From Flexilinea flocculi (GTDB lineage: Bacteria > Chloroflexota > Anaerolineae > Anaerolineales > Anaerolineaceae), in contig NZ_DF968181.1 of NCBI RefSeq assembly GCF_001192795.1, positions 772,342 through 836,341 on the forward strand: a stretch of DNA of 64,000 nt, given 5' to 3'. Positions 1 to 64,000 of this stretch are shown one piece after another. The position numbers and the translations under genes are program-made. Within the stretch, counting starts at the first letter, position 1, and each line of letters begins with the position of its first letter. Under the pieces are notes generated by a model. It ran no database searches. It saw only the letters and a list, made by a program, of their open reading frames with translations, and was not told where the DNA came from.

Positions 1-120
1 TTTAGTCTTGATGAAATGGGAAATCCTGATGTGATTGGATTTTCAGCAGAAACGTGGCGAGGTTCAGCAATGATTGACACGACCTCATGGCATTTTGCGA
101 TTCTTTCGCATCCTGATTGA
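1..120 (+). CDS. C-terminal end of an unidentified protein (cut by window start)
   Basis: An open frame runs from base 1 to a TGA at 118-120 and encodes the last 39 residues of a protein that begins outside the window. The tail contains the stretch GFSAETWRGSAMIDTTSWHF, which I do not recognise. It converges with the acetyltransferase gene, whose stop lies two bases further on. It could be chance open frame, but the frame has no stop over its whole length and ends exactly at the convergent junction. Confidence 0.45.
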   Translation, partial: FSLDEMGNPDVIGFSAETWRGSAMIDTTSWHFAILSHPD

Positions 121-121
121 T

Positions 122-874
122 TCATTTCGTATGATCGATATTGATTGAATCGGTCAGTCTTAGCCCATAAAGGCGTAATTCAACGGAATTGGATATCAAG
201 TGGGACCATAATATTGTTGAATGTGAGCTTAAAAGTTGAAAACCCATTTTTTCATATAATTTACAAGCAGAAATGTTTTGGTCAGTCGTGTTTAGATGAA
301 CACCGGGAATATGATTTTGTGATAAATACTCAATATATTTTTTTAGAAGCTCTTGCCCGACACCTTTGCCTCTCCAATTTGCATCCACATTAATATGCAA
401 ATGGGCAGGATATAACGATAAATCAATCCTGTTCTTTTTTTCAGTTAATCGTGATTGCAATGATTGGAGGAGAAAATCCCAGGTTAACGAGCCAATTCGA
501 TATTTTCGCAGAACTGCATTTTTAAGGATTTGAGGAAGGATCAAATTTCTCCATTGATGAGCTTGAATTCTGGAATCAAGGCAGCCAACCAGAAATCCAA
601 TTACAGTTTGATGATCCATGGCTACCCAGCAATTCTGTGGCTGATAAGTGATGTAATATCGATAAAAAAAATCACAAAACAAGCGTCTGTCTTCTAAGAA
701 TGCCTCAACTGGATTGCCAAAGAACGCTGTATCAGCTGCAATTTTCAATAAAGCATTCGAGTTCTCTTCATGGAAGGATTGTATAATCATTGATTGGTTG
801 TTGGATTGTTTTGAATAATGGTAAAAAAATCGGTTATACGTTTTTTTTGATAAATTATCAATCAAAGACTCCAT
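122..874 (-). CDS. GNAT-family N-acetyltransferase
   Basis: A 250-residue protein with the GNAT acetyl-CoA-binding signature near residues 165-176 (NWRGKGVGQELL, the R/Q-x-x-G-x-G/A loop), followed by the usual late element ACKLYEKMGFQ near residue 210. It is longer than a minimal GNAT domain (about 150 aa). The first 80 residues are not recognisable and may help bind substrate. The substrate cannot be predicted. There is no clear Shine-Dalgarno before the ATG at 874; an internal ATG (residue 29) is an alternative start. It sits alone, convergent with the fragment at the window edge, with a foldback repeat immediately upstream. Confidence 0.8.
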   Translation of the reverse strand: MESLIDNLSKKTYNRFFYHYSKQSNNQSMIIQSFHEENSNALLKIAADTAFFGNPVEAFLEDRRLFCDFFYRYYITYQPQNCWVAMDHQTVIGFLVGCLDSRIQAHQWRNLILPQILKNAVLRKYRIGSLTWDFLLQSLQSRLTEKKNRIDLSLYPAHLHINVDANWRGKGVGQELLKKYIEYLSQNHIPGVHLNTTDQNISACKLYEKMGFQLLSSHSTILWSHLISNSVELRLYGLRLTDSINIDHTK

Positions 875-894
875 CAGTACAAGATTTTTATTTT

Positions 895-1018
895 AGCAAT
901 TCGAAATATGTGAAGGATTCCTTGTTGTTGTAATGGTTTTACATGAAGCGCAAAAGCATCACAACAACAAATTTCCCCCGGTTAAATCGAATATTGAATC
1001 AATATTTCGAATTACTGT
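895..1018. repeat. Foldback element, family 1 (copy 1)
   Basis: Terminal inverted repeats AGCAATTCGAAATATG (895-910) and its complement-like partner ending ATTTCGAATTACTGT (about 1004-1018) enclose an imperfect palindrome at 922-970 whose arms begin TTGTTGTTGT and end ACAACAACAA. The loop region carries GAAGCGC. No coding capacity is apparent. It occupies most of the gap between the acetyltransferase and the secreted-protein gene. Confidence 0.8.
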
Positions 1019-1126
1019 ATTTCTTTTACACAGTAAAACGGTCATTCTATTTCGATTTCCTCTCCCGTTGAAGGCATAATCATTTTTTTTTGTCAAAATT
1101 CAGCCTTTCAGATTCTATAAAAATAA

Positions 1127-1151
1127 AATCGGGGAAAATTTTTCCCCGATT
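1127..1151 (-). terminator. Rho-independent terminator of the secreted-protein gene
   Basis: Palindrome AATCGGGGAAAA / TTTTCCCCGATT, followed on the minus strand by TTATTTTTAT. It lies about 30 bases after the stop of the minus-strand gene ending at 1180. Confidence 0.8.
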
Positions 1152-1179
1152 CGAATCAATTCGGTATGACGGACACCAA

Positions 1180-1875
1180 TTATTCCGTAGGTTTCTCAGC
1201 AGTAAATTTTATAATATCGACATCTACAATTCCTTCACTGTAGGATTGAACGCCAAAACCGATGCCTCCTTCAGTAAAATCGCTGTCGGTTATTCCTGCA
1301 TATTTTACGGGGAATTGTTCTTTATCGTTGATAAAAATGCGGATGGATTCTCCCTCACAAATTAGACCAATTTTATTCTTTTTATTCAATCCCAATTTAA
1401 TATCATTGGTAAAAAATCGGTCCATCCCGGGATGCAGAATGACATAAGGAGTTTTAAACTGCTCCTTTAAATAACTGTCATATTTGAAAACTTTGTAAGA
1501 TCCACCTTCTGGCCCTGCAACATAAATTCGAAATTCATACCAGCCATCTTCAGAGGCTCTGCAAATAACTGAATAGGAAGCGACAGTCGAATGAATATTC
1601 TCAAATGTTGCTTCAACTTTAATATCTGCAGCTGTGACTTTGGGATTGATGACGAGCGCGTTCGTCTCAAGACCGGGGAGGTTAAATGAGAGGCGTTTCT
1701 TTCCTAAATTGTAGAAAAAACCGTCTGGATTTCCGGCGATAACCCGTTTTTCCCAACCGCGATCCCAGAAATCCTTGTCAAATGTTTCTTCAAAGCCTTG
1801 ACCCTGGGCACTGACAAATCCTGCAAAAAGCATGAGTAATATGACTCCGAGAATTGTCCATCTTCTGAATTGCAT
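1180..1875 (-). CDS. Secreted beta-sandwich (LamG/DUF1080-like) protein
   Basis: The start chosen is the ATG at 1875, preceded by a strong AGGAGG; an upstream in-frame ATG at 1914 lacks this. The 231-residue product begins with a signal peptide (MQFRRWTILGVILLMLFAGF, then an Ala-Gln cleavage-like site). The remainder reads as one beta-rich domain: FDKDFWDRGW near the start, ICRASEDGWYEFRIY in the middle and GGIGFGVQSY near the end. This is the pattern of concanavalin-like/LamG or 3-keto-disaccharide hydrolase-type domains of exported Anaerolineae proteins. A carbohydrate-binding or structural role outside the cell is inferred. No catalytic residues are identifiable. Confidence 0.6.
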   Translation of the reverse strand: MQFRRWTILGVILLMLFAGFVSAQGQGFEETFDKDFWDRGWEKRVIAGNPDGFFYNLGKKRLSFNLPGLETNALVINPKVTAADIKVEATFENIHSTVASYSVICRASEDGWYEFRIYVAGPEGGSYKVFKYDSYLKEQFKTPYVILHPGMDRFFTNDIKLGLNKKNKIGLICEGESIRIFINDKEQFPVKYAGITDSDFTEGGIGFGVQSYSEGIVDVDIIKFTAEKPTE

Positions 1876-2302
1876 AGTACCTCCTATTCGTAATTGATTA
1901 ATAATTGAAATCAATGTTTATTTCTTTATATTATTATAGCAAATTTATTACTCTCGTTGTTTCAGAGATTCAATAATTAGAAAAAATGATTTGTTATTCG
2001 AATCACTGATTTGAAACACGGCGTATTGATCTTTTATAAAGGCCTTTAAGTAATCCATAGGATTTCCAATTTTCTTATGAATAAATCTTAATTTTAAAAA
2101 TGGTCAGTAATTCAATACTTCTGATTCCAATTTGGATTATCCAGTGATTCAAAATTCGATAATAGGATATTTATCACATAAGTTCTGTTGCAAAAATTAT
2201 GACAGCAATGCAAAAAAACAATCCTATAATTGGAAATAGTTAGATATCATACAAGTAGACAGCATACAGATATCAATAAAAATTCCCACTAGATCGAGGT
2301 TC
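1876..2302. other. AT-rich intergenic region with divergent promoters
   Basis: This 427-bp gap separates the divergent secreted-protein gene and the sugar cluster. A TATAAT lies at 2225-2230, with no good -35 at the right distance. The sequence GATATC occurs twice (near 2245 and 2271) flanking a region that could hold an operator, but no palindrome typical of GntR/FadR sites is convincing. A decayed family-1 repeat end (CCAGTGATTCAAAATTCG) lies near 2141-2158. I see no gene here. Confidence 0.4.
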
Positions 2303-3124
2303 ATGAAAATGTCACGGGATATTAGCAAAAAATTGCTTGAGCTTTTTAGTTTGGAAAATAAAGTTGTGTTAATCACAGGCGGCGGTGGAGCCATTGGCGG
2401 TGAAATGGCAAAATCCTTATCTCAGGCGGGAGCTGCAATTGCTCTATCCGATGTGGATTTAAATGGAATGCAAAAAATCGCTGATGAAATCATCAAGGAT
2501 GACGGCGAAGTTATCTCCATCGAGACAGATCTGTTAAATCTTGATTCCATTCACTCCTGTGTTGAAAAAACGATGGAACGATTTGACAAAATTGATGTTT
2601 TGATCAACTGCGCAGGAATCAATAAAAGAATGGGATGTTTATATGCCGATGAGCAGACATTCGATCGAATCATTGGTGTAAATCTCAAGGGTATGTACTT
2701 CATGAGTCAGGAAACAGCCAAACATATGATTCAGCGAAGAAAAGGAAGCATTATTAATGTCTGTTCCTATAACGCAGTCATGATGCTTGGCGGTAATGGA
2801 ATTTATGGAGCCAGTAAAAGCGGTGTTGCAGCGATAACCAGAGCTCAGGCAATCGAATGGGCAAAATACGGTATTCGATCTAATGCGATTTCTCCTGGTC
2901 ATATTTCTACCCCGTTAACTGCTCCATTATGGAATGACCCTGTTCGATCAAAATACATGTTGGACAGAATTGCAATGGCAAGGCCTGGTACTCCACAGGA
3001 TCTGATTGGTATGACCATATTACTGGCTTCGGATGCATCTGCCTATATGTCTGGAATGCTATATCATGTGGATGGCGGGTGCCTGGCAGGCGGACAGCCG
3101 TGGAATATCGATGAACCTAAGTAA
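2303..3124 (+). CDS. Short-chain dehydrogenase/reductase (sugar or sugar-acid oxidoreductase)
   Basis: A 273-residue classical SDR. The N-terminal Rossmann motif TGGGGAIGG lies at about residues 25-33, NCAG near residue 101, and the catalytic YGASK near residue 168, with an upstream serine in NVCSYNA. It ends with the usual DGG segment. It resembles gluconate 5-dehydrogenase or 2-keto-deoxygluconate-type enzymes, oxidising a hydroxyl of a sugar or sugar acid with NAD(P). It is the first gene of the cluster; the ABC ATPase follows 26 bases later, so it probably works on the imported compound. ATG at 2303 or 2309 could start; a GAGG lies just upstream. Confidence 0.8.
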   Translation: MKMSRDISKKLLELFSLENKVVLITGGGGAIGGEMAKSLSQAGAAIALSDVDLNGMQKIADEIIKDDGEVISIETDLLNLDSIHSCVEKTMERFDKIDVLINCAGINKRMGCLYADEQTFDRIIGVNLKGMYFMSQETAKHMIQRRKGSIINVCSYNAVMMLGGNGIYGASKSGVAAITRAQAIEWAKYGIRSNAISPGHISTPLTAPLWNDPVRSKYMLDRIAMARPGTPQDLIGMTILLASDASAYMSGMLYHVDGGCLAGGQPWNIDEPK

Positions 3125-3150
3125 AGTGGTTAATTCTGGAGAGTGAATCC

Positions 3151-4677
3151 TTGGAATCGAAATTAATTGAAGCAATCGGTATAACAAAAGCTTTTTCAGG
3201 AGCTCCTGTGTTAAGGAACGTTTCATTTGAATTATTGCATGGGGAAGTACATGCATTAATGGGTGAAAATGGTGCAGGAAAATCAACACTCTCAAAAATT
3301 ATTACCGGCATTTATCAGGCTGATGAAGGACAAGTTTTTGTAGAGGGGAAACCAGTTCAATTTAACAATACGAGAGAAGCAATTGCGGGTGGAGTTTCCA
3401 TTGTGACTCAGGAATTCAGCCTTTTGCCTGATTTTTCTGTTTCTGAGAATATTTTTCTGACAGATAAACGGTTTTATAAAAAAGGATTCATTTCTGACAA
3501 GACAGCGATGGCTGCAGAAACGTATAACCTTTTGAAATTGTTTGACATGGAATCGTTTATCGATCCATATGAAAAAGTAATCAACTTATCTGTTGCACAA
3601 ATGCAAGTCGTCGAAATTTTAAAAGCCGTTTCGACAGAAGCCAAAGCGATCATCCTTGATGAACCAACAGCATCTCTTTCAAATAAAGAAATTCAGATGC
3701 TTTTTAATTTGGTTCGTCAATTAAAAGCGGAAGGTGTAGGTTTCATCATTGTGTCTCATAAGATCAGTGAGATCTATGAGATTGCCGATCGTATAACTGT
3801 TCTTCGGGACGGACTACTCATTTTAAACGGAGTGGTGACGAAGGAATTGCAACAAAAAGATCTGATCAAAGCGATGGTTGGCCGTGAAATCAATGATTTG
3901 TACGGTGTAAAAGGTGAGAATAACAAACATCGATTTCATAAAAACGAAGTTGTTCTTGAAGTGCAAGATTTAACAGACATCAATCATTATGTTCGGGATA
4001 TCTCATTTTCAGTATGCAAAGGCGAAATTGCCGGTTTCTCAGGTTTGGTCGGAGCAGGGAGAAGTGAACTGGTTCGATGTATTTTTGGCGCAAATAAACG
4101 AGCAAAGGGAAAAGTATTTTTAAACGGTGAAGAAATTAAACCTGACAGTATTCGAGCTTGTGTTGAAAAGAAAATAGGTTTCGTTACGGAAGATCGTAAA
4201 AATGATGGCATCCTGCAAGAAATCAGTGTCTTAAAAAATATTTGTTTAGTGGATTTAGCAGCAGGTGAAAGAATTTTAATCGATCAAAAACGGGATGAAA
4301 AGAATTGCGATCAGATGATTAATCAGCTCAGTATTAAAGTAATGGATATTGATGATCCTGTAAAAAAACTGAGCGGTGGTAACCAACAAAAATTGCTTCT
4401 TGCTAAATGGTTGTTATTAGATCCTGTTGTTCTTATTGTTGATGAACCAACCCGCGGAGTTGATATCGGTGCAAAAGCTGATATCTATGAGATTATGCGG
4501 AAATTGGCAGAAAAAGGCATCGCAATAATTGTTGTTTCATCTGAATTACCAGAAGTGCTTGGGATTTGTGACACAATCTACGTAATGCGTGAAGGTCAAA
4601 TAACGGCTAAGTTGAATGTGGATGAAGCTGATGAAGAAACGATTGGATATTATTCGACGATAGGAAAAGGAGTATAA
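3151..4677 (+). CDS. Sugar ABC importer, ATP-binding protein (RbsA/MglA type)
   Basis: A 508-residue tandem ATPase of the carbohydrate uptake CUT2 family. The first domain has Walker A GENGAGKST near residue 38 and DEPTASLS. The second has a degenerate P-loop GLVGAGRSE, signature LSGGNQQK and DEPTRGVDIGAK; this asymmetry is normal for RbsA/XylG/MglA. It energises import through the permease whose gene begins 3 bases after its stop. The start is a TTG at 3151 preceded by GGAGAG. The binding protein follows the permease, so the three form a complete importer. The substrate, probably a pentose, polyol or sugar acid, is not determined by sequence. Confidence 0.92.
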   Translation: MESKLIEAIGITKAFSGAPVLRNVSFELLHGEVHALMGENGAGKSTLSKIITGIYQADEGQVFVEGKPVQFNNTREAIAGGVSIVTQEFSLLPDFSVSENIFLTDKRFYKKGFISDKTAMAAETYNLLKLFDMESFIDPYEKVINLSVAQMQVVEILKAVSTEAKAIILDEPTASLSNKEIQMLFNLVRQLKAEGVGFIIVSHKISEIYEIADRITVLRDGLLILNGVVTKELQQKDLIKAMVGREINDLYGVKGENNKHRFHKNEVVLEVQDLTDINHYVRDISFSVCKGEIAGFSGLVGAGRSELVRCIFGANKRAKGKVFLNGEEIKPDSIRACVEKKIGFVTEDRKNDGILQEISVLKNICLVDLAAGERILIDQKRDEKNCDQMINQLSIKVMDIDDPVKKLSGGNQQKLLLAKWLLLDPVVLIVDEPTRGVDIGAKADIYEIMRKLAEKGIAIIVVSSELPEVLGICDTIYVMREGQITAKLNVDEADEETIGYYSTIGKGV

Positions 4678-4680
4678 AAA

Positions 4681-5667
4681 GTGGAAAAAGAGAATATGAC
4701 ACTATACCGAAAAAGTGCGGGGAAGAGATTTTTTAAGGAGCATAAAACAGAATTTAGTATGCTTATAATCTTCGCAGTACTTTTCATTATTCTTAGCTTT
4801 TCTTCTGAGTATTTTTTTACTCCCCAGAATATTAAGAATGTAATGTCCCAGATTTCTTCAAACTCGATGCTGGCAATTGGAATGACTGTTGTTATTATCA
4901 CTTCAGGAATTGATCTTTCTGTCGGTGCGAACCTGGGACTTTCCGGAATGATTGGCTGTATGGTTTTAATGAAAACTCAAAATGTTCTTTTGGGAATTTT
5001 AGTCACGCTTCTAATTTCAACTTTTGTTGGAGCGGTCAATGGCCTTCTGATTGGTTATGGTAAGATGCCTGCTTTTATTGTGACATTGGGAATGATGCAA
5101 ATATGCCGCAGTCTCGATTATGTGATTTCCAATGCCAATACAGCTTCAAAATTTCCAGAAGCCTATAGCTTTTTGGGTAAAGCAAAAATAAATGGATCCT
5201 TCCCTGTTTATATTCTGTTTATCATCCTGATGTTTTCAATTTTCATCTGGGTTCTGGCAAAGACTCGTTTTGGCAGATTCCTATATGCTATCGGATCCAA
5301 TGAGGAAGCTGCTCGTTTATCGGGGATCAATGTAAAACTTTGTACCATGTTTGCCTATGTTGTCAGCGGCATACTCTGCGGATTTGGAGCATGGATTATG
5401 ACTTCCCGATTGATGGCATGTGATCCTACCTATGGAAATGGCAATGAAATGGATGCTATCGCAGCAACGGTTATTGGTGGTACCAGTATGAGTGGTGGGA
5501 AGGGCACTCTGATGGGAACTGCTATTGGGGTATTGTTGGTGGGCTTTTTACGCAATGCGCTAAATATCCTTGGAGTTAATCCATACTGGCAGGGAACGGC
5601 GATTGGAGCCGTGATCATTGTGGCTGTATTGGCTGAAAAGCTTTCACAGATACGGATAAAGAAATAA
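4681..5667 (+). CDS. Sugar ABC importer, permease (RbsC type)
   Basis: A 328-residue membrane protein with about ten hydrophobic segments, typical length for RbsC-like CUT2 permeases. It contains the conserved GIDLSVGANLGLSG segment (about residue 77) and the late AVIGGTSMSGGKGTL loop, both hallmarks of this family. The gene starts with GTG at 4681, 3 bases after the ATPase stop, indicating tight translational coupling. It would form the homodimeric channel in the cytoplasmic membrane for the substrate delivered by the downstream binding protein. Confidence 0.92.
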   Translation: MEKENMTLYRKSAGKRFFKEHKTEFSMLIIFAVLFIILSFSSEYFFTPQNIKNVMSQISSNSMLAIGMTVVIITSGIDLSVGANLGLSGMIGCMVLMKTQNVLLGILVTLLISTFVGAVNGLLIGYGKMPAFIVTLGMMQICRSLDYVISNANTASKFPEAYSFLGKAKINGSFPVYILFIILMFSIFIWVLAKTRFGRFLYAIGSNEEAARLSGINVKLCTMFAYVVSGILCGFGAWIMTSRLMACDPTYGNGNEMDAIAATVIGGTSMSGGKGTLMGTAIGVLLVGFLRNALNILGVNPYWQGTAIGAVIIVAVLAEKLSQIRIKK

Positions 5668-5714
5668 CAGCAGTAAAAAAAAAGCTGTTAAGATTTTTTT
5701 AAAGGAGATTTGTT

Positions 5715-6668
5715 ATGAAGAAGATATATGTTTTATTGCTCGTCGTAATTCTTGCGACAACCGCTATGGTCAGCATCGTTTCAGCTGCTGATACTGTAAA
5801 AATCGCCTATCTCACTCCATCACTCGATGTCCCATTTTGGCGCTATGTTAAATTTGGAGTTGAAAATGAGATGACGAAGCTTGTGCCAGGCGCAGAAGTA
5901 ACAACGTATGATTCTAAAAATGATGCCAGTACACAACTTGCAAATGCCCAGGATGCAATCACAAAGAGAGTTGATGCAATTGTGATTTCTCCTACAGACA
6001 GCGCATCCATCGTTGCAGTACTCTCCATCGCAGAAGAAGCTGGCATTCCTGTCGTCATCTGTGACATTGGAGCAGATTCCGGTACCTATGCAGCTTTTAT
6101 TTCAACCAACAACTTCGATGGCGCAAAAGAATTGGGTGAATATATTGCGACAAAACTTGAAAAAGGTAGCGAAGTTGCTCAGATTACATTGAACCAGGCT
6201 CGAATTAATGGTGTGAAACGGAAAGATGGATTTGATGCAGGTATTGCATCAAATGAATTAGTCGATGTCGATTTCAAACAAATGGAAAAAGTCAATCGCG
6301 AAGAGGGTGAACGATTTGCACAAGATCTGATTACTGCTCATCCAGAAGTTAAAGCACTTTTCTGCCATTCAGAAGATCCCTCAATGGGAGCTTTGTCAGC
6401 CATTGAATCAGCTGGCAGAACTGATGTACTGATCGCTGGTTTTGACTGCTCTCCGGAAGTTGTTGATGCCATTAAAGCTGGCAAAATCGCCGCAACTGCA
6501 GCGCAGCAACCAGTTTTAATGGGTCGTTACGCTTCACAGGCTGTTGATAAAATTCTGAAGGGTGAAACGGTTGAAAAAGAAATTCAGCTTGGTACACTCT
6601 TAGTAACAAAAGACAACATCAATGATGTGTATGACACACTGGTTGAAGTTGCATTAACTGAGAAGTAA
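5715..6668 (+). CDS. Sugar ABC importer, periplasmic-type substrate-binding protein (RbsB type)
   Basis: A 317-residue exported protein. A signal peptide covers about the first 24 residues (MKKIYVLLLVVILATTAMVS, ending at an SAA-like site). There is no lipobox cysteine, although many monoderms use one. The mature part is a type I periplasmic-binding fold (Peripla_BP_4) with KIAYLTPSLDVPFW and DAIVISPTDSASI, as in ribose/xylose binders. The RBS AAAGGAG is strong. A stable hairpin follows the gene (6703-6739), which usually protects or boosts the binding-protein message relative to downstream genes. Confidence 0.92.
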   Translation: MKKIYVLLLVVILATTAMVSIVSAADTVKIAYLTPSLDVPFWRYVKFGVENEMTKLVPGAEVTTYDSKNDASTQLANAQDAITKRVDAIVISPTDSASIVAVLSIAEEAGIPVVICDIGADSGTYAAFISTNNFDGAKELGEYIATKLEKGSEVAQITLNQARINGVKRKDGFDAGIASNELVDVDFKQMEKVNREEGERFAQDLITAHPEVKALFCHSEDPSMGALSAIESAGRTDVLIAGFDCSPEVVDAIKAGKIAATAAQQPVLMGRYASQAVDKILKGETVEKEIQLGTLLVTKDNINDVYDTLVEVALTEK

Positions 6669-6702
6669 TTTTCGATAATAGCTTCTTGTTAGAAGTAATC
6701 GA

Positions 6703-6739
6703 TACCGATCCTGTTGCTGAAAAAGGAACAGGATCGGTA
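6703..6739 (+). promoter_or_regulatory. Intra-operon hairpin after the binding-protein gene
   Basis: Perfect 13-bp stem TACCGATCCTGTT / AACAGGATCGGTA with an 11-base loop. No U-tract follows, so it is more likely an mRNA-stabilising or attenuating hairpin than a full terminator. Confidence 0.65.
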
Positions 6740-6761
6740 AAGAATCAAAAAGGAAAGACTC

Positions 6762-7424
6762 ATGATTGAATTCAAAAAGTTTTTTGATCTGTCTCAGCCA
6801 GTTTTTGAAAAATGTCCCGGGTGGCCGACATATGAAATGACAACATTTCGATATGAGGCTTTTTATCCGAACGATGGGTATACTGCAGAACAAATCACAA
6901 TGAACAGTCATACAGGGACACATGTCGATGCTCCATTTCATTTTGATCCGTCTGGAAAAACCATTGATGAATTTTCGGTTGATACATTTTGCGGTGAGGC
7001 AGTAATCATTGATTTGCGGAAGAAAATCCACGAGAAAGAGGGTATCGGGAAGGATCTTCTTGAACCCTATGCAGACAGGATCCATTCGGGAATGATTGTC
7101 CTTCTTAATACTGGATGGAGCCAAAAACGGGGATATTCATTGGAGTACTATCATGACTGGCCTTATCTGGCAAAAGATGGCGCTGAATGGTTATTAGAAA
7201 AAAGAGTAAAGGGAGTTGGCATAGATTGTATGAGCATGGGCGGGTGGTATGAAGGTACTGGCCGGCCGTGTCATGAAGTACTGCTTCCTGCACATATTTG
7301 GATTTTAGAGGAAATTAATATACCGGAAGAATTAAATCAATATGAAAAATGCTGGTTGTTTGCTTTTCCGATAAAATTCAAAGGCTTTTCGGGAGCACCT
7401 GTCCGAGCAGTAGCTGCGGTATAA
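6762..7424 (+). CDS. Cyclase-family hydrolase (kynurenine formamidase-like fold)
   Basis: A 220-residue protein with the family's metal-binding signature HTGTHVDAPFHF (about residues 50-61) and a late GAPVRAVA segment. Family members hydrolyse amide, ester or lactone-type bonds (arylformamidase, isatin hydrolase, other metal-dependent cyclases). Within this sugar cluster, opening of a lactone formed by the neighbouring dehydrogenase is a plausible but unproven role. It starts 93 bases after the binding-protein gene, beyond the hairpin, with AAAGGA upstream. Confidence 0.8.
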   Translation: MIEFKKFFDLSQPVFEKCPGWPTYEMTTFRYEAFYPNDGYTAEQITMNSHTGTHVDAPFHFDPSGKTIDEFSVDTFCGEAVIIDLRKKIHEKEGIGKDLLEPYADRIHSGMIVLLNTGWSQKRGYSLEYYHDWPYLAKDGAEWLLEKRVKGVGIDCMSMGGWYEGTGRPCHEVLLPAHIWILEEINIPEELNQYEKCWLFAFPIKFKGFSGAPVRAVAAV

Positions 7425-7449
7425 AAGACAACGAAAGAAGATCAAATTG

Positions 7450-8481
7450 ATGAGAGCTTTGAAATTTGTTGATATTAAAACATTTGAAATTCAAGATGAA
7501 CCGATTCCCGTATTGAAAGAAGGGGAGGTTCTACTGAAAATTCATGCCTGTGGAATTTGCGGCAGCGATGTGGAAGGTTATTTGGGAAAGACAGGAAGAA
7601 GAATTCCTGTCATGACAATGGGACATGAATTCTCTGCCGAAATCATTTCACGCGGACCAGGAGCAAATCGATTTCAGATTGGCGATAGTGTAATTGTTCA
7701 GCCGATCAATTTTTGTGGAACCTGCGAAAACTGTCAAAAAGGACTTACAAATATGTGTTTAAATAAGCATTTTTTTGGAGTCCTTTCTGATAATGGCGCT
7801 ATGGCGGAATACTTGGCAGTACCTGAAAAATTGCTTTACAAGCTTCCCGATTCATGCAATTACTATGACGGTGCTTTGACAGAGCCTTATGCCGTTGCTT
7901 ATGGGAGTGTAAAGAAAGCTGGTAATTTGGAAGGGAAAGATGTTTTGATCATCGGAGCAGGAATGATTGGATTATGCATCCTTCAAAATGTCAAACTGCA
8001 AAACCCAAACCGAATTTTCATGGCGGATCTGAACAACAAGCGATTAGAAAGAGCGCTTACATTAGGCGCTTCGGATGTCATCAACACTGCAACAGGAGAT
8101 TCGATTGAGAAAATCCGTGCTCTTACTAATGGAAAAATGATTGATTTTTCTTTTGAGGCTGTCGGAATCGAGCCGACTGCCAACCTAAGTATAAAATCAC
8201 TGAAAATTGGTGGTTCTGCTGTGTGGGTTGGAATGTGCCAAAAAGAAATGGTGATTAACATGCAGGATATTGTATGTTCGGCGAGAAACATCATTGGATC
8301 TTTTAACTATACTCATGAAGAATTTGGCGAAGTCGTAAATTTGATGAGTACCGGCAAATTGGCAACGGATGCGCTCATTTCAGAAATTGTTTCCTTGGCT
8401 GATGCTCCAGATGCCTTCAATCGATTGCATGACCATCCGGAATCTTTGATGAAAATTATTATTGATCCAACGATTTCTTAA
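7450..8481 (+). CDS. Zinc-dependent medium-chain alcohol/polyol dehydrogenase
   Basis: About 343 residues. The catalytic zinc ligands lie in CGICGSDV (near residue 37) and GHEF (near 60). The structural zinc cluster is in CGTCENCQKGLTNMC (about residues 92-106). The Rossmann motif is GAGMIGL (about residue 173). This set matches sorbitol (L-iditol) dehydrogenase, threonine dehydrogenase and related polyol enzymes. It probably oxidises or reduces an intermediate of the cluster. A TTG three bases before the ATG at 7450 is an alternative start; the Shine-Dalgarno is weak (GAAAGAAG). Confidence 0.85.
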   Translation: MRALKFVDIKTFEIQDEPIPVLKEGEVLLKIHACGICGSDVEGYLGKTGRRIPVMTMGHEFSAEIISRGPGANRFQIGDSVIVQPINFCGTCENCQKGLTNMCLNKHFFGVLSDNGAMAEYLAVPEKLLYKLPDSCNYYDGALTEPYAVAYGSVKKAGNLEGKDVLIIGAGMIGLCILQNVKLQNPNRIFMADLNNKRLERALTLGASDVINTATGDSIEKIRALTNGKMIDFSFEAVGIEPTANLSIKSLKIGGSAVWVGMCQKEMVINMQDIVCSARNIIGSFNYTHEEFGEVVNLMSTGKLATDALISEIVSLADAPDAFNRLHDHPESLMKIIIDPTIS

Positions 8482-8598
8482 TGCTTTTGAAATTAAAAAA
8501 ACAGAATCATAATGGAAAAGATTATGTATTAGAATTCAAAAAAACATCTTTTTCCTTATACAATAAAACAAAAATCATTAAAAGAACGGTACAGATAA

Positions 8599-9288
8599 AT
8601 GGAAATTGAGAAAATAAAGCGCGTAAATATCGGAGATCAGGTTTATGAAAAGTTGCAAAAAATGATCTTCGATGGAAATTGGAAAAGCGGAGATAAACTG
8701 CCTTCTGAAAACGTGCTTGCAGAATCCTTTGGTGTCAGTCGTATGACAATTCGCCAGGAACTTCAAAAACTGGTTGCGATCGGCCTTGTAGAGACAAGAA
8801 TCGGAGAAGGTTCTTATGTAAAAGAGCTTTCTTTCGCGACAAGTTATGTCAATGGAATGATTCCTGCTCTTTACCTAAGTGACCGATCAGTACTGGATGC
8901 GATGGAATTTCGCATTATGACTGAAGTGGAAACTGCCGGGATTGCCGCTGAAATTGCCACTGAAGAAGATGTTGATCATCTTAAGAAATGTTACGAAAAA
9001 ATGATGAACAACATTGATAATATTGAGGAATATGTAAAACTTGATTTTCATTTTCATCGCTTGATTTGCAGCATTGCAGGAAACTCAATCGTTATACAGG
9101 TTCATTATCTGTTGCGAAACGTATTACAGGATGTGATATTGAATTTGACAAAAAAAATTGGGCCAAGTAACGGTATCGAATACCACGCCTTAATCATTCG
9201 TGCGATTGAACAAAAAGATGGAGAAGCTGCGAGAAAATATATGAAAGAACATCTTATGAAGACGATTGAACTATATCAGTTAGAGTAA
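8599..9288 (+). CDS. GntR-family transcriptional regulator, FadR/FCD type
   Basis: A 229-residue regulator. The N-terminal winged helix-turn-helix spans about residues 10-75 (GDKLPSENVLAESFGVSRMT). An all-alpha FCD ligand-binding domain follows (ELRIMTEVETAG-like start, FHFHRLICSIAGN near residue 150, with the histidines used for metal or ligand binding). Regulators of this group usually repress the sugar-acid catabolic operon they sit in and are released by an intermediate. It lies in the middle of the cluster on the same strand, behind an AT-rich 117-bp gap that probably contains its own promoter. Confidence 0.88.
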   Translation: MEIEKIKRVNIGDQVYEKLQKMIFDGNWKSGDKLPSENVLAESFGVSRMTIRQELQKLVAIGLVETRIGEGSYVKELSFATSYVNGMIPALYLSDRSVLDAMEFRIMTEVETAGIAAEIATEEDVDHLKKCYEKMMNNIDNIEEYVKLDFHFHRLICSIAGNSIVIQVHYLLRNVLQDVILNLTKKIGPSNGIEYHALIIRAIEQKDGEAARKYMKEHLMKTIELYQLE

Positions 9289-9352
9289 TCAGAATATTTC
9301 CCGAACTGGCTGAAAAATTACAAACAAAAAAGAATCAAGGAAAGGCACAGAA

Positions 9353-10153
9353 ATGAGATTTGGCTGCTGCTTAAATATGGTTTCGACTAAACCGGATGGA
9401 ACAGGTTTCGAATTTATAAAAACACTCGCTGAAATTGGCTTTGATTATGCCGAATTACCTTTAGCCGAAATGACGGCTATGACTGACGAGGATTTTGATT
9501 TTGTGAAAACTACGTTAAAGGAAAATAATATACGTTGTGAATGTTGTAATAATTTTTTTCCAAAAACAGTTCGTCTTACAGGACCTGAAATCGATATGGA
9601 GGCAATTTTATTATATGTAGAGAAATCATTGGGGCGGGCATCCGAATTAAATGTCAAAAATGTAGTATTTGGCAGCGGCGGAGCGAAAAATGTCCCCCAG
9701 GGATTTCCGCTTGAGGATGGATATTGGCAGATTGTCTCTTTACTAAAGCGAATTGCACCGATTGCTTTTCGACACAACATTTCGATTGTCATCGAACCTC
9801 TGAGGAAAGTGGAATGCAACCTGATTAATACTTTTAAAGAGGGCTGTCAGCTTGCACAGGATGTAAACGATCCATCTGTCAAGGTTCTGGTTGATTATTA
9901 TCATATGCGTGTTGAGGATGAACCCGTCCAGCATATTGCAGAATTAGGAAAAGAGTATTTAAGGCATATTCATTTTGCTCAAACGAATGGAAGAATATAT
10001 CCGGCAAGTATTCAGGAAGACAATTATTTGCCGTTCATCAATGTATTAAAAGAAATCGGTTACAACGAACGAATCAGTTGCGAAGCGTATTCTACAAATT
10101 TTATCAAGGACGCAGAGAGAACGCTGAAGTTTTTTGGAGAAAATTTCGAATAA
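9353..10153 (+). CDS. Sugar phosphate isomerase/epimerase (AP endonuclease 2-type TIM barrel)
   Basis: A 266-residue protein of the xylose isomerase-like TIM barrel superfamily. Metal-ligand elements are visible: IVIEPL (glutamate near residue 146), VLVDYYHMR (Asp/His near 180), HIHFAQTNGR (near 205) and the final SCEAYS (glutamate near 243). This is the layout of D-tagatose/D-psicose 3-epimerases and hydroxypyruvate isomerases. It likely interconverts ketoses for the transketolase encoded next. It starts 64 bases after the regulator gene with AAGGCACAG upstream. Confidence 0.8.
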   Translation: MRFGCCLNMVSTKPDGTGFEFIKTLAEIGFDYAELPLAEMTAMTDEDFDFVKTTLKENNIRCECCNNFFPKTVRLTGPEIDMEAILLYVEKSLGRASELNVKNVVFGSGGAKNVPQGFPLEDGYWQIVSLLKRIAPIAFRHNISIVIEPLRKVECNLINTFKEGCQLAQDVNDPSVKVLVDYYHMRVEDEPVQHIAELGKEYLRHIHFAQTNGRIYPASIQEDNYLPFINVLKEIGYNERISCEAYSTNFIKDAERTLKFFGENFE

Positions 10154-10175
10154 GAGCATAAAGGAGAACATTCTG

Positions 10176-11000
10176 ATGGACAGAAATGAATTAATTTCAA
10201 TGTTGGAAACAAAGGCAAAAAAGTTACGCAGAGGAGTGATTGTCAGTATCGGTGTCGGACTTGCAGGACATGTTGGCGGGTCGTGTTCATCAGCTGATAT
10301 TGTTTCTGCCTTATATTTTTATAAAATGCATTATGACCCAAAAAATCCGAAAATGAAAGATCGTGATCGTTTCCTTTTAAGTAAAGGTCATGTTGCAATT
10401 CTGCAATATACTGCATTGGCTGAAGCAGGTTTTTTCCCCTATGAGGAATTAGCCCATACAAAGGAAATTGGTTCAATGCTACAAGGTCATCCCGATGTTC
10501 AAAAAACACCAGGAATTGAAGCAGGCACAGGCTCTCTGGGGCAAGGGTTATCGATCGCATTGGGTATGTCATTAGGCATGAAATTAGATCGAATCGAAAA
10601 TCGAAAAGTGTATGTTTTAATCGGTGACGGCGAACTGGATGAAGGTCAGAATTGGGAAGCTGCAATGGCTTGCGCTGCCCATAAAGCGGATAATTTATGT
10701 GCGATTGTAGATCGAAACAGGCTGCAAGCAACCGGAAAAATTGTTGAACGTTTTCCAATTGAACCTATTGATAAAAAATTCGAGGCATTTGGGTGGAACG
10801 TTATTGAAATTGACGGGCATAATATGGGCGAGATTATTGATGCCCTTGATAAATCGGATTCGGTTAAGGATAAACCGACTGTCATTATTGCCAATACAAT
10901 CAAAGGCAAAGGTATCAGCTTCGCTGAAAATGTGGTCAGTTTCCATAATGGAATCCTGTCTGAAGAACAATACCAACAAGCGTTGAAAGAACTGTCCTAA
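10176..11000 (+). CDS. Transketolase, N-terminal (TPP-binding) subunit
   Basis: About 274 residues forming the first half of a split transketolase. It carries the thiamine-pyrophosphate motif region GDGELDEGQNWEA (about residue 155), GHPDVQKTPGIEAGTGSLGQ and early HVGGSCSSADI. The ATG at 10176 is chosen because AAGGAG precedes it; the longer frame from 10134 would overlap the epimerase gene. Together with the next gene it would transfer a two-carbon ketol unit. Split transketolases often serve specialised sugar pathways rather than the central pentose phosphate route. Confidence 0.9.
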   Translation: MDRNELISMLETKAKKLRRGVIVSIGVGLAGHVGGSCSSADIVSALYFYKMHYDPKNPKMKDRDRFLLSKGHVAILQYTALAEAGFFPYEELAHTKEIGSMLQGHPDVQKTPGIEAGTGSLGQGLSIALGMSLGMKLDRIENRKVYVLIGDGELDEGQNWEAAMACAAHKADNLCAIVDRNRLQATGKIVERFPIEPIDKKFEAFGWNVIEIDGHNMGEIIDALDKSDSVKDKPTVIIANTIKGKGISFAENVVSFHNGILSEEQYQQALKELS

Positions 11001-11011
11001 GGAGGAAAGAA

Positions 11012-11938
11012 ATGACTTATACAAATCAAAGACTTGCATACGGAAATACGCTGGTTGCATTAGGAAAAGAAAACGATCGAATTGTGGTTCTGGATGCGGA
11101 TCTGGCGGCTTCTACCATGGGAAAGTTATTCGAAGCAGCTTTTCCCGAGAGGCATTTTGAGATGGGTATCGCAGAAGCAAATATGACTTCTACTGCAGCC
11201 GGGCTTGCGCAGATGGGTTTTATTCCGTTCACAAATTCTTTTGCAGTATTTGCAGCGGGACGATCCTATGATCAAATTCGTCAAACGATTGCGATTGGAT
11301 GCCTTAATGTTAAAATTTGCGGATCTTCTGCCGGTTTATCCGATTTTGGAGATGGATCAACGCACCAGGCAGTTGAGGATATCGCCATTATGCGGGCAAT
11401 TCCGAATATGACTGTTGTATGCCCGGCGGATGCGATTGAAACTGAGAAGATTACCAGAGCGATTGCGTCCGTCCAAGGTCCATGCTATATTCGAATCTGT
11501 CGCAACGATATGGAGAATATTACCAGCGAAGATGATCCATTTGTTCTTGGAAAACCATCTCTTTTAAAAGATGGGTCCGATTATGTGATTTTCGCAACAG
11601 GTGTTATGTGTTCTGTCGCATTGAAAGCTGCTGAGAGCATTAAAAATCATTCAGTTCGAGTTGTCAATGTCAGCACGATTAAACCTTTAGATCGGGCAGC
11701 AGTGATCGAATTTGTGCGGGATATGAAAGGGGTAGTCTGCGCTGAAGAACATTCGATCATTGGCGGTCTCGGTAGTGCGATTGCTGAAGCACTGCGACGG
11801 GAATGCAAACCGATTGAGTTTGTTGGAATTGAGGATAAATTTGGCTGCAGTGGTCATAATTATCCTGAATTACTGGCTCATTATGGCTTAACGGAAGAAC
11901 ATATTATCGAAGCAATCGAAAGTTTTGAAAGGATCTGA
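11012..11938 (+). CDS. Transketolase, C-terminal (pyrimidine-binding) subunit
   Basis: A 308-residue partner of the preceding subunit, 11 bases downstream with a strong AAGGAGGA. It contains the pyrimidine-binding part (FPERHFEMGIAEANM, about residues 45-60, with the catalytic glutamate) and a transketolase C-terminal domain (VVNVSTIKPLD, CAEEHSIIGGLGSA). The two halves align end to end with a single-chain transketolase. The position between the epimerase and the GarR-like gene suggests a two-carbon transfer from a ketose generated by this pathway. Confidence 0.9.
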   Translation: MTYTNQRLAYGNTLVALGKENDRIVVLDADLAASTMGKLFEAAFPERHFEMGIAEANMTSTAAGLAQMGFIPFTNSFAVFAAGRSYDQIRQTIAIGCLNVKICGSSAGLSDFGDGSTHQAVEDIAIMRAIPNMTVVCPADAIETEKITRAIASVQGPCYIRICRNDMENITSEDDPFVLGKPSLLKDGSDYVIFATGVMCSVALKAAESIKNHSVRVVNVSTIKPLDRAAVIEFVRDMKGVVCAEEHSIIGGLGSAIAEALRRECKPIEFVGIEDKFGCSGHNYPELLAHYGLTEEHIIEAIESFERI

Positions 11939-11940
11939 AA

Positions 11941-12822
11941 ATGAAAATCGGTTTTATTGGATTAGGTATCATGGGGAAACCCATGGTGAGAAATTTATTG
12001 AAAGCCGGGCATGAACTGGTCGTTTATGACGTAATTCCATCCAACATCGAAGAGGTTGTGAATTCTGGAGCAAAAAAGGCTGCTTCCTCAAAAGAAGTCG
12101 CTGCATCAGCTACGCTGATTATCACGATGCTTCCGAATTCTCCAGAAGTGAAAGAAGTCGTATTGGGTGAAAATGGAGTACTTGAAGGTGCAAAACCAGG
12201 TTCAATTCTTATTGATATGAGCTCAATCGCACCACTGGCTTCCCAGGAAATTTGTAAAGCATGCGCAGAGAAAGGCGTTCGCATGATCGACGCGCCGGTC
12301 AGCGGTGGAGAGCCCAAAGCAATAGATGGAACATTGTCGATCATGGTGGGCGGTGAAAAACAGGTATTCGATGAGGTTTATGAGATTTTACTGCAAATGG
12401 GCAGCAGCGCAGTCTATTGCGGCGAAATCGGGGCTGGAAATACGACAAAACTGGCTAATCAGGTTATTGTAGCCTGCAATATTGCTGCGTTATCCGAAGC
12501 TTATATGCTCAGCGCACGAGCGGGCGTGGATCCGAAACTGGTATTTGCTGCGATCAAAGGCGGACTGGCTGGTTCAACAGTGATGAATGCGAAAAGCCCG
12601 ATGATTTTTGATCATAATTTTAAACCTGGATTCAAGGTGGATCTGCACATTAAAGATCTGAAGAATGCTCTGGACACCGGTCACGCTGTCGGATCACCGC
12701 TGCCTTTGACTGCTCTTGTTTTCGAAATGCTGCAAACATTGCATTCTGATGGATGCGGGCAAAATGATCATAGTGCGATCGCAAAATTCTATGAAAAAGT
12801 TGCAGGGAAAACTATCTGCTGA
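11941..12822 (+). CDS. 3-hydroxyisobutyrate dehydrogenase-family protein (GarR/GlxR-like)
   Basis: A 293-residue beta-hydroxyacid dehydrogenase. The NAD(P)-binding motif GFIGLGIMGKPM is at residues 4-15, the substrate loop DAPVSGGEPKA near residue 120, and the catalytic lysine segment GAGNTTKLANQ near residue 165. Tartronate semialdehyde reductase, 2-hydroxy-3-oxopropionate reductase and 3-hydroxyisobutyrate dehydrogenase cannot be told apart with certainty here. It begins 2 bases after the transketolase stop and closes the operon before a terminator. Reduction of a small hydroxy-aldehyde acid is the likely last step. Confidence 0.87.
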   Translation: MKIGFIGLGIMGKPMVRNLLKAGHELVVYDVIPSNIEEVVNSGAKKAASSKEVAASATLIITMLPNSPEVKEVVLGENGVLEGAKPGSILIDMSSIAPLASQEICKACAEKGVRMIDAPVSGGEPKAIDGTLSIMVGGEKQVFDEVYEILLQMGSSAVYCGEIGAGNTTKLANQVIVACNIAALSEAYMLSARAGVDPKLVFAAIKGGLAGSTVMNAKSPMIFDHNFKPGFKVDLHIKDLKNALDTGHAVGSPLPLTALVFEMLQTLHSDGCGQNDHSAIAKFYEKVAGKTIC

Positions 12823-12842
12823 TTAGGGAAAATGAATCTTGA

Positions 12843-12889
12843 AAAGAAAAGACTGTCGCGGTTTGCATTTCGCTGCAGTCTTTTCTTTC
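12843..12889 (+). terminator. Terminator of the sugar catabolic operon
   Basis: 13-bp stem AAAGAAAAGACTG / CAGTCTTTTCTTT with a 20-base loop; the 3' arm itself is U-rich. It begins about 20 bases after the GarR-like stop. Confidence 0.7.
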
Positions 12890-12902
12890 ATTGGGATTGA
12901 TT

Positions 12903-13021
12903 CCAGTACTTCGAAATATTTAATTGCTATTCGAATCAATCTGGGAAAACTTGTTGTTGTGATGCTTTTGCGCTCAGCGCAAAAACATCACAACAACAAA
13001 GAAACTTCCTTATATTTCGAA
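12903..13021. repeat. Foldback element, family 1 (copy 2)
   Basis: Left terminal repeat CCAGTACTTCGAAATAT (12903-12919), right partner TTATATTTCGA (to 13020), and a central palindrome at 12951-12999. The arms TTGTTGTTGTGATG and CATCACAACAACAA are fully complementary; one mismatch follows, then TTTTGCGCT / AGCGCAAAA and a one-base centre. It lies between the convergent operon end and the RsiV-like gene. Confidence 0.85.
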
Positions 13022-13057
13022 AGACAGGGTCTCATATCAAATCACTGTTATGTTTTT

Positions 13058-14131
13058 CTATTCTTTCAGTAAGACCGTATACGGATCTCTTAGGATGTCT
13101 TCCAGTAAATTGTAATCTACCTGAAATTCCTGGATTCCTTCAGAATAAGGAAGGATTTCATATTGCTGATAGAAAACAACAAATCCGTTTTTCGAAAGGT
13201 AGAATGGTTGGCTCAAATTCATGCCGGTAAAAGGTTCAAAGAGCAGTGATAACAATCCTCGTTGGCTTAAGAGTGTTTGAATCTGATCATTGAAAATTGT
13301 CAGATAATCCGCGTCATCAGTAAAGAAATCTTGCAGTTTAAATTGTTCGCCTGTTTGTAAATCAAAAGTAAACGCTGTTTGGATTGTTCCGCCATGAGCG
13401 CCGCCTGCGAACTGATAATCCAAGAAAATAAGACTTAACAGACCATTCTGATTGTATTTAATCTGATAGTTGAAATATGTCTCGCATTTTTTGGGCATAT
13501 CGGGAAAATCCTTCGCATAATCTGCCAATTCTTTTGCGTTTTTCTCGCCTTTCTGGATTGCAAGATCTGCTAATTGTTTAAATTCATAATTGAGCTTATC
13601 TTGAATCTTCTGATCTTTCAAACCTTTCACAGCCGGATATTGAATGGATACCTTTAGAATATCATTTTCAAAAGACTCTTTGATGGTGTTAATTTCAATC
13701 TCATTTTCTTTGATTTTTCCAAGATAAACAGTGTTATTTGATCTGTCCCAATATACGCGCAAGTTTAGCGAATCCGAGAAAAAATCAGCGCTGAAATAAT
13801 GCATGCCGTTTGTTACGGCGGGGATCTCATTTAAATAATAATCATGGCTCTGAATGGAAACTTTTGCTTCTGTTAAATCAATGGTGATGGCATTGTCATC
13901 GGTTGTCTTGATAATGAGCTGATCTTGAATGGATGTATCCATGGAATAGCCGAGGGCAGCGGTGACTGCCTCAAGGGGCAATCTGAGCGTTCCATTTTTC
14001 ACAATCGCTTTAGAATCAAGCGGTTTCCCATCCATAGAGAGTAGAGGATTCTCTGATGCAGCAAAACCTTGCATAGTATGAAACGAGAAATATAAAACCA
14101 GCATGAGGATAATCCAAAATTTTCTATTCAT
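13058..14131 (-). CDS. Secreted RsiV-like protein with copper-amine-oxidase-type N domain and DUF3298
   Basis: A 357-residue exported protein. A signal peptide or anchor covers residues 1-25. The region near residues 30-135 matches the stalk/copper amine oxidase N-domain style (LRLPLEAVTAALGY, NNTVYLGK). The rest fits the DUF4163/DUF3298 pair known from RsiV and related extracellular proteins (FAGGAHGGTIQTAFTFDLQTG, then FKLQDFFTDD). RsiV binds lysozyme, but no sigma factor lies beside this gene, so a general cell-wall or sensing role is only a guess. The RBS AGGAGAAAAA precedes the ATG at 14131. Confidence 0.75.
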   Translation of the reverse strand: MNRKFWIILMLVLYFSFHTMQGFAASENPLLSMDGKPLDSKAIVKNGTLRLPLEAVTAALGYSMDTSIQDQLIIKTTDDNAITIDLTEAKVSIQSHDYYLNEIPAVTNGMHYFSADFFSDSLNLRVYWDRSNNTVYLGKIKENEIEINTIKESFENDILKVSIQYPAVKGLKDQKIQDKLNYEFKQLADLAIQKGEKNAKELADYAKDFPDMPKKCETYFNYQIKYNQNGLLSLIFLDYQFAGGAHGGTIQTAFTFDLQTGEQFKLQDFFTDDADYLTIFNDQIQTLLSQRGLLSLLFEPFTGMNLSQPFYLSKNGFVVFYQQYEILPYSEGIQEFQVDYNLLEDILRDPYTVLLKE

Positions 14132-14202
14132 TTTTTCTCCTATTCAACTTCTTTTCTACTCTTCATTGTAACTTTATTTTCTTCGCCAGTAATTTGAATT
14201 AT

Positions 14203-14279
14203 CCAGCAATTCGAAATATGGATTGACTTTTCGAATCAATCAAGAACAACAAAGAATTTTTTTTATTTCGAATTACTGT
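14203..14279. repeat. Foldback element, family 1, internally deleted (copy 3)
   Basis: Both terminal repeats are present: CCAGCAATTCGAAATATG (14203-14220) and TTATTTCGAATTACTG (to 14279). Only the right arm of the palindrome (AAGAACAACAAAGAA) remains between them. It is probably a deletion derivative. Confidence 0.7.
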
Positions 14280-14354
14280 GAATTATCGACTTGCTATTTG
14301 TATCAATCGGGAAAAACTAAAAGAATCCTATCCGTATTTCATGCCTGTGCTTTC

Positions 14355-14382
14355 TTGTAAATTCATACATTTTTGTTATAAT
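14355..14382 (+). promoter_or_regulatory. Sigma-70-type promoter for ygeY-ygeW
   Basis: TTGTAA (14355-14360), 16-bp spacer, TATAAT (14377-14382), about 90 bases before the ygeY start. Confidence 0.6.
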
Positions 14383-14471
14383 TTCAAGTTGTAAGACAAT
14401 TAATTTTGATAGCTGTGTGATATAGCACATCAAGAGAAATCTTCATGTAAAAAAAGGCAGGAGGTTTTGGC

Positions 14472-15839
14472 ATGGACTTTGAAGCGATTAAAAAAGCTGC
14501 AAAAGGGTACGAAACTGATATGACCAGATTCTTACGAGATCTGATCGCAATTCCCAGCGAAAGCGCTGATGAGGAAGGTGTTATTCGGCGTATTGCGATG
14601 GAAATGGAAAAAGTCGGTTTCGACAAAGTCGAGATTGATCCGGAAGGAAACGTGCTCGGCTGGATGGGAAATGGCGATAAGATTATCGCCTATGATAGCC
14701 ATATCGACACAGTTGGCATTGGCAACATCAACAACTGGAAATTTGATCCATACAAAGGATTTGAGACAGAGACTGAAATTGGAGGCCGCGGCGGTTCTGA
14801 CCAGGAAGGCGGCATCGTTTCCTCCGTGTATGGTGCAAAGATCATGAAAGATATGAATTTGATTCCTGCCGATACCAGGATTCTGGTTGTCGGAACGGTT
14901 CAGGAAGAGGACTGTGACGGTTTGTGCTGGCAGTTCATTCATAATGAGGACAAAATCACCCCTGAATTTGTCATATCGACCGAACCGACAGATGGCGGCA
15001 TCTATCGCGGACATCGCGGGCGTATGGAAATCCGTGTGGACGTCCACGGCGTCTCCTGCCATGGTTCAGCTCCGGAACGAGGGGATAACGCCATTTATAA
15101 GATGGCTGATATCATTCAAAATATTCGATCACTCAATGAAAATGATGATGCCGATGAGAATGAAATCAAGGGTCTGGTAAAGATGCTCAACCCGAAATAC
15201 AACCCTGATCATTATGAAGATGCTCGCTTTCTTGGGCGCGGTACCTGCACAGTATCGGAGATTTTCTTCACATCTCCTTCACGTTGTGCAGTAGCCGATT
15301 CCTGCTCGATTTCCATTGACCGTCGTATGACAGCCGGTGAAACCTGGGATTCCTGTCTGGATGAAATCCGTCAGCTGCCAGCTTGCAAAAAATATGGTGA
15401 AGATGTAGTTGTTTCCATGTATATGTATGACCGCCCGGCTTGGACTGGATTGGTTTATAAAACCGAATGTTATTTTCCAACATGGATCAACCGGGAAAAC
15501 GCCCCTCATGTTCAGGCGTTAGTAGATGCCCATAAGAAGCTGTTCGGTGAAGAGCGCATTGGTGATGAAAAAACGATGCACTTGCGCAAGCGTCCGCTGA
15601 TTGACAAGTGGACATTCTCTACCAATGGCGTTTCCATTCAGGGACGCTACGGAATTCCATGTGTCGGGTTTGGTCCGGGTGCGGAATCACAAGCGCACGC
15701 ACCGAATGAAATTACCTGGAAGCAGGATCTGGTCACTTGTGCGGCATTGTATGCAGCTGTCCCAAGCCTTTATAAGGGCAAGGGAACAGAAGATGTCAGC
15801 GAATATCGCGGCGGAAAAACGAATAACAATATCAAGTAA
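14472..15839 (+). CDS. ygeY: YgeY-type M20 metallohydrolase (selenium metabolism-linked)
   Basis: A 455-residue zinc peptidase/amidohydrolase of the M20 family. Metal-binding elements are the early [10 protein letters not shown] (about residue 74), [11 protein letters not shown] (about 105), EEDCDG (about 144), STEPTDGG (about 175) and a late HAPNE (about 422). Its length and the downstream ygeW match the YgeY group, found near selenium-dependent molybdenum hydroxylases in several bacteria. The substrate is unproven; hydrolysis of an N-carbamoyl or N-acyl compound is a reasonable idea. AGGAGG precedes the ATG. No selD, xdh or hyuA gene lies near it in this window. Confidence 0.88.
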
Positions 15840-15866
15840 TGGACAGAAAAATAAGGAGAAGAGAAA

Positions 15867-17057
15867 ATGTCGAAAGCGATCGAACTTGTAAATCAACTGG
15901 AGAAACTTCAGATAAAAAACTTGTATAACAGTGATTTCTATTGGACCTGGGATAAGACGGATGATGAAATTGCTGCTATCTTTACTGTGGCGGATGCGCT
16001 GCGCGATCTGCGTGAGCGAAATCGGTCATGCCGTGTGTTTGATTCCGGACTTGGCATTTCTGTATTTCGCGATAATTCAACCCGTACTCGATTCTCCTAT
16101 GCTTCTGCCTGTAATTTACTGGGATTGGATGTAAAAGATCTGGACGAAAAGAAGTCGCAAATTGCTCATGGCGAAACAGTTCGTGAAACTGCCAATATGA
16201 TTTCTTTCATGGCTGATGTGATCGGCATTCGCGATGACATGTTCATCGGCGAAGGTCATAAATATATGAAAACTTTCATGGATGCAGTGACTGAGGGCTA
16301 TGAAAAAGGTATTCTGGAACAGCGGCCGATGCTCGTCAATTTGCAATGCGATGTGGATCATCCGACACAATCCATGGCGGACATGGATCACATCATCCAT
16401 CACTTTGGCGGTGTTGAGAATCTGAAGGGCAAGAAAATCGCCATGAGTTGGGCTTATTCCCCTTCATATGGGAAACCGCTCTCTGTCCCGCAAGGTGTGG
16501 TTGGACTGATGACCCGTTTCGGAATGGAAGTTGTGTTGGCACATCCCAAAGGCTATGAAATTATGCCGGATATTGAAAAAATCGCGCAGGAGAATGCAAA
16601 AGGAACCGGCGGATCTTTCCGCAAAGTCAGTTCCATGGCAGAAGCTTTCGAAGATGCAGACATTGTTTATCCGAAATCCTGGGCACCGTTTGCCGCAATG
16701 GAAGAACGTACCAGGCTTTACCAGGCTGGCGACAAAGATGGCATTGATCAATTGGAAAAGAAATTGCTGGCACAGAACGCGGAGTTCAAGGATTGGACTT
16801 GCACTGAAGATCTCATGAAACGCACAAAAAATGGCACAGCGCTGTATATGCACTGTCTGCCCGCCGATATCAGCGGCCTTTCCTGCAAGGAAGGCGAGGT
16901 GGAAAACTCAGTTTTTGAGCGTTATATCACTCCGTTGTACAAACAAGCGTCTTATAAGCCATATATCATCGCTGCGATGATCCTGACTTCCAAGGTACAG
17001 GATCCCGTTGCTGCATTGCGGAAGATGGATGCAGGTTCGGAGAGAAAATTATTCTAA
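15867..17057 (+). CDS. ygeW: YgeW-type knotted carbamoyltransferase
   Basis: A 396-residue member of the aspartate/ornithine carbamoyltransferase superfamily. The carbamoyl-phosphate loop is visible as FRDNSTRTRFS (about residues 66-76), with HPTQSMADM (about 165-173) and the late MHCLPAD (about 327). The YgeW group has a trefoil knot like acetylornithine carbamoyltransferase; its true acceptor is unknown. It follows ygeY by 27 bases with AAGGAGAAG, so they are co-transcribed. Together they may handle carbamoylated intermediates of purine or hydantoin breakdown, by analogy with the E. coli yge cluster. Confidence 0.9.
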   Translation: MSKAIELVNQLEKLQIKNLYNSDFYWTWDKTDDEIAAIFTVADALRDLRERNRSCRVFDSGLGISVFRDNSTRTRFSYASACNLLGLDVKDLDEKKSQIAHGETVRETANMISFMADVIGIRDDMFIGEGHKYMKTFMDAVTEGYEKGILEQRPMLVNLQCDVDHPTQSMADMDHIIHHFGGVENLKGKKIAMSWAYSPSYGKPLSVPQGVVGLMTRFGMEVVLAHPKGYEIMPDIEKIAQENAKGTGGSFRKVSSMAEAFEDADIVYPKSWAPFAAMEERTRLYQAGDKDGIDQLEKKLLAQNAEFKDWTCTEDLMKRTKNGTALYMHCLPADISGLSCKEGEVENSVFERYITPLYKQASYKPYIIAAMILTSKVQDPVAALRKMDAGSERKLF

Positions 17058-17143
17058 GAGTCATTGGCATGTAACCGGCCTTTCGAGTAATGAAAAGCCT
17101 ATCCGAAATGAAATTGTGAGAGGGGCGACTCGTAACGTCTTGT

Positions 17144-17171
17144 TTGACAGCGCTCGAACATGCGGTATAAT
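17144..17171 (+). promoter_or_regulatory. Sigma-70 consensus promoter for rplU-rpmA
   Basis: TTGACA (17144-17149), 16-bp spacer, TATAAT (17166-17171). The leader of about 110 nt contains an 8-bp hairpin (TTGGATCG / CGATCCAA, about 17187-17207), a possible ribosomal-protein leader structure. Confidence 0.85.
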
Positions 17172-17289
17172 TGACAACGCTTATTTTTGGATCGCAATAC
17201 GATCCAAGCGAATAAACGAAAAGCCAACTTCCCCTTGCAAAGGCGGAATGACGCGTTTGTCATGGTGAAGTGAAGATTGGAGAAAAAGG

Positions 17290-17604
17290 ATGAAATACGC
17301 AATTTTTGAAAGCGGCGGAAAACAATACAAAGCCGTTGAAGGTTCCAGTGTTGTGATCGATCGTCTGGATGTCGAACCAGGACAGCAAATCGATCTCAAT
17401 CAGGTTCTGCTTCTGGTCAATGACGGTTCAGTAGCAGTGGGAACTCCTGTTGTAAAAGGCGCTACGATTAAAGCGACTGTTGTGGGTGATGAAAAAGGGC
17501 CGAAGTTGATTATATTCAAGTATCGCCAGAAAAAACACTATCGTGTGAAGACCGGCCATCGTCAGGTTTATACACGTGTAAAAATTGAAGCGATTGAGGG
17601 GTAA
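17290..17604 (+). CDS. rplU: 50S ribosomal protein L21
   Basis: A 104-residue L21, the normal length, starting MKYAIFESGGKQY and containing the conserved FKYRQKKHYRVKTGHRQ segment that contacts 23S rRNA. GGAGAAAAAGG lies upstream. L27 follows 6 bases after its stop, the near-universal rplU-rpmA order. In many genomes obgE comes next; here it is replaced by rpmE. Confidence 0.98.
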   Translation: MKYAIFESGGKQYKAVEGSSVVIDRLDVEPGQQIDLNQVLLLVNDGSVAVGTPVVKGATIKATVVGDEKGPKLIIFKYRQKKHYRVKTGHRQVYTRVKIEAIEG

Positions 17605-17610
17605 AAGATA

Positions 17611-17883
17611 ATGGCACATAAAAAAGGTGGCGGCTCCAGCCGTAACGGGCGCGACAGCAATTCACAACGTTTGGGTATAAAATGCTATGGCGGACAGACT
17701 GTTCCAGCCGGAAGCATTCTTGTACGCCAGCATGGCACAAAAATTAAACCGGGTCTGAACGTCGGAGTAGGCAAAGATTTTACTTTGTTTGCAAAAGCGG
17801 AAGGACAGGTTGTCTATGAAACACTTCCGTCAGGACAAAAGCGTGTCAACATTGCTCCTGAAAGTTTGCCGGAAGCCGAGTAA
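17611..17883 (+). CDS. rpmA: 50S ribosomal protein L27
   Basis: A 90-residue L27 beginning [16 protein letters not shown], the conserved N-terminal tail that reaches the peptidyl-transferase centre. There is no N-terminal cleavage extension of the Firmicutes type. [14 protein letters not shown] and the following strands are typical. It is co-transcribed with rplU. Confidence 0.98.
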
Positions 17884-17944
17884 TGATCACTTATCCGTTT
17901 CCGAAGTCAAATAGGAAACGAGTTGTGGAAGGAATGAAAAGAAA

Positions 17945-18412
17945 ATGAAAAAAAATATCCATCCAAAGTATTACCCGGAAGCAAAGGTGATTTGCGCATG
18001 TGGAAATACATGGACAACAGGTTCAATTAAAGCAGAAATTCGTACAGAAGTCTGTTCAGCATGCCATCCATTCTTCACTGGCCAGCAGTCACGTATGCTG
18101 GATATGGAAGGACAGGTTGATCGCTTCTACCGTCGTTTACAGGCTCGCCAGGAATTTTTGGAAGACAAGAAAAACCGTGAAGAAGCGAAAACATCTCCTG
18201 ATCGTTTGATTTCTGAACTCGATCTCGGCAAACGTCCGACTGAAATTCTTGCGGAAGCCGGATTTGTAAAAATTGCAGATGTTCTGGCAAAATTATCCGA
18301 ATCAGGTGATGCAGGACTTCTCGATATTCATGGCTTCGGACAAAAATCATTAATCGATCTGAAAAAGAAACTGCGCTCGTTAGGGTATGAAGTTTCCGTT
18401 AGTGAAGAGTAA
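17945..18412 (+). CDS. rpmE: 50S ribosomal protein L31 fused to an RNA polymerase alpha-CTD-like domain
   Basis: The first 70 or so residues are a zinc-containing (C+) L31: NIHPKYYPEAKVICACGNTW, then CSACHPFFTGQQ, giving the C-x-C ... C-x-x-C ligands. A charged linker follows (residues about 75-95). Residues about 93-150 form a helix-hairpin-helix domain closely like the RNA polymerase alpha C-terminal domain (LISELDLGKRPTEILAEAG, then GFGQKSLIDLKKKL). The 155-aa protein is about twice the usual L31 length. The L31 identity is secure. The tail is inferred from pattern; it may bind nucleic acid. Confidence 0.9.
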   Translation: MKKNIHPKYYPEAKVICACGNTWTTGSIKAEIRTEVCSACHPFFTGQQSRMLDMEGQVDRFYRRLQARQEFLEDKKNREEAKTSPDRLISELDLGKRPTEILAEAGFVKIADVLAKLSESGDAGLLDIHGFGQKSLIDLKKKLRSLGYEVSVSEE

Positions 18413-18426
18413 ATATAATTGATCAT

Positions 18427-18466
18427 AAAAAAAGCATCTCGATTCAAATCGGGATGCTTTTTTTTT
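18427..18466. terminator. Bidirectional terminator after rpmE
   Basis: Stem AAAAAAAGCATCTCGATT / AATCGGGATGCTTTTTTTT with a 2-3 base loop and one G-U type position. Poly-A on the left and poly-T on the right let it serve rpmE (+) and the convergent methyltransferase (-). Confidence 0.9.
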
Positions 18467-18558
18467 ATTGTCGTTCGCAATGATACATATGACATCGGGA
18501 AATGGAAACCAGCAACAACGGAACCTTCACCCGTATCAATCACGAAATTCTTATTGGA

Positions 18559-19221
18559 TTATTGATCGTATTCTTTTCTCACCAACAGCGTAAAATCATA
18601 AATCTTATAGTCGTGCAGTAGCGCCACATTCTTTGAAAAATGCCTTTTGCAGTAATCGAATAGAAAACACGGATCTGCATAATAAAGGTCGGGTCTTTCA
18701 TCCATTCGATTCTGATCGGAGTAAGTAGTCAGAAAATTTACCGAAAAGCCACGGGAGGTATGCTTATCAAACACATGCAGTGATTTCAGGATATGGTCAG
18801 TCCATTCTTCACGGGAATGATCCAGTTTGATATTGAAAACTCCGGATGCTGATAGATAATCTGTCACAGGTATTTCTTCCAGCGATGAATGAAAAGAAAC
18901 CTGCTTGTCATTCTGATAATGCTGTGCGCCTTTTTGGATTGCATCTTCGAGGATATCATATCCATAGAAATGTGTTGGGAAAAGCCCTTTGGAACGCATA
19001 TAATCAATCAAATGGCCGTAACCGCAGCCAAATTCAAGAAATGTAAACGATTCCCCAGGATTAATAATTTTTAATAATTGATCGAAGCGTACTTCCTGCG
19101 CGTAGGCTGAATTCCATCCGACGCCTTCCGCCGATTCGCCATGTTCCTGAAAACAATTCTTAAAAAAGCTGCGGACATCATCGAGTTGAACCATGGATAA
19201 TCCTATTTCTGATAATTTCAT
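18559..19221 (-). CDS. Class I SAM-dependent methyltransferase
   Basis: A 220-residue protein with motif I LEFGCGYGHLIDYM (about residues 62-75), a Rossmann-type SAM-binding start. The remaining motifs are weak, and the target could be a small molecule or glycan. It lies downstream of, and on the same strand as, two cell-surface glycosyltransferase genes, 130 bases from the nearer one, so a role in glycan or lipid modification is possible but unproven. Confidence 0.75.
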   Translation of the reverse strand: MKLSEIGLSMVQLDDVRSFFKNCFQEHGESAEGVGWNSAYAQEVRFDQLLKIINPGESFTFLEFGCGYGHLIDYMRSKGLFPTHFYGYDILEDAIQKGAQHYQNDKQVSFHSSLEEIPVTDYLSASGVFNIKLDHSREEWTDHILKSLHVFDKHTSRGFSVNFLTTYSDQNRMDERPDLYYADPCFLFDYCKRHFSKNVALLHDYKIYDFTLLVRKEYDQ

Positions 19222-19351
19222 TTTAACGATTGACTTTTATTCTTTTAGCAAGGCTTGATTCTGTTTCCCTGCAATTCAAAATACGGGAAGGATAGTAAAT
19301 CTTTTCTCTTTGTCCAGGACGATAACACAAATTCCGAAAGATTATCGCTTT

Positions 19352-20329
19352 TCAGGACTCTAGATCATCATTCCTGCCTGTCACTTCACTTTTAACGATG
19401 TAGGGAGGGCGGTCTGTCGAACGATCGTACATCCTTGCCAGATATTCCCCGATAATTCCTAACGTGAATAATTGAACTCCGGAGAATAATGCGATGATGG
19501 ATGCCAGAAATGGAAAACCGGCAACAGAATCAAAGGCAAGTTTAATGATCAACGCGTAGATCAGAATCAGAAAACCGACGATCATGAAGACAAAGCCCAG
19601 CGTACTGGCAAGGCGCAGCGGGATTGTGCTGTAACCAGTCAAAATCAGTAACCCGGCATGAACCAGTTTTCGAAATGTATAGTTGGAGGTTCCGACCTTC
19701 CTTTGATCTTCTTCTACGAATACATGTCCGAAATTGGTTGTTCCCCAGGATAGAAGCGGATCGATATACACATCCGGACTATGATAGTCCGCAAAGGCAT
19801 TGCGGAGCTCTGTCCGAAATATGCGAAAGGCTCCGATTTCCTGAATCGGTATTCGCATAAATTTGCTCAGTGTGAATTTCGTCAATTTGGAGCCTAAGTT
19901 CCTCCACCACGAATGAGGTAGTTTTTTGGGAACGGCATAAACGACATCGTACCCTTTATTATATGTTTCAACCAGCAGCGGGAGCTGCTCCGGTGGATGC
20001 TGCAAGTCATCATCCATCGTGATGATGGTCTCGAATCTGGCACTGCGAATTCCGCACAGCAGCGCATTGTGTTGTCCAAAATTACGCATCAGGTTAAACC
20101 CGCGTACTCTTGGATGCTGACACAGTTTCTGGATGACTTTCCAACTGTTGTCATGACTGCCGTCATTAATCAGGATGATTTCATAATCCGGAAATAACTG
20201 CGGCAATACGATATGCAGCCGTGCGGTCAGTTCTTCGATCGAACCTTCACTGTTATATACCGGAATGACGACGGTTGCACCGGCATCTAAATCCAACGGA
20301 TGGTTGTCTGTTTCAATTTGTTTTTTCAT
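19352..20329 (-). CDS. GT2-family polyprenyl-phosphate glycosyltransferase (DPM1/GtrB-like)
   Basis: About 325 residues. An N-terminal GT-A domain has VVIPVYNSEGSI, the nucleotide-sugar/metal motif DDDLQHPPEQ (about residue 95) and the GAFRIFR region. Two C-terminal membrane helices follow (about 235-300), as in GtrB or ArnC. Such enzymes load a sugar onto undecaprenyl phosphate at the cytoplasmic face. The start is the ATG at 20329, which overlaps the stop of the upstream membrane gene in an ATGA junction; an ATG 18 bases upstream is less likely. The coupling fits a donor-acceptor pair with that membrane protein. Confidence 0.88.
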   Translation of the reverse strand: MKKQIETDNHPLDLDAGATVVIPVYNSEGSIEELTARLHIVLPQLFPDYEIILINDGSHDNSWKVIQKLCQHPRVRGFNLMRNFGQHNALLCGIRSARFETIITMDDDLQHPPEQLPLLVETYNKGYDVVYAVPKKLPHSWWRNLGSKLTKFTLSKFMRIPIQEIGAFRIFRTELRNAFADYHSPDVYIDPLLSWGTTNFGHVFVEEDQRKVGTSNYTFRKLVHAGLLILTGYSTIPLRLASTLGFVFMIVGFLILIYALIIKLAFDSVAGFPFLASIIALFSGVQLFTLGIIGEYLARMYDRSTDRPPYIVKSEVTGRNDDLES

Positions 20330-22446
20330 TGTGTATATGCATTGCATCCAATTTTATTGATCGCAACAGCGGCGTTATTACGCATGGATGAATTATCCGG
20401 CAAGTTCTCTGTAAATAGACGCTGTAAGATCGGGCACAACGGCGCATCCAGCTTCTGATCTTTCTGATGGATCAAATCAATGAGCGGAATGACCTTTTCC
20501 CATTGATTGTTATGCGCATAGGCTTCGATAAAGAGAATATACTCGGATGCGTCTCCTGCAGAAAAATATGGAATTGACTGATCACCAAGCGCTGCGATTT
20601 TTTCCCAGTCTTCATTCTGTCGGGCTAAATCTGCTAATTCAAAATAATAACACCAATTCTTCTCAATCGGCTTTTTAAAAATCTTTTCCTGCACAAATGG
20701 AATCGCATTGCCGGAAGACAAGATATTTGACGGATTTGAGTATTTGATAAACTCATAAAAACTGTCCGGAAATATGGGCAGATCTTCATGTTGTTTCGGA
20801 TCCAGAATGCGCAGACAACCTGGCGGAGAGTAAAAGTAGGCAACTACATCTGAAACGCTGCCGCTGAAATTGGCGCTTCGGAAGCCCTGATAGATCGGTT
20901 CGCCGGCTTCCAGTTTCTCATTGGATGACTTGAACCGGACATCATAAAATCCGACACTGAGCGGCAAATCCAAAGACGAGGACTCTGACGCCAAAGCAAG
21001 GTTGACCATACCTGTCAGTGAATTATCGGTTTCATAGGAAAGTGAATTGAAATCGGTCAACAGGTACATTGGAGCCTGAAAACCGGGAATTCTGGTATAC
21101 AGCTGATTGATAAATTCTCGCTGGCTTTGCCAGTCTCTGCGAAAACTGTTGGCATTCAGGATATTCCCGCCGATTGCCATGGCGATGAACAGACTGATAA
21201 CGACAATTTGCTGCTTCCTCGTCCGAATGAAGTGCGTGATTAATCCGGCCATCAGGATGGAGCTGCCGAACATGTATGCGGAAAGCCAGCGTTCTTTCGG
21301 AAATTCCAGCGAAGGTGATAACGAAGTCACCCAATAGGGCACCCCGGGGAAAATCACTGCTGCAGTACCTAAGACAAACAGGTTGATGATCCATCTGGCC
21401 TGTCTTTTTTTTCTGTCCGGTTCCTCATTCTGTTGCAGCCCGTTGGACAATCTTAATCCTGACAAAGTCAGGATGGATACGACAAAACCTGCTGCCACGA
21501 AGATCCAGAACAGTTTTCCGGATATGGTGGCAAAATCAGCTGCTTTCGGAAAAGAAAAGAATTCAGTCCAGGCGCCCCAGAATGCCGTATAGGCATCTCC
21601 AATCGCACGAATCAGGACACCCAGAACCGCTTTGACTGGTTCGGTTTGCAGTTGACTTATCAAAACAGGCTGATAGGATGGAAACTGGAAAATGAAAACC
21701 CGCCAGAACATAAAGATCGCCAACGGCACCAGATATGGAACCCAGTGCAGCAGCGATTTGATGATTTTTTTCTGGAAGGTCATCTTGCGGAATGAATCCA
21801 TCTGGTCCAGAAAAATCCAGATCATCACAATCCGGATGAGATCCAGCCCCGTATAGTATTCTGTGGAAATAGTGCAGAAAGTGTAACAGATCACGCCTGG
21901 AATCGTCCATGCGGCATACCGTTTCCAATCTGATTTTTCAGCGGAGGTAATTGCCTTGAGCATCATACCATATGACAACTCATAGGCAAACAGCATGATG
22001 AGCGCATTTCCCCAGACGTAAGCGATCGGCATCTGCTTGAAACCGGAATATACCGTCAGCAGAATAGCTGTCCAAAATGAAGTCTCCTTATGCTCCGGCC
22101 AGAGCAGTTTGAGCATCCACCAGAATGCACAGGAGACAAGCCAGCGGAAGACAACCGTCAGGATCTGCCAATACAGCGGTTCTGTGCCGATGATCGCGCC
22201 GGTGAGCTGATACAGGTACCCCAGAAACGGCCTGTCAGAAGTAAAGGCATCCGCAAAACCTTGGGGACCTTGGGTCACATCAAACCACAGCATCGGCCAG
22301 TCATCCCAATAGAATCCGAGCGTATGGATGAGCGGAACGTAAGTAAATACGGTGAATATGAGCAGGATGAATGGAATCCATTTTTCCTGATATGAAAAGG
22401 AATAGCGTTTCCTTTGTTTTGCAGCAGGTTGAATTGTCTCAGTCAT
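20326..22446 (-). CDS. Polytopic GT-C-type membrane protein
   Basis: A 706-residue protein with about ten hydrophobic helices in the first 430 residues and a soluble C-terminal part of about 270 residues. A conserved-looking acidic loop FYWDDWPML follows the first helix (about residues 45-53), as in GT-C glycosyltransferases that use polyprenyl-phosphate sugars. Translationally coupled to the GtrB-like gene, it is a good candidate for transferring that sugar to a cell-surface acceptor. Family (GtrII/PMT-like) and specificity are inferred. Confidence 0.65.
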   Translation of the reverse strand: MTETIQPAAKQRKRYSFSYQEKWIPFILLIFTVFTYVPLIHTLGFYWDDWPMLWFDVTQGPQGFADAFTSDRPFLGYLYQLTGAIIGTEPLYWQILTVVFRWLVSCAFWWMLKLLWPEHKETSFWTAILLTVYSGFKQMPIAYVWGNALIMLFAYELSYGMMLKAITSAEKSDWKRYAAWTIPGVICYTFCTISTEYYTGLDLIRIVMIWIFLDQMDSFRKMTFQKKIIKSLLHWVPYLVPLAIFMFWRVFIFQFPSYQPVLISQLQTEPVKAVLGVLIRAIGDAYTAFWGAWTEFFSFPKAADFATISGKLFWIFVAAGFVVSILTLSGLRLSNGLQQNEEPDRKKRQARWIINLFVLGTAAVIFPGVPYWVTSLSPSLEFPKERWLSAYMFGSSILMAGLITHFIRTRKQQIVVISLFIAMAIGGNILNANSFRRDWQSQREFINQLYTRIPGFQAPMYLLTDFNSLSYETDNSLTGMVNLALASESSSLDLPLSVGFYDVRFKSSNEKLEAGEPIYQGFRSANFSGSVSDVVAYFYSPPGCLRILDPKQHEDLPIFPDSFYEFIKYSNPSNILSSGNAIPFVQEKIFKKPIEKNWCYYFELADLARQNEDWEKIAALGDQSIPYFSAGDASEYILFIEAYAHNNQWEKVIPLIDLIHQKDQKLDAPLCPILQRLFTENLPDNSSMRNNAAVAINKIGCNAYTQ

Positions 22447-22549
22447 ATTCTTGATTTTACCATTTAAGGGATTTGTGAGATTTACTGCGTGATTGAGCGC
22501 AGTGATTGAAATATAAACATTCTTTACAAATAAGGAAAGGAGCGAACGC

Positions 22550-22612
22550 TTGTTGTTGTGTTGTTTCAGAACAGAAACAATACAACAATGATTGTTTCTT
22601 TCCTTGTTTGGA
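22550..22612. repeat. Foldback element, family 1, divergent (copy 4)
   Basis: Palindrome at 22553-22588 with arms TTGTTGTGTTGTTTC and GAAACAATACAACAA (one mismatch) around AGAACA. The ends are decayed, with GATTGAAATAT to the left and GGAATTGCTA to the right. It lies between divergently transcribed or facing minus-strand genes. Confidence 0.6.
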
Positions 22613-22691
22613 ATTGCTAAAATGCAGAATCTTTTTGTAGATTATTTTTTTCGCTTTCCCGTTGTGCTAAAAATCCAATGCGAATTTTAAC

Positions 22692-22722
22692 AAAAAAACC
22701 TCCGCTTAGCGGAGGTTTTTTT
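22692..22722. terminator. Terminator of the ADP-forming acetyl-CoA synthetase gene
   Basis: AAAAAAACCTCCGC / GCGGAGGTTTTTTT with a TTA loop. It can act in both directions and lies 18 bases after the minus-strand stop at 22740. Confidence 0.93.
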
Positions 22723-22739
22723 ATCTATCGATATTATTC

Positions 22740-24866
22740 TTATTTCTTCTTCAGGATGATGCGGGCGTCGACGACTTTCAAACCGCTGCCATCTTCGTAC
22801 ACCATCACCGGATTGGCATCCGATTCCTTGATCTCATCCTGCAGATCCAGAATCATGTGGGAGTATCGGGCGATGGTTATTGCCATGGCTTCTTTATCTC
22901 TCGGTTTTTCACCTCGTGCGCCATCCAGAATTTTGGCTCCGCGGATGTCTGACTGCATCTTCAGAGCCTGTTGTTTGGAGACCGGCGTTACGGCAAATGT
23001 GACGTCTTTCAGTACTTCCACAAAGATGCCGCCCAGACCGAACATGACGGTCGGTCCGAATGCTGCGTCATTGATCGAGCCGAGAATGACTTCGGAACCT
23101 AATGGAGCCATTTCCTGAATGGCGACGCCGTGGATGTTTGCATCGGCTTTGTAGGCTTTGGCATTGGCAATAATCTTGTTGAACCATTCGCGTGTGGATG
23201 CGTCATCCTTGATGTTGACCTTGACACCACTGGCATCGGATTTGTGCAAAATATCCGGAGAGACGATTTTCATGACAATCGGATAGCCGACTTTATTGGC
23301 AAGCGCAACAGCTTCATCTTCGGTTTTCGCCAGGCGTGTGCTGGTGACATCCAGTCCATAAGCTCTGAAGACATCTTTCGCCTCGATTTCAGTCAATGCG
23401 TCGCGTCCATCCTCTCGGGCTGCCTGAATGATCGCCAAAGCGGCCTGTTTGTCTGCTTTAAATCCATCTTCGTTTTTGGAATTCGCTTTTGCTTCCTGCA
23501 GACGTGCATACTGGCGTAATCCGCCCAAAACATTAACGGCACGTGCCGGATCATCATAGGTTGGAATTCCATGATCAATCAGGTAGCGCATCGCCTCGGC
23601 AGTGTGCTCGCCACCGACGAACGATACTGCGACTGGTTTGCCTTTGGACGCTTCATTTTCTTCCGCCTGATGAACGGCTTCCAGAATACCCTGAGCAATT
23701 TCCATCGGATTCGTCATTGCGGTTTCGCAGTACAGCACTGCCAAGCCATCCACCCAATCCTGCTGCAGACCGAAAGCGATACATTTTTTATATCCTTCCA
23801 GCCCTGCGCCGCCAGTGATATCAACCGGATTCTTGGCAGAACCAAATTCCGGCATGTAATTTTTCATTTCAGCCTGCAGATCAGCCGGGCAGAATTCCAG
23901 CGGAATTCCATAACGCTCCGCTGCATCGGTTGCCAAAACGCCGACACCACCGCCATTAGTGACGATCAGCAGGTGATCGCCCTTCATGGGCGGCTGCAGT
24001 TCAAATGCTTGTGTCAGGTCGAACAGATTGTTTAAGTCTTGTGCCTGAATAATTCCTGCCTGTTCAAAAGCAGCTCCATAGACTTTGGCTGCGCCGGCAA
24101 GTGAACCCGTATGGGAGGCTGCAGCAGCGGCACCATGAGCGGAAACGCCGGATTTCAGAGCAATAATCGGTTTGCTGGCTTTCTTGCAGACGTCAACAAA
24201 GCGGCGGCCGTCTTTCAGACCCTCGATGTATAGAGAAATACATTTTGTCCGTTCATCCTGATCAAGCCATTCGATGATATCGGAAAAATCGACATCTGCC
24301 ATGTTGCCGAGTGAGAACAATTTATCGAAACCAACGCCGCGCAGATAGGTACCGGCATCCAAGGCAATTAAAAGCGCACCGGATTGAGAAATTAAAGACG
24401 CATCACCAGGAAGCGGGAGCGTCGGTGCGAACGAGGCATTCAATTTATCGGAGTTTGAAAGAGAACCGATGATATTGGGACCGAGAACGCGCATACCATA
24501 GCGATGGGCGGTTTCCACAATGGCGTTTTCAGTTTCATGGTCGCCAATTTCACCGAAACCCGATGTGATAATACTGATACCTTTGACTTTTGCTTTCCCG
24601 CATTCTTCTACAGAACCAAGAACAAACTTCGCAGGAACCGTGATAACAGCTAAATCAACTTTCCCTGTCAAATCAAGAATGCTTGGATATGCTTTATGCC
24701 CTAAAATTTCATCTGCTTTCAGGTTGATCGGATAGATCGGCCCTTCATATTTTCCATTGTTTAAGGCTTCAACGACAGAATACCCGATCTTTCCGGGAGT
24801 AGCAGATGCACCAATCACAGCAACTGATTTTGGTCTGAAAAGACCATCCAACACTTCTTTATTCAC
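22740..24866 (-). CDS. Acetate--CoA ligase (ADP-forming), fused alpha and beta subunits
   Basis: About 708 residues starting at a GTG (24866) with AGGAG nine bases upstream; the longer frame to 25001 has no RBS. The N-terminal alpha part has the CoA-binding motif VAVIGASATPGKIG (about residue 15), the phosphohistidine segment AAAASHTGSLAG (about 245) and ligase-CoA domains. The C-terminal beta part is an ATP-grasp domain (GYPIVMKIVSPDILHKSDASG, read in two pieces). It converts acyl-CoA, ADP and phosphate to acid, CoA and ATP, giving substrate-level ATP in fermenting anaerobes. It stands alone. Confidence 0.92.
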   Translation of the reverse strand: MNKEVLDGLFRPKSVAVIGASATPGKIGYSVVEALNNGKYEGPIYPINLKADEILGHKAYPSILDLTGKVDLAVITVPAKFVLGSVEECGKAKVKGISIITSGFGEIGDHETENAIVETAHRYGMRVLGPNIIGSLSNSDKLNASFAPTLPLPGDASLISQSGALLIALDAGTYLRGVGFDKLFSLGNMADVDFSDIIEWLDQDERTKCISLYIEGLKDGRRFVDVCKKASKPIIALKSGVSAHGAAAAASHTGSLAGAAKVYGAAFEQAGIIQAQDLNNLFDLTQAFELQPPMKGDHLLIVTNGGGVGVLATDAAERYGIPLEFCPADLQAEMKNYMPEFGSAKNPVDITGGAGLEGYKKCIAFGLQQDWVDGLAVLYCETAMTNPMEIAQGILEAVHQAEENEASKGKPVAVSFVGGEHTAEAMRYLIDHGIPTYDDPARAVNVLGGLRQYARLQEAKANSKNEDGFKADKQAALAIIQAAREDGRDALTEIEAKDVFRAYGLDVTSTRLAKTEDEAVALANKVGYPIVMKIVSPDILHKSDASGVKVNIKDDASTREWFNKIIANAKAYKADANIHGVAIQEMAPLGSEVILGSINDAAFGPTVMFGLGGIFVEVLKDVTFAVTPVSKQQALKMQSDIRGAKILDGARGEKPRDKEAMAITIARYSHMILDLQDEIKESDANPVMVYEDGSGLKVVDARIILKKK

Positions 24867-24965
24867 TTTGTTATTCTCCTGATAAAATTTGTTCTTTTTA
24901 TTTCTCATGATTATTAAGAAATGTAAATACCAGTGCAATTTTACCACATTTGAATCATCTAAAAA

Positions 24966-24996
24966 GGAAAAATTCCGGAATTTTCCGGAATTTTTC
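24966..24996 (-). terminator. Terminator of htpG
   Basis: On the minus strand AAAAATTCCGG pairs with CCGGAATTTTT around a short AT loop, followed by CCTTTTT. It lies 18 bases past the htpG stop. Confidence 0.75.
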
Positions 24997-25013
24997 ATCA
25001 TTTTTTGCTTTTT

Positions 25014-26891
25014 TTATTTAGATTTTTGATCTAAAAGGCTGATAATCAGGCTCTGGACACGATTCAGCATCGCAAATTGATCCGGCGTTTCTCCGTCCAT
25101 GATTTTCGCTCCATCGAAAATCTGATGGATGATTTTTGAGGACAGATCGTTGTCTTTCAATTTGGCAAGGCGCAAGATCAGCGGATGTTCCGGATTGATC
25201 TCCAGCACCTTTTTCGGCGCTTTATAGTCCTGCTGCATCAGTTGATACATGCGCTGCATCTCCGGCGACAATGACCCATCTGCATCCACCAGCCTGGCAG
25301 GTGATTCGACCAACAAATCTGTGGTCTTGACATCGGAGATCAATTCGCCAAGTTCTGCTTTGATACGCGCAATCAGCTCATCGGAAACGGATTGCTCCAG
25401 CGCGGGTTCTTTTTTCTCTTCTTGTGTTTCGGATTCTTTACTGTCGCTGAATTTTTCAGTCGCAGCATTGACCAGCGCAAAGTCCTGATATTTTTCCAGA
25501 TTCGTGATGACAAAAGGATCAAAAGGATCTGTCAACAGCAAGACATCGTATCCTTTTTTCCGCAGCTTTTCGATGTGCGGACTGTTGCGCAGCGTATCCA
25601 GATGTTCGCCTAATACATAATAAATCTTATCCTGCCCCGGTTTCATTTCAAGAACGTAGTCTGCGAATGAAATATAGGCGTCATCGTGGTTCAGAGAATG
25701 ATACCTTAACAGCGGGACCAGACTGTCTTTTGCATCCGGCTCCGTGACGATGCCTTCACAGATAAACACACCGAATTTCTTCCAAAATTCCGCGTATTTT
25801 TCTTTATCGTCGGTGCCCCATTTTTTCAGAACATCCGTGATCTTTCCGGCTAAAATTTTCTTCAGCGTAAGAATGACACGGTTTGCCTGCATTGTCTCCC
25901 GTGTGACATTCAGCGGGATATCTTCAGAATCGATAACCCCTTCCACAAAACGATAATAACGCGGCAGCAGTGTGGTGCAGTAATCCTGGATTAATACTTT
26001 TCGTGCAAAGAGCTGCAGACCGTCCTCTTTCCGCAACGAAAACATGGTGCGTTCCGGTTTGGAAGGAATATACAGCAACGCGTACATCTGGAATGGGGCA
26101 TCAATCGAGAGATGCAGCTTATTCATGGGCTTTTCAAAGTCCATGGTGAAGCTCTGATAGAATTTTTCGTAATCCTCATCCTTGACTTCTGCGGGATTCT
26201 GACGCCAGATCGTGGTTTCGGCATTGACCTGTTCTTTTGAATCTCCCACAAAGATCGGATAAGGAATGTAATTGCTGTGTTTGCGGATGATTTCTTTCAA
26301 TCGGAATTCGTCCAGATACTCTTTGGCATCCTCTTTGAGTTTGATCAAAATTTCACTGCCGCGGCTGGTTTTGTCTGCTTCAGAGATGGTAAAACTGCCT
26401 GATCCGGTCGAATGCCATTTGGCTGCCGTGTCTTCCGGTCGATACGAACGGGAAGTGACATCAATCCATTCCGCAATCATAAATGCAGCATAAAAACCAA
26501 CACCGAACTGACCGATCAGATCATTCGCCGTTCCTTCCGGTTTGTCTTTGGTCGCTTCCAGGAAGCTGCGAGCGCCTGATTTAGCGATGGTTCCCAGGTT
26601 ATCGACCATCTCCTCGGCATTCATCCCGATGCCGTTATCGGTTACCAGCAGCGTCCCTGCTTCTTTGTCCATTGTGATGTGAATAGCCGGTGTGAAATCC
26701 GGATCCACAATGTTGTGATTGGTCAGCATTTCGAAATTGATGCGCGTGATGGCATCGGATGCATTCGAAATTAGTTCGCGCAAGAAAATATCACGATCGG
26801 AATACAGGGAGTTGATCAAAATATCTAATAATTGTTTGGTTTCTGCTTTAAAGGGAATCGCATTTTGTTTTTTCGGATCAATTTTTGTCAT
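25014..26891 (-). CDS. htpG: Molecular chaperone HtpG (Hsp90)
   Basis: A 625-residue Hsp90 starting at the ATG at 26891 (AGAGGT upstream; the longer frame lacks a site). The N-terminal ATPase has RELISNASDA (about residues 35-44), VTDNGIGM (about 80) and GQFGVGFYAAFM (about 120). The middle domain includes the conserved arginine region PLNVTRETMQ (about 330). A short Glu/Lys/Ser-rich stretch (about 490-510) precedes the dimerisation domain. It folds or holds client proteins in the cytoplasm under stress. I see no CIRCE element upstream. Confidence 0.97.
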   Translation of the reverse strand: MTKIDPKKQNAIPFKAETKQLLDILINSLYSDRDIFLRELISNASDAITRINFEMLTNHNIVDPDFTPAIHITMDKEAGTLLVTDNGIGMNAEEMVDNLGTIAKSGARSFLEATKDKPEGTANDLIGQFGVGFYAAFMIAEWIDVTSRSYRPEDTAAKWHSTGSGSFTISEADKTSRGSEILIKLKEDAKEYLDEFRLKEIIRKHSNYIPYPIFVGDSKEQVNAETTIWRQNPAEVKDEDYEKFYQSFTMDFEKPMNKLHLSIDAPFQMYALLYIPSKPERTMFSLRKEDGLQLFARKVLIQDYCTTLLPRYYRFVEGVIDSEDIPLNVTRETMQANRVILTLKKILAGKITDVLKKWGTDDKEKYAEFWKKFGVFICEGIVTEPDAKDSLVPLLRYHSLNHDDAYISFADYVLEMKPGQDKIYYVLGEHLDTLRNSPHIEKLRKKGYDVLLLTDPFDPFVITNLEKYQDFALVNAATEKFSDSKESETQEEKKEPALEQSVSDELIARIKAELGELISDVKTTDLLVESPARLVDADGSLSPEMQRMYQLMQQDYKAPKKVLEINPEHPLILRLAKLKDNDLSSKIIHQIFDGAKIMDGETPDQFAMLNRVQSLIISLLDQKSK

Positions 26892-27059
26892 AAACGTACC
26901 TCTATTGAGTAATCGATGATGATGGACGGCGGGATGCAACGTTGCGGGCAAATCCTTCGATAATAGCTTGTTTCACAATCCAGCCGTGAGTATTTCCGTT
27001 ACCATTATAAACAGAATCCTCGATTTTGTTCCCCTCCGGTCACATTTTCTAATAAATTA

Positions 27060-27290
27060 TTAATATTCAAGCTGGACAATTTTCTCGCCGCATGGTTGAC
27101 AGAGCGCCATCCGAAAAGAGATTGCTTCTCTATGATCGCAATGACAGCGCGTATATGTCATTGTTATTACCCTGGAGGGGCGAGCCCCGAAGGGGCGTGG
27201 CAATCTCCTTGCCACATGGTTGGCAGAGCGCCATCCGAAAAGAGATTGCTTTGTCGGGCTGACGCCCTCCTCGCAATGACAAATTGCCAT
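27060..27290. repeat. Dispersed repeat, family 2 cluster (CATTGCGAG / GCAATCT type)
   Basis: Several units lie head to tail and head to head: GAGATTGCTT...GCAATGACA (27118-27147), TGTCATTG...GGCAATCTCC (27157-27210) around an inverted GGGGCGAGCCCCGAAGGGGC, and GAGATTGCTT...CTCGCAATGACA (27240-27281). GTTG(A/G)CAGAGCGCCATCCGAA occurs twice. Similar short non-coding repeats are common in environmental bacterial genomes. Reading frames through it are spurious. Confidence 0.85.
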
Positions 27291-27483
27291 GTGTGAACTT
27301 CTGAATTTCTCGAATTAATGTCTTGAAATCTATAAATTTGAGCGTAAAAAGGGACTATTTTTCAAAAAGTGAGAAACTCAGGTGAAAAAAATAATTACCA
27401 ATTTGTAGATGTTTTGGCGTCAAAAATTGTCCAAGAAGAAGTCATTATAAGTAAGAATTGGTCAAAAAGAAGCTCAAAATGAG

Positions 27484-27511
27484 TAAATAAAAATCCCCCG
27501 CAAAGGAGGAT
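27484..27511 (-). terminator. Terminator of the candidate ncRNA
   Basis: On the minus strand ATCCTCC pairs with GGGGGAT (one G-U) around TTTGC and is followed by TTTTTATTT. No minus-strand protein gene precedes it, which is why I assign it to the ncRNA. Confidence 0.8.
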
Positions 27512-27622
27512 CTTCCGAGCAGCTCACCCTGGGCCTTGATTTCAATATTTCCCGCCGCATTTCAGCGGAAGCTAGGTCACTCTCCGAGTGACCGGGGTCA
27601 CCAGGCTTTACGATGCCGCTCT
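27484..27622 (-). ncRNA. Candidate structured small RNA (unknown family)
   Basis: A complete small transcription unit is visible: consensus promoter (27629-27657), predicted start near 27622 and terminator ending near 27484, giving about 139 nt. Stems seen in order include GGTCACTC/GAGTGACC around a 3-nt loop (perfect, 8 bp), TTCCGC/GCGGGAA with one bulge around a TGAAATGCG loop, a long-range CCTGG/CCAGG pair, GAG/CTC with a 3-nt loop, and the terminator. A diverged copy lies at 39620-39715, where small GAG...CTC and CGC...GCG pairings are kept although bases differ. It is not recognisable as 6S, SRP, RNase P, tmRNA or a known riboswitch. Confidence 0.65.
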
Positions 27623-27628
27623 GTTATT

Positions 27629-27657
27629 ATTATAGAGCGTTCTTTGAAAAAGTTCAA
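27629..27657 (-). promoter_or_regulatory. Sigma-70 promoter of the candidate ncRNA
   Basis: On the minus strand TTGAAC (27657-27652), exactly 17 bp spacer, TATAAT (27634-27629). It points away from the MalT-like gene. Confidence 0.8.
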
Positions 27658-27666
27658 ATCCCAATC

Positions 27667-27710
27667 CTACAGTAATTCGAAAAGCTATTTTAAATTTTAG
27701 ATTGCTGGAT
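27667..27710. repeat. Minimal family 1 terminal-repeat pair
   Basis: CAGTAATTCGAAA followed about 25 bases later by TTAGATTGCTGG resembles the two ends of the foldback family with no palindrome between them. It lies between the ncRNA promoter and the MalT-like gene. The right end is poorly matched. Confidence 0.4.
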
Positions 27711-27759
27711 TCAAATCCATATTCATCTGCTACAACACTGCGATATATAATAGATTTAA

Positions 27760-30414
27760 ATGTCTGAACAAATTCTGCTGACGAAATTATTTGTCCCAAC
27801 AACCCGTGGAATGCTCGTCTTAAGGAACAATCTGTTTGAACGGTTGAATCATAGCCTTCTTACAGGCTGCAAACTTACGCTCATTTCTGCTCCTGCCGGA
27901 TTTGGAAAATCCACATTGATCAGCTCATGGATCGAGACAATTAAGGTTCCGATTGCATGGTTGTCACTGGATGAACGGGATAATGATCCGGCACGCTTCA
28001 TTACATACCTGGCAGCAGCATTACAAAAAGTCAAACCGGGAATTGGGCAGAATCTGCAGGCGATCCTTCAATCTCCGCAACCTCTCCAGATCGAGAATAC
28101 GCTGATCCTGCTGATTAATGAAATTTCATTCATCGAGGAAAAATTTGTCGTTGTCCTGGAGGATTACCATTTGGTTGATTCACAGCAGGTGGATCAAGCA
28201 TTGGAATTCCTGATTAGCCATCAGCCGCCGTGCATGCATCTGGTCATTGTCACACGCGAAGATCCGAACCTGCCGTTGGCGCGTCTCCGCGCACAAAACC
28301 ACTGCATCGAATTACGGGCTGCTGATCTGCGTTTCTCGAATTATGAAACAGAAGAATTTTTTAATCGCATCATGCAGTTAAACCTTTCAAAAAAGGGTAT
28401 CGATTTGCTGGAACTCCGGACTGAAGGATGGATCGCTGGGATGCAAATGGCAGCTATCTCGATGCAGGGTTTACAGGATACTGACAGATTCATCCAAAAC
28501 TTCACAGACAGTAACCGATTTGTCATGGATTATTTGTTAGAGGAGGTCTTACATCGACAGCCCGAAAATATCCAAGACTTTCTCCAAAAAACGTCCATTC
28601 TTGATCGTATGTGCGGATCACTGTGTGATGCCATTCTGCAGGACACTTCTGCTTCCAGTAAAGCTACTTTGGAATATCTGGAGCGCGTTAATCTTTTCAT
28701 TATCCCCCAGGACAATGAAAGGCAGTGGTACCGATATCACCATTTATTTAGAAATCTCTTGCTCAATCGGTTGGGCCAAAATCTTTCCCGTGAGATAATT
28801 TCTGAGTTGCATATCCGTGCCAGTGAATGGTTTGAAAAAACCGGTTCACTTTTTGAGGCTTTTCTGCATGCGACCGCAGCCAATGATGTCGAGCGCGCTG
28901 AACGCTTGATTGAAACTGAGCAAATCGGTTTGCATCTCCGCAGCGTCGCAATACCCGTTCTGAACTGGCTGAACTCATTGCCGAAATCCGTGTTGGATAC
29001 CAGACCTCGACTTTGGGTACGATCTGCCACTACAGCATTGGTGCTCGGGCTGTCCACCGGTGTCGAAGAAAAATTGCAGGCTGCTGAAGCCGTTTTTACT
29101 GCTCGAAAAGAATCATATCATGCTGAGGAAAGCGACCAAATCCGGGACTTGATCGGACAAATAGCCTGTGCCCGGGCCACCCTGGCGCTTTTCCGTTATG
29201 ATCCGGCTGAAATGATCATTCAGGCTCGCCGTGCTCTTGAATATTTGCATTCGGACAACCTGACATATCGCTTTACGGCTAATTGGGCATTAACTTCAGC
29301 TTTTATGTTTCAAGGAGATCGTGCTGGAGCTGCACAAGCCAATCAAGATTGTATTGAGATCAGCCAAAAATCCGGACATGTTTTTTCAAAAATCCTGGCT
29401 GCAAGCAATATGGGTTCCTTACAGGAAATGGAAAACCAGCTTAATCTGGCAGCTGAGACTTATCATGAGGTACTGCAATTATTTGGCGATCATCCGCAGC
29501 CAAATGCCAGTATTGCGCTCCTTGGATTAGCACGTATCAGCTACGAGTGGAACGATTTAATTGCTGCCGAACGCTATGGACAGCAGAGTCTGCAATTGGC
29601 GCTGCAGCTTGACAGTAAGATTGACCGTTTCATTGTCAGTGAAGTGTTTCTGGCACGGTTAAAGTTGGCTCATGGCGATCTGGAGGATGCCTTAGGGCAA
29701 TTAATCCGAATTGAACAAACTGCCCGGCAAAGAAAATTTCTGCTGCGGCTGCCGGAGATAGCTGCTGCCCAGGTTTCCGTGTTGCTGCGGCAAGGCAGTG
29801 TCTCCGATGCAATTCCATTGGTTCAGCGATATGAGATCCCTCTGTCTCAGGCGCGTGTCGCACTGGCACAAGGCAACCCGTCTGCTGGATTGGCAATTCT
29901 GGAGCTTTATCGCCAGCAAATGGAAGCGCGGAGATGGGCTGATGAACGTCTTCGAGCGATGATTCTTCAAACTCTCACATTCTATGCGTGTGATGAGAAG
30001 GATAAAGCAACTCAAGTACTCAGCGAGGTACTTTCATTGGCTGAGCCGAGTGGCTTCCTCCGTATCTTCCTTGATGAGGGCAAACCGATGGCAGATCTTC
30101 TGTCTGCAGCGGCTGCACAAGGTATTTGTCCGGACTATGTCAACAGGCTTTTGGCTGCCTTCGAGGCGGAAGTGAGCAATAAACAGGCTACAGCTACGCT
30201 ACCCGGTTCTTCATCGTTGGTCGATACACTTAGTGTACGCGAATTGGAAGTCCTGCGGTTGATCGATCAGGGCTTTTCAAATCAAGAAATTGGCGAAAGG
30301 CTTTTCCTGGCGCTTGATACCATCAAAGGGTACAATCGTCGGATTTTTGAAAAATTACATGTCCAGCGGCGAACGGAAGCGATTGCCCGCGCCCGAGAAC
30401 TGGGTTTATTGTAA
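27760..30414 (+). CDS. MalT-like LuxR-family ATP-dependent transcriptional regulator
   Basis: An 884-residue STAND regulator. Walker A APAGFGKST is at about residues 45-53, Walker B-like VVVLEDYH near 128, then a winged helix and a TPR-rich sensor region (about 340-800). The C-terminal LuxR helix-turn-helix is LSVRELEVLRLIDQGFSNQE (about 822-841). MalT-type proteins bind an inducer with the TPR domain and activate promoters when ATP-bound. No Shine-Dalgarno precedes the ATG, and a TATAAT at 27746-27751 would start transcription almost at it, so the mRNA may be leaderless. It is divergent from the ncRNA. Confidence 0.9.
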   Translation: MSEQILLTKLFVPTTRGMLVLRNNLFERLNHSLLTGCKLTLISAPAGFGKSTLISSWIETIKVPIAWLSLDERDNDPARFITYLAAALQKVKPGIGQNLQAILQSPQPLQIENTLILLINEISFIEEKFVVVLEDYHLVDSQQVDQALEFLISHQPPCMHLVIVTREDPNLPLARLRAQNHCIELRAADLRFSNYETEEFFNRIMQLNLSKKGIDLLELRTEGWIAGMQMAAISMQGLQDTDRFIQNFTDSNRFVMDYLLEEVLHRQPENIQDFLQKTSILDRMCGSLCDAILQDTSASSKATLEYLERVNLFIIPQDNERQWYRYHHLFRNLLLNRLGQNLSREIISELHIRASEWFEKTGSLFEAFLHATAANDVERAERLIETEQIGLHLRSVAIPVLNWLNSLPKSVLDTRPRLWVRSATTALVLGLSTGVEEKLQAAEAVFTARKESYHAEESDQIRDLIGQIACARATLALFRYDPAEMIIQARRALEYLHSDNLTYRFTANWALTSAFMFQGDRAGAAQANQDCIEISQKSGHVFSKILAASNMGSLQEMENQLNLAAETYHEVLQLFGDHPQPNASIALLGLARISYEWNDLIAAERYGQQSLQLALQLDSKIDRFIVSEVFLARLKLAHGDLEDALGQLIRIEQTARQRKFLLRLPEIAAAQVSVLLRQGSVSDAIPLVQRYEIPLSQARVALAQGNPSAGLAILELYRQQMEARRWADERLRAMILQTLTFYACDEKDKATQVLSEVLSLAEPSGFLRIFLDEGKPMADLLSAAAAQGICPDYVNRLLAAFEAEVSNKQATATLPGSSSLVDTLSVRELEVLRLIDQGFSNQEIGERLFLALDTIKGYNRRIFEKLHVQRRTEAIARARELGLL

Positions 30415-30536
30415 ACACCAGTATCCCCATTTTTACCATAACGATAAAAAATAACACCCCAGCTCACACTTAAGTGTCTGTTCAATGACACTTTTGAGCA
30501 GGTATATTAGTGATGCATGGACCCGTTCTACCAGCC

Positions 30537-30595
30537 ATTTGAAATATGGACCAACCGAATGAAATTCTCCCCATATTTCGAATCGCAGGTGCGCG
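30537..30595. repeat. Family 1 terminal repeats without central palindrome
   Basis: CATTTGAAATATGGA near 30537-30551 faces CCATATTTCGAATCGCAGG near 30574-30592. The pair matches the ends of the foldback family, with only about 25 bases between them and no stem. It precedes the 90-aa gene. Confidence 0.5.
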
Positions 30596-30627
30596 AATCA
30601 ATGTAAACCAGCCCTATCAGGAGATGT

Positions 30628-30900
30628 ATGCCAAAAAATTGCGATCCCGAAAAAAATCCAAATCAGCCTGTGATCTATCAAATCAGAATCAAGGGATATC
30701 TGGATTCCGAATGGTCAGACTGGTTCAAGGGCATGATCGCCACGTTGGAAGGTAATGACATTACCCTCTTGACGGGACCTGTGATCGATCAGGCAGCGCT
30801 GCATGGGTTACTGAAAAAAATTCGTGATTTGGGGATGACATTGATATCGGTTGGACCTGTTGAATCCTTTGCGGAAAATACACCTGACATTGAACAATAA
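30628..30900 (+). CDS. Small conserved-type protein, companion of LuxR regulators
   Basis: A 90-residue protein with IYQIRIKGYLDSEWSDWFKG near residues 16-35, a glycine-rich turn TLLTGPVIDQAALHGLL (about 47-63) and LGMTLISVG at the end. From memory, small proteins of this pattern often follow MalT-like LuxR genes in Anaerolineae, but no function is known to me. AGGAGATGT lies just upstream of the ATG. It is 214 bases behind the regulator gene on the same strand and could be in its operon or under its control. There are no membrane segments and no catalytic motif. Confidence 0.7.
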   Translation: MPKNCDPEKNPNQPVIYQIRIKGYLDSEWSDWFKGMIATLEGNDITLLTGPVIDQAALHGLLKKIRDLGMTLISVGPVESFAENTPDIEQ

Positions 30901-31030
30901 ATCATCAACATGAAATACGGACTGGCTTTTCAAAAAAATCTCCATACTTCGAAATGGTTATGAGCCAATTGGAAAGGAGCGTAAATTTGGTAATTTTCAT
31001 TTCATAATAATCCACGGGTTTCAGCAAATA

Positions 31031-31106
31031 ACCAGTAATTTGAAATATGAAAAGAATTCTGTGTTGTTCTTATGGTTTTGCGCTTCGCACAAAACCATAA
31101 GAACAA
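31031..31106. repeat. Foldback element, family 1, right end missing (copy 5)
   Basis: Left terminal repeat ACCAGTAATTTGAAATATG (31031-31049), then a near-perfect 43-bp palindrome at 31064-31106: arms TTGTTCTTATGGTTTTG and CAAAACCATAAGAACAA around CGCTTCGCA. The expected right terminal repeat is absent; instead a short membrane-peptide frame begins 16 bases later. Confidence 0.8.
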
Positions 31107-31122
31107 AGGAACCCCACCTGCA

Positions 31123-31230
31123 TTGCATTACCTGTTTTATAGCGTGATCTTGATTGTCATCAATCTATTCATCATCTGGTACGCATGGAAACGCTGCCAG
31201 CCTGAAGATCAGTCTGGCCATGGCGCCTGA
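31123..31230 (+). CDS. Putative 35-aa single-pass membrane peptide or gene remnant
   Basis: A TTG-initiated frame encodes one strongly hydrophobic helix (FYSVILIVINLFIIWYAW) followed by a basic and then acidic tail (KRCQPEDQSGHG). It has no convincing Shine-Dalgarno. It starts right after the broken edge of a foldback element, so it is either a small membrane protein or the 3' remnant of a gene cut by that element. The next membrane-protein gene begins 47 bases later. Confidence 0.35.
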   Translation: MHYLFYSVILIVINLFIIWYAWKRCQPEDQSGHGA

Positions 31231-31277
31231 AAACCATTGGGCTGCTGATCATTCTTATTCTAAGATTGGATATTACA

Positions 31278-31955
31278 ATGAAAGCTTTACAAAAATTTGG
31301 CGGTATTGCCGCTTTCTATATGGCAATTTCCCATATGATCGGAATTGTTGTTTTTCTCGTTGTGCTGGACTATACCAGCATTACTGACCCGGCTCAAAAG
31401 GTGGCTTTGAACGTCGAAAAGCAGATGATCGTCTTTTCGACCAACCTGCTGATGTACGTTTTCTTTGGTTTTGCCCTGATCATCTTATTGCTGGCTTTAT
31501 ATGACCGTTTGAAATCTGGCGCTGTTCCAGTGATGCAGGCGGCAATCGTGGTCGGGCTTATCTGGGCAGGTTCTCTCATTGCCAGTGGGATGGTCTCGAA
31601 TGCCGGATTGGCGGCGATTGTTCCGCTTTATGCGAAAGATCCGACGCAGGCAGCGTTCACCTGGCAGAGTATTGAAGCAGTAACAAGCGGACTGGGCAAT
31701 GCCAATGGTGAAATCCTCGGTGGCGTCTTTACGCTCCTGATCAGCCTGGCAGGATTCCAAACCAAAGGGCTGCCTAAACCTTTAAACATTCTGGGGCTCG
31801 TGATCGGTGTAGTGGGCATCCTTACGATCATCCCAGTACTGAACAATTTCGTTGGAGTTTTTGGTCTGGGTCAGATCCTCTGGTACATCTGGCTGGGAAT
31901 CATACTGCTGCGCAGTAATTTCCTTACCACAACGATGAAACAGACGCATGTGTAA
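31278..31955 (+). CDS. Polytopic membrane protein (DUF4386-like)
   Basis: About 225 residues with six or so hydrophobic helices. It starts MKALQKFGGIAAFYMAISHM; a frame extending 12 bases upstream exists, but the ATG at 31278 fits better. The pattern of a short basic N-terminus, a first helix with ISHMIG, and a conserved-looking tail GLGQILWYIWLGIILL is like DUF4386 proteins, the family of the gene that follows 22 bases later. Function unknown; it is an integral cytoplasmic-membrane protein. Confidence 0.65.
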   Translation: MKALQKFGGIAAFYMAISHMIGIVVFLVVLDYTSITDPAQKVALNVEKQMIVFSTNLLMYVFFGFALIILLLALYDRLKSGAVPVMQAAIVVGLIWAGSLIASGMVSNAGLAAIVPLYAKDPTQAAFTWQSIEAVTSGLGNANGEILGGVFTLLISLAGFQTKGLPKPLNILGLVIGVVGILTIIPVLNNFVGVFGLGQILWYIWLGIILLRSNFLTTTMKQTHV

Positions 31956-31977
31956 AAAGAAATCTCAAAGGAAAAAA

Positions 31978-32676
31978 ATGATTTCAAAGAATAAAATCGC
32001 AAGAATTGCAGGGGCGTTGTACTTGATATACATGATTGTTTTCGCCCTCGCCGATGCTACACGCTCGAAGCTGATCCATATGGAGGATACATCAGCCACT
32101 TTCATCAACATCCAGACATCCGGTGGATATTTCAAGATCGGCTTTGTGAGTGATATTATCGCTGGTATTCTTTTTCTGCTGGCGGTGTGGACACTATACG
32201 TGTTATTACGTTCCGTAAATCAAAATGTCGCGTTGTTATTCCTTTTGCTCAATGCAGCCGGAGTTACCATTCAGTGCCTAAATACGCTGAATCTTTATGC
32301 AGCATTTTTGCTTACAAGTGGTTCAGAATATCTGAAAGCCTTTCAACCGGATCAACTGCAAGCTATGGCGATGTACTTCATTCACTTACACGAAAGTGGA
32401 TTTATGATCTCCCAGTTTTTCTTCAGTGCCTGGCTGTTCCCACTGGGTTATGTCGTGTACAAGTCCGGTTTCCTCCCGCGCATTTTAGGAATCGTGCTGA
32501 TGGCTGAGTGCTTTGGTTGGTTACTTTACCCGCTGCAGTATTTCCTATTCCCGAGCACTATGATTGTTACTATCAGCTCCACGATCGGCTTCATCGGTGA
32601 ATTTTCGTTGACGCTATGGCTGCTGATCAAAGGTGTGAAACAATCAAAACCAGCCTTGGCTGAGGTTGATCAGTGA
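31978..32676 (+). CDS. DUF4386 family membrane protein
   Basis: A 232-residue protein with six predicted helices. The N-terminus MISKNKIARIAGALYLIYMI and the segments GFVSDIIAGILFLLAVWTLY and GYVVYKSGFLPRILGIVLM are characteristic of DUF4386. AAAGGA lies 6 bases before the ATG at 31978; the longer frame from 31948 overlaps the previous gene. It is in an operon with the preceding membrane gene. The biochemical role of the family is unknown. Confidence 0.85.
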   Translation: MISKNKIARIAGALYLIYMIVFALADATRSKLIHMEDTSATFINIQTSGGYFKIGFVSDIIAGILFLLAVWTLYVLLRSVNQNVALLFLLLNAAGVTIQCLNTLNLYAAFLLTSGSEYLKAFQPDQLQAMAMYFIHLHESGFMISQFFFSAWLFPLGYVVYKSGFLPRILGIVLMAECFGWLLYPLQYFLFPSTMIVTISSTIGFIGEFSLTLWLLIKGVKQSKPALAEVDQ

Positions 32677-32780
32677 TTTGTAATTGTGATTGGTGACTCA
32701 GATAAAAAGAAAAAGATGTAGATTTTTTATTGATTCATATCTTGTAAACAAAAGATCTACATCTAATCCACTCCATATTT

Positions 32781-32897
32781 CCAGTAATTCGAAATATGAA
32801 AAGAATTCAATGTTGTTCTAATGGTTTTACGCTTCGTGCAAAGCCATTAGAACAACAGTATTTTTATTTGAAAATTTAATCCAAATTTCGAATTGTT
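32781..32897. repeat. Foldback element, family 1, complete (copy 6)
   Basis: Left end CCAGTAATTCGAAATATG (32781-32798), right end CCAAATTTCGAATTGTT (32881-32897), central palindrome 32811-32857 with arms TGTTGTTCTAATGG and CCATTAGAACAACA and loop region TACGCTTCGTGCA. It is closely related to copy 5 but with a changed stem. Confidence 0.85.
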
Positions 32898-33074
32898 AAA
32901 CGTGATCCGATGAATCGATTAAAATATAAATCAATACAAAAATTGATTTTCCATCTCACAGATCACCACTACAGCATATTTCCTTTCTCAATCTAAAATC
33001 TCTGATTGCAGATAGATCAAAAAAGTATGGCTGATTATCTAAAACAAGGTTCATGGAACCAAGGAGTTTTTTCT

Positions 33075-34619
33075 ATGAAAAAGATGCAAATCATACTGCT
33101 GACTGTTTTGTTGACCATCAGGTTTGTGTTCACTGATGCATCTGCCGCAAAAATTGCACAATCATTCGAGGTTTCTTCGGATTCTAAATTTGTCAAGTTT
33201 GTTGATCCGGTATTGGAGGCGATGGTTCGCGGATCGATGGGCAAATTGGAGGGCGATATCACAATGGCGGAGGCTGAAGCGTTGACGCGATTGAACCTCA
33301 GTAATTCATGGCAGCAGTATATCTCCAGTGGGCATGTGATTCGGGATATCAGCGGGTTAGAATACTTTACTAACCTTGAATCTCTCGACTTGTCCGATCA
33401 TGCCATCACCGATATTTCACCATTGAAAGAGCTTCCAAAACTCACATTGTTGTCACTGGGTGGAAATCCGGTTGATGATTTGACACCTCTCACCGGGCTG
33501 ACAAGCTTAAAAGTGTTAATCCTTTCCAACTGTGCGGCACAAGACTACAGTCCACTTGTAAAACTGATCCATTTGGAAATTCTCAAGCTTGATAATTCAA
33601 CGATCACTGATGTATCTCTACTGACTTCGCTGAAGAATTTGAAGCAGCTTTATCTGGCTAACAGCCCGGTTAACGACTATTCATTGCTGGAAAATATATA
33701 CCCGAATCTGGAGAAGAAAGATTTCACTCTGGCGTTCACGCTTAAAGAATTGGGTTTTACAATGGATAATGAAAACCATCAGGCGTTCTATGATGGCGAG
33801 CATGCATCGATAACAATCAACCATTCCAAATGGGGCGCTCCGCCAGCGGAATGGGATGCGAATATCATCCGGATCTCAACGTATCTGACGGATGATTATA
33901 AGTTGTTTGCGGGTTTCTATGGCGATCTTGATGCCTACGTTTTCCAAATTGTAAAAAACGACGAGATGCTCGTAAACTACGTTTATGACATGGCACATGA
34001 CAGCTTTACCATCGGGACGGGAGAACGGGAGAATTCGGAGAAAGTATTGCTCGCAGCAATGGACGTTCTGGAGGGCGAAGATGTTCTGCTTGCACCGATG
34101 CGTATTTTTAACGAGGCTATCCAAAAAACATTTAATCGGACCGCCAAGTCGCTGTATGCGATGCCATTTGAGTCGCCAACGCTCAAAAACCTGGGCTTTT
34201 TCCCGGACTTGGCGAATGCGGTGTACTTATATGAGCAGCGGGAGGGGAAGGATGTCAATATCGAAATCCATCATCCGGAATGGGGAGAGAAAGCTTATGA
34301 TTTTCGTTTCTTTACGCAGCTGAGTGACGAATATCGGATTGTTATGATGTATTACGATAACGAAAAAAAGATTGTGGTGGGAGCAGACGATAACAATCAG
34401 GGCGGTGCTGATTTTACGTATTTTATCGAAACGCAGGAACACATAGACGGCTGGTGCAGCAACAAAGACATGACTGTGGAAGAATACTTTATCAAAGCTT
34501 ACAATGACCCCGGGATTGAGGATATATATCAACATTCTGTGGCTCTGATGCTGCAATATGTTGAGAATACCTTTGGTATGACTCTCGAAGCGTTATTCAC
34601 GCTGCCGGCAGGTGATTGA
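33075..34619 (+). CDS. Secreted leucine-rich-repeat protein with duplicated C-terminal domain
   Basis: About 514 residues starting at the ATG at 33075 (AAGGAG eight bases upstream; a longer frame from 33006 has no site). A signal peptide covers residues 1-25. Four to six internalin-type leucine-rich repeats of about 22 residues follow (residues about 75-220; LESLDLSDHAITDISPL, LTLLSLGGNPVDDLTPL). The rest appears to be two related domains, the first starting LKELGFTMDNE and the second LKNLGFFPDLA, each with an I-x-H-x-x-WG element. It probably binds a partner outside the cell. It is monocistronic, with no recognised enzyme domain. Confidence 0.7.
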   Translation: MKKMQIILLTVLLTIRFVFTDASAAKIAQSFEVSSDSKFVKFVDPVLEAMVRGSMGKLEGDITMAEAEALTRLNLSNSWQQYISSGHVIRDISGLEYFTNLESLDLSDHAITDISPLKELPKLTLLSLGGNPVDDLTPLTGLTSLKVLILSNCAAQDYSPLVKLIHLEILKLDNSTITDVSLLTSLKNLKQLYLANSPVNDYSLLENIYPNLEKKDFTLAFTLKELGFTMDNENHQAFYDGEHASITINHSKWGAPPAEWDANIIRISTYLTDDYKLFAGFYGDLDAYVFQIVKNDEMLVNYVYDMAHDSFTIGTGERENSEKVLLAAMDVLEGEDVLLAPMRIFNEAIQKTFNRTAKSLYAMPFESPTLKNLGFFPDLANAVYLYEQREGKDVNIEIHHPEWGEKAYDFRFFTQLSDEYRIVMMYYDNEKKIVVGADDNNQGGADFTYFIETQEHIDGWCSNKDMTVEEYFIKAYNDPGIEDIYQHSVALMLQYVENTFGMTLEALFTLPAGD

Positions 34620-34725
34620 AGGGGAAAGAATGCTGGCAATTGGCGGCCTGCCTGAAACCCGTGAAACATGTTCCGTTGGAAAATACATCTGTTTTCAGGC
34701 AAAAATTTCATCCAGTGCTTTCATG

Positions 34726-34848
34726 CGGTAATTCAATACATGGAAAGGAATATATGTAGCAGTGATGTTTTTACGCAAAGCGCAAAAACATCACTGCTAC
34801 ATATATTCCCGATTTATTCGAAAAGCATGTCCATATTTCGCCTTGTTA
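34726..34848. repeat. Foldback element, family 1, longest stem (copy 7)
   Basis: Central palindrome 34747-34809: arms of 30 bases beginning GGAATATATGTAGCAGTGAT with one mismatch next to the GC core, and a 3-base loop AAA between CGC and GCG. The ends are CGGTAATTCAATACATGG on the left and CCATATTTCGCCTTGTTA on the right, both diverged from consensus. Confidence 0.85.
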
Positions 34849-34856
34849 TGTGGTTT

Positions 34857-34978
34857 CTGTCATTGTTATTACCCTGGAGGGGCGAGCCCCGTATGAGCGT
34901 GGCAATCTTTTGACACATACGAGAATAAATTGCTTCTCAATGATCGCAATGACAGATCCATCCATATTTCGAATTGCT
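34857..34978. repeat. Dispersed repeat, family 2, joined to a family 1 end
   Basis: TGTCATTGTTATTACCCTGG and GGGGCGAGCCCCG at the left match the 27 kb cluster; the right unit ends GATCGCAATGACAGATC. It continues directly into CCATATTTCGAATTGCTG, a family 1 right end, so the two families are physically joined here. Confidence 0.75.
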
Positions 34979-35004
34979 GTGTTTCGAATTGTTAAAAATT
35001 GAAA

Positions 35005-35330
35005 TGGTATAATCACAGAATCAATTCAAAATAAAAGATAACTGCTTGCAAAATGGAATAAATTCCGTAAAAAAGATGATGCGTTACGCAATCGGTATAC
35101 ATCATGGAAGATGGGAAGGCTGGCATATGCAAACGATTGTGAAAAACATGAATCGATCGCAGCAGGAGGAAAAGGATTGCCTGAAGGTAGCAAATCTTAA
35201 CCCAAGATGAAGTGATGAGTAAATGGATCGTTTAAAAGCGAGAATCAGCCTGTCGAGCAAATGCCAGCTTTCGTAGGTGGTGAAACACAAATGCTTTTTT
35301 TGCGGGGATATCGTTAAGGAGAGGGAACCA
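35005..35330 (+). promoter_or_regulatory. Probable promoter and long leader of the BREX-like locus
   Basis: An extended -10 (TGGTATAAT, 35005-35013) follows directly on a family 1 repeat end; no good -35 is present. The leader to the brxF start is about 310 nt. It contains a possible 44-codon frame (35076-35210, MMRYAIGIHHGRWEGWHMQT...) without a strong RBS, and nothing else I recognise. Confidence 0.4.
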
Positions 35331-35798
35331 GTGAACTGTACAATAGAATCATTGCTTGCACGAAATTATGATGGTTTAATCCTGACAAATCCACAAATCC
35401 AAATTTTAGATGAAATTTCAGAAAAAATTCAATCCTTCGGTATTCGGAATTTCAATGTCAGCAGGGAGTTGAGCAGCGCGCTTATGAAAATCTCAACTGA
35501 CAAACGTGGTGAATTTGCTCAAGAATGGTTAAAGGATCTTATTTGCGAGTTACAAAAAGAACCCGTACTATTTTCTCATCCTGACCTCTTATTTCATCCT
35601 TCCCTCAAAATTGATTATTTTGCATTGATACGCCAAATCGCTCATTCAAAACAGCTAATCGTTCTCTGGCCAGGAAAATATGCTTTAGATATACTTTCCT
35701 ACGCAATTCCTGATCATCATCATTATCGAATCTGGAAAATTTCTGATTCTCTGTTGCAGCAGCCCAGAATCGTAATTTACCAAATCACAGACGCATAA
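35331..35798 (+). CDS. brxF: BrxF-like protein of a BREX type 3-like system, P-loop lost
   Basis: About 155 residues from a GTG at 35331 with AAGGAG upstream. A longer GTG start at 35277 would add an N-terminal CFFCG knuckle. The pattern follows BREX-3 BrxF: a beta strand, NVSRELSSALM, VLFSHPDLLFHPSL at the Walker B position and LIVLWPGKY. Where BrxF normally has Walker A, the sequence reads LILTNPQIQILDE with no GxxGxGK[ST], so ATP binding is doubtful. It is the first gene of the locus, 12 bases before brxC. Assignment rests on pattern and neighbours. Confidence 0.65.
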   Translation: MNCTIESLLARNYDGLILTNPQIQILDEISEKIQSFGIRNFNVSRELSSALMKISTDKRGEFAQEWLKDLICELQKEPVLFSHPDLLFHPSLKIDYFALIRQIAHSKQLIVLWPGKYALDILSYAIPDHHHYRIWKISDSLLQQPRIVIYQITDA

Positions 35799-35810
35799 GG
35801 AGTAATCACT

Positions 35811-38800
35811 ATGTTGTATCGTGATCTCGTTCAATTTACACCGATTGAAACAATCATCCAATTACGTGATGCCGAAAAAGAATCTACTGCAAAAAGCCTT
35901 GTGCAATCCTATGTCATATCCGATGCCATGGCGAACAAACTGATCGATATGGTTTTTCCGCAATTGCAGTTTGAACGCCCGCAAGACAACAAAGGTGTCT
36001 TAATCGTCGGTAATTACGGTACTGGGAAAAGTCACTTAATGTCTGTGATTTCCTCAATAGCAGAGAGAGCAGAGTTAAAAGATTGCCTTACCAATGAAAA
36101 GGTCAAGAATGCTTGCGGAAGTTTTGCGGGCAAGTTTAAAGTTATCCGCGTGGAGATAGGTAGCGTAACCCGTGGATTACGGGAAATCTTGCTGGATGAG
36201 ATCCAATCGGCACTCCATACCTGGGAGATTTCTTTTATATTTCCGTCAGCAGACCAGATTACCAATAATAAAACGTCCATCATTCAAGCAATGGCAGTAT
36301 TTCAAGAAAAATTTCCAGGGATGGGATTACTATTAGCAGTGGATGAACTGCTGGATTATTTGCGTACTCGTGAACAACATGCCTTGATACTCGACCTGGG
36401 ATTCTTACGGGAATTGGGTGAAGTAGCTGCATCCTGTCCCTTCCGGTTTATAGGCGGTTTACAGGAGACTTTGTTTGAAAACCCACGATTCAGTTTTGTG
36501 GCAGAACAGCTTCGCCGCGTCAAACACCGTTTTGAACCAATTGATATTGCCCGCGAAGATATTACCTATGTTGTTTCCCAACGTCTGCTCAAAAAGACCG
36601 ATGCGCAAAAAGCACGGATTACTGACCATTTGAGGACATTTGCCCCTTTATATAAAGCGATAGCTGATCGTTTGGATGAATTTGTGGACCTCTTCCCGAT
36701 TCATCCAGTATATGTGGAAACGTTTGAGAACCTGGCGATTGCAGAAAAACGTCAGGTTTTAAAAACATTCAGTACTGCGATTCGATCTGTATTGGATCAG
36801 GAAGTCCCCGCAGACCAGCCTGGATTAATTTCCTATGATCAGTATTGGAAGTTAATTCAAGACGATCCCAGTTTACGTAGTATTGATGATATCGCCCGCG
36901 TGATCCAGAAAAGCAATATCCTGGAGGGATTAATCCAAAATGCATACACTCGGCCTAACCTGAAGGATATGGCGATCCGCATTATCCGAGCATTGAGTGT
37001 GCAGCGGTTAACCACGAGCGATATTTTCGTTTCGTTTGGTGTGACAGCAGAAGGTTTACGCGATGGTTTGTGCCTTTTCCAACGTTTACCAGCTGAGATG
37101 AATAATGCGGACTTTTTGTTGGATCAGGTTCAGGTTGCTCTGAGAGAAATAATGAAGACTGTCCAGGGTCAATTCCTGTCTTATAATTCCGAAAACGGCC
37201 AATATTACCTGGATTTGAAAAAAGCGGTAGATTTTGATCAAAAAATCCATGAACGCGGTGATTTCATGGATAAGTCAGATATTAACATCTATTTTTATAA
37301 TGCCTTGCGCCAGGCTCTCAACCTGAGTGATACCACCTATCTGACCGGATATAGCATATGGTTTTATGAACTGCCCTGGTCAGATCATAAAGTGACCCGA
37401 CCAGGATATCTGTTCTTTGGACCTCCGGATGAGCGTACAACTGCCCAACCGCCCCGCGATTTTTATATTTACTTCCTTCCGCCATTTCAGAGCCGTACCT
37501 GTAATGATCAGAAGCTGCCCGATGAAGCGCTATTCTACCTTGCCGGATTGGATCATGAGTTTGAAGAAAAAATCCGACTTTATGCCGGCGCGCGGGCTAT
37601 GGCCAATGAATCCACAGAATATCGGACAGAATATGCCAACAAAGCTGATACCAATTTCCGCAGCCTGATGCATTGGTTGCAAACGCATTTGGTCGAAAAA
37701 CTGCATGTTATTTATCAGGGCGTTGACGAGCCCATTTACTCCGTCCTCACGCGCATGCGTGGCACAGCCAGCACAAATATTGAGGAGTTAATCCGCCTGA
37801 TTTCTTCTCACTTATTCTCCTCAGAATTTGAAGATCGCTACCCGGACTATCCCAGATTTAATCGATTGAGCCAACCGGTGACCGAAACTGCACGCGCCAA
37901 CAGCGCCATGGAAGCCATTCGCTGCCTGTGCGGACGTACTTCAAATTTAGGCTCCGGTGTTTTGGAAGGCTTGGGCATTCTGGATGGGCAAGGCAGTATT
38001 CATCCGTATGATTCCCCCTATAGTGAGTATTTTCTAAAGCTGCTCAATGATAAACCCGATGGTCAGGTGATCAACCGCGGTGAAGTGATTGACCTGGTAT
38101 CCGGCGGAATTCAACCGGTGGAAAAAGATTTGAAATTCAATCTGGAACCCGAATGGGTTTCTGTCATTTTGCTCTCTCTGGTCTATAATGGCGATATTGT
38201 GCTCAGTCTGGATGGTCGTGAAGAACTGGATGCCGGCTCGTTGGAACGTGCTATGACCCGCTCGATGATCGATATCACCAACTTCCGTTTCTTCAAACGC
38301 CCTCGCACGTTACCCATTAACCTATGGATTCTGATTTTTGAGGGACTGGGTTTACAACCTGGTCTCATACGCGATGAAAACACGCGCGAAAACGCGGTGA
38401 CCGAACTACAACGGTTGGTTCATGCAGAATTGGAGATGGTAGTAAAGCTGCAAAACCGGTTGGAACAGGGTATACAGCTATGGAACACGCCGATTTTTAC
38501 GGATCGGTTGACTTTTGTAGTCGAGCAAGGCACGGTGGTGGGTAGTGATGCTCCGGAATTCTCGCTATCCACCTTGGACCTTTTACCCGGCTTGCGCGGA
38601 TATAAACAATTTTTAGAAGAATTGAGCAAATACACGATTGTTGGAAAATTGCGGAATCTGCGTTATACCTCCGGGCAAATTCAGGAAAATTTGAATGATC
38701 GGCAAAGTATGCAGCGGGCGAGCCAGTTATTAGATGCGGTCATGCAAATCCAACCGTACACATCCTACCTGGCCGAAGCTCAGGCTAACCTGCCGGAAGA

Positions 38801-39587
38801 CCATGAATGGTCCCATCACGCCCGCCAAGTTCAGAAGGATACGCTGGACTCAATCCGGCGGTTGGGAAAAGGCAGCGCGGCTTTTGATCAACAGGCTATT
38901 CTGCGGGACCTGGCTCAACTGAAGCAAGAATATATTGCGGTATATAGCGACCTGCACCGTAAATCAGTACTCACAGCCAGCGGGGACGATTTACGCCAGC
39001 GTCTTTATCGGGATGCGCGTTTTGAATCCATGCGTGCACTATCCGCCATTGAGTTGCTGACGCGCAGCGGTGATTTTGAATTCTGGAAGCAGCAGCTCAC
39101 CGGGTTGGTTTCATGCCGCGAGTTTCACGAAGGTGTGTTGACTGATTCACCCACCTGTCCTTACTGTCATCTACGACCGGCGCAGCAACGCACGGCAGCC
39201 AATTCAGATGCCCTGGTTCACCTGCTGGACGCCAAGTTGAGCGACCTGCTTAAAAATTGGCGCAAAGCGCTGTGCGACAACCTGAACAGCGATACCGCCC
39301 AGCACAGCCTGGAAGCTATGTCGTCAGCCGAGCGCAAACCAGTCGAAGCATTCTTGCAGCAAGGCGATGACGCAGAAGGTTTACCGTCCAAATTTATTCC
39401 GTCAGCAATCCAGGCTTTGCGGGGGATACAGACTGTGACTTTGGCAGTTGATTCTTTGCTGCAGGCATTAAAAAATGGCGGACTTCCCTGCACACGCGAA
39501 GAACTGCAAAATCGTTTCAAGCAGTATTTGGACCAGCAGATGCGCGGCCATGATGCCGGTAATACACGCCTGACTCTGGACCAATAA
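35811..39587 (+). CDS. brxC: BREX type 3-like BrxC ATPase (DUF6079-type)
   Basis: A 1258-residue protein with Walker A GNYGTGKSHLM (about residues 67-77) and a Walker B-like LLLAVDELLDYL (about 178-189), then a long helical region. CPYCHLRP near residue 1126 forms a zinc-knuckle-like pair. Length and motifs fit the large ATPase of BREX type 3, one of the two signature components with PglZ. It is thought to act with PglX and PglZ in blocking phage replication. AAGGAG precedes the ATG. It is more GC-rich than the surrounding genome, consistent with acquisition as a block. Confidence 0.82.
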   Translation: MLYRDLVQFTPIETIIQLRDAEKESTAKSLVQSYVISDAMANKLIDMVFPQLQFERPQDNKGVLIVGNYGTGKSHLMSVISSIAERAELKDCLTNEKVKNACGSFAGKFKVIRVEIGSVTRGLREILLDEIQSALHTWEISFIFPSADQITNNKTSIIQAMAVFQEKFPGMGLLLAVDELLDYLRTREQHALILDLGFLRELGEVAASCPFRFIGGLQETLFENPRFSFVAEQLRRVKHRFEPIDIAREDITYVVSQRLLKKTDAQKARITDHLRTFAPLYKAIADRLDEFVDLFPIHPVYVETFENLAIAEKRQVLKTFSTAIRSVLDQEVPADQPGLISYDQYWKLIQDDPSLRSIDDIARVIQKSNILEGLIQNAYTRPNLKDMAIRIIRALSVQRLTTSDIFVSFGVTAEGLRDGLCLFQRLPAEMNNADFLLDQVQVALREIMKTVQGQFLSYNSENGQYYLDLKKAVDFDQKIHERGDFMDKSDINIYFYNALRQALNLSDTTYLTGYSIWFYELPWSDHKVTRPGYLFFGPPDERTTAQPPRDFYIYFLPPFQSRTCNDQKLPDEALFYLAGLDHEFEEKIRLYAGARAMANESTEYRTEYANKADTNFRSLMHWLQTHLVEKLHVIYQGVDEPIYSVLTRMRGTASTNIEELIRLISSHLFSSEFEDRYPDYPRFNRLSQPVTETARANSAMEAIRCLCGRTSNLGSGVLEGLGILDGQGSIHPYDSPYSEYFLKLLNDKPDGQVINRGEVIDLVSGGIQPVEKDLKFNLEPEWVSVILLSLVYNGDIVLSLDGREELDAGSLERAMTRSMIDITNFRFFKRPRTLPINLWILIFEGLGLQPGLIRDENTRENAVTELQRLVHAELEMVVKLQNRLEQGIQLWNTPIFTDRLTFVVEQGTVVGSDAPEFSLSTLDLLPGLRGYKQFLEELSKYTIVGKLRNLRYTSGQIQENLNDRQSMQRASQLLDAVMQIQPYTSYLAEAQANLPEDHEWSHHARQVQKDTLDSIRRLGKGSAAFDQQAILRDLAQLKQEYIAVYSDLHRKSVLTASGDDLRQRLYRDARFESMRALSAIELLTRSGDFEFWKQQLTGLVSCREFHEGVLTDSPTCPYCHLRPAQQRTAANSDALVHLLDAKLSDLLKNWRKALCDNLNSDTAQHSLEAMSSAERKPVEAFLQQGDDAEGLPSKFIPSAIQALRGIQTVTLAVDSLLQALKNGGLPCTREELQNRFKQYLDQQMRGHDAGNTRLTLDQ

Positions 39588-39619
39588 TTCCATAATGCCA
39601 GATGGGAGTAATTGGAAAC

Positions 39620-39715
39620 GAACATCCTCGCAATGGGGGATCTCACGAGCGACTCATCCTGGACTTGGGTTTCATGATTCAGCGCCGTATCTCAGCGATG
39701 AATAGGACAAGCTGC
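39620..39715 (-). ncRNA. Diverged copy of the 27.5 kb candidate ncRNA
   Basis: Over about 85 positions this aligns almost without gaps to 27505-27590; shared landmarks on the plus strand are GGATCT, GAG..CTC, CCTGG, TTTCA and CGCCG.AT.TCAGCG. It lacks a good promoter, and its terminator hairpin and U-tract are weak, so it may be a decayed or silent copy. It sits between brxC and a foldback element. Confidence 0.45.
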
Positions 39716-39723
39716 GAGTAATA

Positions 39724-39848
39724 GCAGTAATTCGAAATTTGGAAAAACTTTTTGAGTGAAGAGAGAAAATTTGTTGTTGTGTTGGTTTTGCGCGGAGCGC
39801 AAAACCAACACAACAACAATTAATCTTTCTCATAATTCGAATTGCTGG
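39724..39848. repeat. Foldback element, family 1, complete, inside the BREX locus (copy 8)
   Basis: Ends GCAGTAATTCGAAATTT (39724-39740) and CATAATTCGAATTGCTGG (39831-39848). The central palindrome 39771-39819 is perfect: 23-base arms beginning TTGTTGTTGTGTTGG and reaching TTTTGCGC around GGA. It separates brxC from pglX and would form a very stable hairpin in the operon transcript. Confidence 0.9.
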
Positions 39849-39942
39849 AGTAATGAGGGATCATCTGAGTCAGCTCCCGTTTTGGGATTATCATTACTGT
39901 TCAACTGCATTGAGCTATCATGGACTTATCAGAGGAATTGTT

Positions 39943-42639
39943 ATGACCGAATATCAACCCGAATTGATACCCCCGAAAAACTCCGCTCTAACACCTGAAG
40001 AGCAGACCAAATGCGAGGAATACCGCCAACGGCTGGCTGCATACCTGAAAGATCCCGCTTTCCGCGCCATTGAAGGTTTCCCCATCGGAACGGACGAGGA
40101 TATCCTTGCGCTTTCGGATCCGCCCTACTACACCGCCTGCCCCAATCCCTTCCTTCTGGAGATTCTTTCCCAGTGGCAGCAGGAACGCGAAGAAATACGC
40201 AGCAAACTCGGGTTGAAAGAAGAAAAATACCAGCGCGAGCCATTTGCGGCGGATGTCAGCGAAGGCAAGAATGACCCGATCTACAACGCCCATTCCTATC
40301 ACACCAAGGTGCCGCACAAAGCCATCATGCGCTATATTTTGCATTACACCGACCCGGGAGATATTGTCTTTGACGGCTTTTGCGGCACGGGTATGACTGG
40401 TGTAGCGGCACAACTATGCGGTGATAAGAAAACCGTGGAGAGCTTAGGCTACCGTGTGGATGATCAAGGCGTGATCTGGGAAGGCGAGAAAGTCATCTCG
40501 CGTCTGGGCGCGCGCAAGGCCGTGTTGAACGATCTTTCCCCTGCCGCCACTTTCATTGCCTACAACTACAACACCCCCGTCGATGCGGTTGCCTTCGAGC
40601 ACGAAGCCAGGCGCATTTTATGCGAAGTGGAACAGGAATGCGGCTGGATGTACGAGACCTGGCATCCCAACTGTGACGATCCAAATCGGGTGAAAGGTAA
40701 GATTAACTATACTGTCTGGTCAGATATATTCGTTTGCCCAAATTGCGGGCAAGAGATGGCTTTCTGGGATGAAACAACAAATCCATCGACTGGAGTTGTT
40801 ACTGATACATGGAGTTGTCCTAGATGTTCTTCTTTACTCGGAAAAAATCCCAGTAAAGAGTGTGGAGCATTGAAAGCTGAATATGCCTGGACTACTTTCC
40901 TTGATAAAGAAACCAATAATACAGTACGCCAAGTAAAGCAGGTTCCTGTGCTGATCAGTTATCACGTGGGAAAGAAGAGATTCGAGAAGAAACCTGACAA
41001 TTATGACCTGGAAATTATAGATAAAATTAGCAACCAAAAAATCCCCTATGGAATACCGACCGAAAGAATGCCTGAGGGCTCAGAGAGCCGACGTAATGAT
41101 GACACAGGATTGACGCATGTTCATCATTATTATTCTAGGCGCAATTTATGGATTCTCGCAAAAATACAGGATTCTATATTTAAGAAGAATACTACTGAAC
41201 GAGTGAAACACTATTTAGAAATTTGGTTTACTTCTTCACAATCGCGACTACACAAGTTGAATCGATATATGTTTGAACATCATAGGCACGTTGGCCCATT
41301 ATCTGGAACACTGTACGTTAGTTCTACACCAGTAGAAATTTCGCCTTTTTATTTTGTTAATGAAAAACTAGAGGATCACCTTTCTGTACAAATTCCACAT
41401 AACAAGAAGGTAATTTCGACTAATTCATCTACAAGGTTGAAGATTCCAGAAGAATCCATTGACTATATTTTTGTTGATCCGCCATTTGGTTCCAATCTTA
41501 ATTACTCTGAATTAAATTTCCTCATAGAATCTTGGATAAAGGTGATTACTAATTCCCATGAAGAAGCCATAATTAACAAATATACGCATAAACTAATTCC
41601 TCAGTATGCTGAATTGATGACATCCTGCTTTTCAGAGTTTATAAGAATCCTTAAATCGGGAGGGTGGATAACCGTCGAATTTCATAATTCCCAAAACCAG
41701 ATTTGGAATGTAATTCAAGAATCTCTTCAAAAGGCGTATTTCATAGTAGCGGATGTTCGTGTTCTCGACAAACAAAAGGGAACAACAAAACAATTATCTA
41801 CAACTGGTGCTGTCAAACAAGATCTTATCATCTCAGCTTATAAACCCAATGGTAACCTGGAAGAATGTTTCAAACTGAAAGCTGGAACGGAAGACGGTGC
41901 ATGGGAGTTCGTACGATACCACCTTGGTAAACTCCCTGTTACTAACGAATCCAACGGTGTCCCGGCGGTCAATGCTGAACGCCAGGCATTTTTGCTCTTT
42001 GATCGAATGGTAGCATTTCATGTGCAGCGCGGGGTTATGGTGCCGTTGTCAGCGCTCGAGTTCTACGCCGGCTTGGAGCAGCGCTTCACCCGCCGCGACG
42101 GGATGTATTTCCTCCCTGACCAGGTGGCCGAATACGACCGCGCCATGCTCAACGCGAAAAAACCGGTGCAGCTCACCCTGTTCGTCAATGATGAGAAGAC
42201 AGCCATCACCTGGCTACATCAACAGCTTGATTCAGATTCTGGTGGTGAGCCCAAGACCCAGGGCGACCTGACCAACGACTTCAACCGCGTGATGAACCGC
42301 GCCAAACACGAGCAGCCGCTGGAATTGATTGAAATACTGAAACAAAACTTCCTGCAAGATACAGAAGGCAAATGGTATGTACCGGATCATAATAAAGCCA
42401 GCGATCTGGAGAAGGTGCGCCAGCGTGCCTTGTTGAAAGAATTCAAAGAATATACCGAAAGCACCGGTCGACTGAAAGTCTTTCGCAGTGAAGCGGTGCG
42501 TGCTGGCTTTGCCGCTTGTTTCAAGCGTCAGGACTATCAAGTGATCGTCAGGATTGCTGAGCGCCTGCCAGAAGATGTGCTGCGTGAAGATCCGGATCTG
42601 CTGATGTATTACGACAGTGCGCAATTGAGAAAAGGATAG
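39943..42639 (+). CDS. pglX: PglX-like DNA methyltransferase of the BREX type 3-like system
   Basis: About 898 residues starting at the ATG at 39943 (AGAGGAA upstream; the frame from 39853 runs through repeat-like sequence). SAM motif I is DGFCGTGMTG (about residues 144-153). A zinc finger CPNCG...CPRC spans about 265-295, catalytic motif IV is DPPFGSN (about 514), and a C-terminal helical part follows from about 680. This suits an amino-methyltransferase that marks host DNA. The central third (about 40690-41900) is clearly more AT-rich than both ends, suggesting recombination that swapped the target-recognition part. Confidence 0.8.
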   Translation: MTEYQPELIPPKNSALTPEEQTKCEEYRQRLAAYLKDPAFRAIEGFPIGTDEDILALSDPPYYTACPNPFLLEILSQWQQEREEIRSKLGLKEEKYQREPFAADVSEGKNDPIYNAHSYHTKVPHKAIMRYILHYTDPGDIVFDGFCGTGMTGVAAQLCGDKKTVESLGYRVDDQGVIWEGEKVISRLGARKAVLNDLSPAATFIAYNYNTPVDAVAFEHEARRILCEVEQECGWMYETWHPNCDDPNRVKGKINYTVWSDIFVCPNCGQEMAFWDETTNPSTGVVTDTWSCPRCSSLLGKNPSKECGALKAEYAWTTFLDKETNNTVRQVKQVPVLISYHVGKKRFEKKPDNYDLEIIDKISNQKIPYGIPTERMPEGSESRRNDDTGLTHVHHYYSRRNLWILAKIQDSIFKKNTTERVKHYLEIWFTSSQSRLHKLNRYMFEHHRHVGPLSGTLYVSSTPVEISPFYFVNEKLEDHLSVQIPHNKKVISTNSSTRLKIPEESIDYIFVDPPFGSNLNYSELNFLIESWIKVITNSHEEAIINKYTHKLIPQYAELMTSCFSEFIRILKSGGWITVEFHNSQNQIWNVIQESLQKAYFIVADVRVLDKQKGTTKQLSTTGAVKQDLIISAYKPNGNLEECFKLKAGTEDGAWEFVRYHLGKLPVTNESNGVPAVNAERQAFLLFDRMVAFHVQRGVMVPLSALEFYAGLEQRFTRRDGMYFLPDQVAEYDRAMLNAKKPVQLTLFVNDEKTAITWLHQQLDSDSGGEPKTQGDLTNDFNRVMNRAKHEQPLELIEILKQNFLQDTEGKWYVPDHNKASDLEKVRQRALLKEFKEYTESTGRLKVFRSEAVRAGFAACFKRQDYQVIVRIAERLPEDVLREDPDLLMYYDSAQLRKG

Positions 42640-42703
42640 AAATTGGCAAAAATGAGGAAACAAATCGTTTTAATAAACCAACAACAAATTACTGAAACCT
42701 CAT

Positions 42704-42732
42704 TTGACATTTCAAATGATTCATGCTATAAA
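42704..42732 (+). promoter_or_regulatory. Sigma-70 promoter of the NYN-domain gene
   Basis: TTGACA (42704-42709), 17-bp spacer, TATAAA (42727-42732), giving this gene its own transcription inside the BREX locus. Confidence 0.75.
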
Positions 42733-42741
42733 AGAAACACA

Positions 42742-42806
42742 TCCCCCCTGTTCCTTCGGGGGCAGGGTGCGAGGCGGCTGATACCCGCCTCTGCTTATTT
42801 AAGCAG
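42742..42806 (+). promoter_or_regulatory. Structured leader of the NYN-domain gene
   Basis: Three successive hairpins: a CCCCC / GGGGG stem (42743-42762), GAGGCGG / CCGCCTC (42771-42791) and CTGCTTA / TAAGCAG (42791-42806). The last arm runs into the Shine-Dalgarno AGGAG, so translation could be partly occluded. Confidence 0.55.
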
Positions 42807-42821
42807 GAGAAATCAATAAAT

Positions 42822-43466
42822 ATGGCAGGGGAAAATCCGATTCCATCTTATGTTTATGTAGATGGATTTAATTTGTATTATGGAGCTGTTAAGAATACCG
42901 CAAATAAATGGCTGGATATCCAAAAAATGGTCCAGTTGATTCTTCCAATAAACCAGATTAAAAAAATTAAGTACTTCACTGCAGTGGTCAGCGCTCGGCA
43001 GCAAGATCCTGAACAACCACTGCGCCAGCAAATGTATCTTCGTGCGTTGAGGACAATTCCCAATTTGGAGATCATATTTGGCCATTTTTTGACACACCCG
43101 GTCAGGTTGCCATTGGCAAATCCTGTAGCAGGGCAAAAAACCTATGCAGAAGTCATCAAAACCGAATAAAAGGGATCCGATGTAAATATTGCCACGCATC
43201 TTCTGCACGATGGATATCAAGGCGCTTATGGTGTGGCAATTGTGATTAGTAACGATTCCGACTTGGTTGAGGCAATTAAAATCGTTCGGAATGAGCTGAA
43301 TAAAGGAGTGATCGTACTCAATCCCCACCCCAATTCTCCAAGCCAAGAGTTAAAACGTACAGCAACTTTTGTAAAAGATATTCGGCAGGGCGTTCTGGCG
43401 GCCAGTCAATTCCCAAATACCCTGCAAGATAAAAATGGTACATTTACAAAACCAGCAAGCTGGTAG
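42822..43466 (+). pseudogene. NYN-domain (PIN-like) nuclease gene with one in-frame stop codon
   Basis: One frame of about 214 codons encodes a typical NYN protein: VYVDGFNLYYGAV near residue 11 (acidic metal site), the mid-protein KGSDVNIATHLL, and VISNDSDLVEAI near residue 140. A single TAA at 43167-43169 interrupts it at the place where the family usually has glutamate (KTE-stop-KGSDVN). Reading continues in the same frame to the stop at 43464-43466, so one base change explains it; no frameshift is needed. It may be a recent pseudogene, a readthrough gene or a sequencing error. It occupies the usual BREX-3 helicase slot and has its own promoter. Confidence 0.8.
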
Positions 43467-43473
43467 ATGAAGT

Positions 43474-45441
43474 ATGAATGATGATCTATTAAAATATTTT
43501 CCTTCCCAAACGCACCCGCTTACTCTGGTTAGCGACCCGGATCGCTTGCTGGCCGGTGAAGCGCTGATGGCAGAATTGACGCGGCGTGGATTTCAGGTTA
43601 TCCAGGAAGATGACCCGGTACTCCTGCGTCACTGCATCGAGGAAGTGCGGCCGTTTACACTGGATCACCCGATCATCTTAACGACCGCTGGCTCATTGGA
43701 AGACCTGCCGTATGACCTTTATCAGTGCGCTTATCGGATCAACGTATCGCTGCATCAGTTTTTTCCCAACCTGGCTTATCCGGTCCTGCAAACGTTACGT
43801 CCTGACCAAATTGAGATACTTGAAACATGCCAACAACCAAATCAGCTATTGAGCCGACGAAAAACAATCGAATTCCTTCTCCACACGGTTTTTCATGCTG
43901 ATCCGGCTGCATTCCGTCAACCTCATGTATTGATTGCATGGCTGGTTGACTATCACCATCAATTCTCCCCGCTTCCGGATCTGCTACGAAACAGTCTGGT
44001 CGATCGCTTGAATGGTTATTCCGATTATCAAGCGTGGAATATCGATGTATTGATCCGGGATGCGCAGGCATTCCAGCGCTTTATCCAGCATGAATGGCAG
44101 AAATCGATTGATCAATCCATTTCAGGCAAACAGATTAACGAACCGCAAACCGCGTATTCTATCCCCTTTTCAAACGACTCGCAGTTACAGGACCTGGTGC
44201 CTGGTCTGGTTCGTCGCGGAACCATCCAGCCTTTACAGATTGAAGAACAAGCCGGCTTGCCTACATGGGCTCGTCCTGGGGTTATGTTCGTTGACGGGCG
44301 CCTTCAACGGTTGTCAATGCTGCTGGAAAACACCCAACAACAGGTCCGCGCTATCCAGGCGGGTGGGCAAGCAGGGTGGAACGTTTGGAAGGGACTGGCG
44401 CTGACCTGGGCTGAACTCAGCAGCGCGATAATGCAAACCGATCTTGCTGCCAATTCTGAACAAGAAGAAGCCTATCGGAGTATTTTGCGGGATATGGATC
44501 CGCTTTTTACAGTATGGCTCCGGAATAATTACGCTGCTTTGGGTGCACAGCGTTTGCCAACCCCTCACCACGTGCATCATATTCCTCACTATCTGGCATA
44601 CCTTCGCAATTCTGGCAGTCTGGATAAAGTGGTACTGCTGATCCTGGACGGATTATCTCTAACGGATTGGCAGGTGGTTTCTGCCGCATGGAGTCAGCGC
44701 CATACAGATTGGAAGATGCGAACCAATCTCGTGTTTTCGCAGATTCCGACTATTACTTCCATTTCCAGATATGCCATGATTTCAGGCCTGCGGCTGACTG
44801 ATTTTGCAGAGGATATCAATCACTGTGTTTCCGAAGCACGAGCCTGGGAATTGTTTTGGTCGAGAGAAGGTATCGCTGAAGCTGCCTGTAAGCTGTTGCC
44901 GCTGTATTATGATCGGCAGATCGATCAATTGCCGGAATTGCAGGATCCACGGGTGAATTTTTGGTGTTTAATTGACGATACGCTCGATAGACTGGCGCAC
45001 CATGCCACCCTTGGTGCTGCTGATCAGCTATCTTCCCTTCGCCTGTGGCTTGATCCAATGCACTGTACAAATTCGCTGCCGCTTGAAACACAACTCGATG
45101 CATATCTGGATCAAGGATATGCGTTGTTTATTGCCAGCGATCACGGACATGTAGAGGCAGTTGGCGTGGGGCAACCCTCGGAAGGTTTGGTGGCACAGAC
45201 ACGAGGAAAACGCGTGCGCCTCTATCAAGACCGATTGGCTGCCTTGCGTGTTCAGGCTGATTTCCCGGACACTATTGCATGGACGGATGACGGTCTTTTG
45301 CCTGACCAAATGATCGCATTAATGCCGAAGGGACGGGATGCCTTTGCTCTCAATGGAGAGGTCGTCGTTACGCATGGCGGCATTTCAATCGATGAAGTCA
45401 TCGTTCCATTCATTCAAATTACAAAAGAAAGCAACCTATGA
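43474..45441 (+). CDS. pglZ: PglZ phosphatase-family protein of the BREX type 3-like system
   Basis: A 655-residue alkaline phosphatase-superfamily protein. The N-terminal region is helical and uncharacterised. Metal-binding elements appear in the second half: VVLLILDGLSLTDW (about residues 387-400) and FIASDHGHVEAVG (about 550-562). PglZ is a core protein of all BREX types, and this length suits type 3. It begins 7 bases after the NYN gene stop without an obvious strong RBS (AGATGAAGT) and overlaps the next gene by 4 bases. Confidence 0.85.
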   Translation: MNDDLLKYFPSQTHPLTLVSDPDRLLAGEALMAELTRRGFQVIQEDDPVLLRHCIEEVRPFTLDHPIILTTAGSLEDLPYDLYQCAYRINVSLHQFFPNLAYPVLQTLRPDQIEILETCQQPNQLLSRRKTIEFLLHTVFHADPAAFRQPHVLIAWLVDYHHQFSPLPDLLRNSLVDRLNGYSDYQAWNIDVLIRDAQAFQRFIQHEWQKSIDQSISGKQINEPQTAYSIPFSNDSQLQDLVPGLVRRGTIQPLQIEEQAGLPTWARPGVMFVDGRLQRLSMLLENTQQQVRAIQAGGQAGWNVWKGLALTWAELSSAIMQTDLAANSEQEEAYRSILRDMDPLFTVWLRNNYAALGAQRLPTPHHVHHIPHYLAYLRNSGSLDKVVLLILDGLSLTDWQVVSAAWSQRHTDWKMRTNLVFSQIPTITSISRYAMISGLRLTDFAEDINHCVSEARAWELFWSREGIAEAACKLLPLYYDRQIDQLPELQDPRVNFWCLIDDTLDRLAHHATLGAADQLSSLRLWLDPMHCTNSLPLETQLDAYLDQGYALFIASDHGHVEAVGVGQPSEGLVAQTRGKRVRLYQDRLAALRVQADFPDTIAWTDDGLLPDQMIALMPKGRDAFALNGEVVVTHGGISIDEVIVPFIQITKESNL

Positions 45442-46157
45442 ATAAAGGTATCGGATTTAGTCGAACAATTACGCTCGATTGGCTGGATGTGACAGCATCA
45501 TTGTGCGTCCAAAATACCGAGCCATTAACCATTCGACAGCGCCTGGCAGAGACAATTTCAGGAACTGTCATCGGAATAGAAGCAGAAAGAAAAACCATCG
45601 ATGTGCTCTCCGCGATTTGGGTTAAATCAGAAAAAACAGCCCCCCAAATCCGTAAGGAAGCTTTATCTTTGTTTTCCGCTTCATCGACATCCGGTGAGCG
45701 ATTTTGGCTGCATTATGGCATGACGCTGGTCTGTTATCCAATTTTTCGAAAAGTTACAGCCGCAATCGGGCAGATTAGCCGCACGGAGGAAATTATTACC
45801 CGAAAAATGATAAAAGACCGAATTTCCGGCGAATATGGCCATCTGGGTGGTTTGGATCGATCTGTAGAAAGGATTATTGCCTCGTTGACCAATTGGGGGG
45901 CTATTATGGTTTCTGGTGAAAAACAAAACTATCAAATTTTATTGAGACATTTTTCATCCCGAGAAAATCTGCAGCTATGGCTGTTAGGCAGTGCGCTTTA
46001 TGCGCATCCTGCAGATGGTCTCCCATTTGATGATTTAATTCATTTACCGGAACTCTACCCCTTTCAATTAACGGTTGGGGTTGATAACCTGCGAAAAGAT
46101 AAACGTTTTGAGGTACAACGGCAGGGCGGTGGACTTGAGATGGTAAGAATCATATAA
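45438..46157 (+). CDS. BrxA-like or other last gene of the BREX locus
   Basis: A 239-residue soluble, mostly helical protein coupled to pglZ by an ATGA overlap. BREX type 3 loci end with brxA after pglZ, and size and context fit. I do not see a diagnostic motif, so the BrxA assignment is by position. Helical segments such as RTEEIITRKMIKDRISGEYG and GGLDRSVERIIASLTNWGAI could form a winged-helix-like DNA-binding unit. A bidirectional terminator follows. Confidence 0.5.
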   Translation: MNKGIGFSRTITLDWLDVTASLCVQNTEPLTIRQRLAETISGTVIGIEAERKTIDVLSAIWVKSEKTAPQIRKEALSLFSASSTSGERFWLHYGMTLVCYPIFRKVTAAIGQISRTEEIITRKMIKDRISGEYGHLGGLDRSVERIIASLTNWGAIMVSGEKQNYQILLRHFSSRENLQLWLLGSALYAHPADGLPFDDLIHLPELYPFQLTVGVDNLRKDKRFEVQRQGGGLEMVRII

Positions 46158-46187
46158 TCATTGCTCCATCCCTCATAAAAACAAAAA

Positions 46188-46228
46188 AAACCAGCCACAT
46201 TGAGGTCATCCCTCGCTGCGGCTGGTTT
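46188..46228. terminator. Bidirectional terminator between the BREX locus and secF
   Basis: AAACCAGCC / GGCTGGTTT stem with a second small GAGG / CCTC stem inside. A-tract on the left and TTTCTTATT on the right. Confidence 0.8.
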
Positions 46229-46253
46229 CTTATTCAGTCAACGTTCAACAGGA

Positions 46254-47186
46254 TTAAGCCTGTGCGGTTGATTTTTTGCCTTTGTTGAACCAATTTTTCC
46301 ATTCCTCTTTTTCCCAGATCACCAGCAGCGGGGCTGCAATGAAGATCGAGGAATAGGTACCCATCAGCAAGCCGACCAGCAGAATGACGGAGAAGTCACG
46401 CAGGGAGGTGCCGCCCAGCAGCGCCATGGAGAGCAGCATGAATTCGGAGGTCATTAACTGGGTGTTGATCGAGCGCTGCAGCGTTTGCACGATGGAGTGA
46501 TTGACGAGCGTTTCGAATTCCAGTTTGCGCAGAATGCGGGAGTTTTCGCGAATGCGGTCAAACACCACGATCTTGTCCTGCACGGAGAAACCGATCACGG
46601 TTAGCAATGCGGTCAGGGTCAGGGATGTGAACTGCCAGCCCCAGAAACGACCCAATGCGGAAAGGCTGATGACGATCAAGCCGTCATGGATCATGGCGAT
46701 AATCGCGCAGACGCCATAGCGGAATGAATTCGGGATGGAGCGGAAAGCGAACCAGATGTACAGGATGACGCCGAGCGCCGCGGCTGCAACTGCCAGAAAA
46801 GCGCGGCTGGCGACTTCTTTACCGATGGAAGGGCCGACGCTGCTGATACTGTAGCGCAGTGTCGCCGGATCTTCTTTGTAGGTTTCAGCGGCAAATTTGA
46901 TGAAGGATTCGATCTGGTCGTCATCCAGGAACGGGGTGCGCACGATGGCGTTGCTATCCCCGGAAAGGACAACGGTGTTTTCAATTCCAAAATCCAGTGC
47001 GGCCTGGGATAAAACCTCGCGCTCGGGACGGTTTCCCTCGGAAAATTTCAGTTCCATTAAAGTGCCGCCGGTGAAGTCAATTCCCATCGGCATGCCTTTG
47101 ACAATTAATAGGATCAAACCGGGCAGGATCAGGAGTAATGAAAAAGCAAAGTACCAATAGCGTTTCGATAGAATATTAAGTTTCAT
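46254..47186 (-). CDS. secF: Protein translocase subunit SecF
   Basis: About 310 residues starting at the ATG at 47186 with GGAGGAG upstream (the frame to 47213 overlaps the secD end region). It has the N-terminal TM, MGIDFTGGTLMELKF (about residues 33-47), and five later helices with VIGFSVQDKIVVFDRIREN (about 205-223), diagnostic of SecF. With SecD it forms the proton-driven motor that completes Sec-dependent export. It begins 11 bases after secD, the normal operon order. Confidence 0.96.
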   Translation of the reverse strand: MKLNILSKRYWYFAFSLLLILPGLILLIVKGMPMGIDFTGGTLMELKFSEGNRPEREVLSQAALDFGIENTVVLSGDSNAIVRTPFLDDDQIESFIKFAAETYKEDPATLRYSISSVGPSIGKEVASRAFLAVAAAALGVILYIWFAFRSIPNSFRYGVCAIIAMIHDGLIVISLSALGRFWGWQFTSLTLTALLTVIGFSVQDKIVVFDRIRENSRILRKLEFETLVNHSIVQTLQRSINTQLMTSEFMLLSMALLGGTSLRDFSVILLVGLLMGTYSSIFIAAPLLVIWEKEEWKNWFNKGKKSTAQA

Positions 47187-47197
47187 TTTTTCTCCTC

Positions 47198-48604
47198 CTA
47201 TACACCGAACCATTTATTTTGATTTTCCGGTTTAACGACTTTTGTCGTATAGTGGAGCAGTGTCCTTGTGACCAGGAAAGCGGTGAACATACTGATTAAA
47301 ACGCCCAGACAAAGCGAGACAGCAAAACCTTTGACAATGGTCGCGCCGAATGACGATCCGAAATAGAAGAGAATCGCAGCGGTGATGAGTGTCGCAACGT
47401 TGGAGTCTCGGATGGAAGACCATGCGCGTGTCCAGCAAAGTGTGATTGCCTGGTTGATGGTTTTTCCGTTGCGCAGTTCTTCTTTCAAACGTTCGAACAT
47501 CAGAATGTTGGCGTCAAATGCGCCGCCGGTGGTGAGGATGAAACCAGCGATACCGGACAGGGATAAGGTGATCGGGATCAGTTTGTACAGCGCCAGAGAG
47601 ACAGCGCCGTAGAAGATAATTGCGAGCACGGCAACGGCACCAGCAAGGCGATAGTAGAGGATCATGAACAATGCTGCCAGTGCCAACCCGATCAAGCCTG
47701 CCACCAGGCTTTTCTTAAGGCTGTCTTCACCCAAGGTAGCGCCGATCATTTTGTATTCGACGATTTTGAGCGGTACCGGTAAGGCGCCGTATTTCAATTG
47801 AACGGACAGAGCGTTGGCAGAATCAATCGTAAAGTTGCCGGTGATAACGCCGCTTCCGCCGGTGATAGCTCCGTTAATTCGCGGGCTGGAAATTACTTTA
47901 CCGTCCAGAACGATAGTCAGATATTTTCCGATATTTGCTGATGTAAAATCAGCGAATGTTTGGGATGCATCGCTTTTTAATTCAAACGCAACTACCGGTG
48001 TGCTGTTTTCCATTTGGACACTGACGTTTTGCAAGGCTGCCCCTGTCAGAACGGTGTGGTACACTTTTTCTTCTGTGGCTGTTTCGGTGGAATCGCTGCT
48101 ATCGGAGGAATCAGTCAAATTTGCTGCAGTTGCTGCCGCAGTTGTGGTTGTTTCCGATGATTTTTCAGAGGAAGAAACAGTTAAATCTGTTTTGATGGGA
48201 TCTCCCTCCATCATGAATTCATCTCCGGTATCAACGAACTCTAATAAGCCGGTACCTTTCAGTGTAGCAAGCACTTCTTCGGTATTCGTCATACCGGGGA
48301 ACTCGGCCAGAATACGGTTGCTGCCGGCTACCTGGAAAACAACGTCACTTACTCCCAGACCATTACTTCGATTTTCAAGAATCTGGCGAGCTGTGTTTAA
48401 TTGATCGGCGCTGACAACTGTGCCGTCTTCGACATCTGCTTCGAGCAGAACCTGCATACCACCCTGAAGGTCCAGACCCAAATATAAGTTGCCGGATCGC
48501 TGTAAACTGCCGATCCTGAGCCCATTTTCATGGGACACGTCAACAAATAGAGCACACAGGAATATCAGAATGATTATGATGAGGTTTACAAAGGGCTTTT
48601 TCAT
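47198..48604 (-). CDS. secD: Protein translocase subunit SecD
   Basis: A 468-residue SecD with LYLGLDLQGGMQVLLE (about residues 42-57), the periplasmic P1 domain (RILAEFPG; SGVITGNFTI) and six helices including TGGAFDANILMFERLKEELR (about 365-384). A low-complexity Ser/Thr/Ala/Glu-rich stretch (about residues 150-185) is inserted into the large extracytoplasmic domain and is unusual. It lies upstream of secF in the same operon. Confidence 0.96.
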   Translation of the reverse strand: MKKPFVNLIIIILIFLCALFVDVSHENGLRIGSLQRSGNLYLGLDLQGGMQVLLEADVEDGTVVSADQLNTARQILENRSNGLGVSDVVFQVAGSNRILAEFPGMTNTEEVLATLKGTGLLEFVDTGDEFMMEGDPIKTDLTVSSSEKSSETTTTAAATAANLTDSSDSSDSTETATEEKVYHTVLTGAALQNVSVQMENSTPVVAFELKSDASQTFADFTSANIGKYLTIVLDGKVISSPRINGAITGGSGVITGNFTIDSANALSVQLKYGALPVPLKIVEYKMIGATLGEDSLKKSLVAGLIGLALAALFMILYYRLAGAVAVLAIIFYGAVSLALYKLIPITLSLSGIAGFILTTGGAFDANILMFERLKEELRNGKTINQAITLCWTRAWSSIRDSNVATLITAAILFYFGSSFGATIVKGFAVSLCLGVLISMFTAFLVTRTLLHYTTKVVKPENQNKWFGV

Positions 48605-48789
48605 ACTTGTTTATGCCTCCAGAGTTTAAACCTGCCATAATTTGGCGGAAAAATCCAAATGTGTATTATACCGCATTAATCTTTTTGTCCACAGAATCGC
48701 ACGATGTCGCCCGATTTTCATTTTTCTATCGGAAATTACTCGTAGAGGCAATCCTTGTGGTTGCCCGATGCACCATATATAGATATGAT

Positions 48790-48900
48790 GCAGCAATTCG
48801 GTATATGAATTGACTTTTCGAAAAAAAATGTTCATATGGCTTTGCGTGAAACGCAAAGCCATATGAACATCAAAAAATAATTTTCATATTTCAAATTACC
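48790..48900. repeat. Foldback element, family 1, complete (copy 9)
   Basis: Ends GCAGCAATTCGGTATATG (48790-48807) and CATATTTCAAATTACC (48885-48900). The palindrome 48828-48870 is perfect: 20-base arms ATGTTCATATGGCTTTGCGT and complement around GAA. The stem differs almost entirely from the TTGTTG type yet keeps the shape. Confidence 0.88.
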
Positions 48901-48925
48901 GGGTATGATGACTTGAAAGAAAGGA

Positions 48926-49648
48926 TCAATAATAATTGTTTTGAATCGGGAGTTCGTAGGATACTTTCCGGATCACGCCGGAATCGCTGGGCGTTACCTG
49001 CATGACCATGACGCACATATCCTGACAGGGCTTTTCCTGATCCAGTCGGATGGCTTGATTCAGAATAAAATCCGCAATTTGCTGCGCTGTTGCAGAATTA
49101 CTGTCGTCCATCATGGAATGAATCAATGTCGGGATGTCAATTTCCTGACCGTAGGATTGTCCGGCAGTAAACACTCCGTCGGAAAAAAGGATGATCAAAA
49201 CACCCGCCTCAATCGGCATCTCTGTGATGGAAGGTTGGATGTGTTTCGAGCCGCCGATTGGCTGACACGCATTGTTCCAGGAATCAATGATCCCCCGTTG
49301 ATAATAATAAACTGGACAAGGGCTGTTGCGGCTGACAACAAATGTTCCGGTATTGAGGTCAATGGAAACGGTATTCAGATAGGCTTCAGTTTTTCCGCTG
49401 TAGGTAGTGAATAGTTGATCGGAAGTGGCACGAATTGCGGTGCTGTCGCGTACTCCTTCAGAGATGAGACTGGCAATCCTGGTGACGACAAAAGAAGAAA
49501 TTGCTTTTGCCTGACAGCCTGAATTCATGCCATCACATAGAACGACCGAATAACCTCCGCACAAAGGACGCTCGATGACTTCAATTGTCTCGCCGCTTTC
49601 ATCAGCGGTATATTTATGCGTTTTCGCGATGCCAATTCGTAAATCCAT
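48926..49648 (-). CDS. SpoIIE-type (PP2C-like) serine phosphatase
   Basis: A 240-residue single-domain protein. It has the PP2C/SpoIIE elements VVLCDGMNSGCQAKAIS (about residues 34-50, first metal aspartate), ILFSDGVFTAG (about 153-163) and a late QDMCVMVMQV (about 210). This is the stage II sporulation E-like catalytic domain without sensor domains. Such proteins dephosphorylate anti-sigma-factor antagonists. No partner kinase or antagonist is adjacent, so its target is unknown. A foldback element lies at its 3' end. Confidence 0.82.
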   Translation of the reverse strand: MDLRIGIAKTHKYTADESGETIEVIERPLCGGYSVVLCDGMNSGCQAKAISSFVVTRIASLISEGVRDSTAIRATSDQLFTTYSGKTEAYLNTVSIDLNTGTFVVSRNSPCPVYYYQRGIIDSWNNACQPIGGSKHIQPSITEMPIEAGVLIILFSDGVFTAGQSYGQEIDIPTLIHSMMDDSNSATAQQIADFILNQAIRLDQEKPCQDMCVMVMQVTPSDSGVIRKVSYELPIQNNYY

Positions 49649-49767
49649 GTAAGAATTTTATCACAAGTTAAGAAAAAATAAGAGAGTACCCATATGGAAA
49701 AACGAAATTTCCGACCGAAAATCTAATATATAATCAATTAAGATAAATATATTTATTATTTGTCACT

Positions 49768-49995
49768 CCAGCAATTCCTACGAAAATCGAATTCCATTTT
49801 CATTAGTGTATGTGTAATTTTTTTTCTGTAGTTCGATATATGGATAAGATTCTTTGTTGTTGTGATGTTTTTGCGCGATTGATTCGAAATACTTATCTAT
49901 ATTTCGAATTGCAGTAATTCCTACGAAAATCGTATTCAATTTTCGTTATTGGATGTGTAATTTTTTTCATTTGTTGTTCGAAATATGGATTGACT
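49768..49995. repeat. Tandem direct repeat, with half of a foldback element (copy 10)
   Basis: A unit of about 75 bp occurs at about 49768-49845 and again at 49911-49990, both starting near AATTCCTACGAAAATCG and containing GATGTGTAATTTTTTT or its variant. Between them (49854-49876) lies only the left arm of a family 1 palindrome (TTGTTGTTGTGATGTTTTTG), then TTCGAAAT ends. The arrangement looks like a partly deleted element duplicated with its flank. Confidence 0.65.
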
Positions 49996-50090
49996 TTCGA
50001 ACAAAAAAAAGGAACTTTGTTGTTCTTATAGTTTTCCGCGAAGCGGAAAACTATAAGAACAACAAAGAATTCTTTTCATAATTCATTCAC
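49977..50090. repeat. Foldback element, family 1 (copy 11)
   Basis: Left end TTCGAAATATGGATTGACTT; palindrome 50015-50067, perfect, with 25-base arms beginning CTTTGTTGTTCTTATAGTTT and a GAA loop between CCGC and GCGG. The right end (CATAATTCATTCACCG) is diverged. It lies between the divergent phosphatase and rpmF genes, so it is not a terminator. Confidence 0.88.
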
Positions 50091-50119
50091 CGATAATTGT
50101 CATCAGATTTTTTCTGAAC

Positions 50120-50148
50120 TTGACGAAGTGATCTTGCATGGCTATAAT
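50120..50148 (+). promoter_or_regulatory. Sigma-70 promoter of rpmF
   Basis: TTGACG (50120-50125), 17-bp spacer, TATAAT (50143-50148), about 54 bases before the rpmF start. Confidence 0.85.
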
Positions 50149-50202
50149 TGTTTTCGCCTGTACAATGGGTATATTTATGGTGGAACAATTAAGGAGTTTT
50201 CA

Positions 50203-50403
50203 ATGACACCACTGCCAAAAAGAAAAGTTTCCAGTGCACGCAGAGATCGACGTCGCGCTAATGATTTCCTGACTCCCAACAATTTGACGGCTTGTTCAAA
50301 TTGCGGAGAAATGTGCCTGCCACACACAGTTTGCCCAAGCTGTGGGTATTACAAAGGCCGCGAAGTGATTAACGTCACGAAAAAAGAAGCGAAAAAAGAA
50401 TAA
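50203..50403 (+). CDS. rpmF: 50S ribosomal protein L32
   Basis: A 66-residue L32 starting MTPLPKRKVSSARRDRRRA. The zinc ribbon CSNCG ... CPSCG has all four cysteines (about residues 29-45). AAGGAG precedes the ATG at 50203; the longer frame from 50128 includes promoter sequence. It is monocistronic, ending at a strong terminator. The YceD/DUF177 gene often found upstream is absent. Confidence 0.97.
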   Translation: MTPLPKRKVSSARRDRRRANDFLTPNNLTACSNCGEMCLPHTVCPSCGYYKGREVINVTKKEAKKE

Positions 50404-50422
50404 ATGTACCATTGACAAAAAG

Positions 50423-50452
50423 ACGGACTCCATAGCGGCAGTCCGTTTTTTT
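50423..50452 (+). terminator. Terminator of rpmF
   Basis: ACGGACT / AGTCCGT stem with a 10-base loop followed by TTTTTTTATTT. Confidence 0.9.
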
Positions 50453-50542
50453 ATTTGTACTGCAATCGAAACATGAGTGAATTCTGAATTATTTTGAAGT
50501 ATTTTTTGTTGTTTTATCATAGAAACTTTACGGGAGATGGAA

Positions 50543-51100
50543 ATGGCTCAGGAACGTACACAAAAAATTGTGATTACGGCTGTTTTAGGTGCAATAACGA
50601 TTCTGTTGGGAATTACGCATTGGGGATTGATTCCATGGTTTGGTGGTGTATCGTTGACAATTCTACATGTTCCGGTCATTATTGGCGCAATTCTTGAGGG
50701 GCCAATCGTTGGAACTGGCATCGGTTTGATTTTTGGCTTGTTGAGCATGATTCAAGCCGCAGCGGCTCCTGCCGGACCGACGGATGTGTGGTTCACGAAT
50801 CCGTTGTTGTCCATTTTGCCGCGTCTATTCATCGGACCGGCTGCCTGGCTGGTTTATCGACTGCTGAAGCGTTGGCCGGTTCCAGGCATTTTGGCCGGAG
50901 CGATAGCAGGATCGATTGCGAATACAACGCTGGTTTTAGGTATGATCGGATTAATGGGATTATTGCCCTGGAAGGTTTTGGGAAGCATCGCAGTTATTAA
51001 TGGCTTGCCTGAAATCGTTGTCTCCTCCCTGGTGTCTTTACTGGTTATCGCTGCTGTCCGGCAGATACGGATTGGCAGAAGACAGGGTTCCAAAATCTGA
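50543..51100 (+). CDS. ECF transporter S component
   Basis: About 185 residues, six membrane helices, starting at the second ATG (MAQERTQKIV) with GGGAG six bases upstream. The first helix pattern TAVLGAITILLGITHWG and the following loop with LTILHVPVIIGAILEGPIVG are typical of substrate-specific ECF subunits (pantothenate, biotin or related vitamin/cobalamin-precursor types). The vitamin cannot be fixed from sequence. It converges on the ecfT-ecfA1A2 genes, so all three parts of one transporter lie within 3.2 kb. Confidence 0.85.
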   Translation: MAQERTQKIVITAVLGAITILLGITHWGLIPWFGGVSLTILHVPVIIGAILEGPIVGTGIGLIFGLLSMIQAAAAPAGPTDVWFTNPLLSILPRLFIGPAAWLVYRLLKRWPVPGILAGAIAGSIANTTLVLGMIGLMGLLPWKVLGSIAVINGLPEIVVSSLVSLLVIAAVRQIRIGRRQGSKI

Positions 51101-51128
51101 GGTTTACAGCTCGGCATCCATGGACGGA

Positions 51129-51947
51129 TCACAAAGATACGACTGCGATACTGATAAACAGAATCACTAGCAGAAATACTCCGTCCCGCAGTCGGAACGC
51201 GTACTCGAACATTGATGTTCGGTAAGGTTTGAATCCATAAGCTCTGGCATCCATTGCCAGCGCCATTGTTTCGGCGCGTTTCAAGCTCGTCAGGAAAAGC
51301 GGGATGATCAGGGGAAAGATCTGCCGAATACGGGTAGTGAATCCTGCGTTTTTCGTTCCCCACTCTGCGCCTCGCGATGCCTGCGCTTTTGCAATTTTTT
51401 CTGCGGATTGTGCCAGAAACGGCAAGAACCGCAGCGTAATCTGGATGACTATGACGAGATCCATGGTAGGAATTCCGAGACGGTGAAGCGGTCTGAGTAT
51501 CTGCTGCAGCCCGTGGATCAACTCCGAAGAGGAAATACAGAATGTCATCAGGCTAAGCAGCAGGATCAAAACGCAAAAACGCAACATCATCAGCAGACTG
51601 TTCAGAACATTGGCTGTAAAAATGGAAATTGGTCCGACAACAAACAGGATTTGTTCCCCCTCTTTTGGCAATAGAAAGATTTGAATCAGTGCAATCAAGA
51701 CCAAAAAAGGTAACGGCGGAATTAACCCTTTCAGCGCGAATTGGATCGGGATCCTGGCGGTCAATAATCCAATCCATGCAGCCAACAGCCCGATCAATAC
51801 ACCAATTCCGGAAGAACTAAAAGTCACAGCGAGAATTAGGAGTCCGAATCCGATGATTTTTGCCCGCGGATCTATGCGGTGCAGCAGCGAATCAGCAGGA
51901 ATGTATTGCCCGATGGTTGCTTTTTGGAGGAAATCAAATTGGTTCAT
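51129..51947 (-). CDS. ecfT: ECF transporter T component (EcfT)
   Basis: About 272 residues starting at the ATG at 51947, which overlaps the upstream ATPase stop (ATGA) and has GGGGGGA upstream. It has membrane helices and the two coupling motifs as AQASRGAEWG (about residue 190) and LAMDARAYG (about residue 233), the Ala-Arg-Gly type signatures that contact EcfA. It transmits ATP-driven movement to the S component. A frame extending upstream to 52058 lies inside the ATPase gene and is not used. Confidence 0.93.
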   Translation of the reverse strand: MNQFDFLQKATIGQYIPADSLLHRIDPRAKIIGFGLLILAVTFSSSGIGVLIGLLAAWIGLLTARIPIQFALKGLIPPLPFLVLIALIQIFLLPKEGEQILFVVGPISIFTANVLNSLLMMLRFCVLILLLSLMTFCISSSELIHGLQQILRPLHRLGIPTMDLVIVIQITLRFLPFLAQSAEKIAKAQASRGAEWGTKNAGFTTRIRQIFPLIIPLFLTSLKRAETMALAMDARAYGFKPYRTSMFEYAFRLRDGVFLLVILFISIAVVSL

Positions 51948-53686
51948 TGTTCCCCCCGATTGATGGCTGCGCTTGTTTCGTTGATGATAGCCTGGATAGT
52001 GTTGGCCTGATACGAGATCGGCCACCCCTTTTTGCGAAGTGATTGCGCCAATTGCCAAGCCGCTGGCGGTTCCATACCAGTCTCCTTTGAAAGGGACTGA
52101 TCTGCAAATAGCTGATCTACTGGCAAGGTTGTCAGACTCGTGCCTTTCGCCAAAACGGTCACGTTCTGAGCGATTTCCGAAATATCCTCCATATTGTGGG
52201 AAGAGATCACGATCTGGACACCTTGTATTTGCAGGCGGTGCAGCGTGCTAAGGAGATTTTTTCTGGAAAGCGGATCCAGACCGGCAGTCGGTTCATCCAA
52301 AATCAGCATGGACGGATTCATTGCCAGTGTAGCGGCAAGCGCCGTTTTTCGCTTTTCTCCTCCGCTCAACGTGCTGACAACTCGATCCTTGTAGGTAAAG
52401 AAATCCAAACCGACGAGTTCCATCGCCCGCATGACGTTTTCTCGCAGATTTAGCGGTCCAAAAATCTGTTTTGGACCAAACGCAATTTCATCTCCGACAT
52501 ATTGTTCGAAGAAAAAGGATTCAGGATTCTGGAAAACCATGCCTGCGTAACGGCGCAGCGCTTTGACATCCAGAGATGCCGCGTTCAGATCAAAGGGACC
52601 AACGCGGATTGTCCCGCTTTGAGGACGATATAATCCGTTTAAATGTTGCAGCAGGGTTGATTTACCGGATCCTGTTGCTCCAATCAATCCATGAGGGATA
52701 TCCTTTTGAACGTCCATTGTGATACTTCTGAGTGAAAGATGTGCGAATGGTGTGCCTGCCATATACGTGTGCGAAAGGTCTCGGATTTCAATTTCAGAAG
52801 CGGTTTTCTCTTTGGCGGTAAAAGGAATTTCAATGATTTCGGATCTTACCCCTGTATAGGCTGTTATCGAATCGAACAGCTTGTTTCGGTCAGTGACAGG
52901 ATCGCTGATTCCAGGGAACAATGCAGGAAAACATTGGTAAAAGCGGACTGCGGCCGGTTTCTCCAAACCGCCGGCATCGAGTAAAGCATCATCCGTAAAC
53001 AGGGTTTGCGGTTTTCCATCAAAAATTAACTCGCCATGATTGAGAAGAAGCACTCGCTGAGCCAGCATGACCTCTTCCATGAAATGGGTAATGAAGATCA
53101 CTGTGATTCCCATGCGGTTTAAGGCTTCCATACGCGCCAAAATGTCATTTCTGCCTTTGGGATCCAGCATAGCTGTCGCTTCGTCCAGGATAATGCAACG
53201 CGGCTGCATTGCCAGAACTCCTGCCAGGGCGACTCGCTGCATTTGTCCGGCTGACAACAGATGAGATTGGCGATTACGCTGTTCTTGCATATTTACGACG
53301 GCAAGAGCGTCATCCACTTGTTCGCGGATCACTTTTGGCAGCCGGCACAAGTTTTCCGGGCCAAATGCGACGTCCTCTTCAATAATCGTTGCCATGATCT
53401 GATCTTCCGGTTGTTGGAAGACCATGCCTACTTCCGATCGAATCTGATGCCGGAATTGCTGGTTTCGCGTATTCATCCCGTTTATCAGGACATTTCCGCT
53501 GGTGGGCATCAATAATGCGTTCATATGCCGTGCCAGCGTGGTTTTCCCGGATCCGTTTGCTCCGATCAGTGCGATAAATTCACCTTCCTGGACTGAAAAG
53601 TTGATATCTTTTAAGATCCGAAAATGGTCTTTGTCGGATTTTGGAAGCTGATAGCTCAGGTGATCAATCTCAATTAATGGTTTCAA
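51944..53686 (-). CDS. ecfA: ECF transporter ATPase, fused EcfA1-EcfA2
   Basis: A 580-residue protein joining two complete ABC ATPase domains. The first has Walker A GANGSGKTTLA (about residue 41), LSAGQMQRVA and ILDEATAMLDP. The second has GATGSGKSTLL (about residue 348), LSGGEKRKTA and ILDEPTAGLDP. In most ECF modules these are two genes; here they are one chain joined by a linker around residues 280-310. It forms the motor with EcfT. The first signature has Ala in place of the usual second Gly, as in many EcfA1 proteins. Confidence 0.93.
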   Translation of the reverse strand: MKPLIEIDHLSYQLPKSDKDHFRILKDINFSVQEGEFIALIGANGSGKTTLARHMNALLMPTSGNVLINGMNTRNQQFRHQIRSEVGMVFQQPEDQIMATIIEEDVAFGPENLCRLPKVIREQVDDALAVVNMQEQRNRQSHLLSAGQMQRVALAGVLAMQPRCIILDEATAMLDPKGRNDILARMEALNRMGITVIFITHFMEEVMLAQRVLLLNHGELIFDGKPQTLFTDDALLDAGGLEKPAAVRFYQCFPALFPGISDPVTDRNKLFDSITAYTGVRSEIIEIPFTAKEKTASEIEIRDLSHTYMAGTPFAHLSLRSITMDVQKDIPHGLIGATGSGKSTLLQHLNGLYRPQSGTIRVGPFDLNAASLDVKALRRYAGMVFQNPESFFFEQYVGDEIAFGPKQIFGPLNLRENVMRAMELVGLDFFTYKDRVVSTLSGGEKRKTALAATLAMNPSMLILDEPTAGLDPLSRKNLLSTLHRLQIQGVQIVISSHNMEDISEIAQNVTVLAKGTSLTTLPVDQLFADQSLSKETGMEPPAAWQLAQSLRKKGWPISYQANTIQAIINETSAAINRGEQ

Positions 53687-53760
53687 GAATGAAGCGTGTC
53701 CTGTTCTGACATTTTGATGTTCTTCCCGAATTATATCTGGAAATCTTTTTGTTTTTTCGA

Positions 53761-53837
53761 CAATAATTCGATTTATGAGAGGGATTATTTGTTGTTGTGT
53801 TGTTTTTGCGCGGAGCGCAAAAACAACACAACAACAA
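53761..53837. repeat. Foldback element, family 1 (copy 12)
   Basis: Left end CAATAATTCGATTTATG; palindrome 53789-53837, perfect, with 23-base arms beginning TTGTTGTTGTGTTG and a GGA loop between GCGC repeats. The core TTTTGCGCGGAGCGCAAAA is identical to copy 8, but the outer arm differs and is still complementary. It lies in the divergent region upstream of ecfA. Confidence 0.88.
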
Positions 53838-53924
53838 TTTTTCTATTTTTTCTCAGAAGTTTTTTCGAAATTTCTGCTTGTCGTTTCTTCGACAGCGATA
53901 CGAAATATGAGAATTAAAGGGATC

Positions 53925-54135
53925 GAAGCAATCTCTTGCCATGTACGAGAATAGAATAGATTGCCACGTCGGGCTGACACCCTCCTCGCAATGACAGATT
54001 GTCACGTGAGCCCACAGGAGCAGAACCTGTCATTGCGAGCCCTGCAAGGGCGTAGCAATCTCCTAAACAATGTGCAAAGTGTGCCACACGAAAAAAGATT
54101 GCCACGTCGGGCTGACGCCTTCCTCGCAATGACAG
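53925..54135. repeat. Dispersed repeat, family 2 cluster
   Basis: Three related units contain GATTGCCACGTCGGGCTGAC, then CTCGCAATGACAGAT (53960-54000; 54105-54136), and an inverted CATTGCGAGCCCTGCAAGGG unit (54030-54062). Frames through it are spurious. It leads directly into half of a foldback element. Confidence 0.85.
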
Positions 54136-54164
54136 ATCAATCTATGAAGAATTCATCATATAAA

Positions 54165-54247
54165 TCTTTTACGCTTCGCACAAAAACATAAGAACAACAA
54201 ATTTTCTTGATTGATTCGAAACGTTAATCCATAATTTGAATTGCTGA
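54165..54247. repeat. Foldback element, family 1, right half only (copy 13)
   Basis: It retains the loop ACGCTTCGCA and right arm CAAAAACATAAGAACAACAA, then an intact right end CCATAATTTGAATTGCTG. The left half is replaced by the family 2 cluster, showing one repeat interrupting or recombining with the other. Confidence 0.7.
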
Positions 54248-54331
54248 TTGCTGTTTTGGGAGATGAAACTTCTTGGATACTGTAATAAAATTTGACTGTC
54301 ATCGATTTAATCATGAATATATTTTTATTCC

Positions 54332-54360
54332 TTGACAAATACAAAAAAGTTTCATAAGAT
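54332..54360 (+). promoter_or_regulatory. Sigma-70 promoter of the lysine-riboswitch operon
   Basis: TTGACA (54332-54337), 17-bp spacer, TAAGAT (54355-54360). Confidence 0.75.
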
Positions 54361-54397
54361 ATCAAAAGTAAGTTAAAACAAAATATGGCAGGTTGGC

Positions 54398-54575
54398 TGT
54401 ACAGATAGAGGCGCGAAATTCATCAGTAGCATGACGGAACTGCTTAAACAGTGTAGATGTTCATGTGAAAGGGAATTTTGCCGAAGCTGAGATCGGTTTA
54501 AGAGTGATTGAGGCTGGGCTTACGGAGAATATCCGAAAGACTGTCACAAATTTTTTGTGGAGCGCTATCGTTCGG
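54398..54575 (+). promoter_or_regulatory. Lysine riboswitch (L box)
   Basis: The conserved core is readable: GATAGAGGCGCGA ... CATCAGTA near the 5' end, GAAAGGGAATTTTGCCGAAG in the middle, GGCTGGGCTT, CCGAAAGACTGTCAC and TGTGGAGCGCTATC at the 3' end, closing P1 (GATAG / CTATC). Lysine binding in this class stabilises a downstream terminator. A possible competing hairpin TTACATAA / TTATGTAA (54577-54608) and then a strong terminator follow, so high lysine should shut off the permease operon. Confidence 0.9.
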
Positions 54576-54608
54576 TTTACATAATTGTTATGCATTTTGG
54601 TTATGTAA

Positions 54609-54640
54609 CGGTAGGAGCGATATTACTCCTGCCGTTTTTT
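54609..54640 (+). terminator. Riboswitch-controlled terminator
   Basis: CGGTAGGAG / CTCCTGCCG stem with one bulge, loop CGATATTA, then TTTTTTT. It is placed between the lysine aptamer and the coding region. Confidence 0.9.
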
Positions 54641-54659
54641 TATTGAAAGGAGAACCAAA

Positions 54660-54728
54660 ATGAAGGATAACTTGTCTGTCTGTTTCTGGCATCCATGTTT
54701 CCTGTATTTGAAACATACCTCATGCTGA
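54660..54728 (+). CDS. Short upstream ORF (22 aa) with strong RBS
   Basis: AAAGGAG lies 8 bases before an ATG that opens a 22-codon frame (MKDNLSVCFWHPCFLYLKHT, then SC and TGA). It sits directly after the riboswitch terminator, where the regulated gene normally starts. It may be a leader peptide, or the start of a lost gene whose control now passes to the permease 175 bases further on. There are no lysine codon runs (2 of 22). Confidence 0.4.
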   Translation: MKDNLSVCFWHPCFLYLKHTSC

Positions 54729-54902
54729 TTCTGAATTCGAATTCTTTCAGAACGGCTTAAATTTACCCAAATTTCTTACATTTGTTCCATATTGTATTCG
54801 TTTATATCGCAAGAACAACAACCAATAGGAAACTTTTTATTGTTCTTGATATTATGGATTTATTTAAATCAAATAACATTAGATGTGAAGAGGGCAGATA
54901 CC

Positions 54903-56288
54903 ATGGCAGAAGAATTAAAAATCCAAAATCTTACAACTGAAAAGACTGAATTCAAGCGTGAAGTCGGTGTTTTCGGAGGTGTCAGTTTGTTAGGCGGCAT
55001 TATGATCGGTTCCGGTATTTTCTATATCGGTTCTTATGTGATGATGCGTACCGGAATGAGTCAGGGATTGTCCCTGTTAGCCTGGATTATCGGTGGAATT
55101 GTCTGTTTGCTCGGCGGGTTATGCCTGGCTGAATTGGGTACAGCCATGCCGAAAGCCGGCGGTATGACTGTGTATCTGAATGAAGCATACCATCCAATCG
55201 TCGGATTTTTGTGCGGTTTCAGCAGCTGGTTGTTGGGCGGTCCAGGATCCATTGCAGGAATTGCGATTGCATTACCGACAGCCATGCGGACATTTTTTGA
55301 TTTGAGTGATTTCAGTATCAAAATGATCGCAGTGATTCTGATTCTTGGTTTGACGGTTTACAACTACTTAGGAATTAAGCAGGGCAGCGTTCTGCAAAAC
55401 ATCACCATGGTTGCCAAACTGGTTCCGATTGTAATTATTTTAGTCGCTGCATTATTCCTGGGGCGGGCAACACCGGATCTAAGCCTCGTTCCACAGGGAG
55501 ACTCTGTAAGTTCTGGAAAAGTAATTGGAATGGTAGCATTCGCTGTGATTGCAACATTGTGGGCCTACGAGGGATGGACGAATCTGAATACCATCAGCGA
55601 GGAAGTGAAGAATCCACGGCGGAATTTGCCCCTTTCCATCATCATCGCAATCGTCAGTATTACTGTGTTATACACTTTATTCAATTTTGCAATCTATCGC
55701 GTCTTTTCTCTGGAAGAAATTAAAACCTATATTGACAGCGGAAATTTTTATCTTGGAACCGAAGTCGCGAAGTTGTTCATGGGTAATTTCGGAGCCATTC
55801 TGGTAACTGTCGGTATGATTGTATCCATGTTCGGTGCATTGAACGGCTGTATTCTGGCTTTCCCCCGCATGTACTATGCGATGTCGGTTGAAGGTCACTT
55901 CTTCAAGAGTTTTAAAGTGCTCCATCCTGTCAACAAAATTCCGACTGCTGCATTGTTCGTTCAGGCAGGTATATCGATTATTCTGGTGGTTTTTCGGAGT
56001 CTGGATCAATTAACCAGTCTGGTGATTTTCTCCGGAATGATCTATAACTTCCTGACCGTACTTGCTGTAATTATCCTTAGAAGGAAGTACCCAACGATTG
56101 AGAGACCTTATAAAGCATGGGGCTATCCGGTGCTGACAGTGATAACAGCATTAATTTTTATGGGATTAATGGTAAATACTTTTATCGAAGATCCAACAAC
56201 AGCATTATTAAGCCTGGCTGTTCAGGTTGCAGGTGTGTTAGTGTACCTGATTTTCGATAGAATTTATCAGAGAGAAAGGGCAAATTAG
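54903..56288 (+). CDS. APC-family amino acid permease, probably lysine
   Basis: About 461 residues with 12 hydrophobic helices. The start is the ATG at 54903 (AGAGGG upstream). The APC signature lies in the first helix, GGIMIGSGIFYIGSYVMM (about residues 27-44), with the later PRRNLPLSIIIAI pattern. It resembles LAT/SteT-type exchangers. The lysine riboswitch upstream makes lysine or a related cationic amino acid the most likely substrate; the sequence alone could not tell. The amidohydrolase gene follows by 10 bases. Confidence 0.85.
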   Translation: MAEELKIQNLTTEKTEFKREVGVFGGVSLLGGIMIGSGIFYIGSYVMMRTGMSQGLSLLAWIIGGIVCLLGGLCLAELGTAMPKAGGMTVYLNEAYHPIVGFLCGFSSWLLGGPGSIAGIAIALPTAMRTFFDLSDFSIKMIAVILILGLTVYNYLGIKQGSVLQNITMVAKLVPIVIILVAALFLGRATPDLSLVPQGDSVSSGKVIGMVAFAVIATLWAYEGWTNLNTISEEVKNPRRNLPLSIIIAIVSITVLYTLFNFAIYRVFSLEEIKTYIDSGNFYLGTEVAKLFMGNFGAILVTVGMIVSMFGALNGCILAFPRMYYAMSVEGHFFKSFKVLHPVNKIPTAALFVQAGISIILVVFRSLDQLTSLVIFSGMIYNFLTVLAVIILRRKYPTIERPYKAWGYPVLTVITALIFMGLMVNTFIEDPTTALLSLAVQVAGVLVYLIFDRIYQRERAN

Positions 56289-56298
56289 GAAAACGATC

Positions 56299-57933
56299 AT
56301 GAGAACAGCGATATTTAACGGGAAAGTCTACGTAGACCGGGGCAATTTTGCACAGGCAATACTAATTGAGAATGACCGGATCATTCAAACAGGCTCGGAT
56401 GCGGAAATTTTAAATTGTTCCGGAATCGAGAAACGAATCGATTGCCAGGGCAGAACGGTTATTCCCGGGTTGAATGATTCCCATTTGCATCTGTTGATGG
56501 TCGGAGTCAGTCTTTCTCAGGTACAGATCAACGGCTGTTCTTCCATTGATGATTTGGTTAATCGTTGCAGAGAATTCATCGCAGAAAATCCTGAATCTGT
56601 TCGACATGGCTTATTGGGTATGGGATGGAATCAGGATCTCTTCACATCCGGCGAAATTCGCAATCCGAACCGGCATGATCTGGACAGGATCTCTACCGAA
56701 ATTCCGATCCTGCTGTATCGTGTGTGCGGCCATACTGCGGTGGCTAATACCTGTGCAATTCAAAAACTTGGGTTGACAGCCAAATCTCCTCAGTTTGAGG
56801 GCGGTTTTTTTGAAACCGAGGCAGATGGTTATCCCACCGGTTTATTCGCAGAAAATGCCTGCGAACATATCCGTTCAGTTTTTCCCAATCCAACCATAGA
56901 AGAATACAAGCAGATGCTCGTTAAAGCCATGCGCTATGCTGCGTCTCAAGGCGTCACATCTGTTCAATCCAATGACGCCGGCGGTATGCAGATCAATACA
57001 CGTGATGGTCTGGAGATGGTGAAGCAATTGTATGAGTCCGGAAACGGAATTATTCGTTATCATCATCAGATCGGGTTCAAAAACTTGAACGAATTTCAAG
57101 AAATGATTGCGACAGGAGATTATCAAAATGGGCGGTATGAAGTTCCTGATTGGCTGACTCTCGGACCGCTGAAATTGTTTAAAGACGGAAGCCTTGGTGC
57201 GCGGACAGCGATGATCCGAAATGGTTATCAGGATGATCCTGGAAACTTCGGCGTGGAAACGATTTCTAATGAAGTGGTTGAACAATATTGTATTGCAGCT
57301 GCAGATGCCGGCATCCCTGTCGCAATCCACGCGATTGGTGATGGGGCTGTGGAGCAGGTTTTAGATGCTTACCAGAAGGTGCTTGTGGATGGAACCAATC
57401 CACTTCGTCATAGTATTGTCCACTGTCAAATAACCGATCGCGGCCTGTTAGAACGAATTGCCCGCATGGGAATTCTGGTGCATTATCAGCCGGTTTTTCT
57501 TGATTATGACATGCAGATTGTAGAAAGCCGTGTCGGATCTGACTTGGCATCCACTTCATACGCTTTTCATACACTGGATACATTAGGCGGGAAAATTTCT
57601 TACGGAACGGATTCCCCTGTGGAAAATTGCAATCCTTTCGCATGTATTTTCAGTGCTGTTACTCGCAAAGAGCGTTCCGGAAAAATTCCCGCAGCATTCT
57701 TTCCGCAGGAATGTGTTGATGTTGAAACTGCGGTGGATGCGTATACCATCGGCAGCGCTTATGCGCAGTTTATGGAACAGCGTAAAGGGCGGATTCGTGA
57801 GGGATATCTGGCAGATTTATTGATACTGGATCAGGATATCTTTACTGTTTCAGCGGATCAGATTCAGTATATACATCCGGAACTGACGATGGTAGGCGGA
57901 AAAATTGTCTATCAGACGGGACAAATAGGATAA
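56299..57933 (+). CDS. YtcJ-type metal-dependent amidohydrolase
   Basis: A 544-residue amidohydrolase. The metal motif is NDSHLHLL (HxH, about residues 59-66); LFKDGSLGARTA lies about 293-304, AIHAIGDGAVEQ about 343-354, and YGTDSPVENCNPF (catalytic aspartate) about 435-447. YtcJ-like enzymes hydrolyse N-acyl or formyl bonds; the substrate is unknown. It is in one transcription unit with the lysine-riboswitch permease, so a lysine derivative (for example an N-acylated form) is a tempting but unproven substrate. It ends before a strong terminator. Confidence 0.82.
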   Translation: MRTAIFNGKVYVDRGNFAQAILIENDRIIQTGSDAEILNCSGIEKRIDCQGRTVIPGLNDSHLHLLMVGVSLSQVQINGCSSIDDLVNRCREFIAENPESVRHGLLGMGWNQDLFTSGEIRNPNRHDLDRISTEIPILLYRVCGHTAVANTCAIQKLGLTAKSPQFEGGFFETEADGYPTGLFAENACEHIRSVFPNPTIEEYKQMLVKAMRYAASQGVTSVQSNDAGGMQINTRDGLEMVKQLYESGNGIIRYHHQIGFKNLNEFQEMIATGDYQNGRYEVPDWLTLGPLKLFKDGSLGARTAMIRNGYQDDPGNFGVETISNEVVEQYCIAAADAGIPVAIHAIGDGAVEQVLDAYQKVLVDGTNPLRHSIVHCQITDRGLLERIARMGILVHYQPVFLDYDMQIVESRVGSDLASTSYAFHTLDTLGGKISYGTDSPVENCNPFACIFSAVTRKERSGKIPAAFFPQECVDVETAVDAYTIGSAYAQFMEQRKGRIREGYLADLLILDQDIFTVSADQIQYIHPELTMVGGKIVYQTGQIG

Positions 57934-57970
57934 CCACTACTCATCAGAAGGATTATTATTTCAAAATTCG

Positions 57971-58012
57971 AGGACAGGTTTTTCTTTTTATAAGAAAAAC
58001 CTGTCCTTTTTA
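57971..58012 (+). terminator. Terminator of the permease-amidohydrolase operon
   Basis: 16-bp stem AGGACAGGTTTTTCTT / AAGAAAAACCTGTCCT with a short loop and TTTTT following; its end overlaps the hflX stop. Confidence 0.9.
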
Positions 58013-59374
58013 ATCTTCCGGAAAAATCGGTCGGTCTGTTTCCTGGTGAGTCGGTTTATCGACAAAATTTTGAAAACGGGTAATCAATCTGCCTGGAATG
58101 GAACCCTGTATCATGACTCCGTTTTGAAAATTCTCGATCAAATCAATCGATCCTTGTTCATGAAACTGCGCGATCAGCGCTCCTTCGGTAAAGGGCAGAC
58201 GGACACGAATCGGCAACATCTTTTCATATAACTGTTCCATAATTCCGGCTTTCAGCGCTTCCATCCCCTGCCCTGTTTTAGCAGAAATCAGGAATGCGTC
58301 AGGATCTGTTTCTGCCAGTAACTGTTTTGCCTCTTCGGCATCTTCCAGCAAATCAGCCTTGTTGAAAACACTGATGACCGGTATGTGATCCGCCTCGATT
58401 TCAGCCAGCGTTGCCTGGACACTTTCATATTGTGCCGCTGCGTTGAAATGCGAGACGTCAATGACATGCAGCAGCAAGTCCGCTTCATTAATTTCTTCCA
58501 AAGTCGATCGAAAAGCTGCGATGAGTTGCGTGGGCAGTTTTTGTATAAAACCAACGGTATCTGTAAACAGACACAGGTGCGAACCGGGCAACATCACACG
58601 GCGGGTTGTCGGATCCAGCGTGGCAAAAAGTTGATCGGCGACGTATACATCCGCATCGGCAAGTGAATTCAGGAGGGTTGATTTTCCGGAGTTCGTATAG
58701 CCTACAAGCGCAACTACAGGAATCTGAGACCGCTTCCGTTGAGCGCGATATCTTTTGCGATGATCCGAAACTTTTTCGATTTCCTTTTTTAAAAATGCGA
58801 TACGTTTTCTGATCTCGCGTTTATCAACTTCCAATTGCGTTTCACCCGGACCGCGCAGACCGACGCCGCCGGCGCTTCCGGAACGTCCGGACGCACCGCC
58901 TGCCTGCCGCTCCAAATGGCTCCAGGCATGGGATAATCTGGGAAGGCGATATTCATGTTGCGCCAATTCCACCTGAAGACGCCCCTCTTTGGTTGTGGCA
59001 TGCTGAGCAAAAATGTCCAGAATGAGCGTCGTCCGATCGATAATGCGCACTGATTTTCCAAAACGGAGGCTGAGCTCTCGCAGATGGCGGGGTGATAATT
59101 CGTTATCAAAAAGGATGATATCTGCCAGCGTTTCTTCAGCCAGCGCTGCAACCTCCTCCACTTTCCCGCTGCCGATGTAAGTACTGGCATGCGGACGTTC
59201 CAGCTTTTGACTGGTTTCACCGACCACTTCCAAACCGGCTGTGTCAGCAAGTAATGCCAGCTCTTCCAGTGAATCTGACAATGACAAGATGGAAGGTTCG
59301 TTTTTAATCTCGACGCCAACCAGAAAAGCGCGTTCTTTTCGTTCATTTGTAGATCTGAGTATATTTTCTGCCAT
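58010..59374 (-). CDS. hflX: GTPase HflX
   Basis: A 454-residue HflX. The N-terminal HflX domain has STYIGSGKVEEV (about residues 64-75), DNELSPRHLREL (about 90-101) and GPGETQLEVDKREI (about 175-188). A coiled helix then leads to the GTPase domain: G1 GYTNSGKST (about 223), TLDPTTRR (G2), DTVGFI (G3) and NKAD (G4). It splits or rescues stalled ribosomes. No hfq or other partner is adjacent. The start is the ATG at 59374. Confidence 0.95.
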   Translation of the reverse strand: MAENILRSTNERKERAFLVGVEIKNEPSILSLSDSLEELALLADTAGLEVVGETSQKLERPHASTYIGSGKVEEVAALAEETLADIILFDNELSPRHLRELSLRFGKSVRIIDRTTLILDIFAQHATTKEGRLQVELAQHEYRLPRLSHAWSHLERQAGGASGRSGSAGGVGLRGPGETQLEVDKREIRKRIAFLKKEIEKVSDHRKRYRAQRKRSQIPVVALVGYTNSGKSTLLNSLADADVYVADQLFATLDPTTRRVMLPGSHLCLFTDTVGFIQKLPTQLIAAFRSTLEEINEADLLLHVIDVSHFNAAAQYESVQATLAEIEADHIPVISVFNKADLLEDAEEAKQLLAETDPDAFLISAKTGQGMEALKAGIMEQLYEKMLPIRVRLPFTEGALIAQFHEQGSIDLIENFQNGVMIQGSIPGRLITRFQNFVDKPTHQETDRPIFPED

Positions 59375-59423
59375 AAATCCAATTATACCGAGAAAACTTC
59401 ATCATTTACTTTGGAACAAGCGG

Positions 59424-59577
59424 TTCGAAATTTGAAAAAGCCTTTTGAGTAAAAAGAAAAAAACTTGTTATTGTGTAAGGGCGAAGCAATTTTCTGCCAA
59501 ATGCGGGAATAGATTGCTTCATTGGACTGACGCCCTCCTCGCAATGACAGATCAATCCATATTTCGAATTGCTGGAT
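59424..59577. repeat. Chimera of family 1 and family 2 repeats
   Basis: A family 1 left part (GCGGTTCGAAATTTGAAAAA ... CTTGTTATTGTGT, 59424-59475) is followed by family 2 sequence (GGGCGAAGCAATTTTCTGCC ... CTCGCAATGACAG, 59478-59550), then an intact family 1 right end CCATATTTCGAATTGCTGG. Family 2 appears to have replaced or entered the stem of a foldback element. Confidence 0.8.
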
Positions 59578-59618
59578 CACGGATGGATAAGCAGCAAAAT
59601 CCTTTATAATTTGAATTA

Positions 59619-61118
59619 ATGAGAACTGAAATGATTTCTGTCCAGCCGTTTGATGATGTCCATTCCGTAATCGATAAAATGAATCAAATATTGAATGCCA
59701 ATGTTGCGGTGAAACGGATTTTAATCATTTGGCCGAAACGCGGCCGGTTAATAGAAGAACCGCTGGATTTCGGCAGGCTGGCGACATGGGCGAAACATCA
59801 TGATGTGCAAATTGCAATAGCCGTAAGAGACCCTTTTATCCAAAAAATCGCTGCTGAAAGAAATATTCCTGTGTTTTCATCTCGAGAAAATGCGCAGCAG
59901 GAGAATTGGATTTCAAAAAAAGTATTGGATGTGGATTTACAACCTGTTCGACAACAGGCTTTCGCAGCTCTTCAAGCCGATAAGGAAACAGTCAGCTTGC
60001 GAACACGAGTCTCCAAATGGAGTTATTTACTGCTCTTACCTGCTTTTGCCGTTGTTTTCATCGTTCTCTCTCTGCTGATTCCACATGCAATTATTTATGT
60101 TCCCAGAGAAAATGCAGTACAAACTTTGAGCATTCCTTTTTGGACAAGCGAAGAATTGGAAACTGCAACAAAAAATGGAGGGATACCTTCAAAGGTAGAT
60201 CATCTTTTTTTAAATCTACAGGCAACCGTTCCTGCAACCGATCGTGTTCACTCAAAGGGTATGCTTGCTTCAGGAACAATCACCCTATCAAGCAGTTGCA
60301 TCAATGAACAACGGATTTCGGCAGGGACGCTTGTTATGACTGCTGATTCTGAACCAAAAAAGTTTCATTTGCTGGAAGAAATCCAATTAGCTTCCGGAGA
60401 AACCAAAGATGCTGGTATTATTGCAGATTCCAGCGGATCCGATTCCAATTTATCCGAAGGATCGATTGTTTTGATTGATAAACCGTTTGATAGTTGTATC
60501 CAAGTCCTGCAAAGCAGACCGACCAGCGGAGGTACGGATGGTATTTATCCAAGCCCTGGCAAACTTGATTACGACCATGCGGCATCGATCATCCTCGAAC
60601 AGGTTGAGTCGGAAGCCAATCAGGCGATTCAGGATTTATATGGCTCTCTACGTATGCCATTAAAAAACAGTCTGCGAATCGAAAAGGTTTCTGATGAGAT
60701 CCTGACACCGGAAATCGGATATGCCGGATCTGAATTAACGCTGCAGCAAACCATTGAAGTATCTGTCCGTACCGTCAGTTATCAGGATATGATCGCGTTT
60801 GCCAAACTGATGATGGATCATCAGAAAAATGGTGTTTTTTTTCCAAAAAATGATGCCATTTCATTTCAGGATGAGAATCCACCAGTATTATCCGAGAATG
60901 GATTGATCACATGGAGTCTGATCGCGGAAAGGGTTGGATCTTTCCGGTATGATGCGGATCAGATAAGAGCAATTGTTACCGGGGAAAAAATTGCGTATGG
61001 AAAAGCAAAACTGGAAGAATTTTTTCAAAATTCCGATGCATTCAGTGTTCAGGTTTGGCCAGCGTGGATTCACTCGTTTCCTGTTGTGTCCGCAAATATC
61101 TGGATTTGGGATCAGTAG
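59619..61118 (+). CDS. Single-TM protein, baseplate J-like, upstream of ruvX
   Basis: 499 residues. The first 120 are soluble and Rossmann-like (AVKRILIIWPKRGRL; VQIAIAVRDPFI). One membrane helix spans about 133-155 (WSYLLLLPAFAVVFIVLSLL). The rest is a beta-rich extracytoplasmic region. The part after the helix resembles baseplate J/gp47-annotated proteins of Chloroflexota, but this is a family resemblance, not a phage gene. Start choice is uncertain: the ATG at 59619 and the one at 59631 both lack a clear RBS. It precedes ruvX by about 117 bases. Function unknown. Confidence 0.6.
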   Translation: MRTEMISVQPFDDVHSVIDKMNQILNANVAVKRILIIWPKRGRLIEEPLDFGRLATWAKHHDVQIAIAVRDPFIQKIAAERNIPVFSSRENAQQENWISKKVLDVDLQPVRQQAFAALQADKETVSLRTRVSKWSYLLLLPAFAVVFIVLSLLIPHAIIYVPRENAVQTLSIPFWTSEELETATKNGGIPSKVDHLFLNLQATVPATDRVHSKGMLASGTITLSSSCINEQRISAGTLVMTADSEPKKFHLLEEIQLASGETKDAGIIADSSGSDSNLSEGSIVLIDKPFDSCIQVLQSRPTSGGTDGIYPSPGKLDYDHAASIILEQVESEANQAIQDLYGSLRMPLKNSLRIEKVSDEILTPEIGYAGSELTLQQTIEVSVRTVSYQDMIAFAKLMMDHQKNGVFFPKNDAISFQDENPPVLSENGLITWSLIAERVGSFRYDADQIRAIVTGEKIAYGKAKLEEFFQNSDAFSVQVWPAWIHSFPVVSANIWIWDQ

Positions 61119-61148
61119 CAAGTGTCTGCATTGTTTCCTCATGCGATG

Positions 61149-61217
61149 ATACAACAATTCGATATTCGAAAAAAACATTTTCGGACAGCAATTAATCCCC
61201 CCATATTTTGATTACTG
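61149..61217. repeat. Family 1 terminal repeats without palindrome
   Basis: ACAACAATTCGATATTCGAA on the left and CCATATTTTGATTACTGG on the right enclose about 30 bases lacking a stem. It lies just upstream of ruvX. Confidence 0.5.
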
Positions 61218-61234
61218 GAGAATATGGAACCACG

Positions 61235-61699
61235 ATGAAAATTCGGAAGAAAATTTTAGCAGTTGATTTGGGCGAGAAAAATATCGGATTGGCAATCAGT
61301 GATTTGTATGGAATGATTGCCATGCCACTGGAAACGTTTCAGCATCGGAATCGTGAATGGGACGCGCAGCATATTGTCGAGAAAGCCGATTCCGTTGGTG
61401 CATCGATCATCCTGATAGGACAGGCGTTGGATGCTGAAGGTCAGATTGGCTCAGCCGCCCGGCATGCAATCAAAGTGGCTGATGTTGTGCGTTCTTTTTT
61501 TCAGGGTGAAGTGCTGTTGTGGGATGAATCCGGCTCGACCGATGCCGTTAAAAAAAATTATGTGGAAATGGGAATTCCCAGAACAAAACGCAGAGGTCAT
61601 TTAGATGCAAGCGCTGCGGCTTGGATTCTCCAGGATTTTTTAGATTCTCAATCTTATCAGGAAAGTTTTGGCGAAAAGCGTGACCAGGATGATTCGTAG
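61235..61699 (+). CDS. ruvX: RuvX/YqgF-family nuclease
   Basis: About 154 residues from the ATG at 61235. It shows the RNase H-like fold motifs of YqgF: ILAVDLGEKNIGLAISD (about residues 7-23, first acidic residue), ILIGQALDAEGQIG (about 63-76; families usually show VVGLP here), LLWDESGSTDAV (about 100-111) and HLDASAAAWILQDFL (about 128-142). It is probably a pre-16S rRNA nuclease or Holliday-junction resolvase. ruvX-mltG adjacency is common. Its end overlaps the mltG start by about 11 bases. Confidence 0.88.
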   Translation: MKIRKKILAVDLGEKNIGLAISDLYGMIAMPLETFQHRNREWDAQHIVEKADSVGASIILIGQALDAEGQIGSAARHAIKVADVVRSFFQGEVLLWDESGSTDAVKKNYVEMGIPRTKRRGHLDASAAAWILQDFLDSQSYQESFGEKRDQDDS

Positions 61700-62819
61700 A
61701 CCACTCAGAGGAAAACCGCTTATTCTTTTAATTCTGGCAGCTGTCATTGTGTTGCTTATGATTGCAGTCATTCTTCCGTTTCAAAAAAATGAAAGTCGTT
61801 TAGCCGTTCTAATTGGCTCAGCTTCCGAAGATTTATCCTGGCTGCAGCGGATTCGATTGATATTCATTCTTTCACGGCAGCTGGATGAATTGAGTCAACC
61901 GGTTGGCAGTGCAGGCAATACCTCGATTATTACCGTAGATGAAGGTGAATCAGTCATTTCGGTTGCTCAGGAAATGCTGGATGGCGGTTTCATTCGGGAC
62001 AAAGAATTGTTCTTGAATTATCTTGTTTACCGCGGCATCGATAAAAAGATTCTGCCCGGGAAATATGCGATGCAGGACAATTTGTCAATCCTTGAGGTTG
62101 GGGATCATCTAATGGATCCGGCTTATCGATTAATCAGTCTGACACTGTTGCCTGGGTTACGTCTTGAGGAAATTGCTGACCTGATTGAACAATCCGGACT
62201 GAGATTTTCTTCAGAAGCTTTTCTGATTGCTGCCAAAGACTATCCTGCAGAATTACATCCTGCAGGAGGGACTTCCTTGGAAGGTTATCTGCTTGCCGGC
62301 GTTTATGAATTCAAACGATCGATTTCATTGGAATCATTTTTGAACGGATTTGTAAATCATTTTCAGCGAATCGTCGACGAAGATATGGTCGAAGCATTCA
62401 GACGGAACGGGATTACGCTCAAACAGGCTGTGACGATGGCATCCATGATCGGAAGGGAAGCGATGTCACCTGAGGAATATCCAATGATCGCTTCCGTTTT
62501 TTACAATCGGCTGCGGGCAGGTATGCGTTTCGAAAGTGATCCGACCGTGCAATATGCAGTGGGTTGGGATGAAAATCAGAAGACTTGGTGGAAGAATCCG
62601 CTTGAATTATCTGATTTATCGGTTTATTCTGAATATAATACCTACATGATTGCGGGATTTCCCAAAGGTCCGATTTCGAATTCTTCGATCGAAATTCTGC
62701 GTGGGGTAGCAAATCCTGATCAAACGCCCTTTTTCTATTTCAGAGCGAAATGTGACGGTTCGCCGTATCACAATTTTGCCGTAACTTATGAGGAACATTT
62801 ACAAAATGACTGTAACTGA
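61689..62819 (+). CDS. mltG: Endolytic murein transglycosylase MltG
   Basis: About 376 residues from the ATG at 61689 (a TTG at 61668 is an alternative). One N-terminal membrane helix (about residues 10-30) is followed by a LysM-like region (SVISVAQEMLDGGFI). The YceG catalytic domain has MASMIGREAM (catalytic Glu, about 255) and YNRLRAGMRFESDPTVQYA (about 273-291). It cuts nascent peptidoglycan strands. Its presence implies a peptidoglycan wall in this organism. Confidence 0.93.
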   Translation: MIRRPLRGKPLILLILAAVIVLLMIAVILPFQKNESRLAVLIGSASEDLSWLQRIRLIFILSRQLDELSQPVGSAGNTSIITVDEGESVISVAQEMLDGGFIRDKELFLNYLVYRGIDKKILPGKYAMQDNLSILEVGDHLMDPAYRLISLTLLPGLRLEEIADLIEQSGLRFSSEAFLIAAKDYPAELHPAGGTSLEGYLLAGVYEFKRSISLESFLNGFVNHFQRIVDEDMVEAFRRNGITLKQAVTMASMIGREAMSPEEYPMIASVFYNRLRAGMRFESDPTVQYAVGWDENQKTWWKNPLELSDLSVYSEYNTYMIAGFPKGPISNSSIEILRGVANPDQTPFFYFRAKCDGSPYHNFAVTYEEHLQNDCN

Positions 62820-64000
62820 AAAAACCGGTTTTATACAGGGAATCGAAAAGAAACAGAATTTGATCTTTTGGTTGATGTTGTCTGTCATTATGGCTGTTGG
62901 CGGCATACTCTATTTTCGGACAACGCCGCATGGTGTCGGTTTGGTCAGCGATTCTGTGAATTACATTAATGGAGCACGTTCCATTGCTGCCGGTAACGGA
63001 TATTTCCGTGAAAGTGGAGGCGGTATCCTGAAACCCATTACAAATTTTCCTCCGCTGTATTCCATCTTATTGTCCATTCCTTTCTGGTTAAAAGCGGACT
63101 GGTTTGCTGCAGTCAGATATTTTGGCTTGATCTTTTTTATGCTGAATCTTGGATTGACTGGTATTCTGGTACACGCAATGGTAAAGAATATCTGGTTTGG
63201 ACTTGGGGCTGCTTTATTGATGCTGGTTTCGAAGCCTTTCCTTTATTTTCAAGTTTTTGCAATGTCAGAATCGCTATTTTTCTTTTGTACACTTGCATCA
63301 TTTCTGTTTTTTGTTTTTGCTTTGGAGACGGAAAAACAAAGGAACTGGTTTTTATGCGGATTGTTCAGCGGATTCGCATTCCTGACCCGTTACGTTGGGA
63401 TCATATCACTTTTTGCCATCTTATCCGTTTTAATGTTGAACAGGAGGACAAAAAATACTCTGAAATCGATGTTATGGCTGCTGATCGGAGCGGTTCCTTT
63501 AATTTCGGCATGGTTAATTCGCAATGTCATCGTTTCCGGTAATGCATCCAATCGCGAATTCTTTTTTCATCCACTGAGCGGCGAGGAAATTAAGGGAGGG
63601 ATACTGATTTTTTGGAAATGGATTTTCCCCATCCGTTATCAAAATGTGGAACAGACAGTTTTCTGGATGGAATGGATCGTTATCGGTTTGGCGCTTGCCG
63701 GTTTCTTGTTCCTCGTGATTCTTTTTCTATTGTCTCTGAAAAAAAGCACTATTTTCCCCGCATCAATCAAATGGCTATGGGTTTTTGTTGTTTATATTCT
63801 CAGTTATCTTGCTTTTATCTGGGCGACCATTTCTTTCTTTGACGCATCCGTTAACATCGAAGAACGGATTCTATATCCTGTGTTTATGGTAATGATCCTA
63901 TTCGTTTTTACTGTCGCAAAGTTCATCCTGCAGCGGAAGAAATGGTTTCTCCAATTGGCTCTGCTGGGATTGTACGGTTTTTTTATCATTGCTTTTTCAC
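62806..64000 (+). CDS. Glycosyltransferase family 39-like membrane protein (cut by window end)
   Basis: The frame opens with an ATG at 62806, overlapping the mltG stop by 14 bases (GAGGAA upstream), and runs to the end of the window without a stop: about 398 residues so far. There are at least nine hydrophobic helices. After the first comes a periplasm-facing loop with SDSVNYINGARSIAAGNGY, the acidic loop and aromatic pattern of PMT/ArnT-like GT-C enzymes that glycosylate lipid or protein outside the membrane. Substrate unknown; the C-terminus is missing. Confidence 0.75.
   Translation, partial: MTVTEKTGFIQGIEKKQNLIFWLMLSVIMAVGGILYFRTTPHGVGLVSDSVNYINGARSIAAGNGYFRESGGGILKPITNFPPLYSILLSIPFWLKADWFAAVRYFGLIFFMLNLGLTGILVHAMVKNIWFGLGAALLMLVSKPFLYFQVFAMSESLFFFCTLASFLFFVFALETEKQRNWFLCGLFSGFAFLTRYVGIISLFAILSVLMLNRRTKNTLKSMLWLLIGAVPLISAWLIRNVIVSGNASNREFFFHPLSGEEIKGGILIFWKWIFPIRYQNVEQTVFWMEWIVIGLALAGFLFLVILFLLSLKKSTIFPASIKWLWVFVVYILSYLAFIWATISFFDASVNIEERILYPVFMVMILFVFTVAKFILQRKKWFLQLALLGLYGFFIIAFS

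Follow-up and report, generated by a model that had tools for sequence, protein, structure and literature searches.

The window, the whole stretch of 64,000 nucleotides of Flexilinea flocculi DNA that was analyzed, carries on its minus strand a small structured RNA at 27516–27622 which a scan with the Rfam covariance models identifies as DUF3800-III (RF02962), with a score of 92.8 bits (E = 1.2e-21) against a gathering score of 43.8 bits for this family. The model is matched over its full length, sequence, structure and length all agree, and it is virtually certain that the RNA is an ordinary member of this known family, found here in an informative state. The initial annotation had held that the RNA matches no known class and had named a match to a known family as a result that would overturn this claim; the claim therefore falls to the RF02962 match, which also rules out a new RNA class. 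No second match to RF02962 accompanies it in the genome (3.5 Mb in 3 contigs, 97% complete). The features that we discuss are as follows.

27629–27657, minus strand: sigma-70-type promoter TTGAAC-17-TATAAT, 10 of 12 consensus matches, at the same place in most relatives
27516–27622, minus strand: DUF3800-III RNA (RF02962), whole model, 92.8 bits
27595–27605 and 27528–27536, minus strand: 5′ arm (CCUGG...) and 3′ arm of a long-range helix, from the covarying consensus
27575–27593, minus strand: first hairpin, 8 bp, from the minimum-energy fold and the consensus (coordinates by arithmetic from alignment columns)
27552–27571, minus strand: second hairpin, from the minimum-energy fold and the consensus (coordinates by arithmetic from alignment columns)
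27489–27515, minus strand: terminator hairpin and then a T-rich stretch, separate from the RNA body
27348–27482, plus strand: DUF3800 gene remnant, an open stretch of 44 codons plus stop, from tblastn and the clade HMM
27077–27284, no strand assigned: dispersed repeats of families D5, D14, D15 and D18, in the place expected for the missing part of the DUF3800 gene
916–992, 12945–13021, 34748–34824, 39765–39841: copies 1–4 of repeat family D1
48819–48895, 50011–50087, 53783–53859, 54146–54222: copies 5–8 of repeat family D1

The family D1 consists of palindromic repeats of about 77 nt, eight of which lie in the window. Dispersed repeats with the motif CTCGCAATGACA are found at 27077–27284, 34853–34955, 53940–54137 and 59493–59552, and similar motifs occur just upstream of the RNA at two related loci (L069 and L088). 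The window also holds a lysine riboswitch (RF00168) at 54398–54575 on the plus strand, with a score of 105.3 bits.

For comparison we collected related RNAs from 298 genomes drawn from the class and 400 genomes drawn from the order, in which 72 RNAs reach the gathering score; the related loci come from Anaerolineaceae such as Longilinea arvoryzae. The promoter that the initial annotation had proposed is found at 27657–27629, and a promoter with at least 9 of 12 consensus matches lies within 60 nt upstream of 57 of the 72 related RNAs, whereas mononucleotide shuffles of the same upstream sequences contain one in 5.2% of cases. The proposed intrinsic terminator is likewise present, as a hairpin at 27515–27489 followed by T's. 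The initial description of the locus thus holds for a structured small RNA with a consensus promoter and a terminator; that the RNA stands free is secondary, because the tail of a convergent DUF3800 gene sits directly at the 3′ end of the RNA. The RNA is also, as had been noted, divergent from a MalT/LuxR-type gene (27760–30414). A functional link to this neighbor is unsupported, as the upstream frames of 13 listed loci differ when compared by eye.

The secondary structure is supported both by folding and by comparison among relatives. A 141-nt segment folds at -60.2 kcal/mol (z = -3.8), and none of 200 shuffled sequences folds as well. The minimum-energy fold and the covarying consensus both contain the 8-bp hairpin GGUCACUC/GAGUGACC, the bulged UUCCGC/GCGGGAA hairpin and the long-range CCUGG/CCAGG helix, all three of them predicted at the outset. 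The covariation test that had been suggested was run on 40 of the 72 related RNAs, whose alignment has 33 consensus pairs, and strongly supports the structure: at 20 of the 33 pairs both bases vary and still pair, and 96.6% of the cells in paired columns are paired, as against a mean of 84.5% in shuffled alignments and 32.7–58.4% when the partners are slid relative to each other. The unpaired core (CGUAA, CUAGC and UGAAAUC) is invariant. The window copy retains 31 of the 33 pairs, and the changes in it that are absent from five near relatives number three (U.G to C-G, U.U to U-A, and one loop base); judged from the sequence, these are few and are not what decay would be expected to look like.

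A second, diverged copy that the initial annotation had placed in the window was found neither by Rfam, nor by blastn, nor by a covariance model of our own. The Rfam scan of the window gave no second RF02962 match, and blastn of the RNA with words of 7 gave nothing elsewhere in the window under E = 1.4. Our own model, built from the 40 relatives and run unfiltered over the whole window, scores the RNA at 113.9 bits and the next best place at 10.6 bits (E = 3.8). The repeats at 27077–27284 resemble the RNA in short stretches at E of 10 or more (blastn, words of 7), and our guess is that they may have been taken for a second copy.

The usual setting of the RNA in relatives is a molecule of about 108 nt lying tail to tail with a DUF3800 gene of about 205 codons. 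For 34 of the 72 RNAs the nearest match to PF12686 lies 74–234 nt past the RNA 3′ end on the opposite strand, and the contigs of the remaining 38 have no PF12686 match; wherever the contig has a match, the nearest one is convergent and lies beyond the RNA 3′ end. In the window, a recognizable DUF3800 C-terminal end of about 35 codons (27357–27461, plus strand) lies just past the RNA terminator. It contains NNYQFVDVLASKIVQEEVIISKNWSK, matching the end of intact DUF3800 proteins, its E value of 3.7e-5 by tblastn is the lowest among the matches listed (2-kb target), and the HMM of the clade recognizes it at profile positions 185–215 (E = 7.5e-5). The remainder of the gene was not found in the window, and the window genome gave no match to PF12686 at E ≤ 1 and none to the DUF3800 clade profile at E ≤ 1e-10. 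Because the end of the gene stands at the usual place and in the usual orientation and the rest was not found, we take the RNA to be the surviving half of a broken pair; that it has been stranded by reduction of its partner nuclease gene to its end is very probable.

The partner protein in relatives is predicted to be a nuclease with an RNase HII-like fold. An AlphaFold2 model from a 20-row alignment has a mean pLDDT of 92.4, its best match among solved structures is the RNase HII 1eke (Z = 12.8, rmsd 2.9 over 162 residues), and the top 19 structural matches are RNase H2, HII or HIII by title. All 20 partner proteins share D7, E8, E53, D122 and D167, and the D-E-x-G of the partner recalls the RNase HII motif. 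Profile–profile comparison gave no match between the partner and RNase HII, and the likeness is therefore one of fold only. No credible relative was found among the sequences of solved structures (best E = 0.12), and nothing credible in NCBIfam; among the PADLOC models, PDC-M04A matches 6 and DUF3800_VII 5 of the 20 proteins, all weakly. In its passages on DUF3800, a published study (PMC10910872) describes the domain as a catalytically rearranged RNase H fold and mentions the RNAs only as putative ncRNAs associated with it. Our literature search found no publication on DUF3800-III together with Chloroflexi. The DUF3800 RNA families themselves reportedly originate from a paper of 2017.

We next consider whether the gene occurs without the RNA, using a clade profile built from 20 partner proteins, all of them RNA-adjacent, to search both draws of genomes. 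It finds 38 places scoring at least 150 bits, and the RNA adjoins 36 of these, the RNA beside one place (G149:C353) scoring 43.3 bits, just below the gathering score. The two places without the RNA are one at a contig end and one (G315:C133) that is frame-shifted and without a piece. When only intact clade proteins are counted (at least 150 bits, at least 175 profile positions, no stop), the RNA adjoins 32 of 32; this set differs slightly from the 32 RNAs described below as facing an intact gene, G529 belonging only to the RNA-facing set and G149:C353 only to the profile-found set. Three full-length places at 104–125 bits (G071:C132, G247:C357 and G071:C68) have no RF02962 match over the threshold, and RNA-like elements are visible by eye at the expected place beside each. 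On 17 loci with a match to the DUF3800 profile and no RF02962 match over the threshold, our own RNA model reaches at best 28.8 bits. At Rfam gathering scores, 20 other DUF3800 loci show DUF3800-IX or -VI in 5 cases and nothing in 15, and therefore an RNA known to Rfam does not lie beside every DUF3800 gene.

Two further observations concern these DUF3800 loci. Judged by eye, convergent RNA-like elements of the ATGGTAAGCATAAGACC... type lie beside DUF3800 genes at L132:2111-2219, L134:2106-2319, L177:2158-2253, L179:1416-1511 and L182:1460-1547, in tandem in L134, L177 and L179; they reach no Rfam gathering score and are possibly an undescribed relative of DUF3800-III. A match to the abiF RNA (RF03085, 39.1 bits, gathering score 37) at L161:971-1015 on the plus strand lies near the broken DUF3800 gene at G315:C133.

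The converse case, the RNA without the gene, is common. The 72 RNAs divide into 32 opposite an intact gene, defined as one covering at least 175 profile positions in a single frame, 17 opposite a broken or frame-split gene, 3 at contig ends and 20 with no gene. Since incomplete assemblies are frequent among the genomes, this absence, like every other noted here, carries limited weight. Of the 17 broken genes, five (L003, L013, L014, L064 and L101) are nearly whole and split between frames, possibly through sequencing errors, and the other 12 are without large parts. In the sample, then, the dependence runs one way: no intact clade gene stands without the RNA, and many RNAs stand without the gene. 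Gene loss can be followed across shared flanks by comparing L070 and L071 (gene) with L075 (none), L078 (gene) with L074 (broken), and L004 (gene) with L005 (broken). At L010, L074 and L094, both ends of the DUF3800 gene are kept on the 3′ side of the RNA and the middle is gone, a layout resembling that of non-autonomous derivatives of mobile elements.

The RNA often stays well folded after the gene is lost, a hint that it may have a function independent of the gene. Median scores are 94.75 bits beside intact genes and 92.8 bits beside broken ones (p = 0.85), and 74.05 bits in the absence of any gene, which is lower than beside intact genes (p = 0.067); all 20 RNAs without a gene pass the family threshold and several score above 100 bits, scores that are biased upwards because decayed orphans drop below detection. 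In the 108-nt subtype the paired share of the cells is 96.5% for the 20 RNAs that have an intact gene and 96.8% for the 18 that lack one. The RNA of L074 carries five double changes on its own branch. Like such changes on orphan branches in general, they may have arisen before the gene was lost as well as after it, a point against the reading that we favor below.

For the single copy in the window, the main rival to continued function is that it is a relic: the cassette broke fairly recently, and the RNA, perhaps still transcribed, has no function and will decay. We consider this quite possible. The gene remnant is still recognizable, the window RNA differs from that of L070 at only 5 positions, an apparently half-destroyed RNA does exist (L030, 30.3 bits), and the genome holds no DUF3800 protein for the RNA to act with. 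Set against this, the gene tail in the window has diverged from L070 far more than the RNA has (64.7% against 95.3% identity; for the intact locus L078 the corresponding values are 73.9% and 90.6%), the changes confined to the window RNA preserve pairs or create new ones, and the 20 RNAs without a recognizable gene still score above the family threshold.

One genome holds two copies of the pair, L072 and L088. Counted from the RNA, their shared stretch runs from -41 to +665 with 89.6% identity and spans promoter, RNA, terminator and gene; the 60 best matches listed show nothing else common to both. Promoter, RNA, 3′ end and DUF3800 gene thus appear to move as a unit, in a cassette of about 0.8 kb. 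Searches for carriage by phages or plasmids gave no match, and viral contigs gave no exact pattern match. Movement as a unit, the presence of more than one copy in several genomes and the modeling of the partner as an RNase H-type nuclease would all suit an RNA that serves as activating cofactor or guide of a mobile nuclease, in the manner of RNA-guided homing, the orphans being non-autonomous copies served in trans from cassettes elsewhere. We consider this improbable, however, as the RNA has its own promoter inside the cassette, so that no flank-derived guide is evident, and as no intact clade protein was seen in 24 of the 51 RNA-bearing genomes, among them the window genome; the number falls to 19 when the five frame-split genes are taken as intact. 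Were the RNA purely activating, orphans should decay; their occurrence in these 24 genomes favors a restraining, antidote-like role.

The neighborhood of the orphans offers another reading, namely that an orphan RNA now acts mainly as a terminator or antisense element for a convergent gene at its 3′ end. At 6 of the 20 loci without the DUF3800 gene (L021, L022, L027, L073, L080 and L084) a convergent frame of at least 150 codons does stop 0–15 nt from the RNA end. A terminator requires neither an invariant unpaired core nor a strong promoter, however, and the convergent frame in the window is nothing but the gene remnant, making this reading very improbable.

The one-way dependence is most simply explained if the nuclease relies on the RNA, either to work or to be tolerated, and the RNA can persist alone. 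That RNA and protein are partners is likely, although the binding itself is inferred. In the intact cassette, the RNA would bind the DUF3800 nuclease and restrain it. In the window genome the nuclease gene has very probably been cut down to its end, with promoter, RNA and terminator intact, and the RNA might have been kept because it still brings a benefit, for instance by acting as an antidote to DUF3800 cassettes that enter the genome anew. We tentatively favor this reading, in which the RNA is an obligatory restraining partner of the nuclease and is usefully kept after gene loss. Its more specific element, that the orphan RNA acts as an antidote, is rather unlikely on present evidence, and the general form, in which DUF3800 cassettes constitute a new RNA-restrained nuclease module with orphans selected as antidotes against incoming cassettes, is more doubtful still. 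The one-way dependence allows a simple test, which is to ask whether the nuclease is harmful without its RNA. If it is, an RNA-controlled nuclease module is defined and the orphans are explained; if it is harmless, the orphans need another function.

Compared with known systems, the window RNA agrees with DUF3800-III in sequence, structure and length, and its locus differs in that the neighboring gene is reduced to its end. The DUF3800-IX RNA (RF02968) likewise lies tail to tail beside DUF3800 genes, at 11 of 20 loci scanned, but is another RNA family accompanying another DUF3800 clade. In type III toxin-antitoxin systems the RNA is a repeat array that precedes the toxin gene and shares its strand. 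These systems share with the DUF3800 cassette a structured RNA, a nuclease-like protein and tolerance of the orphan RNA; here, by contrast, the RNA is single, has its own promoter and is convergent at all 34 loci where a PF12686 gene lies no more than 1 kb away, so that the same-strand upstream placement of type III is absent. OMEGA RNAs are non-coding RNAs next to the small mobile nuclease genes of TnpB and IscB, and in the DUF3800 cassette a small, apparently mobile nuclease gene likewise adjoins a non-coding RNA. The DUF3800-III RNA differs from them in that the cassette includes a promoter of its own for the RNA and that no guide derived from the flank is visible.
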